Shown here: one piece after another, positions 1-64,000 of the stretch
Layout: each line of letters starts with the position of its first letter
Numbering within the stretch: position 1 is the first letter of the stretch
Notes under the pieces: model-generated
Seen by the model: only the letters and a program-made list of their open reading frames with translations
What the model was told of the DNA's origin: nothing
Databases searched by the model: none
NCBI RefSeq assembly: GCF_017745215.1
Contig: NZ_JAGHZV010000019.1
Span: 1 to 64,000, forward strand
Length of the DNA: 64,000 nucleotides
Source: Sphingomonas sp.
GTDB taxonomy: Bacteria; Pseudomonadota; Alphaproteobacteria; Sphingomonadales; Sphingomonadaceae
Direction: 5' to 3'
Position numbers and translations under genes: made by a program

Positions 1-156
1 CACGCTCGACAGGAGCAGGTTCCCGCTCCCCGCATCGACGTACACGCTCTCCCCGCCGCGGCCCGCCACCGCGCTCCCCAGCAACCCCCCAGACCCAAGC
101 ACCGACCCCGAGCCCCCGCCAAGCCCAGCACTCTTGCCCGTGATGATCGCTACCAT
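1..156 (-). CDS. N-terminus of a large surface/repeat protein (partial, off left edge)
   Basis: The reverse strand opens with ATG at 156 behind a purine-rich ribosome site (GGGGAAGAG), and 52 codons are visible before the edge. The peptide begins MVAIITGKSAGLGGGSGSVL and continues glycine/serine-rich to a VYVDAGSGNLLL stretch. From memory, this start (MVAI.TG...LGS.G.LG.A..GR.GE.VYV.A..GNL) is typical of very large sphingomonad RHS/YD-repeat or haemagglutinin-like proteins. The bulk of the gene is outside the window, so the family is a guess from the N-terminus only. Being an expressed gene is better supported than its function. Confidence 0.5.
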   Translation of the reverse strand, partial: MVAIITGKSAGLGGGSGSVLGSGGLLGSAVAGRGGESVYVDAGSGNLLLSSV

Positions 157-326
157 CTCTTCCCCGCCCCCCTGACGCCGCCCTCGGCGCGTGATCAGGA
201 AAGATCGGCGGGATCTGGCCGTTGTTTAGCGCGGGGCGAAACTTTCCGCCCTTGCCCGAGGGGCGTGCGTCGGAGAAAGCGCCAGGCCCGCTTCGTCACC
301 GGCATCGCCGGCATCGATCGCGCATC

Positions 327-887
327 CTAACCCTGGCTCGTGATCCTGAGTGCCCAGCGATCATAGCCGAGCGCTTCGACCCGTTCGAGAAGCGCTTGGG
401 TCACCGCGGCCGCCGGCTGCGCGTCGCGGCTCAGCAACCAGAGATAGCGCCCGCTCGGTTCGCCGACGATCGACCAGTCGTAATCCTCGCCACGATCCAG
501 GATCCAATAATCGCCGGTGTAGAGTGGGCCGAAGAAGGAGACCTTCAGCTTTGCGCCGGTCGCCTCGTCGGCGACGACGGCATGTCCCTGGGCAGCGACG
601 CTTTCGCCCGTCTGGCGGCGGCGGCCCTTGTTGACGATGCGGATACGGCCGCTGGGCTCGAGCGAATAGTCCGCGGTCACGGCGTCGAGGCCCTTCTGGA
701 ACCGGTTCTCGTGCCGTGCGAGTTCGAACCAGGTGCCGAGATAGCGCGCGAGATCGACCGGCTTGGCGGGCTCGGGCACCCGGCGATTGATAACCGGCGG
801 TCGCGACGTCCGCGAATAGAGGAAGAGGCCGCCGAGGGCCGCGGCGGCGACGCCGGTGGCGATCGTAATCGCAGTCGATTGCTTCAT
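327..887 (-). CDS. Lipocalin family protein (Blc-like)
   Basis: A 186-residue protein starting MKQSTAITIATGVAAAALGG, a hydrophobic N-terminal segment that should anchor it in the inner membrane or be cleaved; no lipobox cysteine is seen, unlike E. coli Blc. The lipocalin signature GTWFELARHENRFQ follows at about residues 45-58, with later strands containing VSFFGPLYTGDYWIL and a terminal helix. Blc-type lipocalins bind fatty acids or lysophospholipids in the envelope; the ligand here is unknown. An upstream in-frame start at 926 would put 13 residues before the signal segment, so 887 is preferred. It stands alone between unrelated genes. Confidence 0.8.
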   Translation of the reverse strand: MKQSTAITIATGVAAAALGGLFLYSRTSRPPVINRRVPEPAKPVDLARYLGTWFELARHENRFQKGLDAVTADYSLEPSGRIRIVNKGRRRQTGESVAAQGHAVVADEATGAKLKVSFFGPLYTGDYWILDRGEDYDWSIVGEPSGRYLWLLSRDAQPAAAVTQALLERVEALGYDRWALRITSQG

Positions 888-1229
888 GCCACCATCTTGC
901 GACGCGGCAGGCCGGAATGACAGCATTTCCTTGTGCGTGTCCCTCCGTACACGTTCCCTTGTACGACAATAATGCCATGCTCATGCCACCAACTCGCTCC
1001 GTGATCGGGATGCGACGGAGGCGCCCATGGCCGGGGCTCGGGGAAGGGGAGCGATCCGGCGAAGGCCGGGGATTCGTTCGATCGGAATCGATCTTCAGCG
1101 AAATGGCGGCGTGCGCCGGCGCGGATGCGCGGCGAACGATCGAGGCGAAGCGCCGCGCCGGCACGAAGGGGTGACGGGGCCGGCCACTGCCCGTCGCCGG
1201 TCAACCCCGCATCATTTCCAAGCGGATTC
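888..1229. other. Intergenic stretch, no gene recognised
   Basis: This 342-bp gap separates two leftward genes and should hold the lipocalin promoter near its left end, where the sequence turns less GC-rich (roughly 915-985). Open frames exist on both strands but have no recognisable domain or ribosome site. Nothing else was identified. Confidence 0.4.
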
Positions 1230-2045
1230 TCAGTCCTTGGCGTGGCGCGCGCCCAGCTCGTCCAGATAATTGTAGATCGTGAACTTCGTCGTCCCCAGCC
1301 GCTTCGCGACGCGTTCGACCGCGCCCCGGATCAGGAAGAGCCCGCGCTTCTGCATCCGGTCGACCGAGGACAGCTTCTCCGCCTTCGTCATTCGCGCCGT
1401 CGGCACGTCCTTGGGCTCGAGCGAGGTCTCGATGATGTCGACGATCAGTTCCTCGATGTTCTGCGAACGCGTCTCGGGCTGGAGCATGCTGGAGGAGGCG
1501 GGCATCAGCAGATCGGTGATGTCCTTGAGGATGCGCTCCCTGGTGCCCAGGTCCGAGTTGAGGCAGAAGGCCGCGATCGGTCCCTCGCCGTCATAGGCGA
1601 CCACCGAGGACGACATCAGCGCGGCCCCTTCGCGGCTTTTCGATTCATAGCTGTCGAACACCAGGATCTGATGGTCGGACCCGCTGGGCCTGGCACTCAC
1701 GATATCGAGCAGCGCCTTGTCGCCCGAAGGACCTGCGAGGACCGACTGGCCGATCCGCCGGCCGCTGACATGGCCGTTGAAGATCGACACGATCGAGGCT
1801 TCGGGATGGCGGAGGTCGTGGATGACGATCTCGGTCTGGCTGTCGACGATGGTCGAGACGGCTTCCGAGAGTTTCTTCATCAGCTCGAGGACGATCCCGT
1901 CCGAAACCTGCGTTCCGGCGGCGGTGTCGGAAGCGGGAGCCTTCGCCTTGGCGACGGGGCGGTCGCGCCGGACCGGGTTCTTCGATTCCCGGGCCGTTCC
2001 CACGCGCGGCGATTCGGTCGTCGTCGATGCCATAATTCTTCCCAT
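1230..2045 (-). CDS. YheO/DauR-type transcriptional regulator (PAS-like + HTH)
   Basis: A 271-residue regulator. After a basic, low-complexity tail (about 1-45), residues 50-165 form the YheO-like PAS domain (VDSQTEIVIHDLRHPEASIV, then GPIAAFCLNSDL). The C-terminal 60 residues form a helix-turn-helix of the DauR type (GAVERVAKRLGTTKFTIYNY). DauR in Pseudomonas controls D-amino-acid catabolism, and the neighbouring divergent genes are a PLP dehydratase and RidA, so a role in amino-acid utilisation fits. A second start at 2033 has the better-spaced ribosome site. The 2046-2250 interval is probably shared with the divergent operon. Confidence 0.78.
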   Translation of the reverse strand: MGRIMASTTTESPRVGTARESKNPVRRDRPVAKAKAPASDTAAGTQVSDGIVLELMKKLSEAVSTIVDSQTEIVIHDLRHPEASIVSIFNGHVSGRRIGQSVLAGPSGDKALLDIVSARPSGSDHQILVFDSYESKSREGAALMSSSVVAYDGEGPIAAFCLNSDLGTRERILKDITDLLMPASSSMLQPETRSQNIEELIVDIIETSLEPKDVPTARMTKAEKLSSVDRMQKRGLFLIRGAVERVAKRLGTTKFTIYNYLDELGARHAKD

Positions 2046-2212
2046 ATCCCCTGTTCCACTGCGTGCCGGAGTGGATGGCTGCGTCGCCGCCTCCCGACAG
2101 CGCCTCGCGAGAGAAGCCTCTTCCCAGCGCGGCGTCGCTAGCTAGCCAATGGCGTGGACCAATGGCCAGAAAATTCGGAGAAACATTCGAAATTTTGCTA
2201 TATTTATTTTCC

Positions 2213-2238
2213 TGTTGAATTGATCAACAATATGTTGA
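2213..2238. promoter_or_regulatory. Inverted/direct repeat, candidate operator of the YheO-like regulator
   Basis: In an AT-rich island between the divergent regulator and dehydratase genes lies TGTTGA-N5-TCAACA (2213-2229). The half-sequence TGTTGAAT recurs exactly 20 bp downstream (2233-2240). Position and spacing fit an operator over or next to the dehydratase promoter. That the regulator binds here is inference. Confidence 0.45.
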
Positions 2239-2249
2239 ATCAATGCGCC

Positions 2250-3173
2250 ATGCTGCACGTGAACACACCGTTGCTCGAGGCGGACCGGTCCTACGCACGG
2301 GCAGGGGTTCCGCTCCTGCTCAAGATGGATGCGCTCCAGCCTTCTGGCAGCTTCAAGCTGCGGGGCGTCGGCCATGCCTGCGCGAAGGCGCGCGAGGCCG
2401 GCGCGGCCAGCATCGTCTGTCCCTCGGGCGGGAATGCCGGATTCTCCGCTGCCTATGCGGCGCGCAAGCTCGGGCTGCCGGCGATCATCGTCGTGCCGGA
2501 GACTACGTCGGCGGAAGTCCGCGACACCATCGCGCTGGTCGGCGCCGAAGTGATTGTCGCGGGCTCGGCGTTCGACGAGGCGCATGAGCACGCACGCGCG
2601 CTGGCCGACGCCGCCGGCGCGGCGCTGATCCATCCGTTCGACGATCCCTTGCTGTGGACAGGGCATGCGACGCTGATCGACGAGATCGTCGCAGCGGGCG
2701 AGCGTTTCGACGTCGTCGTGGCCAGCGTGGGCGGCGGCGGGCTGCTCGCCGGCATCGTCGAGGGATTGCGCCGCAACGGGCTGGGGGACGTGCCCGTGAT
2801 CGCCGTCGAGACCGAGGGCGCGGCGAGCCTGCACCGCAGCATCGCCGAGAAGCGGCTGGTGACGCTGCCTGCCATCACCTCGATCGCCACGTCGCTGGGG
2901 GCCAAGCGCGTCGCGCCCCATGCGCTGGCGCTCGTCGACGAGCATCCGATCGTCAGCGTCACCGTCAGCGACGCCGAGGCGGTCGCCGCCTGCCTCAAGT
3001 TCGCCGATAGGTTCCGCGTCCTGGTCGAGCCGGCATGCGGGGCGGCGCTCGCCGTTGCCGACGTCCATGCCGGCCTGCTGGGGGCCTATCGCCGGCCGCT
3101 GATCGAAGTCTGCGGCGGAGTGGGCGCGTCGATCGGGAAGCTGACCGCGTGGCGCGACGCACTGTCGCCCTGA
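2250..3173 (+). CDS. PLP-dependent serine/threonine dehydratase family enzyme
   Basis: Fold-type II PLP enzyme, about 307 residues, closest in layout to the L-serine/L-threonine dehydratases of the mammalian SDH type. The PLP lysine lies in PSGSFKLRG (Lys36), the substrate loop is SGGNAGFSAA, and the phosphate loop is GGGGL around residue 170. No ACT regulatory domain follows. Starts at 2232 and farther upstream are open, but the family normally begins close to LHVNTPL, favouring 2250; no clear ribosome site helps. The reaction would release ammonia from a hydroxy amino acid through an enamine, which matches the RidA gene 54 bp downstream. The exact substrate is not readable. Confidence 0.8.
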   Translation: MLHVNTPLLEADRSYARAGVPLLLKMDALQPSGSFKLRGVGHACAKAREAGAASIVCPSGGNAGFSAAYAARKLGLPAIIVVPETTSAEVRDTIALVGAEVIVAGSAFDEAHEHARALADAAGAALIHPFDDPLLWTGHATLIDEIVAAGERFDVVVASVGGGGLLAGIVEGLRRNGLGDVPVIAVETEGAASLHRSIAEKRLVTLPAITSIATSLGAKRVAPHALALVDEHPIVSVTVSDAEAVAACLKFADRFRVLVEPACGAALAVADVHAGLLGAYRRPLIEVCGGVGASIGKLTAWRDALSP

Positions 3174-3227
3174 CCCGCGGTGCCGGGCCGAACATCCTGT
3201 CGGATCACATGAGGGAATCGCTCCAAG

Positions 3228-3632
3228 ATGGTGGACTTTTCGACGATCCCGCTGACGCCCGCGCGGCGCAGCGACAATCTGGTTCATATCTCCGGGCAGC
3301 TCGGCTTCGTCGGCCCCGGGCGCCTCATCGAGGGGGGGATTGCCGCGCAGACCCGGCAGACGCTCGAGAATATCCGCACGATCCTGCGCAAGGCGGGCGG
3401 CGATCTCGGCGACGTGGTGAAGACCACGGTATGGCTGACCGACAAATCGAATTTCTCGCCGTTCAACGAGGCCTATGCCGCCGTGTTCGACGGTTGCGAG
3501 CTACCGGCGCGCTCGACCGTGGTGACCGGGTTGCTGATCGATGGCGCGCTCGTCGAGATCGAGGCGCTCGCGCACCTGCCTCTCGCCGCCCCCCCGTCTC
3601 TGCCGGCCGGGAGCGACGATCCCGCCGCCTGA
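3228..3632 (+). CDS. RidA family enamine/imine deaminase
   Basis: A 134-residue protein of the YjgF/YER057c/UK114 family, usual length about 130. It shows the signature core with the conserved arginine in PARSTVV (about residue 105) that contacts the carboxylate of 2-aminoacrylate-type intermediates. RidA hydrolyses reactive enamines released by PLP dehydratases, so its place directly after the dehydratase is a good functional match. It is co-oriented with the esterase, TonB receptor and amidohydrolase downstream. Confidence 0.88.
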   Translation: MVDFSTIPLTPARRSDNLVHISGQLGFVGPGRLIEGGIAAQTRQTLENIRTILRKAGGDLGDVVKTTVWLTDKSNFSPFNEAYAAVFDGCELPARSTVVTGLLIDGALVEIEALAHLPLAAPPSLPAGSDDPAA

Positions 3633-3692
3633 CCCGATGTGCCTCCGTGGCCGGACGGACTTCGGCCGATGGTCTCAAGCGAGGATGTCCCC

Positions 3693-5543
3693 ATGCGTAA
3701 CTTCGTGCTGATCGGCCTTCCCGCCACGGCTGTCGCCGGTGCCGCGGTCATGGCGATGACGGGAACGCCGGCGATCTCCAGGGGCGGCCAGGGGGAGCGA
3801 CTGGTCGTCGCCAACCTCGAGACGCTCTGCACGCCCGCGAGGATCGGCGAGGCACTGGGCGGCATGACTCCCAAGGTCGCGGTCCAGGAGATATCCGACG
3901 GGCCGAAGCTGCCGGGCGGCGCCAAATTCACGGCCGCCACCGCGCAGACGCCCGCCTATTGCCAGGTCACCGGCAGCTTCGTGACCAACGACGAGACGGG
4001 CAAGACCGCCAATTTCCTCGCGACGCTGCCGGCTGATTGGAACGGCAAATACCTGCAACTGGGCTGCGCGAACAATTGCGGCGAGATCCGTTTCATCAAC
4101 AATCCGGCCGAGCCCGGCGTCACCCTGACCAGCCAGGGCTATCCCTTCGAGGCGATCGTCAAGGGCTATGCGATCTTCTCCACCGACGAAGGACACGCCG
4201 GCACGAGCTGGGGCAGCTGGGCGCTGAAGCCGTCGGGCCAGATCGACGACGATGCGATCGAGGATTTCTACGTCCGCGCCAGCCGCACGCTGGCGGTGAT
4301 GGGCAAGCGCTTCACCGTGCAATTCTACCAGCTGGCGAGCGGAACCGCGCAGACGATCGCGCGCGCCTATTTCAGCGGCTGTTCGGGCGGCGGCCGCGAC
4401 GCCTTCGTCGCGGCTTCGACCTATCCCGAGGAATTCGACGGCATCATCGCCGGCTCGCCCTATGCCAACCCGATGGCCGCCGCCTATCAGGCCGGCGGCG
4501 TGGCCTTCGCCCAGATCCGATCCGACGCCGCCGACCTGCCGGTCTCGCTGGTCAACCAGATCGATCCGATCGTGAAGGCGAAATGCGACGCGCTGGACGG
4601 CGTCCGCGACGGGCTCATCCAGAACCCGGCTGCCTGCAATTTCCGGCCCGAGCGCGATCTTCCGCGCTGCGACGGCAAGCGCGCGCGCACCCAATGTTTC
4701 AGCAGCGCGCAGATCGAGACGATCAGCACGTTGATGACCGCGGTGACCGACGAGGACGGCAAGGTCGTGCAGACCGGTTTCGGCGTGGGCGATCTCCACG
4801 CGGCTTTCAGGCTGCCCAGCCGCCCGCAGGACCTGGCCGCGCGCGATCCCTGGCCGACCGATGCGCGCCAGGACGGGCTGTTCGGAGTCGCCAACGGCAA
4901 TCTCAGGATTCTCGCGCACCGGGGCGATCCGGACTTCGCCCTCCGCTCGCTCTTCGCCTTCCGCGCGGGCGGCGCGGGGGCAGTCACCGGCTATCGGGTC
5001 GTTGTCCCGAAGGCCGATGTCGCCATGGCCATGGCGGCGGCACGGCCCGGCATCGGCGACGTGCCCGAGAACGCCGACCGGCTGATCTCGCTGGATCGCA
5101 AGTTCCTGATCTGGCAGAATCTGGGAGACACTGTCCTGTCCCCCTTCGGCTCGATCAATTACTACAAGCGGCTCGCCGCGCGGCACGGCGGCTATGCGAA
5201 GCTGCAGGGCAACGTCCGGCTGTTCGCGCTGCCGGGCACCGATCATTGCAGCAAGGCCGGGCCCGGGCCCAACAATTTCGATGCGCTCGATGCGATGGAG
5301 CATTGGGTGGAGAAAGGCGAGGCGCCCGATGCCATCGTCGCGAGCCTGTACGATCCCGACAATTTCCAGTGGCGAGCCGGCACGCCGCCGCTGCGCACCA
5401 TGCCCTTGTGCAAGTTCCCGACCATGGCGCGATACCACGGCCGCGGCGACATCAACGACGCGGCGAACTGGAGCTGTCCCGCGGGCGATCGGCGCATGCT
5501 GAAGGTCGGGGAGAGCGGCCGTCAGGCTGGCGTAGTCGAGTAG
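3693..5543 (+). CDS. Tannase/feruloyl esterase family protein, secreted
   Basis: A 616-residue protein with a signal-type N-terminus (MRNFVLIGLPATAVAGAAVM). The start at 3693 is chosen because AGCGAGGA precedes it and the signal peptide begins there. The tannase family (PF07519) marks are clear: nucleophile Ser231 in FSGCSGGGRDA, and the acid/base region PGTDHC with the Cys next to His, which pairs with Cys230 in the family's CS-D-HC arrangement. Members hydrolyse feruloyl, galloyl or terephthalate-type esters in the periplasm or outside. With ferulate catabolism 6 kb away it may release hydroxycinnamates, but its own neighbours are a TonB receptor and an amidohydrolase, so this is inference. 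Confidence 0.85.
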   Translation: MRNFVLIGLPATAVAGAAVMAMTGTPAISRGGQGERLVVANLETLCTPARIGEALGGMTPKVAVQEISDGPKLPGGAKFTAATAQTPAYCQVTGSFVTNDETGKTANFLATLPADWNGKYLQLGCANNCGEIRFINNPAEPGVTLTSQGYPFEAIVKGYAIFSTDEGHAGTSWGSWALKPSGQIDDDAIEDFYVRASRTLAVMGKRFTVQFYQLASGTAQTIARAYFSGCSGGGRDAFVAASTYPEEFDGIIAGSPYANPMAAAYQAGGVAFAQIRSDAADLPVSLVNQIDPIVKAKCDALDGVRDGLIQNPAACNFRPERDLPRCDGKRARTQCFSSAQIETISTLMTAVTDEDGKVVQTGFGVGDLHAAFRLPSRPQDLAARDPWPTDARQDGLFGVANGNLRILAHRGDPDFALRSLFAFRAGGAGAVTGYRVVVPKADVAMAMAAARPGIGDVPENADRLISLDRKFLIWQNLGDTVLSPFGSINYYKRLAARHGGYAKLQGNVRLFALPGTDHCSKAGPGPNNFDALDAMEHWVEKGEAPDAIVASLYDPDNFQWRAGTPPLRTMPLCKFPTMARYHGRGDINDAANWSCPAGDRRMLKVGESGRQAGVVE

Positions 5544-5643
5544 CGCGGGCCTGGCGGGAGAACGAGGCCCGCGCGGCTCGGGCAATAACCGCCGCTGCAA
5601 ACCGGTCACGCCAAGGCACCGATGGCCACGCAACGAAATTAAT

Positions 5644-5678
5644 TTGACACAAATTTTTAGCTAGCATACATTTTGTGT
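5644..5678 (+). promoter_or_regulatory. Sigma70-type promoter with inverted repeat, upstream of TonB receptor
   Basis: TTGACA (5644-5649), 17-bp spacer, TACATT (5667-5672) is a good housekeeping promoter in an AT-rich stretch. A 7-bp inverted repeat, ACACAAA (5647-5653) and TTTGTGT (5672-5678), brackets the -10 region and could be an operator. Slightly downstream (5693-5705), AGTTGAATCGACT resembles the TGTTGAATTGA half of the site at 2213. The gap 5544-5835 holds no gene. Confidence 0.55.
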
Positions 5679-5835
5679 AGTTCTTCAATTTTTAGTTGAA
5701 TCGACTCGAGGGCGGCGAGGATCTCGTTCGGATCCCGCGCCGCCCGAAAGCGGCGAGAGCCCGTTCGGATCGCACCGATTTGGAATGAAATAGAACCATA
5801 GACGACATCATATCAGAGATCGGGGGAGTAGTTCG

Positions 5836-8211
5836 ATGAATATGCGCCATCGCAAGCATGCGATCCTCACGGGATCGACCGTCACCGCGATAATGATGCT
5901 CTTCGCTTTTCCTGCTTTCGCCCAGGAAAATACGTCCAACGATACTGACTCGGGGAACGACATCGTCGTCACGGCGCTGAAACGATCCACCAACATCCAG
6001 GAAACGCCGCTGGCGATCACGGCGGTGACGGGCGAGACGCTTGCCGACATGGGGATCACCGACAGTGCGCAGCTGTCGCGCGTCGCGCCGGGGCTGGTGT
6101 TTCGCGAGAACCCCAACGGCGGCGCCCGCGCAATCATCCGCAACGTACAGTCGGCCGGCGAGTCCACGGTCGGCGTCTATTATGACGAGACGCCGCTCGA
6201 CGGATCGGTGGGCACCACCAACGATGCCGGCGGCGCGGCCCCCGAGGTCCGCCTGTTCGACGTCCAGCGTGTCGAGGCGCTGCGCGGGCCGCAGGGCACG
6301 CTCTACGGCGCCGGCTCGATGGCGGGCACGCTGCGGCTGATCTTCAACAAGCCCGCGCTCGACGATTACGAGGGCGCCGCGGCGCTCCAGGGCAACAGCA
6401 TCGCTGGCGGCGAGCTCGGCTACGAGGCGCAGGGCATGGCCAATGTCCCGATCGTCAAGGGCGTGCTGGCCGTGCGGATCGTCGGCTTCTACCGCCAGCG
6501 CGGCGGCTGGCTGGAAAACAGCAAGCTGGGGCTCGAGGACTTCAACGACGGCACCAGCAAGGGCGGCCGCATCATGGTCCGCTTCCAGCCGACCGGCAAT
6601 CTGACGCTGGACGGGCTCGCGACGATCCAGCGCACGCGCGGCTACAACAGCAACTGGTATTTCCCCTCCTATGCCGCAGGCGGCAAGCCCTATGACGCGA
6701 GCTATGCCTCGCTGCAGCCGGTCAAGGACGACCTCGACCTCTACAGCCTCACCGCCAAATGGGACGTCGGCTTCGCGACCGTGACGGGCGTGACGTCCTA
6801 TATGGAGCGCGATCTCAAATTCAATTTCGACACCTCGGCCTTCTTCGCCAATTCCGCCGCCGCGGCGACGACGACCTCGGCCGGCTGCAAGGCCTATAAC
6901 GCCACCGGCGGCGCCAATTGCACGCCCTCGCAGGTGGTCCTGTACCAGCAATATGCGCTCGGCATGTCGCCTTCGACGGCGTATCAGCCGCAGCTCACCA
7001 AGAGCTGGAGCGACGAGCTGCGGATCTCGGGCAACGGTTCGGGGCCGCTCAACTGGACGCTCGGCTTCTTCCACTCGGAGCGGAAGACCGACATCCTGTC
7101 GCAGGTCAATGCGGTCGATCCGGCCACGGGCCTGATGATCACGCCGACGCGGATCGCGCCGGTGACCGTGGGCGGCACGACCTATCCCGCCACCGTCTTC
7201 GTGAACCGCGGCGTGCAGGACAATCTCCGCCAGATCGCACTCTTTGCCGAGGCGAGCTACGACATCACCAGCCGGCTCGGCGTCACTGCCGGCGTGCGCT
7301 ATTTCGATTACCACAAGCGCGTCGACACGGTCACGACGCTGGCCAACTATGTCGTGGGGGCGGTGCCGGTCCCGCCCGCCAGCGCCGCCGCGTCCGAGCA
7401 TGGCGCCGTGTTCAAGTTCAACGCCAACTACAAGCTGACCAGCGACGTCCTCCTCTACGCCAACGCGGCGCAGGGCTTCCGCCCCGGCGGCGTGAACCAG
7501 ATCATCGGGCTGCCCGACGCGCTGGTGCCGTACAAGTCCGACAGCCTCTGGAGCTACGAGATCGGCGCCAAGACCTCCTGGTTCGACCGGGCGCTCACGC
7601 TCAATGCCGACATCTTCCAGATCGATTGGAGCGACATGCAGGTGGCTGCGCAGACGCCCGCGCCGGCGGTGTTCAGCTTCATCACCAACGCGGGCAAGGT
7701 CCGGGTCCAGGGCGCCGAAGTGGAAGTTGGCGCGCGGCCGGTTCAGGGGCTGACGCTCCAGCTCTCCGGCTCGTACATCCTCGCGAAGCTGCGCGGGAAC
7801 CAGGTCGCGCCGAACGGCATCATCGTCAGCGGTGCCGGGCTGAAAGGCGATTATGTGCCCTTCACCCCCAAGTTCAGCGGGCAGGCCTCGGTCGAATATC
7901 GCTATCCCGCCGCCGGCTCGATCCAGCCGTTCTTCCGCGCGGACCTGGCCTATGCCGGCGAATCCTGGACGCAGTTCCGCCGGACCAATGCCGCGCAGCA
8001 GCAGCTCCCCGACTATACGACGGTCGGCGTGCGGCTGGGCATCGACAAGGCCGACGACACATGGTCGTTGAGCCTGTTCGCCAACAACCTGTTCAACACG
8101 GTGGGCATCGTCAACAAGTCGACCTCCGCGCTCTACGGCAGCGTCGCGGCGGTCCGCGCCGTGTCGGTCCTGCCGCGCACGGTCGGCATCGACCTCCGGA
8201 TGAAATTCTGA
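5836..8211 (+). CDS. TonB-dependent outer-membrane receptor
   Basis: A 791-residue receptor with a signal peptide ending in FPAFAQ (about residue 30), a TonB box (DIVVTALKR, about 41-49), a plug domain, and a 22-strand barrel ending in the typical aromatic C-terminus (IDLRMKF). It starts at 5836 behind GGGGGAGTAG. Sphingomonads use such receptors for TonB/ExbBD-driven uptake of aromatics, oligosaccharides and peptides as well as iron complexes. No iron-type signature or FecR pair is present. Its neighbours (tannase-type esterase upstream, exported amidohydrolase 41 bp downstream) suggest uptake of an organic ester or amide processed in the periplasm. Confidence 0.9.
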   Translation: MNMRHRKHAILTGSTVTAIMMLFAFPAFAQENTSNDTDSGNDIVVTALKRSTNIQETPLAITAVTGETLADMGITDSAQLSRVAPGLVFRENPNGGARAIIRNVQSAGESTVGVYYDETPLDGSVGTTNDAGGAAPEVRLFDVQRVEALRGPQGTLYGAGSMAGTLRLIFNKPALDDYEGAAALQGNSIAGGELGYEAQGMANVPIVKGVLAVRIVGFYRQRGGWLENSKLGLEDFNDGTSKGGRIMVRFQPTGNLTLDGLATIQRTRGYNSNWYFPSYAAGGKPYDASYASLQPVKDDLDLYSLTAKWDVGFATVTGVTSYMERDLKFNFDTSAFFANSAAAATTTSAGCKAYNATGGANCTPSQVVLYQQYALGMSPSTAYQPQLTKSWSDELRISGNGSGPLNWTLGFFHSERKTDILSQVNAVDPATGLMITPTRIAPVTVGGTTYPATVFVNRGVQDNLRQIALFAEASYDITSRLGVTAGVRYFDYHKRVDTVTTLANYVVGAVPVPPASAAASEHGAVFKFNANYKLTSDVLLYANAAQGFRPGGVNQIIGLPDALVPYKSDSLWSYEIGAKTSWFDRALTLNADIFQIDWSDMQVAAQTPAPAVFSFITNAGKVRVQGAEVEVGARPVQGLTLQLSGSYILAKLRGNQVAPNGIIVSGAGLKGDYVPFTPKFSGQASVEYRYPAAGSIQPFFRADLAYAGESWTQFRRTNAAQQQLPDYTTVGVRLGIDKADDTWSLSLFANNLFNTVGIVNKSTSALYGSVAAVRAVSVLPRTVGIDLRMKF

Positions 8212-8252
8212 CGCGGGCCGGCGCGGCGACGATCGCAACGAGGGACGAGACC

Positions 8253-9623
8253 ATGATCAGACCGGCCATTTTCGGGATCGCCATCGCCGCTGTGCTCGGC
8301 TTGTCGCCGTGCGTCGCGAAGGCACAGGACCAGCCGTCCGGCGACTATCTGGCCGAGCTCAAGGTCGCGGCGCCCGATCGCTGGACGATCATCCATGCCG
8401 GCACGCTGATGGTCGATCCGGACAAGCCGCTGCAGCACGACGTCTCGATCGTCGTCCACAACGACCGGATCGACTCCGTCCGCGCAGGGAAGGTCGCCCC
8501 CGGGGCGCTCGCCGGAGTGCCGGCCGACAAGGCGGCCTATGTCGAGCTGGGCGACCGGTTCGTCATGGCCGGGATGATCGACGCGCACACCCATCTGGCC
8601 TTGACCCCGTCGCTGCTGAAGGCCGCGCAGAACGCCCGGATCAAGCTTCTCGGCGGGGCCACGACGGTGCGCGACGCGGGCAGCGTTCCCTCGGCGATCT
8701 TTCCGCTGAAGGAACTGATCGACAACGGCCTGGCCGTCGGGCCGCGGATCCTCGCCTCGGGCGCGCCGCTCTCGACCACCGGCGGGCACGGCGACATGCG
8801 CAACGGCAATTTCGCCGCGACGCTGAACGATCCCGATCCATGGGGCGGCGTGTGCGACGGCGTCGAGACCTGCCAGCACGTCGCCCGTCGCCAGATCGCG
8901 CTGGGCGCGGACAACATCAAGATCATGGCGACGGCCGGCGTGCTGGACGATTCAGACACGGGTCTCGACCAGCAATTCACCACCGATGAGCTGACCGCGA
9001 TCGTCAAGACGGCGCATCTCATGAAGCGCAAGGTGCTGGCGCATGCGATCGGCAGGACCGGCATCGCCGCGGCTGTCACCGCGGGCGTCGATTCGATCGA
9101 GCATGGCAGCTTCATCGACGAGGAGACGGTGGCGATGATGAAGAAGCAGGGCACCTTCCTGGTCCCCGCGCTGCTGACCCCCGCAGTGGTGCTCGACCAG
9201 GTGCGGCATCCGAAACCGGGCGGCACGAGATGGAGCGACAATTCCGCGCGCAAGATCGAGCGACTGCCCGATGCCGACCCCGCCACCCAGGGCCGGCAGG
9301 TGCGGATGGCGCTGCGCTATGGCGTCAAGGTTGGGGCGGGCACCGACCTGCTCAATCCGATCGGCGAGGAACTCGTCATGCTCGTCCGCAAGGGTGGCAT
9401 GTCGCCGCTCCAGGCGCTGAAGGCCGCGACGACCGACAATGCGCTGCTGCTCGGGATCGAGGACCAGGTGGGGACGGTCGAAGCCGGCAAGTCCGCCGAT
9501 CTCGTCGCCTTCGACGGTAACCCGGTCGAGCGGATCGAAGACACGCTCCGGATCACCTTCATTATGGCACGAGGATCGCAGATCTCCGATCTGGGGTCTG
9601 TCGCCTATCCGGGCGCGAACTGA
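8253..9623 (+). CDS. Exported metal-dependent amidohydrolase
   Basis: A 456-residue amidohydrolase-superfamily enzyme of the imidazolonepropionase/Xaa-Pro-dipeptidase-like group. The signal peptide ends near CVAKAQ. Metal ligands are visible in order: DAHTH, a lysine in NIKIMAT, His in LAHAIG, His in SIEHG and Asp in GAGTDLL. The open frame extends far upstream inside the TonB gene; the start at 8253 is chosen because it has a purine-rich site (AGGGACGAG) and begins the signal peptide. Members of this group hydrolyse dipeptides or cyclic amides; the substrate here is unknown. It probably forms an operon with the TonB receptor. Confidence 0.85.
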   Translation: MIRPAIFGIAIAAVLGLSPCVAKAQDQPSGDYLAELKVAAPDRWTIIHAGTLMVDPDKPLQHDVSIVVHNDRIDSVRAGKVAPGALAGVPADKAAYVELGDRFVMAGMIDAHTHLALTPSLLKAAQNARIKLLGGATTVRDAGSVPSAIFPLKELIDNGLAVGPRILASGAPLSTTGGHGDMRNGNFAATLNDPDPWGGVCDGVETCQHVARRQIALGADNIKIMATAGVLDDSDTGLDQQFTTDELTAIVKTAHLMKRKVLAHAIGRTGIAAAVTAGVDSIEHGSFIDEETVAMMKKQGTFLVPALLTPAVVLDQVRHPKPGGTRWSDNSARKIERLPDADPATQGRQVRMALRYGVKVGAGTDLLNPIGEELVMLVRKGGMSPLQALKAATTDNALLLGIEDQVGTVEAGKSADLVAFDGNPVERIEDTLRITFIMARGSQISDLGSVAYPGAN

Positions 9624-9654
9624 CGAGGGCGCCTCGCGGTACGAGGCCCGAGCG

Positions 9655-10350
9655 TCAGAATATCCCCTCGAGCTCGGACCAGGGCGAGCCGCACAGCCAG
9701 CTGCGTGCCTTTTCGCGGAACGCCGGCGTTGCGGTAGTCGCGCAGCGCTCGAGCCAGGGCCGCGCTTCGTCGGCCCGGCCGGTCTCGAGCAGCAACCGGG
9801 CGTGGTTGAACTGGCCGCGGAAGTCGCCGCCCTGCGCCGCCAGCAGATAGCATTCGGCGGCCCGGGCCAGGTCGCGCTCGATCACGTCGCCATCCTCGTG
9901 GAAGCTGCCGACATAGTTGAACGATTTCGCGTGCCCCCTGGCGGCCGCCTTCCGGAACCAGGCCAATGCCGCCTTCCTGTCCCGGGCGAGGCCCGCGCCC
10001 AAGGCCAGCGCGGCTGCATAATTATACATGCCCCAGTCGAGCCCGCGTTCGGCGGCGACGCGGAAACACTCGGCGGCGCGGACCTTGTCCACCGACACGC
10101 CCCAGCCGAGATCGTAGCAGCGCCCGACCATGTTGAGCGCCATCAGATGGCCCTGCGCCGCCGCACGATTGAACCAGGCGAAGCCCTCGCGTTCGCGGCC
10201 CCGGTCGAGCAGCATCTGGCCATAGACCGCCGGCGCTTCGGCAAGGCCGGCCTCGGCGCCTTCGCGCACCAGCGCCTCGCGCGCCTCCGCCGAGCCGGAA
10301 AGCCGGGCGGCGATCGCGTCCGCCGAAAGCTGGCCGATGGTGTTGCTCAC
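9655..10350 (-). CDS. Sel1-like/TPR repeat protein
   Basis: A 231-residue protein made of Sel1-type helical repeats of about 36 residues: AVYGQMLLDRG...AFAWFNRAAAQG-like units recur four to five times (for example ALAWFRKAAARGHAKSFNYV). No signal peptide is seen, so it is probably cytoplasmic. Single Sel1 proteins of this size often neighbour iron-uptake genes (PiuC-type dioxygenase with TonB receptors) in Proteobacteria. Those genes are not adjacent here, but a Fur-like palindrome lies upstream of its start. Role: protein-protein scaffold, partner unknown. Confidence 0.75.
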   Translation of the reverse strand: MSNTIGQLSADAIAARLSGSAEAREALVREGAEAGLAEAPAVYGQMLLDRGREREGFAWFNRAAAQGHLMALNMVGRCYDLGWGVSVDKVRAAECFRVAAERGLDWGMYNYAAALALGAGLARDRKAALAWFRKAAARGHAKSFNYVGSFHEDGDVIERDLARAAECYLLAAQGGDFRGQFNHARLLLETGRADEARPWLERCATTATPAFREKARSWLCGSPWSELEGIF

Positions 10351-10420
10351 GGTGTCAGCGACGTTCTTGGATCATGCGCATTCGGCCGGGCGCTATCGCG
10401 CGTGGCGATGCATGTCAACG

Positions 10421-11569
10421 TTATTGCGAGCGACTCGCATCTTCCGAATCCGAAGCCTGGAACGGCGCCGAGCGGGTCTCGCCGGGAGATCGAGCGGAGA
10501 ACAGCGGCAGTGTCGTCGTTTCCACAGGCGTCGCTTCGAAGCTCGAGACCGTCACGCCGACCAGCCGGATGCCGTGATCGGTGGGTAGCACCAGCCGGAC
10601 TAGGTCACGGCTGGTGTCGCGAAGCTGCGACCGGCTGGCGACGATGGTCGGGAAGCTGCGGCTGCGCGTGACGATCCGGAAGTCGGCATATTTGATCTTT
10701 ACCGTGACGGTCCGGCCGAAGGCGCCGGCCTTCTCGCACCATGCCCAGACCTCGTCCGCCATGCGCTCCACGCCGGCCTCGATCTCGGGCGGATCGGTCA
10801 GGTCGCGGCTGAAGGTCGTCTCCGAGCCCGAGGACTTGCGCTCGCGCGACGGATTGACCGGGCGGTCGTCCTCGCCGCGCGCGATGCCATGGTACCAGTC
10901 GGCCGCGCTTCCGAAATGCTCGCGCAGGAAAGCGATCGACTTGGCGCGGAGGTCGGCTCCGGTCTCGATTCCGAGGCGCTTCATCTTCGCCGCCGTAACC
11001 GGGCCGACGCCGTGGAAACGCTCGACCGGCAGTGTCTCGACCCAGGCCGCGCCCATCTCGGGCGTGACGGCGAATTGGCCGTTGGGCTTGCGCTGGTCCG
11101 AGGCGAGCTTGGCGAGGAACTTGTTGTAGGAGATGCCGGCGGAGGCCGTGAGCCCCGTCTCGGCGAAGATGCGCGCACGGATCGCCTTGGCGGTCGCCCA
11201 GGCGGTGGGAAGCGCCTGGCGGTTGTCCGTCACGTCGAGATAGGCCTCGTCGAGCGAGAGCGGCTGGATGAGGTCGGTGAACTCGGCGAAGATCGCGTGG
11301 ATCTGGCTCGAGACCGCCCGGTAGACGTCGAAGCGCGGCGTGACGAAGATCAGGTCGGGGCAGCGCCGCAGCGCGGTGACCGAGGGCAGCGCCGAGCGTA
11401 CGCCGAACGCGCGCGCCTCATAGCTGGCCGCGGCGACGACGCCCCGCGCGGCGGCATAGCCGACCGCCACGGGCTTGCCCCGGAGCGCGGGATCGTCGCG
11501 CTGCTCGACCGACGCATAGAAGGCGTCCATGTCGATATGGATGATCTTCCGGGTCACGCCGCACGGCAT
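10421..11569 (-). CDS. dinB: DNA polymerase IV
   Basis: Y-family translesion polymerase, 382 residues from the ATG at 11569. The first catalytic motif is IIHIDMDAFYASVE close to the start, the second is SLDEAYLDVT, and the little-finger domain follows. TTLPLF near the C-terminus fits a beta-clamp-binding peptide. The open frame runs farther upstream without family similarity, so those 130 residues are excluded. It is a stand-alone gene, not next to imuB/dnaE2 and unlike the imuABC cassette. Length is slightly over the usual 350-365 because of a polar tail after the clamp motif. Confidence 0.93.
   Translation of the reverse strand: MPCGVTRKIIHIDMDAFYASVEQRDDPALRGKPVAVGYAAARGVVAAASYEARAFGVRSALPSVTALRRCPDLIFVTPRFDVYRAVSSQIHAIFAEFTDLIQPLSLDEAYLDVTDNRQALPTAWATAKAIRARIFAETGLTASAGISYNKFLAKLASDQRKPNGQFAVTPEMGAAWVETLPVERFHGVGPVTAAKMKRLGIETGADLRAKSIAFLREHFGSAADWYHGIARGEDDRPVNPSRERKSSGSETTFSRDLTDPPEIEAGVERMADEVWAWCEKAGAFGRTVTVKIKYADFRIVTRSRSFPTIVASRSQLRDTSRDLVRLVLPTDHGIRLVGVTVSSFEATPVETTTLPLFSARSPGETRSAPFQASDSEDASRSQ
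10425..10439. promoter_or_regulatory. Fur-like palindrome upstream of the Sel1 gene
   Basis: TGCGAGCGACTCGCA is a perfect 6-3-6 inverted repeat 75 bp upstream of the Sel1 start, overlapping the last codons of dinB. It resembles proteobacterial Fur boxes of the AATGCGAATC-type and would suit iron-dependent control of the leftward Sel1 gene. The spacing to a promoter could not be fixed. Confidence 0.4.
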
Positions 11570-11691
11570 ATCGCGGCGGGAACGGATTGGGAACGGGTGA
11601 GCGGCCGGCGGCCCTCGACGTCGCCCGCCATCACGCAGCGCAGCTCGGCGACCGGATCGTCGGCGGGCGGTGTGGAATGTCGAGCCAGCGC

Positions 11692-11819
11692 CCCGTCCGC
11701 TTGCAATGTAGGATTTCGGCTGGTTGGCTGGCGCAGCCGGAGATTCCGGCCGCTCTTTGAACTTCGAAAGGAGATCGACCCCGGATTTTCGGCGACGGGT
11801 TGTGACTCTTGTGACTCTT
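11692..11819 (+). repeat. Dispersed intergenic repeat, copy A
   Basis: About 128 bp in the gap between dinB and the next leftward gene align along their whole length with 45071-45200, both in the same orientation. The left edge TTGCAATGTAGGA and the right edge GACGGG-TGTGACTCT-TGTGACT are nearly identical, with a diverged middle. The right end carries TGTGACTCT twice in tandem (11801-11818). The rest of the gap 11570-11871 shows no gene. Confidence 0.7.
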
Positions 11820-11871
11820 GGGGTTCCCGAAAGCGTCGCAGGCCGCCCGACTCGGACGGTCGTGCGACGCC

Positions 11872-12735
11872 TCAGCCGAACAGGAGTTTCGCCGCATTGC
11901 CCTTGAGGATCGGCTCGTGCAGCTCGGGCTTGAACCCGGCCTGGTCGAAGGCGGCGATCCATTTGTCGGGCGGGATCAGCGGGAAGTCCGATCCGAACAG
12001 GAATTTGTGGCCGAGCTGGCCGTTGGCGTACTTCACGATCTGCGGCGGGAAATATTTCGGGCTCCAGCCGCTGAGGTCGATGAAGACATTGGGCTTGTGC
12101 AGCGCCATCGACAGCGCTTCGTCGGTCCAGGGCCAGCTCGGATGCGCGAGGACGATGCGGATGTTGGGGAAGTCGACCGCGACGTCGTCGACGAGGATCG
12201 GCTGGCCGTATTTCAGCCGGATGCCGCCGCCGCCCTTCATGCCGGTGCCCATGCCCGAATGGCCGGTGTGGAAGATCGCCGGCAGGCCGTAGTGATCGAT
12301 CACTTCGTAGAGCGGCCAGGCCATGCGGTCGCCCGGATCGAAGTTCTGGAGCGGCGGATGGAATTTGAACCCGCGGACGCCGTAATCTTCGATCAGCCGC
12401 CGCGCTTCGAGTGCGCCCGCCTTGCCCTTGTGCGGGTCGATCGACGCGAAGGCGAGCATGATGTCGCTGTTCTCGGCGGCGGCTTCGGCGATCTCCTCAT
12501 TGGCGATGCGCTTGATGCCGGTGCCCGCCTCCATGTCGACGGTGAACATCACGAAGCCGATGTTGCGCTCGCGGTAATAGGCGATCGTCTCGGGGATCGA
12601 GGGGCGCTTGGCGTCGGCGCCGAAATAGATGTTCGCCGCCGCCTCGAACTCGGCCTGGATCGGGTCGAGCGGCTGGCGGCAGCTGTGCTCGGCATGGACG
12701 TGGACGTCGAGCGCTACGAGCTTGTCGAGGTCCAT
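11872..12735 (-). CDS. Amidohydrolase-2 family protein of the ferulate gene group
   Basis: A 287-residue metal-dependent hydrolase or decarboxylase of the amidohydrolase-related PF04909 type. Metal ligands: DVHVHAE at residues 10-16, His in FKFHPP and IFHTGHSG, His in VLAHPS, Asp in FGSDFP. It starts 11 bp after ferA ends and is the last gene of the ferulate group. In Rhodococcus an amidohydrolase (CouO) cleaves the beta-ketoacyl-CoA of p-hydroxycinnamate breakdown. A similar accessory thioester or decarboxylation step is possible here, but FerA/FerB already give a complete route. Function is inferred from position only. Confidence 0.7.
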   Translation of the reverse strand: MDLDKLVALDVHVHAEHSCRQPLDPIQAEFEAAANIYFGADAKRPSIPETIAYYRERNIGFVMFTVDMEAGTGIKRIANEEIAEAAAENSDIMLAFASIDPHKGKAGALEARRLIEDYGVRGFKFHPPLQNFDPGDRMAWPLYEVIDHYGLPAIFHTGHSGMGTGMKGGGGIRLKYGQPILVDDVAVDFPNIRIVLAHPSWPWTDEALSMALHKPNVFIDLSGWSPKYFPPQIVKYANGQLGHKFLFGSDFPLIPPDKWIAAFDQAGFKPELHEPILKGNAAKLLFG

Positions 12736-12746
12736 GGGGCTTGCTC

Positions 12747-14855
12747 CTAGTCGGCGAGGATCAGCGCATCGAGCGCGACGGCGCCCTGGCCACTAGGATG
12801 CACCACCACCGGGTTGAGGTCGATCTCGCGGATCGCCGGGGTGCCGAGCAGCAGCCGGCCGAGCGTCGCGACCAGCCTGGCCACCGCGTCGACGTCGAGC
12901 GCAGGGGAGCCGCGGAAGCCGTCGAGCAGCGCGCCGCTCTTGAGCTTGCGCAGCTCGGCGACGATCGCGTCATGGGGCAGGTCGGGCGCAAGCAGGCGGA
13001 CGTCGTGGAGCAGTTCGGCCTGGACCCCGCCGAAGCCCGCGAGGATCACCGGCCCCCACTCCGGATCGCTGCGCGCGCCGACGATCAGCTCGATCCCGCG
13101 CGCGCCCATCGCCTCGACCAGCGCACCGTCGAGCGCGAGCGCCGCGTCATAGGCAGCGACATTGGCGAACAGCCGCTCCCAGCCCGCGGCGAGCGCGGCG
13201 TCGTCGGCGAGGTTGAGGATCACCCCGCCCGCATCGCTCTTGTGGCTGAGCGCCGCCGCCTGCGCCTTGAGCGCGACCGGATAGCCGACGCGCGCCGCGA
13301 CCGCGCGCGCCTCGTCGAGCGTCGCCGCGAAGCCGCCGGCGGGGAAGGGGATGCCGAGCGGCGCGAGCAGTTGCTTCGCGCGATATTCGGGGATGGTGCC
13401 CGAGGGCAGCGCGATCGCCACCGGCTCGGCATCGCTCGCGCTCAGGTCGCGCCGGGCGAGGCGCGAGAGCTGGGCGAGCGCGCGGAAGGCGCGGTCGGGC
13501 GAGGGAAACCAGGGCACCCCGAGCGCGCGGAGCTGACGGATATAGTCGGGGTTGAACTGGGCGCCGTCGTCGAGGCCCGCGAACAGGATCGGCTTCTCGG
13601 GCGCCAGCGCGCGGATCGCGTCGATGATCGGCAGGAACTTGCGCGCGGCGGTGGTCTCGTCGGTCTGGATGATGCCGAGCACGACCGCGCCGAAGCGCTC
13701 GTCGGCGAGCAAAGGCTCGAGCGTGCGGCGGTAGAGATCGGGATCGACCAGCGCTTGCGCGGTCAGGTCCATCGGGTTGCTGACCGGGATGAAATCGGGG
13801 ATCGCCGCGCGCATCCGCGCCTCGGTCTCGCCGCCGAGCATGGGGAGGTCGAGGCCGAGCCGCTCGCACAGGTCGAGGGTCAGCGCCTTGAACGCGCCGC
13901 TCTCGGTGAGCACGGCTGTGCCGCCCGCGCCGACGGTCCGGGCGCGCAAGGCGATGTCGGTGACGTCGCCGAGCTCCTCGAGCCCGTTGACGAGCACCAC
14001 GCCGGCGCGCTCGACCTTGGCCCGCATCAGGGCGTAATCGCCCGCCATCGCGCCGGTGTGCGTCGCGGCGGACTCGCGCGCGGCGCTCGAGGTGCCGGGG
14101 TGGAGCAGCACGATCGTCTTGCCCGCTGCGCGTGCCTCGGCCGCGAGCGTGAGGAAGCGCGCTGGCTTGCGGAACTGCTCGACGATCATTGCGATCACGC
14201 GCGTGCTGGGGTCGCCGATGAGGTGCTCGACATAGTCCTCGACGCCGCTCGCGGCTTCGTTGCCGGTCGAGACCGAGAGCGAGATCGGCAGCCCCTTGGC
14301 CATCAGCGTGGTGCCGAGCACGACAGCCATCGCGCCCGATTGCGAGACGATGCCCACGCCTTCGCTCGCGATCGGGTGCGGCGGGGTCTCGACGAAGGTG
14401 AGGGGGACGCCCGCCACGAAATTGGTCATGCCGAGGCAGTTCGGCCCTTCGATCACCATGCCCGTTTCGTCGGCGATCCGCGCGAGTTCGCGCTGCGCGG
14501 CCAGGCCCTCCTCGCCACCCTCGGCGAAGCCCGCCGCGAAGATCACCGCCGCGCCGACGCCGCGCTCGGCCAGCTCGCGCACCGCGCCGAGCACCGCCGG
14601 GCCGGGGATGGCGAGCACTGCGGCGTCGACGCCCTCGGGCAGCTCGGCGATCGACTTGAAGCACGGGCGCTCGCCGATCGCGTCGCGCTTGGGGTTGATC
14701 AGGTGGATGTCGCCCTTGAAGCCGTGGCGGTCGAGATTGGCGAGCACCGAATTGCCCAGCGCGCCGGGGGTGGGTGAAGCGCCGACGATCGCCACCGAGC
14801 GCGGGGTGAGCAGGCGGGCGAGGTCGCGGGGCTTGGTGAGGGCGGTGGCGGTCAT
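12747..14855 (-). CDS. ferA: Feruloyl-CoA synthetase (NDP-forming acyl-CoA synthetase type)
   Basis: A 702-residue protein with CoA-binding Rossmann domain (1-130), succinyl-CoA-ligase-like domain (about 150-450) and ATP-grasp domain (about 470-700). His266 in AATHTGAMAG is the expected phosphohistidine. This architecture matches FerA of Sphingobium SYK-6 (about 710 residues), which activates ferulate, p-coumarate and caffeate to CoA thioesters, rather than the AMP-forming enzymes used elsewhere. It follows ferB and the vanillin-type dehydrogenase in the same direction. AGGA precedes the start. A palindromic repeat lies between it and ferB. Confidence 0.88.
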   Translation of the reverse strand: MTATALTKPRDLARLLTPRSVAIVGASPTPGALGNSVLANLDRHGFKGDIHLINPKRDAIGERPCFKSIAELPEGVDAAVLAIPGPAVLGAVRELAERGVGAAVIFAAGFAEGGEEGLAAQRELARIADETGMVIEGPNCLGMTNFVAGVPLTFVETPPHPIASEGVGIVSQSGAMAVVLGTTLMAKGLPISLSVSTGNEAASGVEDYVEHLIGDPSTRVIAMIVEQFRKPARFLTLAAEARAAGKTIVLLHPGTSSAARESAATHTGAMAGDYALMRAKVERAGVVLVNGLEELGDVTDIALRARTVGAGGTAVLTESGAFKALTLDLCERLGLDLPMLGGETEARMRAAIPDFIPVSNPMDLTAQALVDPDLYRRTLEPLLADERFGAVVLGIIQTDETTAARKFLPIIDAIRALAPEKPILFAGLDDGAQFNPDYIRQLRALGVPWFPSPDRAFRALAQLSRLARRDLSASDAEPVAIALPSGTIPEYRAKQLLAPLGIPFPAGGFAATLDEARAVAARVGYPVALKAQAAALSHKSDAGGVILNLADDAALAAGWERLFANVAAYDAALALDGALVEAMGARGIELIVGARSDPEWGPVILAGFGGVQAELLHDVRLLAPDLPHDAIVAELRKLKSGALLDGFRGSPALDVDAVARLVATLGRLLLGTPAIREIDLNPVVVHPSGQGAVALDALILAD

Positions 14856-14898
14856 CGAGTAGTTCCTGAAGCGGAATGCGTTTGGCTGAAACCATCGC

Positions 14899-14980
14899 CG
14901 TCATCCCGGCGAGAGCCGGGACCCAGGGCCACGGGCGACGTCCTGGTTGGCCCTGGATCCCGGCTTTCGCCGGGATGACG
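14899..14980. repeat. REP-like palindromic intergenic repeat (family 1, copy 1)
   Basis: An 82-bp inverted repeat: CGTCATCCCGGCGAGAGCCG at the left is mirrored by CGGCTTTCGCCGGGATGACG at the right, with CCCAGGGCCAC/GGCCCTGG inside. The same element recurs at 41619-41700 and 43966-44048. Here it lies between ferB and ferA and could form a hairpin that adjusts ferA expression. Confidence 0.85.
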
Positions 14981-15032
14981 AATCAGAATGGAATCATCTC
15001 TTCGCCGCCCTCGCGGGAGGGCCTTGGGCACA

Positions 15033-15878
15033 TCACGCCTTCTGCTTCTTCTGCTTCGACGTATCGTAAGCCCCAAGCCCCGGCTTGTAGCTCTTCTCGT
15101 CGATGAACTGGCGGATGCCCTCCTTGCGGCCTTCGTTGTCGAAGCTGTTCGCGGCTTCCTGCGCGCGGACGAGATAGTCCTCGGCATCGTCGTAGCTCAT
15201 CGTCGAGACGCGGCGGATCGCGTCCTTGGTCGCCTTGAGCGCCACCGGGTTCTTCTTGAGCAGCTCCTTCGCCACCGCGGTCACGCGCGCCTCGAGCTCG
15301 GTGAGCGGCAGCGCTTCGTTGACCAGCCCCCATTCGGCGGCGGTCCTGCCGTCGATGTTCTCGCCCATCATCGCGTGGTACATCGCCTTGCGGAAGGGCA
15401 TCAGCTCCACCGCCACCTTGGTCGCGCCGCCGCCGGGGAGGATGCCCCAGTTGATCTCGCTGAGCCCGAACTTGGCTTCCTCAGCGGCGAAAGCGAGATC
15501 GCAGGCGAACAGCGGGCCATAGCCGCCGCCGAAGCACCATCCATTGACCATCGCAATCGTCGGCTTCTGGTACCAGCGCAGCCGCCGCCACCAGCCGTAG
15601 CTCTCGCGCTGCGCCTTGCGGGTGGAGCCGAGCCCATGCGCCTCCGTCTCACGGAAATATTCCTTGAGGTCCATGCCCGCGGTCCAGGCCGGGCCCTCGC
15701 CGGCGAGCACCAGCACGCCGACATCGTCGCGGAACTCGAGTTCGTCGAGCACTTCCATCATGTCGCGGTTGAGCGTCGGGCTCATCGCGTTGCGCTTGTC
15801 GGGGCGATTGAACTTCACCCAGGCGATGCGATCGACGACTTCATAGGCGACGACGCCGTTGGAACTGGTGTTGGTCAT
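15033..15878 (-). CDS. ferB: Feruloyl-CoA/p-hydroxycinnamoyl-CoA hydratase-lyase
   Basis: A crotonase-family protein of 281 residues. The oxyanion-hole segments are AGEGPAWTAGMDLKEYF (about 58-75) and NGWCFGGGYGPLFACDLA, followed by FGLSEINWGILPGGG. The tyrosine/glutamate set of hydroxycinnamoyl-CoA hydratase-lyases is consistent with this. It hydrates feruloyl-CoA and then splits off acetyl-CoA, giving vanillin. The start at 15878 has TAGGAATGAA just before it; a much longer upstream frame is only the antisense/out-of-frame shadow of the dehydrogenase gene. It lies 23 bp after the dehydrogenase, in the same transcript. Confidence 0.9.
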   Translation of the reverse strand: MTNTSSNGVVAYEVVDRIAWVKFNRPDKRNAMSPTLNRDMMEVLDELEFRDDVGVLVLAGEGPAWTAGMDLKEYFRETEAHGLGSTRKAQRESYGWWRRLRWYQKPTIAMVNGWCFGGGYGPLFACDLAFAAEEAKFGLSEINWGILPGGGATKVAVELMPFRKAMYHAMMGENIDGRTAAEWGLVNEALPLTELEARVTAVAKELLKKNPVALKATKDAIRRVSTMSYDDAEDYLVRAQEAANSFDNEGRKEGIRQFIDEKSYKPGLGAYDTSKQKKQKA

Positions 15879-15901
15879 TTCATTCCTAACTTGACTGAAG
15901 A

Positions 15902-17320
15902 TCAGATCGGGTAGTGCCCCGGCAGCGTCTCGATCGTGATCCAGCGCAGCTCGGTGAAGGCTTCGATCCCCGCCTTGCCGCCGAAACGGCCGTAGCCCGA
16001 GGCCTTGGTGCCGCCGAATGGCATCTGCGCCTCGTCGTGCACCGTGGGTCCGTTGACGTGACAGATGCCCGACTTGATCTGGCGAGCGACACGCAGGCCC
16101 CGCGCAGTGTCGCGCGTGAACACCGCGGCGGAAAGGCCGTATTCGGTGTCGTTGGCGAGCGCGATCGCCTCGGCCTCGTCGCGGGCTCGGGTGATGCCGA
16201 CGACGGGGCCGAAGCTCTCGTCGCGGAACAGCTTCATCGTGGGGGTCACCTTGTCGATCACATGTGCGGGCATCAGTACCCCGTCCGCTTCGCCGCCGAC
16301 CAACGTCTCGGCGCCCTGGGCCAGCGCATCCTCGATCAGCGCGCGGACGGTGCCGACGGTCTTGCGGTCGACCACCGCGCCGAGCGGGGTCGCGCCTTCG
16401 CGGGGATCGCCGACGGGCATGCCGCTCACCTTCTCCCTGAAGCGTCGCGCGAATTCGTCGGCGACGTTCTCGACCACGATGATCCGCTCGGTCGACATGC
16501 AGATCTGGCCCTGGTTCATGAACGCGCCGAACGCCGCGGCCTTCACCGCTTCGTCGAGATCGGCGTCGTCGAGCACGATCAGCGGCGCCTTGCCGCCCAG
16601 TTCGAGCAGCACCGGCTTGAGATGCTCCGCGGCGCGCCGCGCGATGATCTTGCCGACATGCGTCGAGCCGGTGAAGTTGATCCGCCGCACCGCGGGATGG
16701 TCGATCAGCGCGCCAACGATCTCGGCCGCGTCCTGGGGCGCGTTGGTGACGAGCTGGACCGCCCCTTCGGGCAGCCCCGCCACCTGGAACGCCTCGACGA
16801 TCAGCGCGTGGGTGCGCGGGCATTGTTCGCTCGCCTTGAGCACCACGGTGTTGCCGCATGCGAGCGGCATCGCGATCGCGCGGACGCCGAGGATGATCGG
16901 CGCATTCCACGGCGCGATGCCGAGCATCACGCCCACCGGCTCGCGCAGCGCCATCGCGATGCAGCCTGGCTTGTCCGAGGGGATGACTTCGCCGCCGATC
17001 TGGGTGGTCATGCTCGCGGCTTCGCGGACGATGCCGGCGGCGAGCATCAGGTTGAACCCGGCCCAGCCCTTGGTCGCGCCGATCTCGCCCATCATCGCTT
17101 CGATGAATTGCGGCGCGCGGGCTTCGAGCTCGGTCGCCGCCTTCATCAGCGCGGCCCGGCGGGCGTTGGGTCCGAGCGCCGACCAGGCGGGGAAGGCGGC
17201 CTCGGCGGCCTCGCAGGCGGCATTGGCATCGGCGATGGTGGCGGCGGGCGAGGTGCTCGCGACATTGCCGGTGACCGGATCGAGCCGATCGAACGTCCGC
17301 TCGGAAATCAGGGTTGCCAT
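15902..17320 (-). CDS. ligV: Vanillin/hydroxybenzaldehyde dehydrogenase
   Basis: NAD(P)-dependent aldehyde dehydrogenase, 472 residues. The cofactor segment is APWNAPIILG with FTGSTHVGK, the general base Glu is in LELGGKAP, and the nucleophile Cys is in NQGQICMST. A strong ribosome site (AAGGAGAGG) precedes the ATG at 17320. As first gene of the ferB-ferA transcript it would oxidise the vanillin or 4-hydroxybenzaldehyde produced by FerB. The salicylaldehyde/vanillin subfamily is supported by context more than by single residues, hence the symbol is by analogy with SYK-6 LigV. Confidence 0.82.
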   Translation of the reverse strand: MATLISERTFDRLDPVTGNVASTSPAATIADANAACEAAEAAFPAWSALGPNARRAALMKAATELEARAPQFIEAMMGEIGATKGWAGFNLMLAAGIVREAASMTTQIGGEVIPSDKPGCIAMALREPVGVMLGIAPWNAPIILGVRAIAMPLACGNTVVLKASEQCPRTHALIVEAFQVAGLPEGAVQLVTNAPQDAAEIVGALIDHPAVRRINFTGSTHVGKIIARRAAEHLKPVLLELGGKAPLIVLDDADLDEAVKAAAFGAFMNQGQICMSTERIIVVENVADEFARRFREKVSGMPVGDPREGATPLGAVVDRKTVGTVRALIEDALAQGAETLVGGEADGVLMPAHVIDKVTPTMKLFRDESFGPVVGITRARDEAEAIALANDTEYGLSAAVFTRDTARGLRVARQIKSGICHVNGPTVHDEAQMPFGGTKASGYGRFGGKAGIEAFTELRWITIETLPGHYPI

Positions 17321-17335
17321 TCGTCCCTCTCCTTT

Positions 17336-17363
17336 AATTGTTATGTGCTATAGCATAACAATT
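17336..17363. promoter_or_regulatory. Perfect palindrome upstream of the ligV-ferB-ferA operon
   Basis: AATTGTTATG-N8-CATAACAATT, perfect 10-bp arms, lies 16 bp upstream of the ligV start and just before its ribosome site. In SYK-6 the ferBA operon is repressed by the MarR-type FerC, released by hydroxycinnamoyl-CoA. This palindrome has the right size and place for such an operator. A MarR gene sits at 29123-29614, but whether it acts here is unknown. Confidence 0.65.
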
Positions 17364-17379
17364 GGAGTGCGCAAGAGGG

Positions 17380-20517
<3,138 letters not shown>

Positions 20518-20535
20518 CCTTGCTTCCTTCTCTGG

Positions 20536-20640
20536 CCCCTCCCCTTCAGGGGAGGGGTTGGGGTTGGGCATGTCCACGGGCAGGTCGGTCTCGGTGAGAC
20601 CCACAGGCCCCACCCCAACCCCTCCCCTGAAGGGGAGGGG
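20536..20640. repeat. Long inverted repeat between ligB and ligC
   Basis: A CCCCTCCCCTTCAGGGGAGG-type hairpin at the left is mirrored at the right end by its complement, with TTGGGGT/ACCCCAA inside, giving a potential 30-bp stem around a 45-bp loop. This CCCCTCCCC hairpin type is a common intergenic element in sphingomonads. It may attenuate or stabilise the polycistronic message. Confidence 0.8.
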
Positions 20641-20649
20641 CTTAGAAGT

Positions 20650-22930
<2,281 letters not shown>

Positions 22931-22958
22931 GTTCTTGCTCCGGGGAGATCGCGGGCGT

Positions 22959-23984
22959 TCACAGGCCGCGCGCCTTGAGCTGGGCGTCGAGTCGAGGGAA
23001 GACGCGCCGGGCATTGGCCTCGAAGATCGCGTGGCGCGCCGCGTCGCCGATCTCGAGCGCGTCGACGTAGCGCTTGGTGTCGTCGAAATAATGGCCCGTC
23101 GTCGGATCGATCCCGCGCACCGCGCCGACCATCTCGCTGCCGAACAGGATGTTCCTGGTCTCGATCACGTCCGCCAGCAGATCGATGCCGGGCTGGTGGT
23201 AGACGCAGGTGTCGAAGAAGACATTGTTCATCAGGTGCGTGTCGAGCGCGGGCTTCTTGAGCATGTCGGCCAGTCCCCGATAACGGCCCCAATGATAGGG
23301 CACTGCGCCGCCGCCGTGCGGGATGATGAAGCGCAGGGTCGGGAAGTCAGCGAACAGGTCGCCTTCGAGCAGCTGCATGAAGGCGATCGTGTCCGCGGCG
23401 ATGTAATAGCCGCCGGTCGCGTGCATCGCCGGGTTGCAGCTGCCCGAGACGTGGATCATCGCCGGCACGTCGAGTTCGACCATCTTCTCGTAGAAGGGAT
23501 ACCAGTAGCGATCGGTGAGCGGCGGATGGGTGAAGTGGCCGCCGCCGGGATCGGGGTTCAGGTTGCAGCCGATGAAGCCGAGCCTGGTCACGCAGCGCTC
23601 GAGCTCGGCGATCGAGGCGGCCATGTCCGCCTTGGGGCTCTGCGGGAGCATGCAGACGCCGGCGAAGGTCTCGGGAAACAGCCCGACCACCCGCGCGATC
23701 AGGTCGTTGCAGCGGCGCGCCCATTCCTTGGCCACGGCTTCGTCGCCGACGTGGGGGGCCATGGCCGAGGCGCGGGGACTGAAGATCGTCAGGTCGGCGC
23801 CGCGCTCCTGGATCAGGCGGAGCTGGTTGGCTTCGATCGTCTCGCGGATCTCGTCGTCGGAGATGTCGGGATAGGGCGGGGCAGGCTCGCCGGCCTTGAA
23901 CGCCGCCTTCTGCGTCTCGCGCCACGTGTCGTGCGCCTTGGGGAGCACGGTGTAATGGCCGTGGCAATCGATGATCAGGCTCAT
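22959..23984 (-). CDS. ligJ: 4-Oxalomesaconate hydratase
   Basis: Amidohydrolase-fold hydratase of 341 residues, the length of SYK-6 LigJ. Metal-site residues: DCHGHYT at the N-terminus, IHVSGSCNP, IIPHGGGAVPYH and FGSEMVG. It hydrates the 4-oxalomesaconate tautomer to 4-carboxy-4-hydroxy-2-oxoadipate, the LigK substrate. Its ATG overlaps the upstream stop by 4 bp, placing it second in the leftward lig operon. Confidence 0.92.
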   Translation of the reverse strand: MSLIIDCHGHYTVLPKAHDTWRETQKAAFKAGEPAPPYPDISDDEIRETIEANQLRLIQERGADLTIFSPRASAMAPHVGDEAVAKEWARRCNDLIARVVGLFPETFAGVCMLPQSPKADMAASIAELERCVTRLGFIGCNLNPDPGGGHFTHPPLTDRYWYPFYEKMVELDVPAMIHVSGSCNPAMHATGGYYIAADTIAFMQLLEGDLFADFPTLRFIIPHGGGAVPYHWGRYRGLADMLKKPALDTHLMNNVFFDTCVYHQPGIDLLADVIETRNILFGSEMVGAVRGIDPTTGHYFDDTKRYVDALEIGDAARHAIFEANARRVFPRLDAQLKARGL

Positions 23985-24862
23985 GCGGCCCTCTCCTGCT
24001 TGAGGCGCGCGAGCATCGCGAGCTTGGCGTCGAGGCTCCCCGGTGGCGAGAGCAGGCCCAGCTCGCCCAGGTCGCGCTGGCGCTGGACGGTGCCGCGCGA
24101 CATCGCGCTGCCGGTGCCGAGCCCGTCGAGCGTGCGGACGACCTCCTCCATCTCGGCGGCGCGGCGCAGGCCGTGGACCAGCATGCGATCGAGGTTGTAA
24201 TTCGCGCGCTCGTTCCAAGGGCGCGGCTTCTCGCTCGCGTCGAGCGAGGCGAGCACGTCGCCGCGAACCCCTGCGGCCTCGGCGGCGAGCAGGCATTCGG
24301 CGGTGAGCGCCTCCAGCCCCTTGACCATCACCGATCTTATCATCTTGACCGCCGACGCCGCGCCGACCGGCCCCTCGACGCGGCGGACGCGCGTGAAGCC
24401 GATCGTACCGAGCAGCGCGATCGCTTCGAGCGCATGCGGCCCGCTGACGAGCAGGGGAACCTCACGTCGCGCCGGGTTGACCGGCGCCATCACCGCGACG
24501 TCGGCATAGCGGCCGCCGGCAGCTTCGATCGCCGCGGCGGCGGCGCGCTTGGTCTCGGGGGAGACGCTGTTCATGTCGAGCCAGAGCGCGCGTCTGGAGA
24601 GGTGCGGCGCGCAATCGCGGGCGGCGGGAAGGGCTTGGTCGGCAGTGACCAGCGAGAGCACGCCCGCCGCGCCTTGGACCGCCTCTGCCGCGCTTTCCAT
24701 GCCGGCGACGTCATGATCGCGATAGGCGGCAAGCATTGTGTCACGCTCGCGGGGGCTCGCGGTCTTCAGGTCATAGGCCGTGAAGCGAATGTCGGACGCG
24801 CGCTCCGTCGCGAAGGCGCGGCCGGCCTCGCCGAATCCGATGATCGCTACCTGGCTCTCCAT
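23981..24862 (-). CDS. NAD(P)-binding oxidoreductase, DUF1932 (6-phosphogluconate-dehydrogenase-like)
   Basis: A 293-residue protein: Rossmann domain with IIGFGEAGRAFA at residues 7-18, then an all-helical C-terminal domain (DUF1932) containing GAASAVKMIRSVMVKG, the family's catalytic-lysine region. It is the first gene of the leftward lig operon, directly facing ligR, and overlaps ligJ by 4 bp. Beta-hydroxyacid dehydrogenase relatives oxidise or reduce hydroxy acids. None of the textbook 4,5-cleavage steps requires this activity, so a side-reaction or salvage role on a hydroxy-dicarboxylic intermediate is inference. Confidence 0.75.
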   Translation of the reverse strand: MESQVAIIGFGEAGRAFATERASDIRFTAYDLKTASPRERDTMLAAYRDHDVAGMESAAEAVQGAAGVLSLVTADQALPAARDCAPHLSRRALWLDMNSVSPETKRAAAAAIEAAGGRYADVAVMAPVNPARREVPLLVSGPHALEAIALLGTIGFTRVRRVEGPVGAASAVKMIRSVMVKGLEALTAECLLAAEAAGVRGDVLASLDASEKPRPWNERANYNLDRMLVHGLRRAAEMEEVVRTLDGLGTGSAMSRGTVQRQRDLGELGLLSPPGSLDAKLAMLARLKQERAA

Positions 24863-24916
24863 GGATGATCGACTGGAGCGACGCGGCGGTGCGAGCCAAT
24901 CGGTTTTCGCGGATGG

Positions 24917-26110
24917 CTATTGGTTTTCCGGAATTCCGGATAGCTGCCTGACCAGATGGAGGAAATGCGCCTGTGCCGGGGTGGGGCGCCAGCCTTCGCG
25001 CGTGCTGACGCCGATGATGCGGTTGCTGTCGTCGAGCGGCGGGCCGATCGTGCGGAGCACGCCCGACGCGACTTCGAGCGCGACCTGATCGGGCGAGAGC
25101 AGGGTGAGGAAATCGCTCTCGCGCAGCACTTCGCGGATCACCATCACCGATCCGCATTCGATCGGCGCCGGCGGCGGCGCGCGGCCGGCGAACAGCCGCT
25201 CCCATTGCGCGCGCAGCGGCGTGCTCGCCTGGCCGACGATCCAGGGATAGCGCGCCAGCGCGTCGAGGTCGGGCGCGGCCTCCGGCGCAAGCGGGTGCTG
25301 CGCGCGTGCGACTACGGCGAGGCGATCGGTGAGCAGGGGGAATTGGTCGAGCCCGGCGGGCGGGCGATCTCTAAGGGCACCGATCGTCAAGTCGAGCACG
25401 CCGTCGAGCAGCGGGTCGATCAGTTCGCGCCACGAGCCTTCGACCACGTCGATGCGGACGCGCGGATAGTCGGCGGTGAAGCGGGCGATCGCGCGCGGCA
25501 CGATCATCGCGCGCGACAGCGGCATCGCGCCGATGGTGAGGCTGCCGACCTCGAGGCTGCCCTCGCTGCGGATCTCGGCGATGGCGGCGCCGAGCTCGAC
25601 GCCGGCGAGCCGCACCCCTCGCGCAAGCCGGTTGCCGCGCACGGTGAGCGCGACGCCGCGGCCGCGGCGCTCGGCGAGGGGGTGGCCGCAGATCTGCTCG
25701 AGTTCGCGCACCGCGCGGTGGAGTGCGGGCTGCGAGAGCCCGGTCGCGTCGGCGGCGCGCGCGAAGCCGCTGGCATCGGCGAGTGCCAGGAAGGCGCGGA
25801 GCTGGGTGCTGGTCATCAGCAGTTCGGGTCGGTTGAACCCGCGCCCGCTCGATCGGACCGCGCCGGCGAGATGCGCGATCGCGGCGTCGACGCGGACGGA
25901 GAGCGTGGTGCCGGCGGGGGTGGCGGTCATGCCGTCGGCGTGGCGCTCGAACAGCGGGGCGCCGAGCCGCTGCTCGAGCTTGGCGACGCCCTGGGTCAGC
26001 GCCGGCTGCGAGAGTCCGACGGCCTCGGCCGCGGCGCTCATGCTGCCCTGCGCGACGATCGCCGAGACCGCGCGCAGATGGCGGAGGTTGAGATCGAAGG
26101 GCCCGGCCAT
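24917..26110 (-). CDS. ligR: LysR-type regulator with duplicated HTH (LigR-like)
   Basis: A 397-residue regulator, about 100 longer than a normal LysR protein. It carries two complete N-terminal winged-HTH domains: residues 8-67 ([20 protein letters not shown]) and 100-160 ([20 protein letters not shown]). The effector domain follows from about 185 ([20 protein letters not shown]). It lies between the divergent ligK-U-I operon and the leftward operon, the expected place of LigR, which in SYK-6 activates these operons in response to protocatechuate or gallate. The symbol is by position and pathway. Confidence 0.83.
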
Positions 26111-26208
26111 CGTGCCCTTCTATCGCAAAATCTTATTGCTGTCCCGCAACTCGAATTGCCGGTGTCCCGCGCAGGGGCCTAGCTCGGCGCGAACGCATGG
26201 AGACGAGC
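26111..26208. promoter_or_regulatory. ligR-ligK divergent promoter region
   Basis: A 98-bp interval between divergent starts, with a short AT-richer core (26122-26155). ATTGC and GCAACTCGAATTGC elements there give a T-N11-A style arrangement suitable for LysR binding. ATGGAGACGAGC, ribosome site for ligK, lies at its right end. No exact operator can be fixed by eye. Confidence 0.4.
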
Positions 26209-26875
26209 ATGGCCGGGAGAGTGATCCAGAACATCGTGCGCGCCGAAGCGGCGGTGATCGACGGGCTGGGACACGCCGGCGTCGCGACGGTCCATGAGGC
26301 ACAGGGCCGGACCGGGCTGCTCGCGCCGTACCTGCGTCCGATCTATCCAGGCGCGCGGATCGCGGGCTCGGCGGTCACCATCTCCGCGCCGCCGGGCGAC
26401 AATTGGATGGTGCATGTCGCGATCGAGCAGCTCGGGCCGGGCGATATTCTGGTGCTCGCGCCGACTTCGCCCTGCTTCGACGGCTATTTCGGCGACCTGC
26501 TCGCGACTTCGGCGATGGCGCGCGGATGCCGGGGGCTGGTGATCGACGCGGGGGTACGCGACGTTCGCGACCTGACCGCGATGGACTTTCCGGTCTGGTC
26601 GAGAGCGGTATTCGCGCAGGGGACGGTGAAGGCGACATTGGGGTCGGTCAATGTGCCGATCGTCTGCGCCGGTGCGGCGATCGAAGCGGGCGACGTGATC
26701 GTCGCGGACGACGACGGGGTGTGCGTGGTTCGTCGCGAGGATGCCGCCGCGGTGCTCGGGAAGGCACAGGCGCGCGAGGCAGCCGAGGAAGCCAAGCGCA
26801 AGCGGCTCGCGGCGGGCGAGCTGGGGCTCGACATCTACGACATGCGCGGGAAGCTCGAGGCGATGGGGCTGCGCT

Positions 26876-26883
<8 letters not shown>
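26209..26883 (+). CDS. ligK: 4-Carboxy-4-hydroxy-2-oxoadipate aldolase
   Basis: RraA-fold class II pyruvate aldolase, 224 residues. It contains [15 protein letters not shown] at the N-terminus and the active-site stretch [21 protein letters not shown] with the conserved R-D pair ([10 protein letters not shown]) for metal and pyruvate binding. It splits the pathway's last intermediate into pyruvate and oxaloacetate. GGAG seven bases upstream supports 26209; an ATG at 26197 is the alternative. Overlaps ligU by 8 bp. Confidence 0.92.
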
Positions 26884-28824
<1,941 letters not shown>

Positions 28825-28842
28825 AGCTCTCTCCAAATTCGC

Positions 28843-28950
28843 CGTCACCCCGGCCTTGTGCCGGGGGCCACCCAGTCACCGCGGCAGACCTGAAGCTTCT
28901 ATCCCAGCCCTCGCCCCCTGGTGGGCCCCGGCACAAGGCCGGGGTGACGG
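28843..28950. repeat. Palindromic intergenic repeat (family 2) after ligI
   Basis: CGTCACCCCGGCCTTGTGCC at the left end and GGCACAAGGCCGGGGTGACG at the right form a perfect 20-bp inverted repeat around a 67-bp loop, 18 bp after the ligI stop. It differs in sequence from the 14899-type repeats. Possible terminator or message stabiliser. Confidence 0.85.
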
Positions 28951-28979
28951 TTTTGGACGCCGGTTCGGATTGTTGGACC

Positions 28980-28997
28980 GGTTGACACGGTTGACAC
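28980..28997 (+). repeat. Tandem 9-bp repeat GGTTGACAC x2
   Basis: Two exact copies of GGTTGACAC in the gap between ligI and the MarR gene. The period is the same as the TGTGACTCT pairs at 11801 and 45180, but the sequence is different. The rest of the gap 28825-29122 has no gene. Confidence 0.6.
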
Positions 28998-29122
28998 CAA
29001 TCATGTCGAAAAACCTTCCTTGGATTCAGCCGATCGAAAACCGCTCTCGGTGCACGTCACGATGAGAAAGAGCGCCCCCGACGCTCGCAGCCGGATTCCA
29101 ACATTGCAATGCCGAACCCGCC

Positions 29123-29614
29123 TCAGGCCAGCGGACGCACATAGGCGCGGTAGACCTTGTCGAGCGCGCGGATCAGCACCTCGCGCTCCTCGGGAGTGAG
29201 CGCGGCGAGGCCGATGTGCTCGACGTGGAGCATGTTGTCGACGAGCGTCGCGACCGCTTCCTCCCCCGCCGGGGTGATCAGCAGCTGGTAGCGGCGGCGA
29301 TCGGTGCCCGAGCGCTCGCGCACCGTCCAGTCGCGGCGCTCGAGGTCGTCGATCAGCGAGACGATCACCGACTTGTCCATGCCGATCTCGCGCGCGAGAT
29401 CGGTCTGCGAGATGCCCGGATTGGCGCGGATGATCTCGAGCGCGCTGAACATGCCCGAGCGCAGGTCCCAGCGCTTCGAACGGTCCTGGAAATCGCGCGA
29501 GAGCTGGTTCTGCACGCGCCGCAGCCGGAAGCCCAGCGCCTCGCCGAGCCGGCCCAGCAGGATGCCGTCGCGCTGCTTCGCGGCCCTAGCCATTCCCGAT
29601 CGCGTGGCCTCCAT
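29123..29614 (-). CDS. MarR family transcriptional regulator
   Basis: A 163-residue winged-HTH regulator. Recognition segment: GISQTDLAREIGMDKSVIVS (about 68-87), wing with ERSGTDRRRYQLLITPAG. It is divergent from the TRAP transporter operon, with an inverted repeat between them, so autoregulation and control of that operon are likely. MarR proteins in aromatic catabolism often respond to CoA esters, which fits the CoA-transferases downstream; it could also be the FerC counterpart for the palindrome at 17336. A start at 29593 is an alternative. Confidence 0.85.
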   Translation of the reverse strand: MEATRSGMARAAKQRDGILLGRLGEALGFRLRRVQNQLSRDFQDRSKRWDLRSGMFSALEIIRANPGISQTDLAREIGMDKSVIVSLIDDLERRDWTVRERSGTDRRRYQLLITPAGEEAVATLVDNMLHVEHIGLAALTPEEREVLIRALDKVYRAYVRPLA

Positions 29615-29700
29615 GCCGGTGGTGGACCCAGGGCGCTATCGCAGAACGCCGGCCCGCGCAACGTCAGGGGCAGTTCCGGAAACAGTTGAATGAATCTATG

Positions 29701-29715
29701 GTTATATGTAATAAC
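29701..29715. promoter_or_regulatory. Inverted repeat between the MarR gene and the TRAP operon
   Basis: GTTAT-N5-ATAAC lies in the only AT-rich part of the 141-bp divergent interval and resembles a MarR operator. The half-site GTTAT/ATAAC also occurs in the ligV palindrome at 17336 with a longer spacer. Confidence 0.5.
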
Positions 29716-29755
29716 ATGTTTGCCGGCCCGATAGACGGCGCGGCAGAGCGAGGGG

Positions 29756-30241
29756 ATGTTGGAAGAGCCGGAAGGGGAGAAGGCGCCGCCGAATCGGCTG
29801 ACGCGCATCGTCGAGGTGATCGGCGCCGCCGCCTTGCTGGTGGCAGTGGCGACCGATGCGATCGCGGTCGCCGGGCGGCACCTCGGCTTCGCGCTGCTCG
29901 GCTCGATCGAGCTGTTCCAGATGGCCGCGCTCGCTGCGACGTCGGCGGCGATCGTGCTGACCACGCTCGCCGGGCGCCACGCCGCGGTGCATGTGCTGGT
30001 CGACCATGTCTCGCCGGGGGTGCGCCGGGCGATCCTCTCCGCCGGCCATGCCGCGAGCGCGCTGGCGTTCGCGCTGCTGCTCGCCGGATCGATCTGGATC
30101 GCGATCGACTTGTGGCCGACGCATGAGATGACCGAGCTGCTCGGCCTGCCGCTGCGCTGGTTCCGGCTGATCTGGATCGCCGCGGCGGGGATCATCGCCG
30201 GGCTGTTCCTCGTCAAGTTCTGGCGCGAGGCGCGCGGATGA
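29756..30241 (+). CDS. TRAP transporter small permease (DctQ type)
   Basis: A 161-residue protein with four predicted membrane helices (about residues 20-40, 50-70, 90-115, 130-155). It matches the DctQ small membrane subunit of tripartite ATP-independent periplasmic transporters. It is the first gene of a long, translationally coupled operon; its stop overlaps the dctM start by 4 bp. Confidence 0.87.
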   Translation: MLEEPEGEKAPPNRLTRIVEVIGAAALLVAVATDAIAVAGRHLGFALLGSIELFQMAALAATSAAIVLTTLAGRHAAVHVLVDHVSPGVRRAILSAGHAASALAFALLLAGSIWIAIDLWPTHEMTELLGLPLRWFRLIWIAAAGIIAGLFLVKFWREARG

Positions 30242-31539
30242 CGCCCGAGCTTGTCGGCATCCTCGGCTTCGTGTCGCTGCTGCTCGTGCTGCTCGGCGGC
30301 ATCCCGATCGGCGCGGCGCTCGCGCTGGTCGGGATGGCGGGGCTCGCGCTGATCATTTCGCCCGAGGCGGCGCTGATCAAGGCAGGTGTCGTCTCGTTCG
30401 ACACGCTCTCGCGCTACGAGCTCGGCGTGCTGCCGCTGTTCATGCTGATGGCGCAGCTCTGCTTCGCCGCGGGGGCGAGCCGCGACTTCTTCGAGCTGGC
30501 CTCGCGGCTGATCGGGCACCGCCGCGGCGGGCTCGCGATCGCGTCGATCGGCGGCTGCGCGGGGTTCGGCGCGATCAGCGGGTCGAGCCTCGCGACGGTC
30601 GCGACGGTAAGCGCGGTCGCGCTGCCCGAGATGCGGCGCCAGGGCTACAAGCCGGGCTTCGCGACGGGGACCCTCGCGGCCGGCGGCACGCTCGGCTCGC
30701 TGACCCCGCCGAGCGGGGCGCTGATCGTCTATGGGATCATCGCCGAGCAATCGATCGGCAAGCTCTTCGCCGCGGCGATCGCGCCGGTGGTGACGCAGGC
30801 GCTGTTCTATGTCGTCGCGATCGTGCTGCTCTGCCGGCTGGACCCCGCCAAGGGCCCCGCGGCGCCGCGCGCGAGCTGGGCCGAGCGGCGCGAGGCGATG
30901 CTGCGCATCCTCGACATCGGGCTGCTCGTGGGCTTCGTCGTCGGCGGGCTGGTGGTGGGCTGGTTCACCCCCACCGAAGCCGCGTCGATCGGCTGCGTCG
31001 GCGCGCTGCTGCTCTGCGCCTTCCGCCGCAAGCTCACCGTCAAGGCACTCCACGGCGCGCTGGTCGAGACGCTCAAGACCACGGGCATGATCTATGTGAT
31101 CGTGATCGGCGCGATCCTCTTCTCGACCTTCGTCAGCGTCACCGGCATCCCCGAGCATCTCGCGAGCTTCGTCCATGGCGACGGCGCCAACCCGCTGCTC
31201 GCGGTGATCGCGATGGCGGCGGTGCTGCTGCTGCTCGGCTCCTTCCTCGACGGGCTGGCGCTGATGCTGCTGACGATCCCCCTGTTCCTGCCGGTGGTCG
31301 GCGGGCTGGGGCTCAGCCCGATCTGGTTCGGCATCTTCCTGGTGCGGACGATGGAGATCGGCTTCGTCCATCCGCCGCTGGGGTTCAACGTCTATGTCAT
31401 CCATTCGATGGCGCGCGACATCTCGCTGGGGACGATCTTCCGCGGGATCGTGCCGTTCCTGCTCAGCGATTTCCTCCATCTGGCGCTTCTGATCGCCGTG
31501 CCCGGGCTCGCGCTGTGGCTGCCGGAGCTGCTCAAATGA
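30238..31539 (+). CDS. TRAP transporter large permease (DctM type)
   Basis: A 433-residue, 11-12-helix permease of the DctM/ion-transporter superfamily, the sodium-driven transport subunit. It shows the family's duplicated region with GFGAISGSSLATVATV and TPPSGALIVYGIIAEQS. It pairs with the small permease upstream and the binding protein downstream, both joined by 4-bp overlaps. Substrate class for TRAP systems is carboxylic acids. Confidence 0.92.
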   Translation: MTPELVGILGFVSLLLVLLGGIPIGAALALVGMAGLALIISPEAALIKAGVVSFDTLSRYELGVLPLFMLMAQLCFAAGASRDFFELASRLIGHRRGGLAIASIGGCAGFGAISGSSLATVATVSAVALPEMRRQGYKPGFATGTLAAGGTLGSLTPPSGALIVYGIIAEQSIGKLFAAAIAPVVTQALFYVVAIVLLCRLDPAKGPAAPRASWAERREAMLRILDIGLLVGFVVGGLVVGWFTPTEAASIGCVGALLLCAFRRKLTVKALHGALVETLKTTGMIYVIVIGAILFSTFVSVTGIPEHLASFVHGDGANPLLAVIAMAAVLLLLGSFLDGLALMLLTIPLFLPVVGGLGLSPIWFGIFLVRTMEIGFVHPPLGFNVYVIHSMARDISLGTIFRGIVPFLLSDFLHLALLIAVPGLALWLPELLK

Positions 31540-32576
31540 CGCGCCTTTCCGCCTTGCTGCTCCTGTTCCTGCTCGCCGCCTGCGGAGCCAGGCCCGAGCC
31601 CGGGGTGCGCGTGCTGAGCTACGCCAGCCCTTACCCTGCGACGCACACCTTCAGCCGCGCCGACATCGTCTGGATGAAGTTCATCGAGACCGAATCGGGC
31701 GGGCGCATCCGCATCCGGGCCTATTGGGGCGGGGCGCTGCTCAGCTCGAACGAGAATATGGTCGAGATCCGCCACGGCGTCGCCGACATCGGGATGATCA
31801 CGCCGATGTATGCGCGCAGCGCACACCTCCAGCGCAGCCAGCCGAGCTTCTACAGCGGGATCGGCAGCATCCGCGACCAGATCGCCATCTACCGCTGCGT
31901 CGCCGAGCAATTCCCCGAGATGGACGCCGACATGCCCGGGCTCCACGTGCTCGCGGTGCAGGGCGGCGGCTTCCCCGGCATCCTGACGCGCGGGCGCCCG
32001 GTGCGCAGCCTCGAGGACCTGCGCGGGCTCAGGCTGCGCGCGCAGGAGGATACCGCGGCGGTGCTCGAGGCGCTGGGTGCGGACCCGGTCAACCTATCGA
32101 TGGCCGAAGTCTATCCCGCGATGGCCAAGGGGGTGATCGATGGCGTGGTGGCGCCCCCCGACGCGCTGCGCGCGATGCACCTCGCCGAGGTCGGGCGCTA
32201 TTATTCGACCTTGCGCATCCCGCGCGGCGCCTATCCGGCGCGGGCGATGAGCGAGCGGGTGTGGCGCTCGCTGAGCCCCGCGGACCAGGCGCTGTTCACC
32301 CGCGGCGAGGCGGTGTGGGAAGCGGCGCTCGCCGAGGGGATCGAGAAGGCGACCGAGGCGGGCGCGCAATATGCCCGCGACGCCGGAGTGGCGTTCATCG
32401 ATCCGGCGCCGGGCGCGCAGGACCGGTTCGACGCGCTCTACCGCGACAATTCGATGCGGCTCGCCCGGCGGCTGTCGCGCTTCGGCGTCGACGGCGAGGC
32501 GATCGCCAACCGCGCCGCCGCGCTCGTCGCCGAGCGGCGGGCGGGGCGCACCCTGACGTGTGGAGGCATGCGATGA
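31536..32576 (+). CDS. TRAP transporter substrate-binding lipoprotein (DctP type)
   Basis: A 346-residue periplasmic solute receptor. The signal has a lipobox (LLAAC, Cys16), so it is membrane-tethered, less usual for this family. Substrate-binding parts include GGRIRIRAYWGG, the conserved Arg region LRGLRLRAQED and NLSMAEVYPAMAKGVIDGV; the Arg normally binds the ligand's carboxylate. It starts at 31536 inside the permease stop (ATGA). The ligand is therefore probably an organic acid, which the next five genes may activate and transform. Confidence 0.88.
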   Translation: MTRLSALLLLFLLAACGARPEPGVRVLSYASPYPATHTFSRADIVWMKFIETESGGRIRIRAYWGGALLSSNENMVEIRHGVADIGMITPMYARSAHLQRSQPSFYSGIGSIRDQIAIYRCVAEQFPEMDADMPGLHVLAVQGGGFPGILTRGRPVRSLEDLRGLRLRAQEDTAAVLEALGADPVNLSMAEVYPAMAKGVIDGVVAPPDALRAMHLAEVGRYYSTLRIPRGAYPARAMSERVWRSLSPADQALFTRGEAVWEAALAEGIEKATEAGAQYARDAGVAFIDPAPGAQDRFDALYRDNSMRLARRLSRFGVDGEAIANRAAALVAERRAGRTLTCGGMR

Positions 32577-33682
32577 GCGGGGCGCTCGCGGGCGTGAAGA
32601 TCGCCGATTTCAGCTGGGTCGGCGCAGGGCCGCGCGCGACCAAGGACTTGGCCGATCACGGCGCGACGGTGGTCAAGGTCGAGAGCCGCAAGCGCCTCGA
32701 CCTCGGCCGGCTGAGCCCGCCGTTCAAGAACGGCAAGCGCGATCCCGATGGTTCGGCCTTCTTCGCGATCACCAACACCAGCAAGCTCGGGGTGACGATC
32801 AACCTCTCCGATCCGCGCGGGATCGACGTGGCGAAGAAGCTCGTCGCCTGGGCCGATGTCGTGGTCGAGAATTTCGGCAAGGGCTTCATGGAGCGGATCG
32901 GGCTGGGGTTCGACGTGCTGAGGGCGCTTAGGCCCGATCTCATCTATCTGTCGGTGAGCGTCGCGGGGCGCGAGGGGCCGATGTCGGATCTGCGCGGCTA
33001 TGGCAATTCGGCGGCGGCGCTGTCGGGGCTGGCGGCGCTGTCGGGCTGGCCCGACCGCGAGCCGCACATGCCGCCGTTCGCTTATGGCGACGTGGTCGCG
33101 CCGATGTTCGCGACGGTGGCGGTGCTCGCCGCGCTCGAGCATCGCCGCGTGACGGGCGAGGGGAGCCGGCTCGACGTGTCGCAGGTCGAGCCCTTGGTCC
33201 ATGTGCTCGGCGACGTGATCGCGCGGGCGCAGATCGAGGGATTCGCCAAGCCGGTGCCGCATGGCGTCTATCCGGCGCGCGGGCACGACCAGTGGATCGC
33301 GATCGACGTGCGCGACGAGGCCGGGCGGGCGCGGCTTGAGGCGATGGCGGGGGACGATCTCGCGGCGTGGACCACGGGGCAGGACAAGCACATCCTCGCC
33401 GAGCGGCTCCAGCAGGCGGGGATCGCCGCCGAAGCGGTGGCGGATGGGCGCGACGTGTTCAGCGATCCCGAGCTGGTGCTCGGCAGCCATTTCGTGCCGA
33501 TCTCGCATCCGGTGCTGGGGACATGCGACATGCCCGGACCGCCGGCGGATTTCTCGGCTTCGGAAGTGGTCGTCGGCCCGCCGCCGCGGCTGGGGGAGCA
33601 CAACCACCAGGTCTTCGTCGAGATGCTCGGGATCGATGCTGGCGAGATCGCCGCGCTCGCGGAAGCGGGAGTGCTGTCGTGA
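32573..33682 (+). CDS. Class III (CaiB/BaiF family) CoA-transferase, gene 1 of 4
   Basis: A 369-residue family III CoA-transferase. N-terminal GVKIADFSWVGAGPRATKDL, then VVENFGKGFMERIGLG, and the catalytic-Asp region PPFAYGDVVAPMFA, where the Asp equivalent to FRC Asp169 is present. Family members move CoA between acids through a mixed anhydride on that Asp. It overlaps the TRAP receptor gene by 4 bp and the next transferase gene by 1 bp (TGATG), so it may act with that partner as a heteromer. Confidence 0.88.
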   Translation: MSGALAGVKIADFSWVGAGPRATKDLADHGATVVKVESRKRLDLGRLSPPFKNGKRDPDGSAFFAITNTSKLGVTINLSDPRGIDVAKKLVAWADVVVENFGKGFMERIGLGFDVLRALRPDLIYLSVSVAGREGPMSDLRGYGNSAAALSGLAALSGWPDREPHMPPFAYGDVVAPMFATVAVLAALEHRRVTGEGSRLDVSQVEPLVHVLGDVIARAQIEGFAKPVPHGVYPARGHDQWIAIDVRDEAGRARLEAMAGDDLAAWTTGQDKHILAERLQQAGIAAEAVADGRDVFSDPELVLGSHFVPISHPVLGTCDMPGPPADFSASEVVVGPPPRLGEHNHQVFVEMLGIDAGEIAALAEAGVLS

Positions 33683-34680
33683 TGCTGGGGCATCTCAAGG
33701 TGGTCGACCTGACCTGTGGGCTCGGCGGCTATGCCGGGGTGATGCTCGCCGAGCTGGGCGCGGCAGTGACGCTGGTCGAGTGGTGCCCGCCGCAGGGCGA
33801 CGCAGCGGAAGTGGCGATGGACCGGCGGGGGAAGCGCGTGGTGGCGCTCGACCTGGAAGGCGCTCGCGAGCTGGTCGCCGGAGCGGACATCCTGTTGCGC
33901 GGACCCGAGGCGTTCGAGGCCGACGTCGGCACGCACCCCGCGCTGATCGACGTCGCGATCCTCGCCTTCGAGCCCGGTCGCGCCAACGCCGCTCGCCACG
34001 CCACCGACCTCACGCTGATGGCGCGCTCGGGCCTCGTCGCGATCGGCGGAGACCCGGACCGCGCGCCGCTGAACCTCCCCGGCCGCCAGGCCTGGGCGCT
34101 CGCCGGCATCCAGGGCGCGATCGCCGCGCTAACCGCGCTCCACGCCCGCGCCGCGAGCGGGGCGGGGCAACGCGTCCAGGTCTATGCCTATCGCTCGGCA
34201 GTGCTCGCCAATTACCGCGAGCCGCTCACCTGGGGCTGGACCGGGCGGATCGGCGCGCGGACGGGCAACCTGCTCGTGCGCGGCAAGTCGGGCGTGCGGC
34301 AGATCTGGCAGGCGGCCGACGGGCATGTCACCTGGGCGCTGGTCGACAATCCGCCGATGATGCGTGCCTTCGTCGCCCAGATGGGCGCGATGGCGGGCGA
34401 GCTCGCGCAAGTCGACTGGGACGCGATTCTCGTCGCCGACATGCCGCAGGAGACGCTCCGGCGCTGGGAGGGGCTGGTCGCCGCCTGGCTCGCGACGATG
34501 AGCCGCACCGAGCTCACCCGGCTTTCCAACGCCCACGGCATGGGCCTCTCGGCGATCGACGGCGTCGGCGACGTCCTCGCCAGCGAGCATCTCGCCGCGC
34601 GCGGGCTGTGGCGCGACGCCGAGATCGACGGGCATGCGGTGAAGCTGCCCGGCCCCCTGTTCCTCCGGAGCCCTGCATGA
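33682..34680 (+). CDS. CaiB/BaiF family CoA-transferase homologue lacking the catalytic Asp, gene 2 of 4
   Basis: A 332-residue, shortened family III transferase. N-terminus LKVVDLTCGLGGYAGVMLAE is typical, but residues normally between the N-terminal Rossmann part and the active site are condensed. The segment aligning with the catalytic Asp reads GRQAWALAGIQGAIAAL, with no Asp at the active position. In the benzylsuccinate CoA-transferase BbsEF only one of two related subunits carries the Asp; this gene may likewise be the non-catalytic partner of its overlapping neighbour. Confidence 0.78.
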   Translation: MLGHLKVVDLTCGLGGYAGVMLAELGAAVTLVEWCPPQGDAAEVAMDRRGKRVVALDLEGARELVAGADILLRGPEAFEADVGTHPALIDVAILAFEPGRANAARHATDLTLMARSGLVAIGGDPDRAPLNLPGRQAWALAGIQGAIAALTALHARAASGAGQRVQVYAYRSAVLANYREPLTWGWTGRIGARTGNLLVRGKSGVRQIWQAADGHVTWALVDNPPMMRAFVAQMGAMAGELAQVDWDAILVADMPQETLRRWEGLVAAWLATMSRTELTRLSNAHGMGLSAIDGVGDVLASEHLAARGLWRDAEIDGHAVKLPGPLFLRSPA

Positions 34681-35819
34681 CCAGACCCGCGCTCGACGGC
34701 ATCCGCGTCGTCGACTTCTCCAAATTCCTCCCCGGGCCCTATTGCACCTGGATGCTTGCCGACCTCGGCGCCGACGTGATCCGCATCGAGCATCCGCGCG
34801 AGCTGGCGAAGCAGGCGAAGGTGTTCGGCTGGGACCGTCTCAGCGACGCCGAGCGCGCCCGCATCCGCGCGCAGGACATCTTCGCGCGCGGCAAGAGGTC
34901 GATGCTGCTCGATCCCGGCGCCGAGGAGTCGCGGCCGGCGATCGAAGCGCTGCTGCGCACCGCCGACGTGCTGGTCGAGGACTACCGCCCCGGCGTGCTC
35001 GCCTCGATGGGCTGGAGCTATGACGCGGTCGCGGCGATCAACCCGCGGCTGGTCTATTGCTCGGTGAGCCTCTGCGGCCAGACCGGCCCCTATCGTGACA
35101 AGCCCGGCCATGATCCGGTCGCGCTGGCGGTATCGGGCGCGCTGTCGCGGATCGGCGAGAACCCCGAGCGGCCCGGCTCGGCAGGGGTGCCCGTCGCCGA
35201 CCTGCTCAGCGGCTCGAACGCCGTGATCGGCATCCTCGCCGCGCTCCACGCCCGCGCGGCGACGGGCCGGGGCCAGCAGGTCGACATCGCGATGTCGGAC
35301 AGCGCCATGGCGCTGATCGCGCCGGTGATCTCGCGCAACCCGGATCCGACCAAGGCCTCGCCGCGCGGCCGCGCGCGCGCCGATTGCGGCATCTACGTTT
35401 GCGCCGACGGCGGCTTCCTCGTCACCACCGACATGGAGCCGCGCTATTGGGAGCGGTTCTGCGAGGCGATGGGGCGGAGCGACTTCATCCCGCTCCAGAA
35501 CGACGCCGCGCGCCGGCCCGAGATCGTCGCGTGGCTCGAGGCGCGCTTCGCCGAGCAGCCGCGCGACCATTGGCTTGCGCTGCTGGGCGCGGCCGACACG
35601 CAATTCGCCGCGATCAACAGCGTCGAGGAAGCGCTCGCCGATCCGCACAACCGCGCGCGCGGCATGGCGATCGAGGTGCCGCACGAGACCGGCTCGCTCC
35701 GCCACATCGGCTCGCCGATCCACCTTTCCGAAACCCCGCCCGTCGCTCCGCGCCCCGCGCAGCCGGCCGGGGCCGACACCGCGGCGATTCTCGCCGAACT
35801 GGGACTTTTGACCGAATGA
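34677..35819 (+). CDS. Class III CoA-transferase, gene 3 of 4
   Basis: A 380-residue CaiB/BaiF protein with GIRVVDFSKFLPGPYCTWML at the N-terminus, VEDYRPGVLASMG, and catalytic Asp in GVPVADLLSGSNAVIG. The family's CoA-binding and dimer segments are intact. Coupled by 4-bp overlaps to genes on both sides. Donor and acceptor acids cannot be read from sequence. Confidence 0.88.
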   Translation: MTRPALDGIRVVDFSKFLPGPYCTWMLADLGADVIRIEHPRELAKQAKVFGWDRLSDAERARIRAQDIFARGKRSMLLDPGAEESRPAIEALLRTADVLVEDYRPGVLASMGWSYDAVAAINPRLVYCSVSLCGQTGPYRDKPGHDPVALAVSGALSRIGENPERPGSAGVPVADLLSGSNAVIGILAALHARAATGRGQQVDIAMSDSAMALIAPVISRNPDPTKASPRGRARADCGIYVCADGGFLVTTDMEPRYWERFCEAMGRSDFIPLQNDAARRPEIVAWLEARFAEQPRDHWLALLGAADTQFAAINSVEEALADPHNRARGMAIEVPHETGSLRHIGSPIHLSETPPVAPRPAQPAGADTAAILAELGLLTE

Positions 35820-37060
35820 CCGATCTTCCCCGCCCGCTCGAAGGCCTGCGCGTGATCGACCTCACCCGCGCGCTCGCGGGCCCCTATGCCACGCTGCTGC
35901 TCGCCGGGCTCGGCGCCGAAGTGATCAAGGTCGAGGACCCCAAGGGGGGCGACCTCGCGCGTGACAACAGCCCCTATGTCGGGCGCGACGGGATCACGAT
36001 CGAGCGCCAGCATGCCGACGACCTCTCGGTCTCGCACCTGACGCGCGCGCGAGGCAAGCAGGGGGTCGCGCTCAACCTCAAGCACCCCGAAGCGCGCAAC
36101 GTGTTCGCCGATCTCGTCCGCACCGCCGACATCGTCGTCGAGAACTTCACCGCGGGCACCGCCGACCGGCTGGGCGTGGGCTATGAGGCGGCCCGCGCCG
36201 CCAACCCCCGCGTGATCTACTGCTCGCTCAGCGGCTTCGGCGCCGACCAGCCCGAGGGCGGCAAGGCGATGGACGTGATCATCCAGGCGCTCTCGGGCGC
36301 GATGTACACGAGCGGCGATGCCGACCACCCCCCAGTCAGGATGGGTATTCCGGTGGCGGACATGCTCGCACCGGTGTTCGCGGTGATCGGCATCCTCTCG
36401 GCCGTCCACCAGCGCGAGCGGAGCGGGGAGGGGCAGCATGTCGACATCTCGATGCTGGGCGCGCTCACCTCGTTCGTCGCGATCGAGAATTGGGCGGCGA
36501 TGCGCGCGGTCGACATGCCGGCTCGCACCGGGCTGACGGTGCAGCGGCTCTCGCCGTTCGGCGTGTTCGCCTGCGTCGATGGCTATATCGCGCTGGTTGC
36601 GGTGCACCACAAGCTGGCGCTCGGCCTGTTCGAGGCGATGGGCCGGCCCGAGCTGATCGAGGACCCTCGCTTCGCCACGCGCGACGGGCGCGTCGCCAAC
36701 GCCAATACGCTCGAGGCGCTGATCACCGCCTGGTCGTGCATGCTGCCGGTGAGTGAAGTGGTCGCGCGGCTCGAGGCGAAGGGGGTGCCGGTGGCGCCGG
36801 TGCGCCATCCCGAGGAAGCTTTGGTCGACCCGCGCGTGCTGGCACGCGAGGAGACCAATGCCGTGTCGCACCCCGATTATGCCAGCTCGGTCGAGCTGCG
36901 CACCGCGGGCATCCCGATCCGCTTCTCGCGCGCGCGCGCGGGGTTCGACGCGGTGCTGCCGGTGCGGATCGGCGAGCATAACCGCCAAGTGTTCGGCGAC
37001 CTGCTCGGCTATGATCCGGCGCGACTGGCGGCGCTCGCCGACCAAGGCGTGATCGCGTGA
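35816..37060 (+). CDS. Class III CoA-transferase, gene 4 of 4
   Basis: A 414-residue CaiB/BaiF protein, the most canonical of the four: GLRVIDLTRALAGPYATLLL, VVENFTAGTADRLGVG, catalytic Asp in RMGIPVADMLAPVFA, and a C-terminal GEHNRQVFGDLLGY. Succinyl-CoA- or acetyl-CoA-dependent activation of a carboxylic acid is the usual role. Its TGA overlaps the GTG start of the dehydratase-like fusion gene, suggesting the CoA ester is passed to that protein. Confidence 0.9.
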   Translation: MTDLPRPLEGLRVIDLTRALAGPYATLLLAGLGAEVIKVEDPKGGDLARDNSPYVGRDGITIERQHADDLSVSHLTRARGKQGVALNLKHPEARNVFADLVRTADIVVENFTAGTADRLGVGYEAARAANPRVIYCSLSGFGADQPEGGKAMDVIIQALSGAMYTSGDADHPPVRMGIPVADMLAPVFAVIGILSAVHQRERSGEGQHVDISMLGALTSFVAIENWAAMRAVDMPARTGLTVQRLSPFGVFACVDGYIALVAVHHKLALGLFEAMGRPELIEDPRFATRDGRVANANTLEALITAWSCMLPVSEVVARLEAKGVPVAPVRHPEEALVDPRVLAREETNAVSHPDYASSVELRTAGIPIRFSRARAGFDAVLPVRIGEHNRQVFGDLLGYDPARLAALADQGVIA

Positions 37061-39435
37061 CGGCCGGAGAGGCGCTTGCCGCTTTCCGGGCGGCCGCGGC
37101 CGATCCGGGCGCGGTGGCGGCGCAGGTTCGTGGCGAACGGCGAGTCGTGTGGATGCTGGGCAGCGACTTGCCGTACGAGCTGGTCGAGGCGTTCGGCCAG
37201 CATCCGGTGCGGCTGGTGCCCGACCGGCGGATCGACACGCAAGCGATCGACGCGCTGGTCAACGCCGAGACCATGGGTGTGCGAGGCCGGGCGCTGCTCG
37301 CGGCGATCGTCGCGCTGCCGCGCGAGGATGCGTTGCTGATCTCGCACGCCGATTCCGAGCAGCCCCAGATCTTCGCGACGCTGCGCGAGCTGGCGCGGAC
37401 GGGCGCGATCGCGAAGCCGGACGTCCACTTCCTCGACTTGCTGACGATCGATCGCCCGGCAACGCGGACGTACAACCGTGCCAGGATCGAGCAAGCGGCA
37501 GCGTGGCTGGGCGGCGCGGCCGATTGGACCGGCGCCTTCGAGGCGGGGAATCGCCGTAGGGCGCTCCTGCGCGACGTGCTCGGCCTGCGCGCCGAGGGTC
37601 GGCTGAGCGGAACCGATGCGCATGCGATCCTGGCGGGCGCGGCAGTGCTGCCGTCGCCGGAATGCTGCGCAGCACTCGAAGCGATCCGCGACCTGCCCCG
37701 CCGCGAAGGACGCCGCTTCCTGCTGAGCGGCTCGGACATCGAGGATATCGCGGTCGTCGAGGCGATCGAAGCCGCCGGGCTGCTGATCCTCGGCGAGAAC
37801 CACGGCTGGGGCGAGCTCCGCGCGCGCCGCGACCTCCACGCCGCCGGCGATCCGATCAACGCGCTCGCCGCAACCACGCTCGCGCCGCGCTCGGGGCCGT
37901 TCTCGAACGCCGCCCGACGTGCCGGGAGCCTTGCCGTCCGGGCCGAGGCACTCGATGTCGAGGGGGTGCTCCACCTGCGTATCGCCAATGACGACAGCGC
38001 GCCCTGGGAGGTCGCCGCGCTGCGCGAGGCGCTGGGCGATCGGCCGCTGTTCCTCGCCGAGGACCCGATCACGCCCGAACGCATTGCCGCGGCCCTGGCC
38101 GGCGAGACGCCCGCGCACGAGGCCCCTTTCGAAGCGCCGCAACGCGGCACCCCGCGTCCCGCACGCAGCCGCAAGTCGCTGGACGCGATCGCGCGTTTCG
38201 GCGCCTATCAGCGCGAGTGGTTCGCAACCGTGCGAGCGCAGGCGGCCAATTGCGAGCCGTTCGCAGCGGTCAACGCCAACGCCCCCCAGGAAATCCTCCG
38301 TGCGCTGGGCGTGCCGTTCGTGGTCAACCAGTGGTGGGCCTCGATCGTCGCCGCCAAGCAGCAGTCGGCTCGCTACGCCGCGCTGCTCCGCGCGCATGAC
38401 CTGCCGGGCGACGTCGAGGCGTACAGCGCGCAGGGCATCGCCGCGCTGTTCGAGGAGGATGCCGAACGGGCACCCTGGGGCGGGCTGCCAAGGCCCGATC
38501 TGCTCGGCGCGGTGCTGATCACCGACGCCACCGCGCGCATCTTCGAGGCCTGGGCCGAACGCTCGGGCGCGCTGCTCCAATCCTATGAGCGCAGCATCGA
38601 GAGCCGCTGGGACATCCCGATCGACTGGTGGGACGGGCTCGCCGACGGCTGGGACGACCTGATCGAGCCCGAGCGGCTCGACCTGTTCGAGGCCGGCTTG
38701 CGCGAGGCGATCGGCCAGATCGAGGCGCTGACCGGGCGGACGCTCGACCCCGCGCGGCTCGAGCACATCATGGACCTCGTCAACGCGCAACAGCGCCATT
38801 ACCGCGCGACGCGCGACCTGGTCGCGCGAACCGTGCCCGCGCCGGTGAGCGTGGTCGACACCATGCCGGCGACGATGGTGCCGCAATGGCATCGCGGCAC
38901 CGAATGGGCGCGCGACGCGGCGCAGGCCTTCCACGACGAAGTCGCCGCGCGCGCGGCCGCCGGGGAGGCGGCGTGCCCGAACGAACGCATCCGGCTGATG
39001 TTCGTCGGACGCGGGTTGTGGAGCGACATGGGCTTCTACCAGCGATGGGAGGAGAGCCATGGCGCGGTGTTCGTCTGCTCGATGTATCTGAGCCTCGCCG
39101 CCGACGGCTACATCCGCGAGCATCACGGCGGCAACCTGGTCCGGGCGCTCGCGGCGCGGTTCGTGACGATGGGCGACGAGCTGCGCATGCCGAGCTGGGC
39201 GGGGGCGTGGCACGTCAAGGAAGCGCGGCTCCACCAGTGCGACGGCGCGGTGGCGCTCTCCGACGCCGATCCGCTGGTGATCCGCGCACTGCGCGAGGCG
39301 GGGATCGCGGTGCTCGAGCTGGGGATGGACAATTATGTCCGCGACGAAGCGGCCGAGGCGGATCTGGACGCGCGGGTCGTGGCGTTCCTCGAGGGTCCGG
39401 CGGGCGAAGCGAGCAGGAAACGATTGGACGATTGA
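37057..39435 (+). CDS. Fused, cysteine-poor 2-hydroxyacyl-CoA dehydratase/benzoyl-CoA reductase-like protein
   Basis: A 792-residue protein that reads as two complete HgdB/BcrC-type subunits in tandem, about residues 1-350 and 380-792, each with the two Rossmann-like halves of that family (for example RRVVWMLGSDLPYELVEAFG; NAPQEILRALGVPFVVNQWW; DGAVALSDADPLVIRALREA). The family normally holds a [4Fe-4S] cluster on cysteines. Here the matching places are ETMGVRGRALL (71-81), LLISHADSE (93-101), AVLITDATA (485-493) and VALSDADPL (732-740), all without Cys; only six scattered Cys remain. No activator ATPase gene is nearby. It starts with GTG inside the preceding stop. Likely substrate: a CoA ester made by the upstream transferases; the reaction is unknown. 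Confidence 0.68.
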   Translation: MTAGEALAAFRAAAADPGAVAAQVRGERRVVWMLGSDLPYELVEAFGQHPVRLVPDRRIDTQAIDALVNAETMGVRGRALLAAIVALPREDALLISHADSEQPQIFATLRELARTGAIAKPDVHFLDLLTIDRPATRTYNRARIEQAAAWLGGAADWTGAFEAGNRRRALLRDVLGLRAEGRLSGTDAHAILAGAAVLPSPECCAALEAIRDLPRREGRRFLLSGSDIEDIAVVEAIEAAGLLILGENHGWGELRARRDLHAAGDPINALAATTLAPRSGPFSNAARRAGSLAVRAEALDVEGVLHLRIANDDSAPWEVAALREALGDRPLFLAEDPITPERIAAALAGETPAHEAPFEAPQRGTPRPARSRKSLDAIARFGAYQREWFATVRAQAANCEPFAAVNANAPQEILRALGVPFVVNQWWASIVAAKQQSARYAALLRAHDLPGDVEAYSAQGIAALFEEDAERAPWGGLPRPDLLGAVLITDATARIFEAWAERSGALLQSYERSIESRWDIPIDWWDGLADGWDDLIEPERLDLFEAGLREAIGQIEALTGRTLDPARLEHIMDLVNAQQRHYRATRDLVARTVPAPVSVVDTMPATMVPQWHRGTEWARDAAQAFHDEVAARAAAGEAACPNERIRLMFVGRGLWSDMGFYQRWEESHGAVFVCSMYLSLAADGYIREHHGGNLVRALAARFVTMGDELRMPSWAGAWHVKEARLHQCDGAVALSDADPLVIRALREAGIAVLELGMDNYVRDEAAEADLDARVVAFLEGPAGEASRKRLDD

Positions 39436-39446
39436 AAGCGCTTGCA
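39433..39446. promoter_or_regulatory. LacI-type operator, site 1
   Basis: TGAAAGCGCTTGCA begins in the stop codon of the dehydratase-like gene, 36 bp before the CapA-like gene. It matches the sites at 42748, 47697 and 49122 and has the central CG of LacI/GalR operators. Confidence 0.75.
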
Positions 39447-39481
39447 TCGCGCGCTAGCGAAGGTCCGGAGAGGAACGACGC

Positions 39482-40597
39482 ATGGCAGTGATCCTGGCAA
39501 CCGGCGACATCGCCCCCGACCGCGAGCATCCCGACGAGTGCTTCGCCGCGACGCGCGACCTGCTGGCCGGCGCCGACCTCGCGTTCGGCCAGCTCGAGAC
39601 CAGCTTCGCCGAGCGCGGCACGCGGCTGCCCCAGGCGCGCCACGCGGTGCTGACCAGGCCCGAGGCGGCCGCCGCAGTGGGCCGGGCGGGCTATGACGTG
39701 ATCTCCTTCGCGGGCAACCACTGCCTCGACTGGGGCAATAACGCGATGTTCGAGACCGTCGCCAACCTCGAGGCCGCGGGCGTCACGGTGGTGGGCGTGG
39801 GGCGCAACATCGCCGAGGCGCGTGCGCCGGCGATCACGGTGCTCGGGGACGGCACCCGCGTCGCAGTGCTCGCCTATTCGTCGATCCTGCCGATGTCATA
39901 CTGGGCCGACGAGCGCCGCCCCGGCTGCGCGCCGATGCGGGCACATACGATCTACGAGCAGATCGAGCACGACCAGCCGGGCACGCCACCGCGCATCCAC
40001 AGCTATCCGCACCGCGACGATCTCGCCGCGATGGAGGCGGACATCCGCGCCGCGCGCGAGGTGGCCGACGTGGTGCTGGTCTCGCACCATTGGGGCATCC
40101 ACTTCGTCCGCGCGACGATCGCCGACTATCAGCGCGACGTCGCGCGCGCGGCGATCGCGGCGGGAGCGGACGCGATCCTCGGCCACCATGCCCATATCCT
40201 CAAGGGCATGGAGCTGATCGACGGCAAGCCGGTCTATTATTCGCTGTGCAACTTCGCCTGCGACCTGCGGATGGATCCCGTCCATGCCGCGAGCAAGAGC
40301 TTCAAGGAAATCCAGTCGCTGGCCGAGGACTGGGTGCCCGATTTCGACAGCCTCTACAATTTCCCCGCCGCCGCGCGCATGTCGATGATCGCGCGGCTCG
40401 AGGTGAAGGAGGGGCGGATCGTGGAAGCGGGGTTCCTGCCCCTGTGGATCGATCGCGACGCGGTGCCGCGGGTGCTCGCGCCCGACGATGCGCGCTTCGG
40501 CGAGACGGTCGACTATATGGCCGCGGTCACCGCCGAAGCCGGGCTCAACGCGCGCTATCGGGTGGCGGGCGACCGCGTGGTGGTGGAAGCGGCATGA
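39482..40597 (+). CDS. CapA-like metallophosphatase, paralogue 1
   Basis: A 371-residue protein of the PGA_cap/CapA family (calcineurin-like metallophosphoesterase fold). Metal-site motifs: ATGDIAPD at the N-terminus, FGQLETS, SFAGNHCLDWG, VLVSHHWGIH and LGHHAHILKG. No signal peptide or anchor is seen, unlike capsule CapA, so it is cytoplasmic. It is preceded by a LacI-type operator and a ribosome site (GGAGAGGAACG), and overlaps the next gene by 4 bp. It shares long segments with the protein at 45247 (GCAPMRAHT.YEQIEHDQPG). Capsule synthesis genes are absent; a catabolic hydrolase role is inferred. Confidence 0.8.
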   Translation: MAVILATGDIAPDREHPDECFAATRDLLAGADLAFGQLETSFAERGTRLPQARHAVLTRPEAAAAVGRAGYDVISFAGNHCLDWGNNAMFETVANLEAAGVTVVGVGRNIAEARAPAITVLGDGTRVAVLAYSSILPMSYWADERRPGCAPMRAHTIYEQIEHDQPGTPPRIHSYPHRDDLAAMEADIRAAREVADVVLVSHHWGIHFVRATIADYQRDVARAAIAAGADAILGHHAHILKGMELIDGKPVYYSLCNFACDLRMDPVHAASKSFKEIQSLAEDWVPDFDSLYNFPAAARMSMIARLEVKEGRIVEAGFLPLWIDRDAVPRVLAPDDARFGETVDYMAAVTAEAGLNARYRVAGDRVVVEAA

Positions 40598-41610
40598 CCC
40601 GCCGCGCGGCTGGGCGGCTGTCGCTCGAATGGATCGTGCTGCTCTATTTCCTGAGCTACCTCCCCAACATCGTCCTCACCAAGCTGGTCACCTCGATTCC
40701 GCACGCCGGGCTCGGCCGCCCGCTGACGGGCCTCGAGACGCTGCCCGCCTCGCTGATCCTCAGCCTGGTGCTGACCTACGCCTTCATCTGGCTCTCGGGC
40801 TGGCACCGCGACGCGCACCATCTCCCCGGCACGGGGCTGCCGGTGCCGACCTGGGCGACCTTCCTTTCGGGCATCGGCACTGCGCTGGTGCTGTTCACCG
40901 TGCCCTTGTCCTTCACCTTCCAGGGGGTGAGCATTCCCTTCATCCAGCTGCTGATGCGCGGCGACATCCTGATCATCGCGCCGCTGGTCGACCTGATCTT
41001 CGGCCGGCGGGTGCGCTGGTGGAGCTGGGTGGCGCTGTTCATGGTCGCGGTGGCGCTGGGCTTCGTGGTGCAGCAGCGCGGCGGGTTCGACCTGCCGCCG
41101 CTCGCGATCCTGACGGTGGTGCTCTACACGATCGGCTATTTCCTGCGGCTGGCGGTGATGACGCGCGTCTCGAAGAGCGGCGATCCGGCCTCGGTGCGGC
41201 GCTATTTCGTCGAGGAGAAGATCATCGCGCTGCCGCTCTCGGTGGTCGCGCTCGCGGCGGTCGCGGCGTCGGGGCTGGGCGGACAGGCAGGCGAGCTCGG
41301 CTGGGGCTTCCTCGCGGTATGGAGCGATCCCGTCATCTGGTGGCTGGTCGGCATCGGCCTCACGCTGACGATCATCTCGGTGTTCGCGGCGATCATCCTG
41401 CTCGATCCGGCGGAGAACAGCTATTGCGTGCCGATGGAGCGCGCGTCGAGCCTGGTGGCGGGGATCGCGGCGGCCTATCTGCTCCACTGGATCTGGGGAC
41501 TGAAGGCACCGACGTTGGCCGAGACGATCGGCGCGGCGGTGCTGATCGGGGCGATCGTGCTGCTGTCGGTGGCGCCGCGGGTGGCGAGGGGGCGAACCAT
41601 CAAGGAATAA
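40594..41610 (+). CDS. Multi-pass membrane protein, EamA/DMT-like transporter
   Basis: A 338-residue protein with about ten hydrophobic helices. Middle segments such as GDILIIAPLVDLIFGRRVRW and the duplicated layout resemble drug/metabolite-transporter (EamA) proteins, but the N-terminal half is atypical and the assignment is tentative. It overlaps the CapA-like gene by 4 bp and should be under the same LacI operator. It is followed by a palindromic repeat. Confidence 0.6.
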   Translation: MTRRAAGRLSLEWIVLLYFLSYLPNIVLTKLVTSIPHAGLGRPLTGLETLPASLILSLVLTYAFIWLSGWHRDAHHLPGTGLPVPTWATFLSGIGTALVLFTVPLSFTFQGVSIPFIQLLMRGDILIIAPLVDLIFGRRVRWWSWVALFMVAVALGFVVQQRGGFDLPPLAILTVVLYTIGYFLRLAVMTRVSKSGDPASVRRYFVEEKIIALPLSVVALAAVAASGLGGQAGELGWGFLAVWSDPVIWWLVGIGLTLTIISVFAAIILLDPAENSYCVPMERASSLVAGIAAAYLLHWIWGLKAPTLAETIGAAVLIGAIVLLSVAPRVARGRTIKE

Positions 41611-41618
41611 ACCCCAAC

Positions 41619-41700
41619 CGTCATCCCGGCGAAAGCCGGGACCCAGGGCCACCAGCGACGTCCTCTGCAACCCTGGGCCCGGGCTTTCGCCGGGGTGACG
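41619..41700. repeat. REP-like palindromic repeat (family 1, copy 2)
   Basis: CGTCATCCCGGCGAAAGCCG at the left is mirrored by GGGCTTTCGCCGGGGTGACG at the right. The inner part CCCAGGGCCACCAGCGACGTC is shared with the copy at 14899. It lies between convergent genes and may terminate both. Confidence 0.85.
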
Positions 41701-41709
41701 CGTAAAAAA

Positions 41710-42705
41710 CTAGGCGCTCTCGCGCTCGATCAGCCGGAACCCGACATCGATGTGCCGTTCCGCGATCGTCTCGCCCGCGGCGCGGCGGCGCAGCACGTTG
41801 ACCGCCTCGCGCCCGATCCGCGCGCCGTCGATGTCGACGGTGGTGATCGTCGGGCGCATCTCGGCGGCGATCGCGAGGTTGCCGAAGCCGACCACCGCCA
41901 GCTCGTCGGGCACCTTCACCCCCGCCGCCATCGCCTCGACCAGCAGCCCTTGCGCCAGCCAGTCCGAGCTGCACACCACCACGTCGGGCGCCGTCCCCAG
42001 CTCGCGCATCGCGCGGAACGCGGCGCGGCCGTGCCCGAAGCGCGTCTGGCTGGCGAACATCTGCTCGGTCGGCGTCTCGCCGCCCGCCGCGGTCCAGTCG
42101 TCGATGAAGCCCTGGCGCCGCTCCATCGCGCGCGTGCCCGACGCACTCAGCAGGTGCGGCCGGCGATAGCCGCGCCCGCGCAGGAAGCGCGCGACGTCCG
42201 CCCCCACCGCATGATGCGAGAAGCCCACCGCGACGTCGATCGGCTCGGGCGGCAGGCCCCAGGTCTCGATCACCGTCGCGTTGCGGCCGATCAGCAGGTC
42301 GCGCGACGGCTTGTCGGAGAGGATGCCGGTCAGGATGATCGCGTCCGCCCGCCGCGAAAGCGCGGCCGAGATCAGCTGCGGCATGCGGGCGTTCTCGATG
42401 CCGGTGAGCCCCAGCATCACGCTGTGCCCGTCGATCGACAGCTCCTCGACCATCGCCTCGACCGTCGCGTTGAAGATCGACTGCGCGACGTCGGGCACCA
42501 GCACCGCGACCAGCCGGCTCTTTGCCGAGGCGAGGCCGCCCGCGACCAGATCGGGCACATAGCCCGTCGCTTCGATCGCGGCGCGGATGCGCTCGCCCGT
42601 GGCGGTCGCGACGATGCCGGGGTTGTTGAGGAAGCGCGAGACGGTCGCGGCCGAAACCCCCGCCTGCCGCGCCACATCGTCGAGTTTGGGAATGCCCCGC
42701 TTCAT
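41710..42705 (-). CDS. LacI family transcriptional regulator
   Basis: A 331-residue LacI/GalR repressor. HTH KLDDVARQAGVSAATVSRFL at residues 7-26, hinge helix, then the periplasmic-binding-protein-like effector domain with VLVPDVAQSIFNATVEAMVE and CSSDWLAQGLL. An ATG at 42762 would place the operator at 42748-42761 inside the coding region, so the start is put at 42705, which also gives the normal distance to the HTH. Four matching operators in the window suggest it controls the CapA, P450, MFS/PrpD and TonB units as well as itself. Effector unknown. Confidence 0.85.
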   Translation of the reverse strand: MKRGIPKLDDVARQAGVSAATVSRFLNNPGIVATATGERIRAAIEATGYVPDLVAGGLASAKSRLVAVLVPDVAQSIFNATVEAMVEELSIDGHSVMLGLTGIENARMPQLISAALSRRADAIILTGILSDKPSRDLLIGRNATVIETWGLPPEPIDVAVGFSHHAVGADVARFLRGRGYRRPHLLSASGTRAMERRQGFIDDWTAAGGETPTEQMFASQTRFGHGRAAFRAMRELGTAPDVVVCSSDWLAQGLLVEAMAAGVKVPDELAVVGFGNLAIAAEMRPTITTVDIDGARIGREAVNVLRRRAAGETIAERHIDVGFRLIERESA

Positions 42706-42747
42706 CCGGTTGAATGCTAGGGCCAGCGGATCGGCACGAAAAGCCAT

Positions 42748-42761
42748 TGCAAGCGCTTTCA
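42748..42761. promoter_or_regulatory. LacI-type operator, site 2
   Basis: TGCAAGCGCTTTCA lies between the divergent lacI-type gene and the P450 gene, 22 bp before the P450 start. It is the reverse complement match of site 1. Confidence 0.78.
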
Positions 42762-42782
42762 TAAAGCCATAATCCCCCAGGC

Positions 42783-43949
42783 ATGCAAGATTTCGATCCG
42801 CTCCTGCCCGAAGACTTCGACAGCGCGCACCGCGACTATGCTCGGCTGCGCGCCGAATGCCCCGTCGCGCATAGCGAGGCGTGGGGCGGCTTCTGGGCGC
42901 TGATGAAGCACGCCGACGTCGCGGCGGCGGCGGCGGACAGCGCGACCTTCATCACCTCGAAGCAGAATGTCGTGCCCGCCGTTGCCTTCACCGGGCGGCG
43001 GCCGCCGCTCCACCTCGACCCGCCCGAGCACACCCCCTATCGCCGCGCGCTCGCGCCGCTGCTCACCGAACGCAAGGTCGCGCGCTTCGAGCCGATCGTG
43101 CGCGGCATCTGCCGCGAGCTGCTCGATGCGATGGCGGCGAAGGGTGGCGGCGACATCTGCGAGGAATTCGGTGCGCGCATGCCGATCCGCGTCTTCGCGC
43201 ATTGGATGAACCTGCCGCCCGAGCGGATAAACGAGCTCGCCGAGGTGGGGAAGCGCTACAATATCGCGGTCCAGTCGAACGACATGGCGTCGACCAAGGA
43301 GACCAGCCTGCTGCTCTACGACATGGCGCGGCGGCTGGTGGCCGAGCGCAAGGCCGAGCCGCTCGACCCGGAGCTCGACGCGACCAGCGCCTTGCTGGCG
43401 ACGCGCGTCGACGGCGAGGCGCTGCCCGACGAGATGATCGTGGGAACGATCCGCCAGGTGCTGGTGGTGGGGATCATCGCGCCGACGGTGCTGATCGGCT
43501 CGATCGCGGTGCATCTGTCGCGCGACCAGGACCTGCAGGCGCAGCTCCGCGCCGACCCGTCACTGATCCCCGCGGCGATGGACGAGTTCTTCCGGCTCTA
43601 CACCCCCTATCGCGGCTTCGCGCGCACGCCGACGCACGACGTGACGCTGCACGGGCGGACGATCCCCGCGGGCGAGCCGGTCGCGCTAGTCTATGCCTCG
43701 GCCAATCGCGACGAGGATGTGTTCGAGGACGGCGCGAGCTTTCGCCTGCACCGGCCCAACATGAAGGATTCGCTCCACTTCGGGCGCGGCACGCACATGT
43801 GCGTCGGCGCGGCGCTGGCGCGGCTCGAGATGGTGGTGGCGCTCGAGACGATGCTCGAGCGGCTGCCGCGATTCGAGCTCGACGGCGAACCGCTGCCGAC
43901 GCGCTTTCCCGAGATCGGCGGGCTGCGAGTGATGCTGAAATTTGGGTAA
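42783..43949 (+). CDS. Cytochrome P450 with atypical I-helix
   Basis: A 388-residue bacterial class I P450. Heme-binding loop HFGRGTHMCVGAALARLE with Cys340, ExxR pair in DEFFRLYTP (Glu268/Arg271) and PPEHTPYRR helix-C region. The I-helix stretch LVVGIIAPTVL lacks the usual acidic residue-threonine pair that protonates bound O2, so proton delivery must differ. No ferredoxin or reductase gene is adjacent. A LacI-type operator sits just upstream, tying it to this regulon. Substrate unknown; small bacterial P450s of this layout hydroxylate terpenoid or aromatic acids. Confidence 0.9.
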   Translation: MQDFDPLLPEDFDSAHRDYARLRAECPVAHSEAWGGFWALMKHADVAAAAADSATFITSKQNVVPAVAFTGRRPPLHLDPPEHTPYRRALAPLLTERKVARFEPIVRGICRELLDAMAAKGGGDICEEFGARMPIRVFAHWMNLPPERINELAEVGKRYNIAVQSNDMASTKETSLLLYDMARRLVAERKAEPLDPELDATSALLATRVDGEALPDEMIVGTIRQVLVVGIIAPTVLIGSIAVHLSRDQDLQAQLRADPSLIPAAMDEFFRLYTPYRGFARTPTHDVTLHGRTIPAGEPVALVYASANRDEDVFEDGASFRLHRPNMKDSLHFGRGTHMCVGAALARLEMVVALETMLERLPRFELDGEPLPTRFPEIGGLRVMLKFG

Positions 43950-43965
43950 GACCCCAGCTCAAGGT

Positions 43966-44048
43966 CGTCATCCCGGCAAAAGCCGGGAACCAGGAGTCGC
44001 GAGCGCTGTCTTTTGTAACCCTGGGTCCCGGCTGTCGCCGGGATGACG
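43966..44048. repeat. REP-like palindromic repeat (family 1, copy 3)
   Basis: CGTCATCCCGGCAAAAGCCG mirrored by CCGGCTGTCGCCGGGATGACG, 16 bp after the P450 stop and between convergent genes. More diverged in the loop than the copies at 14899 and 41619. Confidence 0.85.
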
Positions 44049-44084
44049 GTCTGGGGCTGGGCAGGCCGGAACATGGATATCGCT

Positions 44085-44945
44085 CTACGCGGTCGGGCCC
44101 TGGTCCGCCGCGGGCCGGCGAGTGGCGGGGCGGCGTTCCAGCGTCTCGGTGCTCGTTTGCGTCTCGGTGCGGCCGCCGGGCGGGGTGATCGTCGTCCTGG
44201 TCAGCCGGGTCCGGCGGCGCACCTGCCCGGCGGCGTCGGTCAGGAAGGTGATCGTGATCGTGCCCGCGATCTGCTCCTTGGCATGCGCCTGGAGCGCGGT
44301 CTCCAGCGTGACCGGCTTCCGGTTGATCTCGGCCACGGCGACGTCCGTCTCGGCCCGCTCGCGGCGCACTGTCTCGGGGTCGATCGCCAGCTCGACCTTG
44401 AAGATCGCGCGGCCCGAGGAATCCTGCGTCCTCACCAGCGCCGCCGCGGCGCGGGCGCCGGGATCGCGGAACGGCGCGCCGTCGCGAAGCTCGCCGGGGC
44501 GAAGGTCATAGGTCTCGAGCAGGCGGATTACCGACTTGGGATCGCATTCGATGCGATAGGCGGTCCAGCTGAAGCCCCAATGGCCGCAGGCGGCGCGCGT
44601 GAGGCCGCCCCAGGCGAGCCATTTGTCGACCCGCGCCGCGAGCTCGGCTTCGTTGAGCAGCTGCATCGGGCCGTTCGCCGGCTTGAGCACGCGGACCGGG
44701 AACTGCCAGTTGCGCGCGCGATCGTCCTCGCTGGTGCCTGGCGGCAGGTCGTATTCGAGGATCAGCCCGCCGTCGCGCACTGCGATCACGCGCTCCTGCA
44801 GGCTGTCCTGGTCGTGGGTGCTGCCGGTGGAGCCTTCGCTTTCCGTCTGCGTGTCGTGCACGCTGACGAGCTCATAGGTGTCGCCCGGCTGGTCGGTTTG
44901 GGCCGGCAGCCAGAATGCCAGGATCATCGCCGCCAGCCGCATCAT
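44085..44945 (-). CDS. Secreted protein of unknown function
   Basis: A 286-residue protein beginning MMRLAAMILAFWLPAQTDQP, a short signal peptide supported by GGGGGG before the ATG at 44945. The mature part has acidic/polar stretches, a few cysteines (GHWGFSW region and ECDPKSVIRLLETYDLRPG) and a threonine/arginine-rich tail (RTRLTRTTITPPGGRTET). No domain is recognised. It sits between convergent and divergent repeats and is not obviously part of the LacI regulon. Confidence 0.6.
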   Translation of the reverse strand: MMRLAAMILAFWLPAQTDQPGDTYELVSVHDTQTESEGSTGSTHDQDSLQERVIAVRDGGLILEYDLPPGTSEDDRARNWQFPVRVLKPANGPMQLLNEAELAARVDKWLAWGGLTRAACGHWGFSWTAYRIECDPKSVIRLLETYDLRPGELRDGAPFRDPGARAAAALVRTQDSSGRAIFKVELAIDPETVRRERAETDVAVAEINRKPVTLETALQAHAKEQIAGTITITFLTDAAGQVRRRTRLTRTTITPPGGRTETQTSTETLERRPATRRPAADQGPTA

Positions 44946-45070
44946 CGAGCCCCCCACACACATGCCTCCCCGAGGTTTCCCGGCACAGTCGGTTGAATCA
45001 TGGCTCGAAGGCAAGCGTCACGCACCGGAAACATCCGGTGATCCGTCCCCGAGGGGGCGGAAGCCCGCGG

Positions 45071-45200
45071 TCCGGCCGGCTTGCAATGTAGGAATTCGCC
45101 TGCTTGGCTGGCGCGGCTGGAGCAGGCCGGCCGCGGTTCGAGCTTGAGAGGGACAGGCACCGGAATTTGGGCGACGGGGTGTGACTCTTGTGACTTTTCA
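45071..45200 (+). repeat. Dispersed intergenic repeat, copy B
   Basis: Second copy of the element at 11692-11819, same orientation. Shared ends: CTTGCAATGTAGGA and GGCGACGGG-TGTGACTCT-TGTGACT; centre similar with substitutions. Tandem TGTGACTCT/TGTGACTTT at 45180-45197. It fills most of the 301-bp gap 44946-45246, which has no gene. Confidence 0.7.
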
Positions 45201-45246
45201 GTCGCGCTTCCGGCCCCGACTCGGCGCGTGGCGAATGCCGGTCCGG

Positions 45247-46365
45247 CTAGGCGGGGCTCAGCGCCAGCGCGTCGCCCTGCGCGGTGATGCGTGTCGCGAG
45301 ACCTTCGGCTTGGGTGACCTCGATGAGGTAGCTCAGAATCCGTTCGAACTCCGGCGTTCCCGGTGCAGCGGGCCGGGGCGCGCTGTCGTCGCCGATCCAG
45401 CAGGGGAGGAAGTCGACGCTCGCGAGTTTCCGGTCCTCGATCCGCAGCCGCGCGATGCCGGTGACCCGCGTCTCCTCCGGGAGCATGTAGCTCGCGTCCA
45501 TGCTCCAGCTCGGGTTGAGGCTGACGAGGTGGCGGAAACTCTCGGTGCGTGTGATCGCCGGGTCCCAGACGTGCGGCTGCTCGATCGCGAAATTGCCGAG
45601 GCTGTAGAAGATCGGCTTGCCGCGGTGGAAGCCGATGCCCTTCATCAGGTGCGGGTGGTGGCCGAGGATCGCGTCGGCGCCCGCCTCGATCGCGGCATGC
45701 GCGACTTCGGGCTGATATTCAGCGAGCGTGCCGCGGACCATGTGGATGCCCCAGTGGAGCGAGACGAGGACGATATCGGCCGCGGCGCGCGCAGCGCGGA
45801 TCGCGTCGATCAGCCTCGCGAGGTCGCTGCGGTCGGCATGGCTGCGGATGCGCGCAGGCGTGCCGGGCTGGTCGTGCTCGATCTGCTCGTAGAAGGTATG
45901 CGCGCGCATCGGGGCGCAGCCGGCGCGGTCCGCGCTTGCGGCATAGCCTTCGGGAAGGATCGAGCTCGCCGCGACCAGCGCGATCCTTGTGTCGCCGATC
46001 TGGGTGTACGCGGGGTGCCAGGCCTCGGCGAGTGTCGTGCCCGCGCCCGCGAGCGCCACGCCCGCCTCGGCCATATGGGCCAGCGTGTCGCCGAACCCCT
46101 CATAGCCCCAGTCGAGGCAATGGTTGCCCGCGAAGGACATCATGGTGAACCCCGCCTCGCGCAGCGCCGGCGCGAGCGCGGACGGCGTGCGCATCGCGAG
46201 CCGGGCGTTGGGCGCCATCGCGCCGCGATCGGTCACCACCGTCTCGAGCTGGCCGAACACCGCGGGTGCCGCCGAGAACAAGGGCCGCACGCTCGCGAAC
46301 ATCGAGGCGAGGTCCGCGCGCTTGGCGCCGACGTCCCCCGTCGCGAGCAGGTCGAAGCCGCTCAC
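45247..46365 (-). CDS. CapA-like metallophosphatase, paralogue 2
   Basis: A 372-residue paralogue of the protein at 39482, with the same metal motifs (LLATGDVGAK, FGQLETV, SFAGNHCLDWG, VLVSLHWGIH, LGHHPHLMKG) and the shared block GCAPMRAHTFYEQIEHDQPG. One metal-motif His of paralogue 1 (SHHWG) is Leu here (SLHWG). GTG start at 46365 overlaps the MFS stop (GTGA), so both belong to one transcript under LacI site 3. It has no signal peptide. Function probably matches paralogue 1 on a related substrate or the partner half of a hetero-oligomer; inferred. Confidence 0.8.
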   Translation of the reverse strand: MSGFDLLATGDVGAKRADLASMFASVRPLFSAAPAVFGQLETVVTDRGAMAPNARLAMRTPSALAPALREAGFTMMSFAGNHCLDWGYEGFGDTLAHMAEAGVALAGAGTTLAEAWHPAYTQIGDTRIALVAASSILPEGYAASADRAGCAPMRAHTFYEQIEHDQPGTPARIRSHADRSDLARLIDAIRAARAAADIVLVSLHWGIHMVRGTLAEYQPEVAHAAIEAGADAILGHHPHLMKGIGFHRGKPIFYSLGNFAIEQPHVWDPAITRTESFRHLVSLNPSWSMDASYMLPEETRVTGIARLRIEDRKLASVDFLPCWIGDDSAPRPAAPGTPEFERILSYLIEVTQAEGLATRITAQGDALALSPA

Positions 46366-47642
46366 GCCGCCTCGCCGCGCCGGACCGCGACGCCGCGCAG
46401 CACGAGGACGATCGCGGCGCCGGTAAGCAGGAAGCCCGCGAGCAGCAGCGTGGGCGCCCAGAAGCCGCCGCTCGCCTCGCGCACGCCGCCGACGAGCCAG
46501 GGCACGACAAGTCCGCCCGAGCTGCCGGTGATGTTGATCGCCACCGCGCCGACCGCGAAGGTGGCGGGGGTGAACATCCGCGTCGGCAGCGCCCAGAAGG
46601 CGCCCTGCGCCGCGCCGAGGCAGAAGCCGGCGACGAACAGCGCCGCCAGCCCCGCGAAGCTCGCGCCCGCAGCCGCGGCGGCGATGATTGCGATCGCCAT
46701 GCCCATTGCGGGGATGGCAATGTGCCAGAAGCGCTCGCCGCTTCGGTCCGAGCTGGTCGCGCCGATGTAGATCCCCGCCGCGTTTGCTGCCCAGGGCAGC
46801 GCGTTGATCAGCCCGATCTCGAGCGGCGGCAGGTTGGCGAGCGACTTCACCATCTGCGGCAACCAGAAGATGATGCCGTAGGAGCCCGCGAGCAGGCAGA
46901 ACCACAGCGCCGCCGAGGCCCAGACGAGCGGCCGGGCGAGCACCGACCAGTCGTTCCGCCGCGCGGTCTCCTGGCGGTTGGCGGCGTTCTGCGAGAGCCA
47001 GCGCTTCTCCTCCGCGGTGAGCCAGCGCGCCCGGTCGGGCGTGTCGGCGAACCAGAACCAGGCGATCACGGCGAAGAGCAGCGTCGGCAGCGCCTCGCCG
47101 AGGAACATCCAGCGCCACGATTCGAGCCCGAACGGCGCCGCCATGCCGAGCAGCAGCCCCGAGAGCGGGCCGCCGATCACCACCGAGATCGGGATCGCCA
47201 GCATGGGCATCGCGAAGGTGGTGGCGCGCTCGCGCTCGGTGGCGAACTGGCTGAGGTAAAGCACGATCCCCGGCGCGAGCCCGCCCTCGGCGAAGCCGAG
47301 CAGCACGCGCAGCACATAGAATTCGACATGGTTGTCGATGAACGCCATCGCCGCCGCACAGCCACCCCAGAGCAAGGCGCAGCCCGCCAGCCAGTGGTGG
47401 AAGCCGATCCGCTGGAGCAGCAGCACGCTCGGATATTGCCCCGTCAGGAACCCCGCGAAGAGGATTCCCGCGCCGAAGCCGTACTGGCTCGGCGAGAAGC
47501 CGAGGTCGGCGTTCATGTGGAGCGCGGCGAAGCTCACGTTCACCCGGTCGATCGAGCTCAGCAGCATGAAGAAGATCGTCGGCACGATCAGCCGCCAGCG
47601 GATCTTGGATCCCATGGCCTGGGGTGCGGCAAGCATCGACAT
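46362..47642 (-). CDS. MFS transporter, anion:cation symporter (ACS) family
   Basis: A 426-residue, 12-helix major facilitator. ACS-type features: N-terminal SSIDRVNVSFAALHMNADLG, helix-4/5 loop LRVLLGFAEGGLAPGIVLYL, and SSDRSGERFWH in the central loop. ACS carriers import organic anions such as phthalate, tartrate, glucarate or 4-hydroxyphenylacetate with protons. The start at 47642 (GGGAGAGG just before) is preferred over in-frame ATGs at 47678 and 47657. It is divergent from the PrpD-type gene with LacI site 3 between. Confidence 0.88.
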   Translation of the reverse strand: MSMLAAPQAMGSKIRWRLIVPTIFFMLLSSIDRVNVSFAALHMNADLGFSPSQYGFGAGILFAGFLTGQYPSVLLLQRIGFHHWLAGCALLWGGCAAAMAFIDNHVEFYVLRVLLGFAEGGLAPGIVLYLSQFATERERATTFAMPMLAIPISVVIGGPLSGLLLGMAAPFGLESWRWMFLGEALPTLLFAVIAWFWFADTPDRARWLTAEEKRWLSQNAANRQETARRNDWSVLARPLVWASAALWFCLLAGSYGIIFWLPQMVKSLANLPPLEIGLINALPWAANAAGIYIGATSSDRSGERFWHIAIPAMGMAIAIIAAAAAGASFAGLAALFVAGFCLGAAQGAFWALPTRMFTPATFAVGAVAINITGSSGGLVVPWLVGGVREASGGFWAPTLLLAGFLLTGAAIVLVLRGVAVRRGEAA

Positions 47643-47696
47643 CCTCTCCCTTTTCATCTCGACAGGCGCAGCGCGCATGCGGCATCAAGCCACAAA

Positions 47697-47710
47697 CGAA
47701 AGCGCTTTCA
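47697..47710. promoter_or_regulatory. LacI-type operator, site 3
   Basis: CGAAAGCGCTTTCA contains a perfect 12-bp palindrome (47698-47709) in the 77-bp divergent interval between the MFS/CapA transcript and the PrpD gene, so one site may control both. Confidence 0.8.
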
Positions 47711-47719
47711 TAGGGGCGG

Positions 47720-49108
47720 ATGATGGATTCGGCGAGCGGATTGAGCGCGAGGATCGCGGCGCACGTCGCGGATTTCCCGGCGGAGGCGCTGCCTAGGAGC
47801 ACGCTCCACGCGGCGAAACGCGCGCTGCTCGACGGGCTCGGGGTGATGCTCGCGGCGAGTGGCGAGAGCCCCGAGGTGCGGCCGTTCGTCGCTTATGCCG
47901 CGGCGAACGGCGAGGGGCGGGCGTCGATCCTCGGCCACGGCCTGCGCGTCTCCGCCGAGATGGCGGCCTTCGCCAACGGCGCGATGGCGCATGCGCTCGA
48001 CTTCGAGGACGCCTTCGATGCCGCGCCGAGCCACCCCGATGCGGCGCTGCTCCCCGCGGCGCTGGCAATCGCCGAGGCGCATGGCCCGGTGCATGGCCGC
48101 GACCTGCTCGCGGCGATCGCGGTGGGGTGCGACCTCGTCTGCCGGCTGGGCCTGAGTCTCCGCCGCGAGATGGAGGCGGGGGGCTGGTATCCGCCGCCGA
48201 TCCTGGGCGCGTTCGGCGCAGTCGCGGCGGCGGCTCGGCTGCGGCGGCTCGATGCCGGACAGGCGCGCGACGCCTTCTCGCTGATGCTGTGCCAGGCGGT
48301 GATGCCGGGCGAGATCAAATACAGCCGCGACACGGTGATCCGGGCGATCCGCGAGGCCTTCCCGGCGCAGGCGGCCGTCAAGGCGGCGGCGCTGGCGAGG
48401 GCAGGGGTGCGCGGGTTCGAAGCGCCGTTCGAGGGCAAGGCGGGCTTCTTCCGCCTCTTCGCCGAGAGCCAGTTCGATCCCGCCGCGATCCTCGATGGCC
48501 TGGGCGAGCATTTCTGGATCGAGCAACTCACCCTCAAGCGCTGGCCCGCCTGCCGGGGCACGCATGCCTATATCGAAGCGGTGCAGGCCCTCCGCGCGAC
48601 ACACGGCCTCGCGCCCGAGCAGATCGCCCGGATCACTGCGATCGGCGGCGACGTCCAGCGCATGCTCGTCGAGCCCGCCGAGCAGAAGCGCTCGCCCGCC
48701 ACCGTGATCGACGCCAAATTCTCGATACCCTACACCATCGCTGCCGCCCTTCTCGATCCCGAAGTGACGCTCGAGAGCTTTGCCCCTGACCTGCTCGCCG
48801 ACCCCGAGCGGCGGCGCCTCGCGGCACTGGTCGACTATGAGCAACGTCCCGATTGGGGGCGCGATCGCGCCGCCTCCGGGGGCCTGCGCGTCCAGCTCCG
48901 CGACGGGCGCACACTGAAATATTGGGTCGAGATTGCAGCCGGCCATCCCAGCGCTCCGCTCTCGGACGAGGCGCTCACCGCCAAGTTCCTCGACTGCGCC
49001 GCCCGTGCGAATCGCCCGTTCGCGCCCGGCGAGGCCGAAGCGCTTGCCGCCGCGATCTGGTCGCTCGACACCGCCCGTGACAGCGGAGCCACACTCGTTC
49101 CGATTTAG
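47720..49108 (+). CDS. MmgE/PrpD family protein
   Basis: A 462-residue protein of the 2-methylcitrate dehydratase/cis-aconitate decarboxylase superfamily. Typical parts: AKRALLDGLGVMLAASGE, FANGAMAHALDFEDAFD (about 93-109, with the active-site Asp/His region), LTLKRWPACRGTHAYIEA, and SPATVIDAKFSIPYTIAAAL. The family dehydrates or decarboxylates tri- or dicarboxylic acids without a metal cluster. TAGGGGCGG precedes the start. With a transporter and CoA genes in the regulon it likely acts on a hydroxy-polycarboxylate, inferred. Confidence 0.87.
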   Translation: MMDSASGLSARIAAHVADFPAEALPRSTLHAAKRALLDGLGVMLAASGESPEVRPFVAYAAANGEGRASILGHGLRVSAEMAAFANGAMAHALDFEDAFDAAPSHPDAALLPAALAIAEAHGPVHGRDLLAAIAVGCDLVCRLGLSLRREMEAGGWYPPPILGAFGAVAAAARLRRLDAGQARDAFSLMLCQAVMPGEIKYSRDTVIRAIREAFPAQAAVKAAALARAGVRGFEAPFEGKAGFFRLFAESQFDPAAILDGLGEHFWIEQLTLKRWPACRGTHAYIEAVQALRATHGLAPEQIARITAIGGDVQRMLVEPAEQKRSPATVIDAKFSIPYTIAAALLDPEVTLESFAPDLLADPERRRLAALVDYEQRPDWGRDRAASGGLRVQLRDGRTLKYWVEIAAGHPSAPLSDEALTAKFLDCAARANRPFAPGEAEALAAAIWSLDTARDSGATLVPI

Positions 49109-49135
49109 TTATGTCACATAATGAAAACGCTTGCA
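49109..49135. promoter_or_regulatory. Palindrome plus LacI-type operator, site 4, before TonB receptor
   Basis: Two adjoining sites: perfect palindrome TTATGT-C-ACATAA (49109-49121) and TGAAAACGCTTGCA (49122-49135), the latter matching operator 1 at 13 of 14 positions. They begin at the first base after the PrpD stop and lie 76 bp before the TonB gene, suggesting dual control. Confidence 0.65.
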
Positions 49136-49211
49136 GTCTGCCGGGCGGATGATAACAGAGGCGGTACGGAAGAGGCGCGGGAAAGCGCCCATAACCCTTG
49201 GGAGGGACTGA

Positions 49212-51431
49212 ATGCGCAAGATCGCAATGCGTTCGATGATGTTCGCCGGCGCCGCCGGGCTGGCCCTGGCGTTCCCCGCCATCGCTTCGGCCCAGGATGC
49301 CGCGGCGCAGGACAAGGTGGGGAGCGCGTCGCAGCCTCCCGCCGGGATGGAGCAGGAGAGCAGCGAGGGCGGCCTCACCGAGATCGTCGTCACCGCCGAG
49401 CGCCGCAACCAGAGCCTGCAGCAGGTGCCGATCTCGGCCACCGTGCTCGACGCGACCGAGATCTCGCGCAAGGGCGTCAACAGCGTCGCCGACGTGCAGC
49501 AGATCGCGCCGTCGGTGGCGATCAACACCTTCAACCGCTCGACCTTCATCAACATCCGCGGCGTGGGCATCGCCCAGTCGGCGCCGACCTCGAACCCTGG
49601 CGTCGCCTATTATATCGACGGCCAGCTGATCCCGCACGAGCAGTTCATCGGCCAGAGCTTCTACGACATCGGCACGATCGAAGTGCTGCGCGGGCCGCAG
49701 GGCACGCTCACTGGCCAGAACTCGACCGGCGGCGCGATCTACGTCCGCACGCCCGAGCCGGAATATGACAACATCTCGGGCTATCTCGACGGCAGCTACG
49801 GCTCGTTCAAGGCGCTGAAGGTCGTCGGCGCGCTCAACGTACCGTTCAGCGACAATATCGCGGTCCGCGTCGCGGGCGTGCGCGACCGGCGCGACAGCTT
49901 CACCACCAACATCGCGCGCGCCGACAGCCAGCCGGGCGACCTCGATCTCTGGGCGGGCCGCGTGAACCTCGCAGTGCGCTCGTCGGACGAAGCGATCCGC
50001 GGCAACATCCGCTTCGACTATTTCAAGTCCAAGTCGGACAACAATGCCGTCAAGCGCCGCAACGACACGGTTTCCACCGATCCCTTCACGATCGAGGAGG
50101 ATGCGCGCTCGTTCCAGAACCAGGACGGCTTCCGCCTCTCGGGCGAGACCAAGATCGCGGTGGCGAGCGGCGTCGATTTCCGCACGCTCGTCGCCTACCA
50201 GAAGCTCAACACCTACGACCAGACCGACGGCGACCGCACCGCCACCGCGCTGCCGCGTCCGCCCGCGGGGAACGTCGGCCGGATCAGCTACGCCTCGACC
50301 AAGTTCGACACCTTCATGGCCGAGGCGAACCTGCTCTCCTCGGGGCAGCACCAGTTCAACTGGGTGGTCGGCGCCTTCTACCTCGACGAGACGGTGAAGC
50401 TGCTCCAGCTGCGCGACAACAACCACACCACCGAGCTGGTCAGCTCGACCTCGACGACGCGCACCAAGGCCGACAACACCACCAAATCGGTGTTCGGCCA
50501 GGTCAATCTCTTCCTGAGCGACGCGTTCGAAGTGGTTGCCGGCGCGCGCTATTCCGACGACCAGCAGGTCTATGACCGCTTCATGGTCGCCAATGCCGTG
50601 CCGGTCACCGGCGCGATCGGGGTGCAGCATTCGACCAAGGTCACCGGCAAGGTCGGCCTCAACTATCACTTCGGCCGCAATCTGCTCTACGTCACCGCGT
50701 CGCAGGGCTACAAGGCGGGCGGCGTCAACCTCACCGTCGGCACCCCCAACTTCGGGCCCGAGACCAACCGCGTCTACGAAGCCGGCTTCAAGACGCAGTG
50801 GCTCGACAATCGGCTGCGCGTGAACGGCGACGTCTATTATTCCGATTATCAGGACATCCAGCTCTCGAGCCTGCTCGGCTCGCTGCCGATCACGCAGAAT
50901 GCCGCGGCGGGGCGGTCCTATGGCGCCGAGCTCGAGATCACCGGCCAGTTCGGCGGGCTCGGGTTCAATGCCGGCGCGGGCTATCTCCACGCGCGCTTCC
51001 ACGGCAACAGCTGCATCACCGACACCAACGCCGCGGGCACCGATCCGGGCTGCCCGACCAACTTGCGCTTCGTGCCCGACGGCCGCGTGCTGCCCTTCTC
51101 GCCCGAGTGGACGCTCAACGCCGGCGTGCAATATGAAGTGGTGCTCGGCGGCAGCGGCAATTCGATCACGCCGCGCGTGCAATGGTCGCACCTCTCCGAG
51201 CAGGTCGCGACGCCGTTCCCGACGTTCAACACGATCGTGCCGGGCCGCGACGTCTTCGATGCGCGGGTGACGCTGCAGATCGCCGAGAACTACAAGCTCG
51301 AGGGCTTCGTCAACAATTTCACCGACAAGCTCTACATCGCGTCGCAGATCCAGAGCTCGTCGAGCGCCGATGGCGGCATCATCTATGGGGCACCGCGTAC
51401 CTATGGGGTCCGAGCCGTCGTCAAATTCTGA
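49212..51431 (+). CDS. TonB-dependent outer-membrane receptor
   Basis: A 739-residue receptor: signal peptide ending AIASAQ, TonB box EIVVTAERR at about residues 58-66, plug domain with VLRGPQGTLTGQNSTGGAIY, then a barrel ending in VRAVVKF. GGGAGGG precedes the start. A LacI-type operator upstream links it to the CapA/P450/PrpD regulon, so it probably takes up the regulon's substrate. Ten bases after its stop a diheme cytochrome gene begins. Confidence 0.92.
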   Translation: MRKIAMRSMMFAGAAGLALAFPAIASAQDAAAQDKVGSASQPPAGMEQESSEGGLTEIVVTAERRNQSLQQVPISATVLDATEISRKGVNSVADVQQIAPSVAINTFNRSTFINIRGVGIAQSAPTSNPGVAYYIDGQLIPHEQFIGQSFYDIGTIEVLRGPQGTLTGQNSTGGAIYVRTPEPEYDNISGYLDGSYGSFKALKVVGALNVPFSDNIAVRVAGVRDRRDSFTTNIARADSQPGDLDLWAGRVNLAVRSSDEAIRGNIRFDYFKSKSDNNAVKRRNDTVSTDPFTIEEDARSFQNQDGFRLSGETKIAVASGVDFRTLVAYQKLNTYDQTDGDRTATALPRPPAGNVGRISYASTKFDTFMAEANLLSSGQHQFNWVVGAFYLDETVKLLQLRDNNHTTELVSSTSTTRTKADNTTKSVFGQVNLFLSDAFEVVAGARYSDDQQVYDRFMVANAVPVTGAIGVQHSTKVTGKVGLNYHFGRNLLYVTASQGYKAGGVNLTVGTPNFGPETNRVYEAGFKTQWLDNRLRVNGDVYYSDYQDIQLSSLLGSLPITQNAAAGRSYGAELEITGQFGGLGFNAGAGYLHARFHGNSCITDTNAAGTDPGCPTNLRFVPDGRVLPFSPEWTLNAGVQYEVVLGGSGNSITPRVQWSHLSEQVATPFPTFNTIVPGRDVFDARVTLQIAENYKLEGFVNNFTDKLYIASQIQSSSSADGGIIYGAPRTYGVRAVVKF

Positions 51432-51441
51432 GGTGCCTGGG

Positions 51442-52938
51442 ATGAGGGGCCGGTTGCGCAGGCGCGCGGCCGGCCTGGCATTCGCCGGCGCGGGCCTGCT
51501 GCTCGCGGCGAGCGTCGCGGCGCAATCCTATGAAGCCGGGGACAGCTGGTGGGCGCCGGGGAGCGAACGCGTCTTCCCGGCGAGCGCCGACTATCCGAAC
51601 GGACAGGGGACGCTGCGCGTGCTGCTCACCGGCGGGCCGATGGCGACGAAGGGCCATCCCTTCTTCACTGCGGTGGGCCCGAACGGCCGCGCCTGCATCA
51701 CCTGCCACCAGCCCGCCGATGCGATGAGCCTCTCCGCCGCGACCGCGCAGAAGCGCTGGGACGCGACGGCAGGCAGGGACCCGCTGTTCGCGGCCTATGA
51801 CGGCTCGAACTGCCCGACGCTTCCCCAGAATCAGCGCGTTTCGCACTCGCTGCTGCTCGACCATGGCCTGATCCGCATCCAGCGCCCCTGGCCCGCGCGC
51901 GACTTGCAGGGGCGGGTGGTCAAGGCCGACTTCGACATCGCGGTGGTGCGCGATCCCTGGGGGTGCAATTCGGGCGCCTATGGGCCGGCGAAAGGGAAAA
52001 TCTCGGTCTATCGCCGCCCGCGCCCGGTCGCGAACCTGAAGTATCTGCTCGCGGTCGGCTTCGCCTATGATCCCAAGCAGGGGATGCCGCTGCCGCTCGA
52101 CCCCGAGAGCGGCAAGCCGATGTCGGGCAACCTCATGGCCGACGGGCGCGCGGGGACGCTCAATGCCCAGATGCGCGACGCCGCCGCGACCCACCTCGAG
52201 CTGCTCAAGCATTTCGATGCGGCGGACATGGCGCGGATCGTCGACTTCGAGAGCCGGGTGTTCGCCGCGCAGCAAGTCGACGCCGCGGGGACGATGACCG
52301 ATACCGGCGGGGCCGAGGGTGGGCCGGGCAAGCTCGCGCGCTCGGAGCCCGGCCAGCTCGGCAGCATCGGCAAGCCGGTGTGGAGCGAGTTCGAAGGCTG
52401 GGAGAAGCCCGATCCGGCGCTCACCCCCGCGCAGAACGCCTTCCGCGCCTCGGTCGCGCGCGGAGCGAAGGTGTTCCGCGACAAGACCTTCCTGATCAGC
52501 GACAGCGCCGGGATCAACTCGCCGATCGGCTTCGGCAATCCGGTGCGCAACAGCTGCGTCTTCTGCCACAACATGTCGCAGATGGGGAACGACGTCGCGC
52601 CCGGGCAGGTGGACCTGGGGACGACGACGCAGCCCTTCGCCGATCCGATGCCGTGGCTGCCGCTGTTCCGCATCACCTGCCGCGGCAAGCCGCACCCGCA
52701 TTACGGGCGCGTGATCTACACCTATGACCCCGGCTATGCGCTCACCACTGGCCGCTGCGCCGACGTCGGCAAGATCACCCTCCAGTCGCTGCGCGGGCTC
52801 GCGGCGCGGGCGCCCTATTTCTCGAACGGGCTGGCGAAGGACCTGCGCGGGATCGTCGATTATTACGAGCGCCGCTACAGGATCGGCTATTCGGAGCAGG
52901 ACAAGCAGGATCTCGTCAATCTGATGAGCGTGCTGTGA
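51442..52938 (+). CDS. Periplasmic diheme c-type cytochrome
   Basis: A 498-residue exported protein: twin-arginine-rich signal region (MRGRLRRRAAGLAFAGAGLL) with cleavage after VAA or AQS, heme site 1 CITCH (Cys85-His89) and heme site 2 CVFCH (Cys372-His376). The large domain between and after the hemes is of the di-heme cytochrome/peroxidase-like group but no peroxidase active-site Glu could be confirmed. It follows the TonB receptor after ten bases and overlaps the OmpA-domain gene. An electron-transfer role in the periplasm, perhaps for a redox step on the imported compound, is inferred. Confidence 0.82.
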   Translation: MRGRLRRRAAGLAFAGAGLLLAASVAAQSYEAGDSWWAPGSERVFPASADYPNGQGTLRVLLTGGPMATKGHPFFTAVGPNGRACITCHQPADAMSLSAATAQKRWDATAGRDPLFAAYDGSNCPTLPQNQRVSHSLLLDHGLIRIQRPWPARDLQGRVVKADFDIAVVRDPWGCNSGAYGPAKGKISVYRRPRPVANLKYLLAVGFAYDPKQGMPLPLDPESGKPMSGNLMADGRAGTLNAQMRDAAATHLELLKHFDAADMARIVDFESRVFAAQQVDAAGTMTDTGGAEGGPGKLARSEPGQLGSIGKPVWSEFEGWEKPDPALTPAQNAFRASVARGAKVFRDKTFLISDSAGINSPIGFGNPVRNSCVFCHNMSQMGNDVAPGQVDLGTTTQPFADPMPWLPLFRITCRGKPHPHYGRVIYTYDPGYALTTGRCADVGKITLQSLRGLAARAPYFSNGLAKDLRGIVDYYERRYRIGYSEQDKQDLVNLMSVL

Positions 52939-53693
52939 TGCGCGCTGCGCTGCTCCTCGCGCTGCTTATGGGCCAGTCGGCGCCCGAGGCGCTGCGCTTC
53001 GTCACCTGCCCGGTCTATCGCGATGCGGATTCGGGGAAGAAGTCGGGCTGCTGGCTCGCCGAGGATCCGGCGACGGGGTTGCGCTACGACGTCAGCCTCG
53101 CGCCGTCGAAGCCCGACTGGAACCATGAGGTGCTCGTCGAGGGCCGCCCCTCCGCCGATCCGGCGCAACCCTGCGGCAGCCCGGTGCTCGATGCGGTGCG
53201 CACCTCGATCCTGCCGGGCAGCTGCACCCGCCAGATGCTCCCGGCGGAAGGCTTCCCCGGTCGCAGGTTCTTGCTCCCCAAGCGCAACGTCCGCCCGCTC
53301 TCGGAGGCGCGCGCGGTGCCGCCCGGCCCCTATGCCCCGCGCACCTTCCATCTGCTCTTCGACTTCGACCAGTCGTTCCTGATCTACCAATATGACGATT
53401 ACCTGCTCGATCAGGCGATCACCTGGATCCGCGCCGCCCAGCCGCGCGCGATCGCGGTGACCGGCTATGCCGCGACCACCCCCGCGCTCGTCTCGGGCCG
53501 GAAGCTCGCCGAGAGCCCGGCGATCGCGCGCGAGCGGGCCGAGAAGATCGCCGAGGCGCTGGTCCGGCTCGGCATCGACCGCAAGCGCATCACCGTTCGC
53601 TGGAAGACCGCCGCCCAGCCGCTCGACATCCCCGAGGCCGATGGGCTCGCCGAGCCCTCGCGCCGCCGCGTCGACATCGCGGTGACGCCCTGA
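52938..53693 (+). CDS. Exported protein with OmpA-like C-terminal domain
   Basis: A 251-residue protein with signal MRAALLLALLMGQSAP, a cysteine-containing N-terminal half (residues about 20-115) and a C-terminal OmpA/MotB-type peptidoglycan-binding domain (about 135-250): ITWIRAAQPRAIAVTGYAAT, ARERAEKIAEALVRLGID, ending PSRRRVDIAVTP. A GTG three bases upstream is also possible. It overlaps the cytochrome stop (TGATG). It may anchor a receptor-cytochrome assembly to the cell wall; inferred. Confidence 0.75.
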   Translation: MRAALLLALLMGQSAPEALRFVTCPVYRDADSGKKSGCWLAEDPATGLRYDVSLAPSKPDWNHEVLVEGRPSADPAQPCGSPVLDAVRTSILPGSCTRQMLPAEGFPGRRFLLPKRNVRPLSEARAVPPGPYAPRTFHLLFDFDQSFLIYQYDDYLLDQAITWIRAAQPRAIAVTGYAATTPALVSGRKLAESPAIARERAEKIAEALVRLGIDRKRITVRWKTAAQPLDIPEADGLAEPSRRRVDIAVTP

Positions 53694-53734
53694 CCGCGCG
53701 ACGCCCGCGGCACCGCATCGGCCTGCTCGCCGCG

Positions 53735-54877
53735 GTGACCGCGCTGGGCTCGCTCGCGATCCACATGTTCGTGCCGGCCATGCCCGCGGCGGTGGTATCG
53801 CTCGCCACCACGCCCGCGGCGGTGCAGCTCGCGCTGACGCTCTACATGGCGGGGCTCGCCGCCGGCCAGCTTGCGACCGGGCCGATGGCCGACCGGATCG
53901 GGCGGCGGCCGGTGATGATCGGCGGCGTGGTGCTCTTCGTCGCCGGATCGGCATTGTGCTGGACTGCCTCGTCGATCGCGGCGCTGCTCGGCGGGCGGCT
54001 GCTCCAGGCGCTGGGCGCGTCGAGCAGCCTCGTCTCGGGCCGCGCGATGATCGGCGATTCGACCGATGCCAGCGGTACGCGCGACATGGCGCTGGTGAGC
54101 GCGATCATCCTGCTCTCGCCGATGTTCGCGCCGATCCTGGGCGCGTTCGTCGCGGCCGCGGCGGGCTGGCGCGCGATCTTCGCTGTCCTCGCGCTGGCCG
54201 GCGCCGTGGTCGGCGTCGCGATCCTGCTCTGGCTCCCCGAGACGATGGCGCGCCGGACCGGCCCGCGCGCGCATTTCGCTGCCGACTGGGCGGCGGTGGC
54301 GCGCGACCGCAGCTTCCTCGCCAGTCTCGCGCTCGCGGTGCTGCTGGGCGGCGGGCTCTATGTCTTCCTCTCGGCTTCGCCCTTCCTGTTCCTCGAGACC
54401 TATCATGTCGCGCGGACCGATCTCGGTTGGTGCTACGGCCTCGTCGCCTCGGGGGCGGCGGGTGGCGCGCTGACCGCGAGCTGGCTCGCCACGCGCCTCG
54501 ATACCCGGCGGACGATCCAGGCCGCGACCCTGCTCTGCGCCGTCGCCGCGTTCGCGCTGCTGCTCGGCGCGCTGCAAGGAATCCACCATGTCGCGGCGCT
54601 GGTGGTGCCGATGATGGCCTATGCCTTCGGCGGCGGGGTGGTGATGCCCAATGCGATGATGGCCGCGCTCGCCGGCCTGCGCGACCGGCTGGGCACCGCG
54701 GTAAGCCTCTACGGCGCGATGCAGATGGGCGGCAGCGCGCTCGCCACCGTCGCGGTGGCGCTCTTCCCCTCGCACGACCCGCGGCTCCCCGTGCTGCTGA
54801 TCACCGCGCTCGCGCTGATCGCGGCAGTCTTCAGCCGGCTGGACTTCGGCGCAATTGTTGTAGAACATAGCGACTAA
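53735..54877 (+). CDS. MFS transporter, Bcr/CflA drug-resistance type
   Basis: Major facilitator with 12 helices; GPMADRIGRRPVMIGG is the loop 2-3 signature and ALGASSSLVSGRAMIGD the motif of Bcr/CflA exporters. The GTG at 53735 cuts into the first helix. The same frame is open upstream and a CTG at 53690, overlapping the previous stop (CTGA), would restore RRPRHRIGLLAAVTALGS as normal N-terminus. The true start is uncertain and may be a rare CTG. It could export a toxic intermediate or be unrelated. Confidence 0.82.
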   Translation: MTALGSLAIHMFVPAMPAAVVSLATTPAAVQLALTLYMAGLAAGQLATGPMADRIGRRPVMIGGVVLFVAGSALCWTASSIAALLGGRLLQALGASSSLVSGRAMIGDSTDASGTRDMALVSAIILLSPMFAPILGAFVAAAAGWRAIFAVLALAGAVVGVAILLWLPETMARRTGPRAHFAADWAAVARDRSFLASLALAVLLGGGLYVFLSASPFLFLETYHVARTDLGWCYGLVASGAAGGALTASWLATRLDTRRTIQAATLLCAVAAFALLLGALQGIHHVAALVVPMMAYAFGGGVVMPNAMMAALAGLRDRLGTAVSLYGAMQMGGSALATVAVALFPSHDPRLPVLLITALALIAAVFSRLDFGAIVVEHSD

Positions 54878-54906
54878 GCGCGAACCGGCGCGAAGGGGAG
54901 GAAGGC

Positions 54907-56202
54907 ATGACCGATCCGCGGGACATCATCGACCAGCGGCCGATGTCACGGTTCCAATGGGGCGTGGTGGCGATCATGGTTGGCCTCAACGCGCTCGACG
55001 GTTTCGACGTGCTGTCGATCAGCTTCGCTTCGCCGGGGATCGCGAAGGCCTGGGGGATCGACCGCGCGGCGCTCGGCGTGGTGCTGTCGATGGAGCTGAT
55101 CGGCATGTCGATCGGCTCGATCCTGCTCGGGGGCCTGGCCGATCGGATGGGGCGGCGGCGCACCATCCTCGGCTGCCTGCTGGTGATGGCGGCGGGCATG
55201 TACCTCGCCTCGACCGCGCACGACGTGACGACGCTCTCGGCGTGGCGCGTGCTCACCGGCCTCGGTATCGGCGGGATGCTCGCGGCGACCAATGCGGCGG
55301 TCGCCGAAGTCTCCAACGCGGCGCGTCGCAACCTCTGCGTGGTGCTGATGGCGGGCGGCTATCCGGTCGGCGCGATCATCGGTGGGTCGATCGCCGCCGA
55401 ACTGCTCAAGCGGTTCGACTGGCCGGCGGTGTTCGAGTTCGGCGCGATCGCGACGCTCTGCTTTGTACCGATCGTGCTGTTCTTCGCGCCCGAATCGATC
55501 GCCTTCGAGATGCAGCGGCCGGGCGAGCGGACGCTGGCTCGCGTCAACCGTACGCTCGCCCGCATGGGCCATGGCGCGATCGAGGCGCTGCCCTCGATGA
55601 CGCGGGCACCTGCCAGGCTGCCGCTCGCTGCGCTCTTCTCGCCTGCGCTGGCGCGGACTACGCTGCTGCTCACGCTCGCCTATCTCGCGCACATCATGAC
55701 GTTCTATTTCATCCTCAAATGGATCCCGAAGATCGTCGTCGACATGGGCTTCGCGCCTGCGGCGGCCGCGGGCGTGCTCGTCTGGGCCAATGTCGGCGGG
55801 GCGAGCGGGTCGCTGGTGCTCGGGCTGCTGACCACGAAGGTGCGGCTGCGCACCTTGGCAGTGGCGGCGATGGCGGCATCGGCAGTGCTGATCGGCATTT
55901 TCGGGCGCGGCCAGGCGGACCTGACCGAGCTCGCGCTGGTCGCTGCCGCGGCGGGCTTCTTCACCAACGCGGGCGTGGTCAGCCTCTACGGCCTGCTGGC
56001 GCAATCCTTCCCTACCGACGTTCGCGCGACCGCGACTGGGTTCGCGATCGGCGTCGGGCGCGGCGGCTCGGCTTTGGCGCCGGCGCTTGCTGGATTCCTG
56101 TTCGCCGCGGGCTATGGGTTGCAACTCGTCGCGATCCTGATGGCGCTGGGATCGGTGATCGCGCTGCTTGCGTTGCTCGCGCTGCGCGATAAGCCGGTGT
56201 GA
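54907..56202 (+). CDS. MFS transporter, aromatic acid:H+ symporter (AAHS) family
   Basis: A 431-residue permease. The AAHS marker DGFDVLSISFASPGIA lies in helix 1 (about 30-46), with GGLADRMGRRRTIL in loop 2-3. PcaK-like proteins import 4-hydroxybenzoate, protocatechuate or related acids. GGGAGGAAGG precedes the start. TGTT-GTAG-AACA at about 54857-54868 is a small inverted repeat before it. It is coupled to a MarR gene, which probably responds to the same compound; the lig operons 26 kb away are an obvious consumer. Confidence 0.9.
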   Translation: MTDPRDIIDQRPMSRFQWGVVAIMVGLNALDGFDVLSISFASPGIAKAWGIDRAALGVVLSMELIGMSIGSILLGGLADRMGRRRTILGCLLVMAAGMYLASTAHDVTTLSAWRVLTGLGIGGMLAATNAAVAEVSNAARRNLCVVLMAGGYPVGAIIGGSIAAELLKRFDWPAVFEFGAIATLCFVPIVLFFAPESIAFEMQRPGERTLARVNRTLARMGHGAIEALPSMTRAPARLPLAALFSPALARTTLLLTLAYLAHIMTFYFILKWIPKIVVDMGFAPAAAAGVLVWANVGGASGSLVLGLLTTKVRLRTLAVAAMAASAVLIGIFGRGQADLTELALVAAAAGFFTNAGVVSLYGLLAQSFPTDVRATATGFAIGVGRGGSALAPALAGFLFAAGYGLQLVAILMALGSVIALLALLALRDKPV

Positions 56203-56681
56203 CAGGGAGACAGGATTTGGCGTCACGGCCCATCGAGACGGAGAATGACGGAGTCGAGCTCGGCGTGCTTACCGAGCTGGTCGGCTATCACCTGCGGCGT
56301 GCGTCGAGCGCCTTCGGCGGCGATTTCTCGCGCGCGCTGTCTGGCACCGGCATGCGCCAGGTGCTGTTCGGCATCCTTTCGGTGGTCGACGCCAATCCGG
56401 GGATCAACCAGGGCGCTGCCGGCCGCGTGCTCGGCATCCAGCGCGCCAACATGGTCGCGCTGATCAACGAGCTGGTCGACGACGGGTGGATCGAGCGCAA
56501 GGTCGCCGCCGAGGATCGCCGCGCCTTCGCGCTCACCATGACGGCGGCGGGCAAGGCCAAGCTTGGCGAATGCCTCGCGCTGATCCGCGCGCACGAGGAG
56601 GAGATGCTCGGCGACCTGACCGCCGCCGACCGCAACCGGCTGATCGCGCTGCTCTCGAAGATCGAGGCGAAGGAACGCTAG
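56199..56681 (+). CDS. MarR family transcriptional regulator
   Basis: A 160-residue winged-HTH protein: INQGAAGRVLGIQRANMVAL is the recognition region, wing ERKVAAEDRRAFALTMTAAG. The GTG at 56199 overlaps the transporter stop; a TTG at 56217 behind GGGAGACAGGA is an equally good start. Co-transcribed with the AAHS carrier. Ends 3 bp before a convergent esterase gene. Confidence 0.87.
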   Translation: MTGRQDLASRPIETENDGVELGVLTELVGYHLRRASSAFGGDFSRALSGTGMRQVLFGILSVVDANPGINQGAAGRVLGIQRANMVALINELVDDGWIERKVAAEDRRAFALTMTAAGKAKLGECLALIRAHEEEMLGDLTAADRNRLIALLSKIEAKER

Positions 56682-56684
56682 GCG

Positions 56685-57554
56685 CTACGGCCAGGTGAAG
56701 GCGAAGCGCAGCGTCGAGGTCACCGATCGGCTCGGCACGGTGATGTGCCCCTCGCCGGCATAGACTTCGGAACGCAGCCGCAGGCCATGGGCCGAGAGCG
56801 GCTCCATCCGCTTGACGAAGGCCTCGGCGTCCCAGCGCTCGAGCGGCGTCTCCTCGCGCTCGCCACAGACCACCATCAGCCGCGCGACCCTGTCGATCCT
56901 GCCTGCCTCGAGCGCCGCGACGAAGGCGCGCTCCTCCTTCTGCATCTCGCGATCGTGCCAGAACAGCGAGGGGCTGGCGGCGATGATCGCATGGAAGGCG
57001 CCGGGCCGGGTGAACAGCGCGTGCACCGCGAGCAGCCCGCCGAGCGAATGGCCGAACAGCGCCTGGCGGTCGGCATTGATCGTGTAGCGGCGGTTGACCT
57101 CGGTGCGCAGCTTGCCGGTCAGATAATCGAGGAACTTGTCCCAGCCGCCGTTGGCGACCTTGCTGAAGCTCGCGTCCCAGGGCGCGGGCGGCGGGCCGCC
57201 GGTGAAGTCGAGCAGGCGGCGGACGTCATAGGGCTGGTCGGTCTTGAAGCCGACGCCGACGATGATCGTCTTGCTGAGGTCCGATTGCTCCATCGACAGG
57301 ATCCGGCGCGTCTCGGCGAAGCCCGCGAACATCGCATTGCCGTCGAGCACATAGAGCACCGGATAGCCGCCCGCGGGTGCCGGAGCTTTCGGCCTGGAGA
57401 CGAAGATCTGATAGGGGTATCCGTCGTCGCCCGGCAGTTCCCAGGTCTCGGTCTCGGGAAGGACATAGCCGGGCGCGGCGGTGGGCGCCGGCGCGGTTTG
57501 CGCGGAGGCGGACGTGGCGATCGCAAGTGCGAGCGCGGCGAGCTTGAGCTTCAT
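56685..57554 (-). CDS. Exported alpha/beta hydrolase, IroE/esterase-D-like
   Basis: A 289-residue serine hydrolase with signal peptide (LAALALAIATSASAQ). Nucleophile in GHSLGG (about residue 170) and His in AGEGHITVP; VLYVLDGNAMF is typical of the putative esterase (IroE/Fes-like, PF00756) family. Such enzymes hydrolyse siderophore or acyl esters in the periplasm. Its ATG overlaps the stop of the flavoprotein gene by 4 bp, making it the last gene of the leftward cluster. Confidence 0.85.
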   Translation of the reverse strand: MKLKLAALALAIATSASAQTAPAPTAAPGYVLPETETWELPGDDGYPYQIFVSRPKAPAPAGGYPVLYVLDGNAMFAGFAETRRILSMEQSDLSKTIIVGVGFKTDQPYDVRRLLDFTGGPPPAPWDASFSKVANGGWDKFLDYLTGKLRTEVNRRYTINADRQALFGHSLGGLLAVHALFTRPGAFHAIIAASPSLFWHDREMQKEERAFVAALEAGRIDRVARLMVVCGEREETPLERWDAEAFVKRMEPLSAHGLRLRSEVYAGEGHITVPSRSVTSTLRFAFTWP

Positions 57555-58795
57555 CCCCGGCTTCCTTTCGCGTCCTGGGTCTTGTGCGTCGTTAGGCTGA
57601 AGCGCGCCTGCGCCGTGCCGGTGCTCGAGACGAGATCGGCGACGTAGCGCCCCACCGCCGGGCCGTGCTTGAAGCCGTGCCCGCTGCCGCCGCCGACGAT
57701 CCAGGCGTTGGTCCAGGCGGGGTGGCGGTCGATCAGCAGGTCGCCATTGTCGCTGTTCTCATATTGGCAGACTTCGGACGAGGCGAGCGGTCGCTCGGCG
57801 AGGCCGGGGAAGCGGTGCGCGAGATAGGCGCGGACATCGGCCAGCCCCTGATCGGTGATGCGGCGGTCGACGCCGTCGGGATCATAGCGGGGGCCATGCG
57901 CATCGAGCGCGATCTTGAATCCGCGCGCCTCGATGTCGGGGAAGCCGTAATGGAGGTCCGGATCGCCGGCATCGACCCAGGCCGGGAGGTGCGGCGGCGC
58001 GAAGCGCGTGTCGCCGGGCTCGGGGGCGAAGTAGAAGACTTCCTGGCGCGTCGGCACGATCCGGCTCGCCACCACGTCGGGGAAGAGCCTGGGCAGCCAC
58101 GGCCCGCAGGCGAAGACGAAGCGGCCGGCGCTCAGCGTCTCGCCGCCGGTGCCGGTGATCGCGGGCAGCGAGACGCCCCCGGCGCGCGGCGGTTCGACCG
58201 CGAAGGGGCGGAAGCTGCCGCCCGCCTTCACGAAGTCCGCCACCAGCGTCTGGACGCCCCGCCGTGCCATCAGCGCGCCCATCGTCGGCTGCATCACGCC
58301 AACCGCGACGTCGGCGAAGTTCATTTGCGGCCAGCGCTTCGCCAGCTCGGCTTGGCCGAGCTTCTCGATCGGAATGCCGAGGCCGCGCTGGAGCGCGATG
58401 CTCGCGTTGATCCTGGGCGTGTCCTTCGGGTAGATGTAGAGCGCGCCGACGGGGTGGAAGATCGGGCTCTCGTGGCGCTGCGACAGCGCATGCCACTCCG
58501 CCAGCGAATCCCACGCCCAGCGCGTGTAGAGCGGCTCGCCGCCATATTCGGTGCGGATCAGCCGCGTCTCGCCGCCCGAAGATGCCCGCGAATGCGCCGC
58601 ACCCCAGGCGTCCACGAGCAGCACCCGGTCTCCGCGGCGCTGAAGGTTCCACGCCGTCCACGCCCCGAACACGCCTGCGCCGACCACGATCACGTCCCAT
58701 CCGTGCCCGGGCCGGGCGCGGGCAGGGGCGGCGGTGGCGAGCGTACCCGCAGTCGCCAGCCCGCCCAGCATCGTACGCCGCGAGACCTCGCTCAA
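57551..58795 (-). CDS. Tat-exported FAD oxidase, sarcosine oxidase/N-methyl amino acid oxidase-like
   Basis: A 414-residue DAO-family flavoprotein. A Tat motif (SRRTMLGG) begins at residue 5, then FAD motif VIVVGAGVFGAWTAW. The cysteine that carries covalent FAD in monomeric sarcosine oxidase and SolA is present in EVCQYENSDNGDLLIDRHP. It would oxidise an N-alkyl amino acid in the periplasm, making H2O2 and an aldehyde. To keep the Tat signal the start must be TTG at 58795, which overlaps the upstream stop (TTGA). Confidence 0.85.
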   Translation of the reverse strand: MSEVSRRTMLGGLATAGTLATAAPARARPGHGWDVIVVGAGVFGAWTAWNLQRRGDRVLLVDAWGAAHSRASSGGETRLIRTEYGGEPLYTRWAWDSLAEWHALSQRHESPIFHPVGALYIYPKDTPRINASIALQRGLGIPIEKLGQAELAKRWPQMNFADVAVGVMQPTMGALMARRGVQTLVADFVKAGGSFRPFAVEPPRAGGVSLPAITGTGGETLSAGRFVFACGPWLPRLFPDVVASRIVPTRQEVFYFAPEPGDTRFAPPHLPAWVDAGDPDLHYGFPDIEARGFKIALDAHGPRYDPDGVDRRITDQGLADVRAYLAHRFPGLAERPLASSEVCQYENSDNGDLLIDRHPAWTNAWIVGGGSGHGFKHGPAVGRYVADLVSSTGTAQARFSLTTHKTQDAKGSRG

Positions 58796-59271
58796 GGCGC
58801 CTTGTCCGCATCGGGGTGCGCCGCGCGCCAGGCGTCGAGCCGGGCGAGCCACTGCGCAGCGGTGATCGGCCCCTGCGCCCTGGTCTCGCTGTGCTCGGCG
58901 ACGTTCTGGCGCACCTCGAGCCAGAAGGCGGGCCCGGTCTTGAGGTGGAGTTCCTCGGCCTTCCTGTCCATCGTCGCCTGCTGCGCGGGGGTGACGGGCA
59001 TTCTGGGATAGGGCTTGAACAGCAGCACGTCCCAGCCTTCGCCGTCCTCATGGACGAAGAGCTGCGTCGCCGGCTGGCCGCCCGCCTGCGAGACCACGTC
59101 CCACGCCGCGAGCTTGCGGAGGAACGCCTCCTGCCGCCCGGGGGCGAGGCGGAAGACTTCGAACATGGCCTCGGGGAACGGCTCGTCGGCGGGCGCGACG
59201 GGCGTGGTCCAGGCGATCGACGGCGCGAGCACGCCGAGCAGGAGCAGCGACTTCAAGATCGGATGCTTCAT
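58792..59271 (-). CDS. Exported small protein of unknown function
   Basis: A 159-residue protein with signal peptide (MKHPILKSLLLLGVLAPSIA). The mature part has an FEVFRLAPGRQEAFLRKLAA start and VLLFKPYPRM, resembling a dimeric alpha-beta barrel (ferredoxin-like) fold, but this is only suggested by pattern. TTGA overlap with the flavoprotein gene. GGGAGAGG before ATG at 59271 supports the start. An 11-bp palindrome TGGGTTACCCA (59332-59342) lies upstream and may mark its own promoter. Confidence 0.62.
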   Translation of the reverse strand: MKHPILKSLLLLGVLAPSIAWTTPVAPADEPFPEAMFEVFRLAPGRQEAFLRKLAAWDVVSQAGGQPATQLFVHEDGEGWDVLLFKPYPRMPVTPAQQATMDRKAEELHLKTGPAFWLEVRQNVAEHSETRAQGPITAAQWLARLDAWRAAHPDADKAP

Positions 59272-59356
59272 CGAACCTCTCCCTGAAAGGCCTTGCGAAG
59301 GATTAGCCGCGCGCGCGATGGCGCCGGCAAGTGGGTTACCCATTTTCCCCGGGCAC

Positions 59357-59917
59357 CTACCCGGCGCCGCGGCGGACGCCGAGGAACCGGTAGTTGCGGT
59401 GCCAGTCGCCGTCGTACCAGATGAGGTCGAGCGTCCGTTCCTCGCCGTCGAACCACAGGACGGGCACGCTGAGCTTGCCGTCGATCTCGACCACCGAGCC
59501 TAGCCCGACCACCGGATGGCGCCGCTGCGCTTCGGGAAAGGCCTCGCCGAACGCGAGGATATCGCCGGTCTCGGCGGGCTCGAAGCCTGCTGCGCGGATT
59601 TCGCGGATCGCGTCCTCGGACGAGAGGCTGCGGCGGAAGTGGAAGATCTCCAGCGCCTTCTCGCCGACCTGCGCGTCGGTGACGGGGAAGCGTTGCTCGG
59701 TGAGGTCGGGATTGCGCCAGCCATAATCGCCGCGCGCGACACGGTCCTCGAAGGCCAGGCCGGCCGGAACCGAGAGCGCCGAGCCGATCGACGCGGGCGC
59801 CTCGAGCCGCAACGCGAGCTCGCCCGAGATCACGCGCAGCACCGCGTCGCGGCCGCCTGCCTTCTCGATCAGCTGGTCGATCTGCTCGTCGGTCAAGGCT
59901 TGCACGGCAACGGTCAT
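59357..59917 (-). CDS. Conserved protein of unknown function (module shared with the 61832 gene)
   Basis: A 186-residue cytoplasmic protein. N-terminal segment LTDEQIDQLIEKAGGRDAVL...SGE matches that of the protein at 61832. The rest contains GWRNPDLTEQRFP, HFRRSLSSEDAIREIRAAGF and WYDGDWHRNYRFLGVRR. From memory these blocks are seen in conserved hypothetical proteins of candidate phyla radiation genomes; no enzymatic motif is known. GGAG before ATG at 59917 supports the start. Eleven bases after the ornithine-cyclodeaminase-like gene. Confidence 0.65.
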   Translation of the reverse strand: MTVAVQALTDEQIDQLIEKAGGRDAVLRVISGELALRLEAPASIGSALSVPAGLAFEDRVARGDYGWRNPDLTEQRFPVTDAQVGEKALEIFHFRRSLSSEDAIREIRAAGFEPAETGDILAFGEAFPEAQRRHPVVGLGSVVEIDGKLSVPVLWFDGEERTLDLIWYDGDWHRNYRFLGVRRGAG

Positions 59918-59928
59918 GGCGGCTCCGA

Positions 59929-60876
59929 TCAAAGGTCGACGACACGGCCGGCGGATCGCTCGATCGCGGCGCGGTGGACGAGGTTGGCGACGACGAGGTC
60001 CTCGATCGCATGGCCCATCGCCTTGTAGACGGTGACCTCTGCGGCGGCTCGGCGGCCCGGCCGGAGCCCGAGCAGCAGCTCGCCGAGCTCGGTTCCCCGG
60101 CCGGGATCGATCCCGCGGAGCTCGGCGCAGCCGGCGGGTGGCGGCGCGAACGCGATCCGGGCCTCGACGAAGAGCGTGTGCGCGGCGGCGATCGCCGGGT
60201 CGAGCTCGCCGCCCGGCGGGGCGTAGCCGACCGAGCTGATATGCTGCCCGGGCTGGACCCAGTCCGCCAGGACCAACGGCTCGGCGGATTGTGAGCAGAG
60301 GCAGATGATGTCCGACGCGCGGACCGCTGCCTCGATGCTGTCGGCTACCACGACGCGATCGTCGCGCGCGGCGAAGGCCTCGGCGCTCGCCCGGCTGCGC
60401 GAGGCGACGAACACCGTCTCCAGCTCGAAGTGGCGCGACATCAGCTCGAGGTGCGCCCGGCCCTGCACCCCCGCGCCGAGGATCGTCATCACGCGCGATT
60501 CCGGCCGCGCGAGCAGTTTCGCCGCGAGCGTCGCCGCACCGGCGGTGCGCATCGCAGTGACATGCTCGGCGTCGAGCAGCGCGGAGACCGCGCCGGTCGC
60601 CGGGTCCATCAGCACGATCAGCCCTTGGTGCGAGGGGAGGCCGGCCGCGGCGTTCCCAGGGAAGATCGACACCAGCTTGGTGCCGAACTGCAGTTCCGGC
60701 ACGAACCCCGGCATCGTCAGCAGCGACCCCTTGTCGCCCGCCGACAGCGCGCTCCGCGCCGGCGCATCCACGCGCGGATCCGCGCTGATCGCCCTGAACC
60801 CCTCTGCCAGCGCGGCGAGCAGCGCGTCGGCGTCGAGCAGCCGCTCGACGTCGTGCCGGGCGAGCAGCAGCGCCAT
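59929..60876 (-). CDS. Ornithine cyclodeaminase/mu-crystallin family NAD(P)-dependent enzyme
   Basis: A 315-residue protein with MTILGAGVQGRAHLELM as the nucleotide-binding motif (about 128-144), preceded by TAMRTAGAATLAAKLLA, the family's substrate-binding helix; SVGYAPPGGELD is also typical. Members are ketimine reductases, alanine dehydrogenases or cyclodeaminases. Its ATG overlaps the amidase stop (TGATG). With an amidase and an N-alkyl oxidase in the same unit, a cyclic imine or imino acid is a likely substrate; inferred. Confidence 0.85.
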   Translation of the reverse strand: MALLLARHDVERLLDADALLAALAEGFRAISADPRVDAPARSALSAGDKGSLLTMPGFVPELQFGTKLVSIFPGNAAAGLPSHQGLIVLMDPATGAVSALLDAEHVTAMRTAGAATLAAKLLARPESRVMTILGAGVQGRAHLELMSRHFELETVFVASRSRASAEAFAARDDRVVVADSIEAAVRASDIICLCSQSAEPLVLADWVQPGQHISSVGYAPPGGELDPAIAAAHTLFVEARIAFAPPPAGCAELRGIDPGRGTELGELLLGLRPGRRAAAEVTVYKAMGHAIEDLVVANLVHRAAIERSAGRVVDL

Positions 60877-61820
60877 CAGTCGAAGATCTGCCGCGGCATG
60901 TAGAAGGAGACGACGTAATTCGGCATGTCGACGATCTCGTTGATGCGGAGATCGCCCGCGACGCTGCACAGCATATAGGCGTCGACCGCGCTCAGCCCGT
61001 GCAGCCGCGCCAGCCGGTCGATCATCCCGCGCACCGCGTCGCGGCTCGCCTCGCGCAGGTCGGGGCCGATGCCCATCGTCGCTTCATAGCCGCGGCCGTC
61101 GACGTGGCGCGTCACCGGCTCGTGCGTGACGAAGCGCGGGAAGCGCAGGCCTTCGCCCTTCACCAGGTCGAGCTTCACCGTCACGCCCATCGGCGATTCG
61201 ATCGCGGTGCCGCAGACCTCGCCGTCGCCCTGCGCGCAATGCGGGTCGCCGATCGAGAAGAGCGCGCCCGGAACCTCGACGGGGAGGTAGACGTCGACCC
61301 CGGCGACCAGGTCGCGCAGGTCCATGTTCCCGCCGGTGCGACGGGGCGGCAGCGTGCTGAACTCGCCTGGCGCGGCCTGCTCGACCGCCATGATCCCGCA
61401 GAAGGGTCGGAGCGGTATCCTGGCGACCGACGAGAAGAGCGTCGGCGCGGCCAGGCTCCGGTCGTAATGCCAGATGTTGAGCGCCGGATCGGGGAATTCG
61501 TCGGCGAGCAGCCCGAAGCCGGGGATCAGCGCGGTCCAGCCCCAGCCGCTGCCGGCGAACTCGAGCACGCTGATCTTGAGCGCGTCGCCCGGCTCGGCGC
61601 CGTCGACGTGGATCGGGCCGACTGCCGGATTGACGTTGCCGAAGTCGAGCGTCTCGATGTCCGCCACGGTCGAGCTGGCGGACAATTGCCCGCAGACCGT
61701 GTCGATCTCCTCGAAGGTGACGACGTCGCCCGGCGCGACGGTGCGCGCGGGCGGATGCGCGTTGCAGAAGCTGAGGTGCTGCTGGGCGGCGTGGATGGTG
61801 TGGCACTTCGCATGCGTCAT
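60876..61820 (-). CDS. Acetamidase/formamidase family protein
   Basis: A 314-residue FmdA/AmdA-family amidase. Characteristic parts: NVNPAVGPIHVDGAEPGDAL (about 65-84, with the pathway's conserved Gly/Asp), FSIGDPHCAQGDGEVCGTAIE (about 190-210, including His and catalytic-site residues). It hydrolyses small aliphatic amides to acid and ammonia. It starts 11 bp after the gene at 61832 and overlaps the next gene by 1 bp. Confidence 0.9.
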   Translation of the reverse strand: MTHAKCHTIHAAQQHLSFCNAHPPARTVAPGDVVTFEEIDTVCGQLSASSTVADIETLDFGNVNPAVGPIHVDGAEPGDALKISVLEFAGSGWGWTALIPGFGLLADEFPDPALNIWHYDRSLAAPTLFSSVARIPLRPFCGIMAVEQAAPGEFSTLPPRRTGGNMDLRDLVAGVDVYLPVEVPGALFSIGDPHCAQGDGEVCGTAIESPMGVTVKLDLVKGEGLRFPRFVTHEPVTRHVDGRGYEATMGIGPDLREASRDAVRGMIDRLARLHGLSAVDAYMLCSVAGDLRINEIVDMPNYVVSFYMPRQIFD

Positions 61821-61831
61821 CGGCGTCTCCC

Positions 61832-62440
61832 TCACTCGGCGTCGTCGGAACGGCCGCGCGCCACCACGCGGCCGCCGCCGCGCCACCCGCGCGGATAGGT
61901 GATCGAATAGACTTCGAGGTCCCAGCCGCCGTCGCGCCAATAGGTGTCCATCGCCCAGAGCGCGCCGCGCACGTCGGCGACGTAGAAGAAGAACCAGCGC
62001 GTGCGGTCGGCCTGCTTGAGGAAGGCATGGGCCTGGGCGAGCGCGACCCGGGCGCTCCCTTCGCCGCCGAGAGCCGCGAAGATCGGTCCGTCGACGCTGC
62101 CTTTCAGCAAGGTGCAGGGACGGAGCACCGTGGCGGGCACCGCTTCCTCGACGAGGTCGAGGAAGTGGCTCGCGAAATCCTCGCCGATGTAGCTGATCGG
62201 CAACTCGCCGTCGCGGTTGACCACGAATGTCTCGCGCACGACGAAGCGCTCGGTCCCCGGCACCGCGACCGGCGCGCCGACGCCGAGCAGGTCGTCGACC
62301 ACTTCGCGCGGCGCTTCCAGCACATCGCCGGGCTCGCCGACCACCCATTCGCCCGACAGCAATTTCTCGACGCCGCGCAGGCCGCCGACCCGATGGATCA
62401 GCGCTTCGGTCTGGTCGGCGTCGAGGTCGTCCACTTGCAT
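61832..62440 (-). CDS. Conserved protein of unknown function
   Basis: A 202-residue protein. N-terminal LDADQTEALIHRVGGLRGVE...LSGE resembles the 59357 protein. Later blocks include RFVVRETFVVNRDGELPISY, SVDGPIFAALGGEG and DTYWRDGGWDLEVYSI, which from memory recur in conserved hypothetical proteins of candidate phyla radiation bacteria. No active site is recognised. CAGGAG precedes the start. It lies between the M24 peptidase and amidase genes of the same unit. Confidence 0.65.
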   Translation of the reverse strand: MQVDDLDADQTEALIHRVGGLRGVEKLLSGEWVVGEPGDVLEAPREVVDDLLGVGAPVAVPGTERFVVRETFVVNRDGELPISYIGEDFASHFLDLVEEAVPATVLRPCTLLKGSVDGPIFAALGGEGSARVALAQAHAFLKQADRTRWFFFYVADVRGALWAMDTYWRDGGWDLEVYSITYPRGWRGGGRVVARGRSDDAE

Positions 62441-62496
62441 GCGTCGCTCGCTCCTGGCGCCGGGGCCGGCGCCGAAATCCTGGGTTGCCGCGCCGC

Positions 62497-63165
62497 TCAC
62501 TGGAGCAGCAGGTCTTCGTGGAAGGCGCTGAACGGCCGGCTGGGGTGGCGGATCTGGATCTCGAGCACCCACAGCCCGGCGCTCGGTGCATAGTCCGCTT
62601 CGAGCAGCGCACCGTCGTGGACGACGGCGTGGGGGAAGTCCGAGAGCCGGTGCCCGCCCAATTCGAGGTTGAGCGCCCAGCCGAGCCGTCCGGCCTCGCG
62701 CTCCGCGAAGCGATAGAGCTCGAGGCCGCTCAGCCCGTCGGCCAGCCAGCGCGTGCGGGTGGTGTCGAACACTGCCTTCACGTCGCGCGCGGCGCGGTGC
62801 ATCTCGGGGTCGCGGCCGACGACGAAGGTTTCGCCGGCGTCACCCTCATGGCCTTGCCAGACCGGGCCGATATCGAGGAAGAAGATGTCCTCTTGGCCGA
62901 GCACCACGCCGGGCTCGGAAGGCTCCCCGAACTGCTTGAGCGTGTTGATCCCGAAGCGGACGTGCGGGGCGTGCCAGCCGCGCAGCATGCCTCGCTCCTT
63001 GAGCGTGCGCTTGAGCAGCGCGAGCGCGTCCGCCTCGGCCATCCCCGGCACGATCGCGCCGGCGACCTCGTGGATCAGCGCGCGGGTGCGATCGCGCGTC
63101 TCTAGCAGCAGTGCACGGTCGAACCGCGCTCCGCTGCGTTCCTGCTCGATCTTCAGGGGCTCCAA
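62497..63165 (-). CDS. M24 family metallopeptidase-like protein
   Basis: A 222-residue 'pita-bread' fold protein without the N-terminal creatinase domain. All five metal ligands are visible: Asp in FLDIGPVW, Asp in HEGDAGETF, His in FPHAVV, Glu in VLEIQI and Glu in FHEDLLL. M24 proteins include Xaa-Pro aminopeptidases, creatinase and ectoine hydrolase. The frame begins with TTG at 63165 and the next Met is 41 residues in, so TTG is taken. First gene of the leftward cluster, facing a LysR gene. Confidence 0.82.
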   Translation of the reverse strand: MEPLKIEQERSGARFDRALLLETRDRTRALIHEVAGAIVPGMAEADALALLKRTLKERGMLRGWHAPHVRFGINTLKQFGEPSEPGVVLGQEDIFFLDIGPVWQGHEGDAGETFVVGRDPEMHRAARDVKAVFDTTRTRWLADGLSGLELYRFAEREAGRLGWALNLELGGHRLSDFPHAVVHDGALLEADYAPSAGLWVLEIQIRHPSRPFSAFHEDLLLQ

Positions 63166-63366
63166 GTGCCTGCTCCGCTGGCGTCGTCACTGCCGGGAAA
63201 CGCTGCGATCCGGGGCTCGGGCTTTCAATGACAAAAGGGGTATCGACTCATGCCTGCCGCCGGTGCGAATCCGGGACGCGAGGCGGACCGGACGGCGCCT
63301 CGAGCCCTTGCCGGGCCGTCATGGAATTGTATTGTGACGGCATAGAAGCCCGGGTCGGGACAGGAC

Positions 63367-64000
63367 ATGTCGCGTCTGACACTCTCTCAGCTGACCGCCT
63401 TCCTGAAGCTCGCGGAGACCGCCAGCTTCCGGGATGCCGCGACGCAGCTCGGTGTCTCGCAGCCGGCGCTCAGCCGCACGATCCAGCACATCGAGACGCG
63501 CGTCGGCGTCCGCCTGTTCGACCGCGACACGCGCACCGTGACGCTCACGCCCGCGGGCGAGCGGCTCCACCCGCTCGCGATCCGGCTGCTCGAGGATTAT
63601 GAGACGGTCTTCCGCGAGCTCCACGAGTTCGTCGAGGGGCGCGAGGGCGTGATCCGCATCGCCGGGCTGCCTTCGGTCGCCTCGGCGCTGCTGCCGCCGG
63701 CGATCCAGAGCTTCCAGGCACGCTATCCCGCGGTGCGCATCGAAATCTGGGAAGACGTCGGCGACCAGGTCCACAATGCCGTGCGCGAGCGCCGCGCCGA
63801 CATGGGCATCGCCCCGCCGCCCGACCTCGCCGGCGACCTGCGCTACCAGGAATTGCTCAAGGACAGGCTCGTGCTGGTCTGCCGCCATGACGATCCGCTT
63901 GCGGAGGGAATCGAGCATCCCTGGTCGGTGTTCGCCGATCGCCGCTTCATCACCATGTCGCAGGAGACCGGGCTGCGGCGGATGGTCGAGAGCGGGATCG
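63367..64000 (+). CDS. LysR-type regulator (partial, cut by right edge)
   Basis: The first 211 residues of a LysR protein: HTH SFRDAATQLGVSQPALSRTI at 20-39 and start of the effector domain (GVIRIAGLPSVASALLPPAI). It is divergent from the M24/amidase cluster with a 201-bp interval between, so it is the probable regulator of that cluster. The C-terminal part lies outside the window. Confidence 0.88.
   Translation, partial: MSRLTLSQLTAFLKLAETASFRDAATQLGVSQPALSRTIQHIETRVGVRLFDRDTRTVTLTPAGERLHPLAIRLLEDYETVFRELHEFVEGREGVIRIAGLPSVASALLPPAIQSFQARYPAVRIEIWEDVGDQVHNAVRERRADMGIAPPPDLAGDLRYQELLKDRLVLVCRHDDPLAEGIEHPWSVFADRRFITMSQETGLRRMVESGI

Follow-up and report, generated by a model that had tools for sequence, protein, structure and literature searches.

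Two Sphingomonas operon proteins are likely frozen homologues of CPR-type DGR targets

What are two proteins of no recognized family, alike in a short N-terminal segment and then divergent, doing among enzyme genes in a bacterial operon? The question is raised by one end of the window, by which we mean the whole stretch of 64,000 nucleotides that was analysed. P0001 (186 aa; 59357..59917, - strand, ATG at 59917) and P0002 (202 aa; 61832..62440, - strand, ATG at 62440) sit within a tightly packed series of - strand genes. An earlier note, made from sequence alone, had reported the two genes and where they lie, and our analysis confirmed the coordinates. The conserved part of the series begins with an M24-family protein of metallopeptidase fold (62497..63165, - strand), and includes an acetamidase/formamidase-family enzyme (FmdA_AmdA; 60876..61820, - strand) and an imine reductase-like enzyme of the ornithine cyclodeaminase/mu-crystallin family, here OCD (59929..60876, - strand). 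A LysR regulator is encoded divergently and runs past the window end (63367..64000, + strand).

We searched 295 genomes of the window's genus and found a strong match to P0001 in three: the window genome itself, G437 (64%) and G480 (62%). With a cut-off of E <= 1e-60, the amidase occurred in these three genomes and in no other of the 295. All three have a common gene order, LysR and then M24-P0002-amidase-OCD-P0001, so that the regulator is kept in both congeners. Two weaker P0001 matches in the genus (E 5e-4 and 8e-4) came without an operon match. The window also encodes a hypothetical protein following P0001 (58792..59343, - strand); its counterpart in G437 lies elsewhere in the locus, and none was seen in the 20 kb examined of G480. 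Four more genes lie on the same contig beyond the window. They encode an S-Me-THD-like protein, which is also present in G437, a permease of the NCS1 (cytosine/purine/allantoin) type, of which G480 too has one, a TonB receptor and a RidA-family protein. We infer that the operon may serve to take up and hydrolyse a cyclic nitrogen compound, for example a hydantoin, with imine chemistry, and the substrate has not been shown. No paper on thiohydantoin desulfurase and ergothioneine was found in the literature searched.

Neither P0001 nor P0002 belongs to a Pfam or PHROGs family. P0002 has none in NCBIfam either, and P0001 gave one match there, far under the cut-off. Sequence searches of the PDB with both proteins gave no credible match, and three scans of viral contigs gave no confirmed relative. 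In a sample of 196 genomes from the order, P0001 and P0002 were each found solely in their own genome. We then scanned GTDB species genomes using P0002 and two further sequences as seeds, with tblastn of P0002 as confirmation. The scan gave 44 pattern matches, from which 15 loci were confirmed as relatives of P0002 (tblastn E 6e-29 to 9e-15), a family that we call type 2. By title, seven of these loci are CPR (Moran-, Doudna-, Vogel-, Nomura-, Harrison- and Giovannonibacteria, and "Patescibacteria group"), seven are "bacterium" only, and one is "Spirochaetia". At a cut-off of E <= 0.1, P0001, the type-1 protein, matched four of the 14 type-2-bearing genomes. Three of these matches had E values of 2e-21 or lower, the best being in genome G203 (E 1.8e-29), and one reached only 0.003. 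Sequence homology extends over the core and the variable region both for P0002 with the type-2 CPR family (15 loci; alignment A4) and for P0001 with the type-1 CPR family (G203). In Pfam, one of the 16 A4 members had a weak match, to Imm31 (E 0.0082), and the seven members of A3 had none; A4 had no PHROGs match. We conclude that, besides the three genomes of the window's genus, the confident relatives found are from CPR/Patescibacteria or other small MAGs. The earlier note had likened the two to conserved hypothetical proteins of CPR/Parcubacteria genomes, a link that held for both; its claim would have been refuted by an absence of matches outside Sphingomonadales, and CPR-type genomes match both.

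Because these families otherwise occur in CPR-type genomes, the contig could be suspected of CPR contamination or mis-binning. Against this, the GC3 of the two genes (0.90 and 0.89) lies within the 0.88-0.93 of their neighbours, and the same operon is present in three assemblies. We regard contamination as all but excluded. Since the GC3 falls within the neighbours' range, any transfer must be old or fully ameliorated.

A second alternative is that P0001 and P0002 serve the amidase or the OCD as subunits, catalytic or structural; their likeness to DGR targets would then go back to an old shared fold, and the CPR families would have derived from such housekeeping proteins and not the other way round. 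The close gene packing and the co-occurrence with the amidase favor this explanation, and the frozen surfaces described below would suit an obligate subunit. The distribution argues against it: the profiles matched only the window's own genome in the class sample (type 2, 1/337) and the phylum sample (type 1, 1/349), whereas the type-1 profile matched 21/192 genomes in the phylum of the Moranbacteria locus and the type-2 profile matched 4/101 CPR-phylum genomes around G203, G203 itself counted. In addition, three of the plasmid relatives of the M24 protein and the amidase that we opened have other neighbours (a fourth record is unannotated, and chromosomal relatives outside the genus were not covered), and neither P0001 nor P0002 was matched at E <= 0.01 in 72,556 plasmid records. 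We consider the subunit explanation unlikely.

The relatives in CPR-type genomes carry the marks of diversity-generating retroelements (DGRs), a property absent from the earlier note. A DGR is defined by a gene, a template repeat, a reverse transcriptase (RT) and adenine-specific substitution (PMC3240598; PMC8987985). At 10 of the 15 type-2 loci a second copy of the gene's 3' end lies a few hundred bases downstream. Gene and template differ at 193 columns (gaps included); the downstream copy has the A at 174 of these and the gene at 2. For type 1, frames that the profile matched only over a short stretch, or not as far as the C-terminal end, were removed beforehand, and about 1.5 kb of flank was available per locus. 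A template repeat was found for six of the 26 distinct frames, with 104 of 116 substitutions at template adenines. Five of the six repeats were strongly A-biased; the sixth, L078, was weak (13/20). At L018, a type-1 locus from G203, the gene has a downstream copy of its 3' end too, and all 17 substitutions fell at A. The remaining 5/15 type-2 loci and 20/26 type-1 frames showed no template repeat in the DNA examined. An RT (PF00078) was present in 13 of the 14 genomes reached via L003-L017, and none was found in the window genome. At 8 of the 15 type-2 loci and at L065, the RT lies downstream of the repeat, on the gene's strand and some 0.8-0.9 kb past the gene. For the relatives closest over the full length, L003 and L019, both of genome G196, the DNA searched contained no template repeat. 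Diversification is thus not demonstrated for these two, though G196 does have two RT matches. Because all the defining parts are present, we conclude that both families are DGR targets in CPR-type genomes. Sequence evidence thus shows that in CPR a DGR RT hypermutates relatives of P0001 and P0002, with the template repeat as the source.

We could not find these parts for the window copies. There was no RVT_1 match (PF00078) in the window genome (G000) or in G437, and the single RT of G480 (452 aa) is on another contig with no target adjoining. A protein search of the window genome detected no second C-terminal copy; each protein had one match, P0001 at E <= 1 and P0002 at E <= 0.001. As a yardstick of sensitivity, tblastn with P0002 detected the template repeat in 6 of 10 CPR loci having one. 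When we searched for a DNA repeat of either 3' end, the 70.5-kb contig of the window genome gave only chance matches of 20-22 bases (the rest of the genome was outside this search), and the 20 kb around the operon of each congener gave chance matches of 20-25 bases at most. With no RT or template repeat found in these searches and no hypervariable target region, the window copies fail all three requirements tested for a functional DGR cassette.

It could be argued that P0001 and P0002 remain active targets, on which an RT encoded at another place in the genome acts in trans. In support of this idea, some CPR targets, L007 and L011 among them, have a template repeat and no RT in the 12 kb examined. 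Against it stand the RT and second-copy searches above, in which the only RT was that of G480, and the variable region, which is the most conserved segment in the genus. We consider diversification in trans very unlikely. An active DGR was rejected as a candidate, given that the searches found neither an RT in the window genome nor a second copy, and given the conservation of the variable region.

To compare the variable region in the two settings, we mapped the template-adenine changes of the CPR loci onto the window proteins, scoring conservation in the three orthologues only. The segment matching the DGR variable region comprises residues 161-182 of P0001 (59372..59437, - strand) and residues 161-190 of P0002 (61871..61960, - strand). 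For type 2, we called a column DGR-variable if two or more of 10 loci had a DGR change there, which gave 18 columns. The three genus members agree at 16 of these, compared with 62/139 other columns (Fisher p = 3e-4); other columns inside the variable span are identical at 10/16. The CPR rows show the opposite order, with identity of 0.27 at DGR-variable columns vs 0.58 elsewhere. The type-1 result was not significant: 14/19 DGR-variable columns are identical vs 73/138 others (p = 0.07), a looser threshold gave 16/24 vs 71/133 (p = 0.16), and the other columns within the variable span are identical at 10/14, leaving no contrast with the DGR-variable ones. Considered as whole segments, which were chosen for ranking from the variable region, the two rank 1/173 and 1/165, making them the most conserved windows of their length in the two proteins. 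The codon differs at 8/20 and 9/18 of the identical residues in the segments (M and W left out). Because codon differences persist among identical residues, we conclude that selection holds the protein and not the DNA. Taken together, the three orthologues show that the segment hypermutated in CPR is the best-conserved stretch of each protein in the genus, and that it is the N-terminal module that decays instead.

The earlier note had claimed that the two N-termini are shared and that the proteins then diverge, with dissimilar N-termini as a refuting outcome. The claim held. Residues 8-33 of P0001 (59819..59896, - strand) and residues 6-31 of P0002 (62348..62425, - strand; two predicted helices) align without gaps over 26 residues, 10 of which are identical (LTDEQIDQLIEKAGGRDAVLRVISGE and LDADQTEALIHRVGGLRGVEKLLSGE). 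The note's motif, L-D-x-x-Q, held in part, since strictly it is L-[TD]-x-x-Q. BLASTP of P0001 against P0002 aligned 59 aa with E = 0.001. For the first 45 residues, none of 10,000 shuffles reached the ungapped score; for the full length, 9 of 3,000 did. We also searched with the module alone against the ORFs of the fetched loci, excluding loci from the window's genus. It was found at the start of an ORF in L024 (E 2.4e-5 with the P0002 module and 0.0047 with the P0001 module) and at the start of an ORF in L003 (E 0.0065 with the P0002 module and only 0.47 with the P0001 module). A profile built from three modules matched the same two at 7.5e-9 and 6.5e-5, respectively. L003 is of type 2 and L024 belongs to a third family, and both are of genome G196. 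The window modules matched no further ORF at E 1 or better in loci outside the genus, and hence the module is known there from one CPR-type genome; the G437 copy used as a query gave nothing under E 0.65 in the ORFs of the fetched loci. The shuffles, BLASTP and module-profile matches thus support the similarity of the N-termini. Past the module the cores are not detectably related, with a profile-comparison probability of 0.3% between the two families. On this value we ruled out a reading of P0001 and P0002 as paralogues with a common core. If the chosen start codons are correct, the P0002 of G437 and both G480 proteins have only a shortened module or none, and for this reason it seems dispensable in the operon role.

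Structure prediction was informative for one of the two proteins. An AlphaFold2 model of P0002 built with 15 CPR-type rows had a mean pLDDT of 85.7, mostly above 93 over residues 51-180, and a confident core domain at residues 51-195 (61856..62290, - strand). In this model the module is predicted to form two helices and residues 36-48 a disordered linker. A Foldseek search with the model returned nothing significant (E > 0.7). In a VIA-align comparison, 14 of the top 15 rows were C-type lectin domain proteins, with Z from 5.2 to 3.8, the tool's middling range, and the lectin rows aligned 87-98 residues at rmsd 3.2-4.5. These 14 are lectin-domain receptors, some of them identified by protein name. 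The C-type lectin fold has been reported for annotated DGR variable regions (Roux et al. 2021, PMC8144416). The likeness of P0002 to C-type lectins is weak evidence alone, but it points to the same fold as that reported for annotated variable regions. The single-sequence model of P0001 had a pLDDT of 35, too low for a fold search.

With these results, we consider it likely that P0001 and P0002 are frozen DGR-target homologues: two proteins of DGR-target type with unrelated cores that share one small N-terminal module, helical in the P0002 model. We propose that an ancestor of the few species in the genus that carry them acquired both proteins without the mutating machinery, that diversification was lost, and that one version of each binding surface was fixed. 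The capture from CPR, its direction and the loss of diversification are inferred; the direction rests on distribution, without a rooted tree. Each protein may then be produced alongside the M24 protein, the amidase and the OCD and bind a single, fixed partner in the cytoplasm. Its most probable role would be to dock to one operon enzyme or to hold a labile pathway intermediate. We have no ligand, partner or expression data, and a dedicated binder of this kind is an inference that we could as readily see fail as hold. A bolder reading, toward which we remain slightly more skeptical than not, is that two DGR-evolved binders with one shared docking module were captured together from another lineage, stopped varying once their specificity was useful, and came to serve a catabolic operon for small molecules as scaffolds, or as holders of intermediates, dedicated to its pathway.

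The earlier note had expected a functional clue from the operon, and this held in part. The clue runs mainly from CPR to the operon, yet the operon is a defined, testable setting for orphan families. A frozen, RT-less pair beside named enzyme families makes the role of CPR DGR targets testable, because there is one fixed surface, there are few candidate partners, and the genetics would be simple provided that the strain grows in culture. If the proposal is true, metabolism can domesticate hypermutated proteins even from a phylogenetically very distant source, and the products of another lineage's hypermutation can serve a bacterium as ready-made binders. In the literature searched (titles and the starts of abstracts), we found no account of RT-less CPR-type targets in a metabolic operon.

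DGRs are common in CPR, where their targets are typically without a recognisable transmembrane or other conserved domain, for a reason that has been left open (Roux et al. 2021, PMC8144416). P0001 and P0002 are like these targets in that they are homologous by sequence, have a C-terminal segment corresponding to the variable region and contain no known domain; judged by eye only, they also lack a membrane or signal segment. They are unlike them in having no RT or template repeat that we could find, a conserved surface, and a place in a metabolic operon. Mtd of a Bordetella phage and TvpA of Treponema are DGR proteins with the C-type lectin fold. By analogy, P0001 and P0002 would work in the same way, with one fold displaying a binding face, although PDB searches gave no sequence relation to Mtd or TvpA and the fold similarity is weak. 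That a target homologue can occur without a DGR has a precedent in a collar-fibre gene, which is a DGR target in one crAss-like phage and is conserved in phages without DGRs (PMC8867640). The collar fibre is a phage structural protein, whereas P0001 and P0002 are a pair fixed in a bacterial operon of putative catabolic function.

Adjoining the divergent LysR gene of the operon, and just outside the window, are genes for an NCS1 permease, an S-Me-THD-like protein (PF06032/PF20906), a TonB receptor and a RidA-family protein (L099, G000:C10:62001-70539, locus positions 2314-7534). These genes resemble a single N-heterocycle catabolic island. Directly after P0001, on the minus strand, lies a gene for a 183-aa protein (58792-59343), for which a Pfam search returned no match. 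The congener G437 has a 70% identical copy, at a different place in its locus.

The N-terminal module common to P0001 and P0002 also occurs in a third-family protein (locus L024 of genome G196, 994-1578, minus strand), which ends in ...RWVFVAPRK. In locus L022 of genome G207, a 317-aa protein (1105-2055, minus strand) apparently carries two type-1-like (P0001-like) C-terminal segments in tandem, as judged by eye.

In a second congener, G480, a 452-aa reverse transcriptase is adjoined by a small ORF with hydrophobic stretches (L097, G480:C1, 991-3138). This arrangement is tentatively reminiscent of defence-type RTs.
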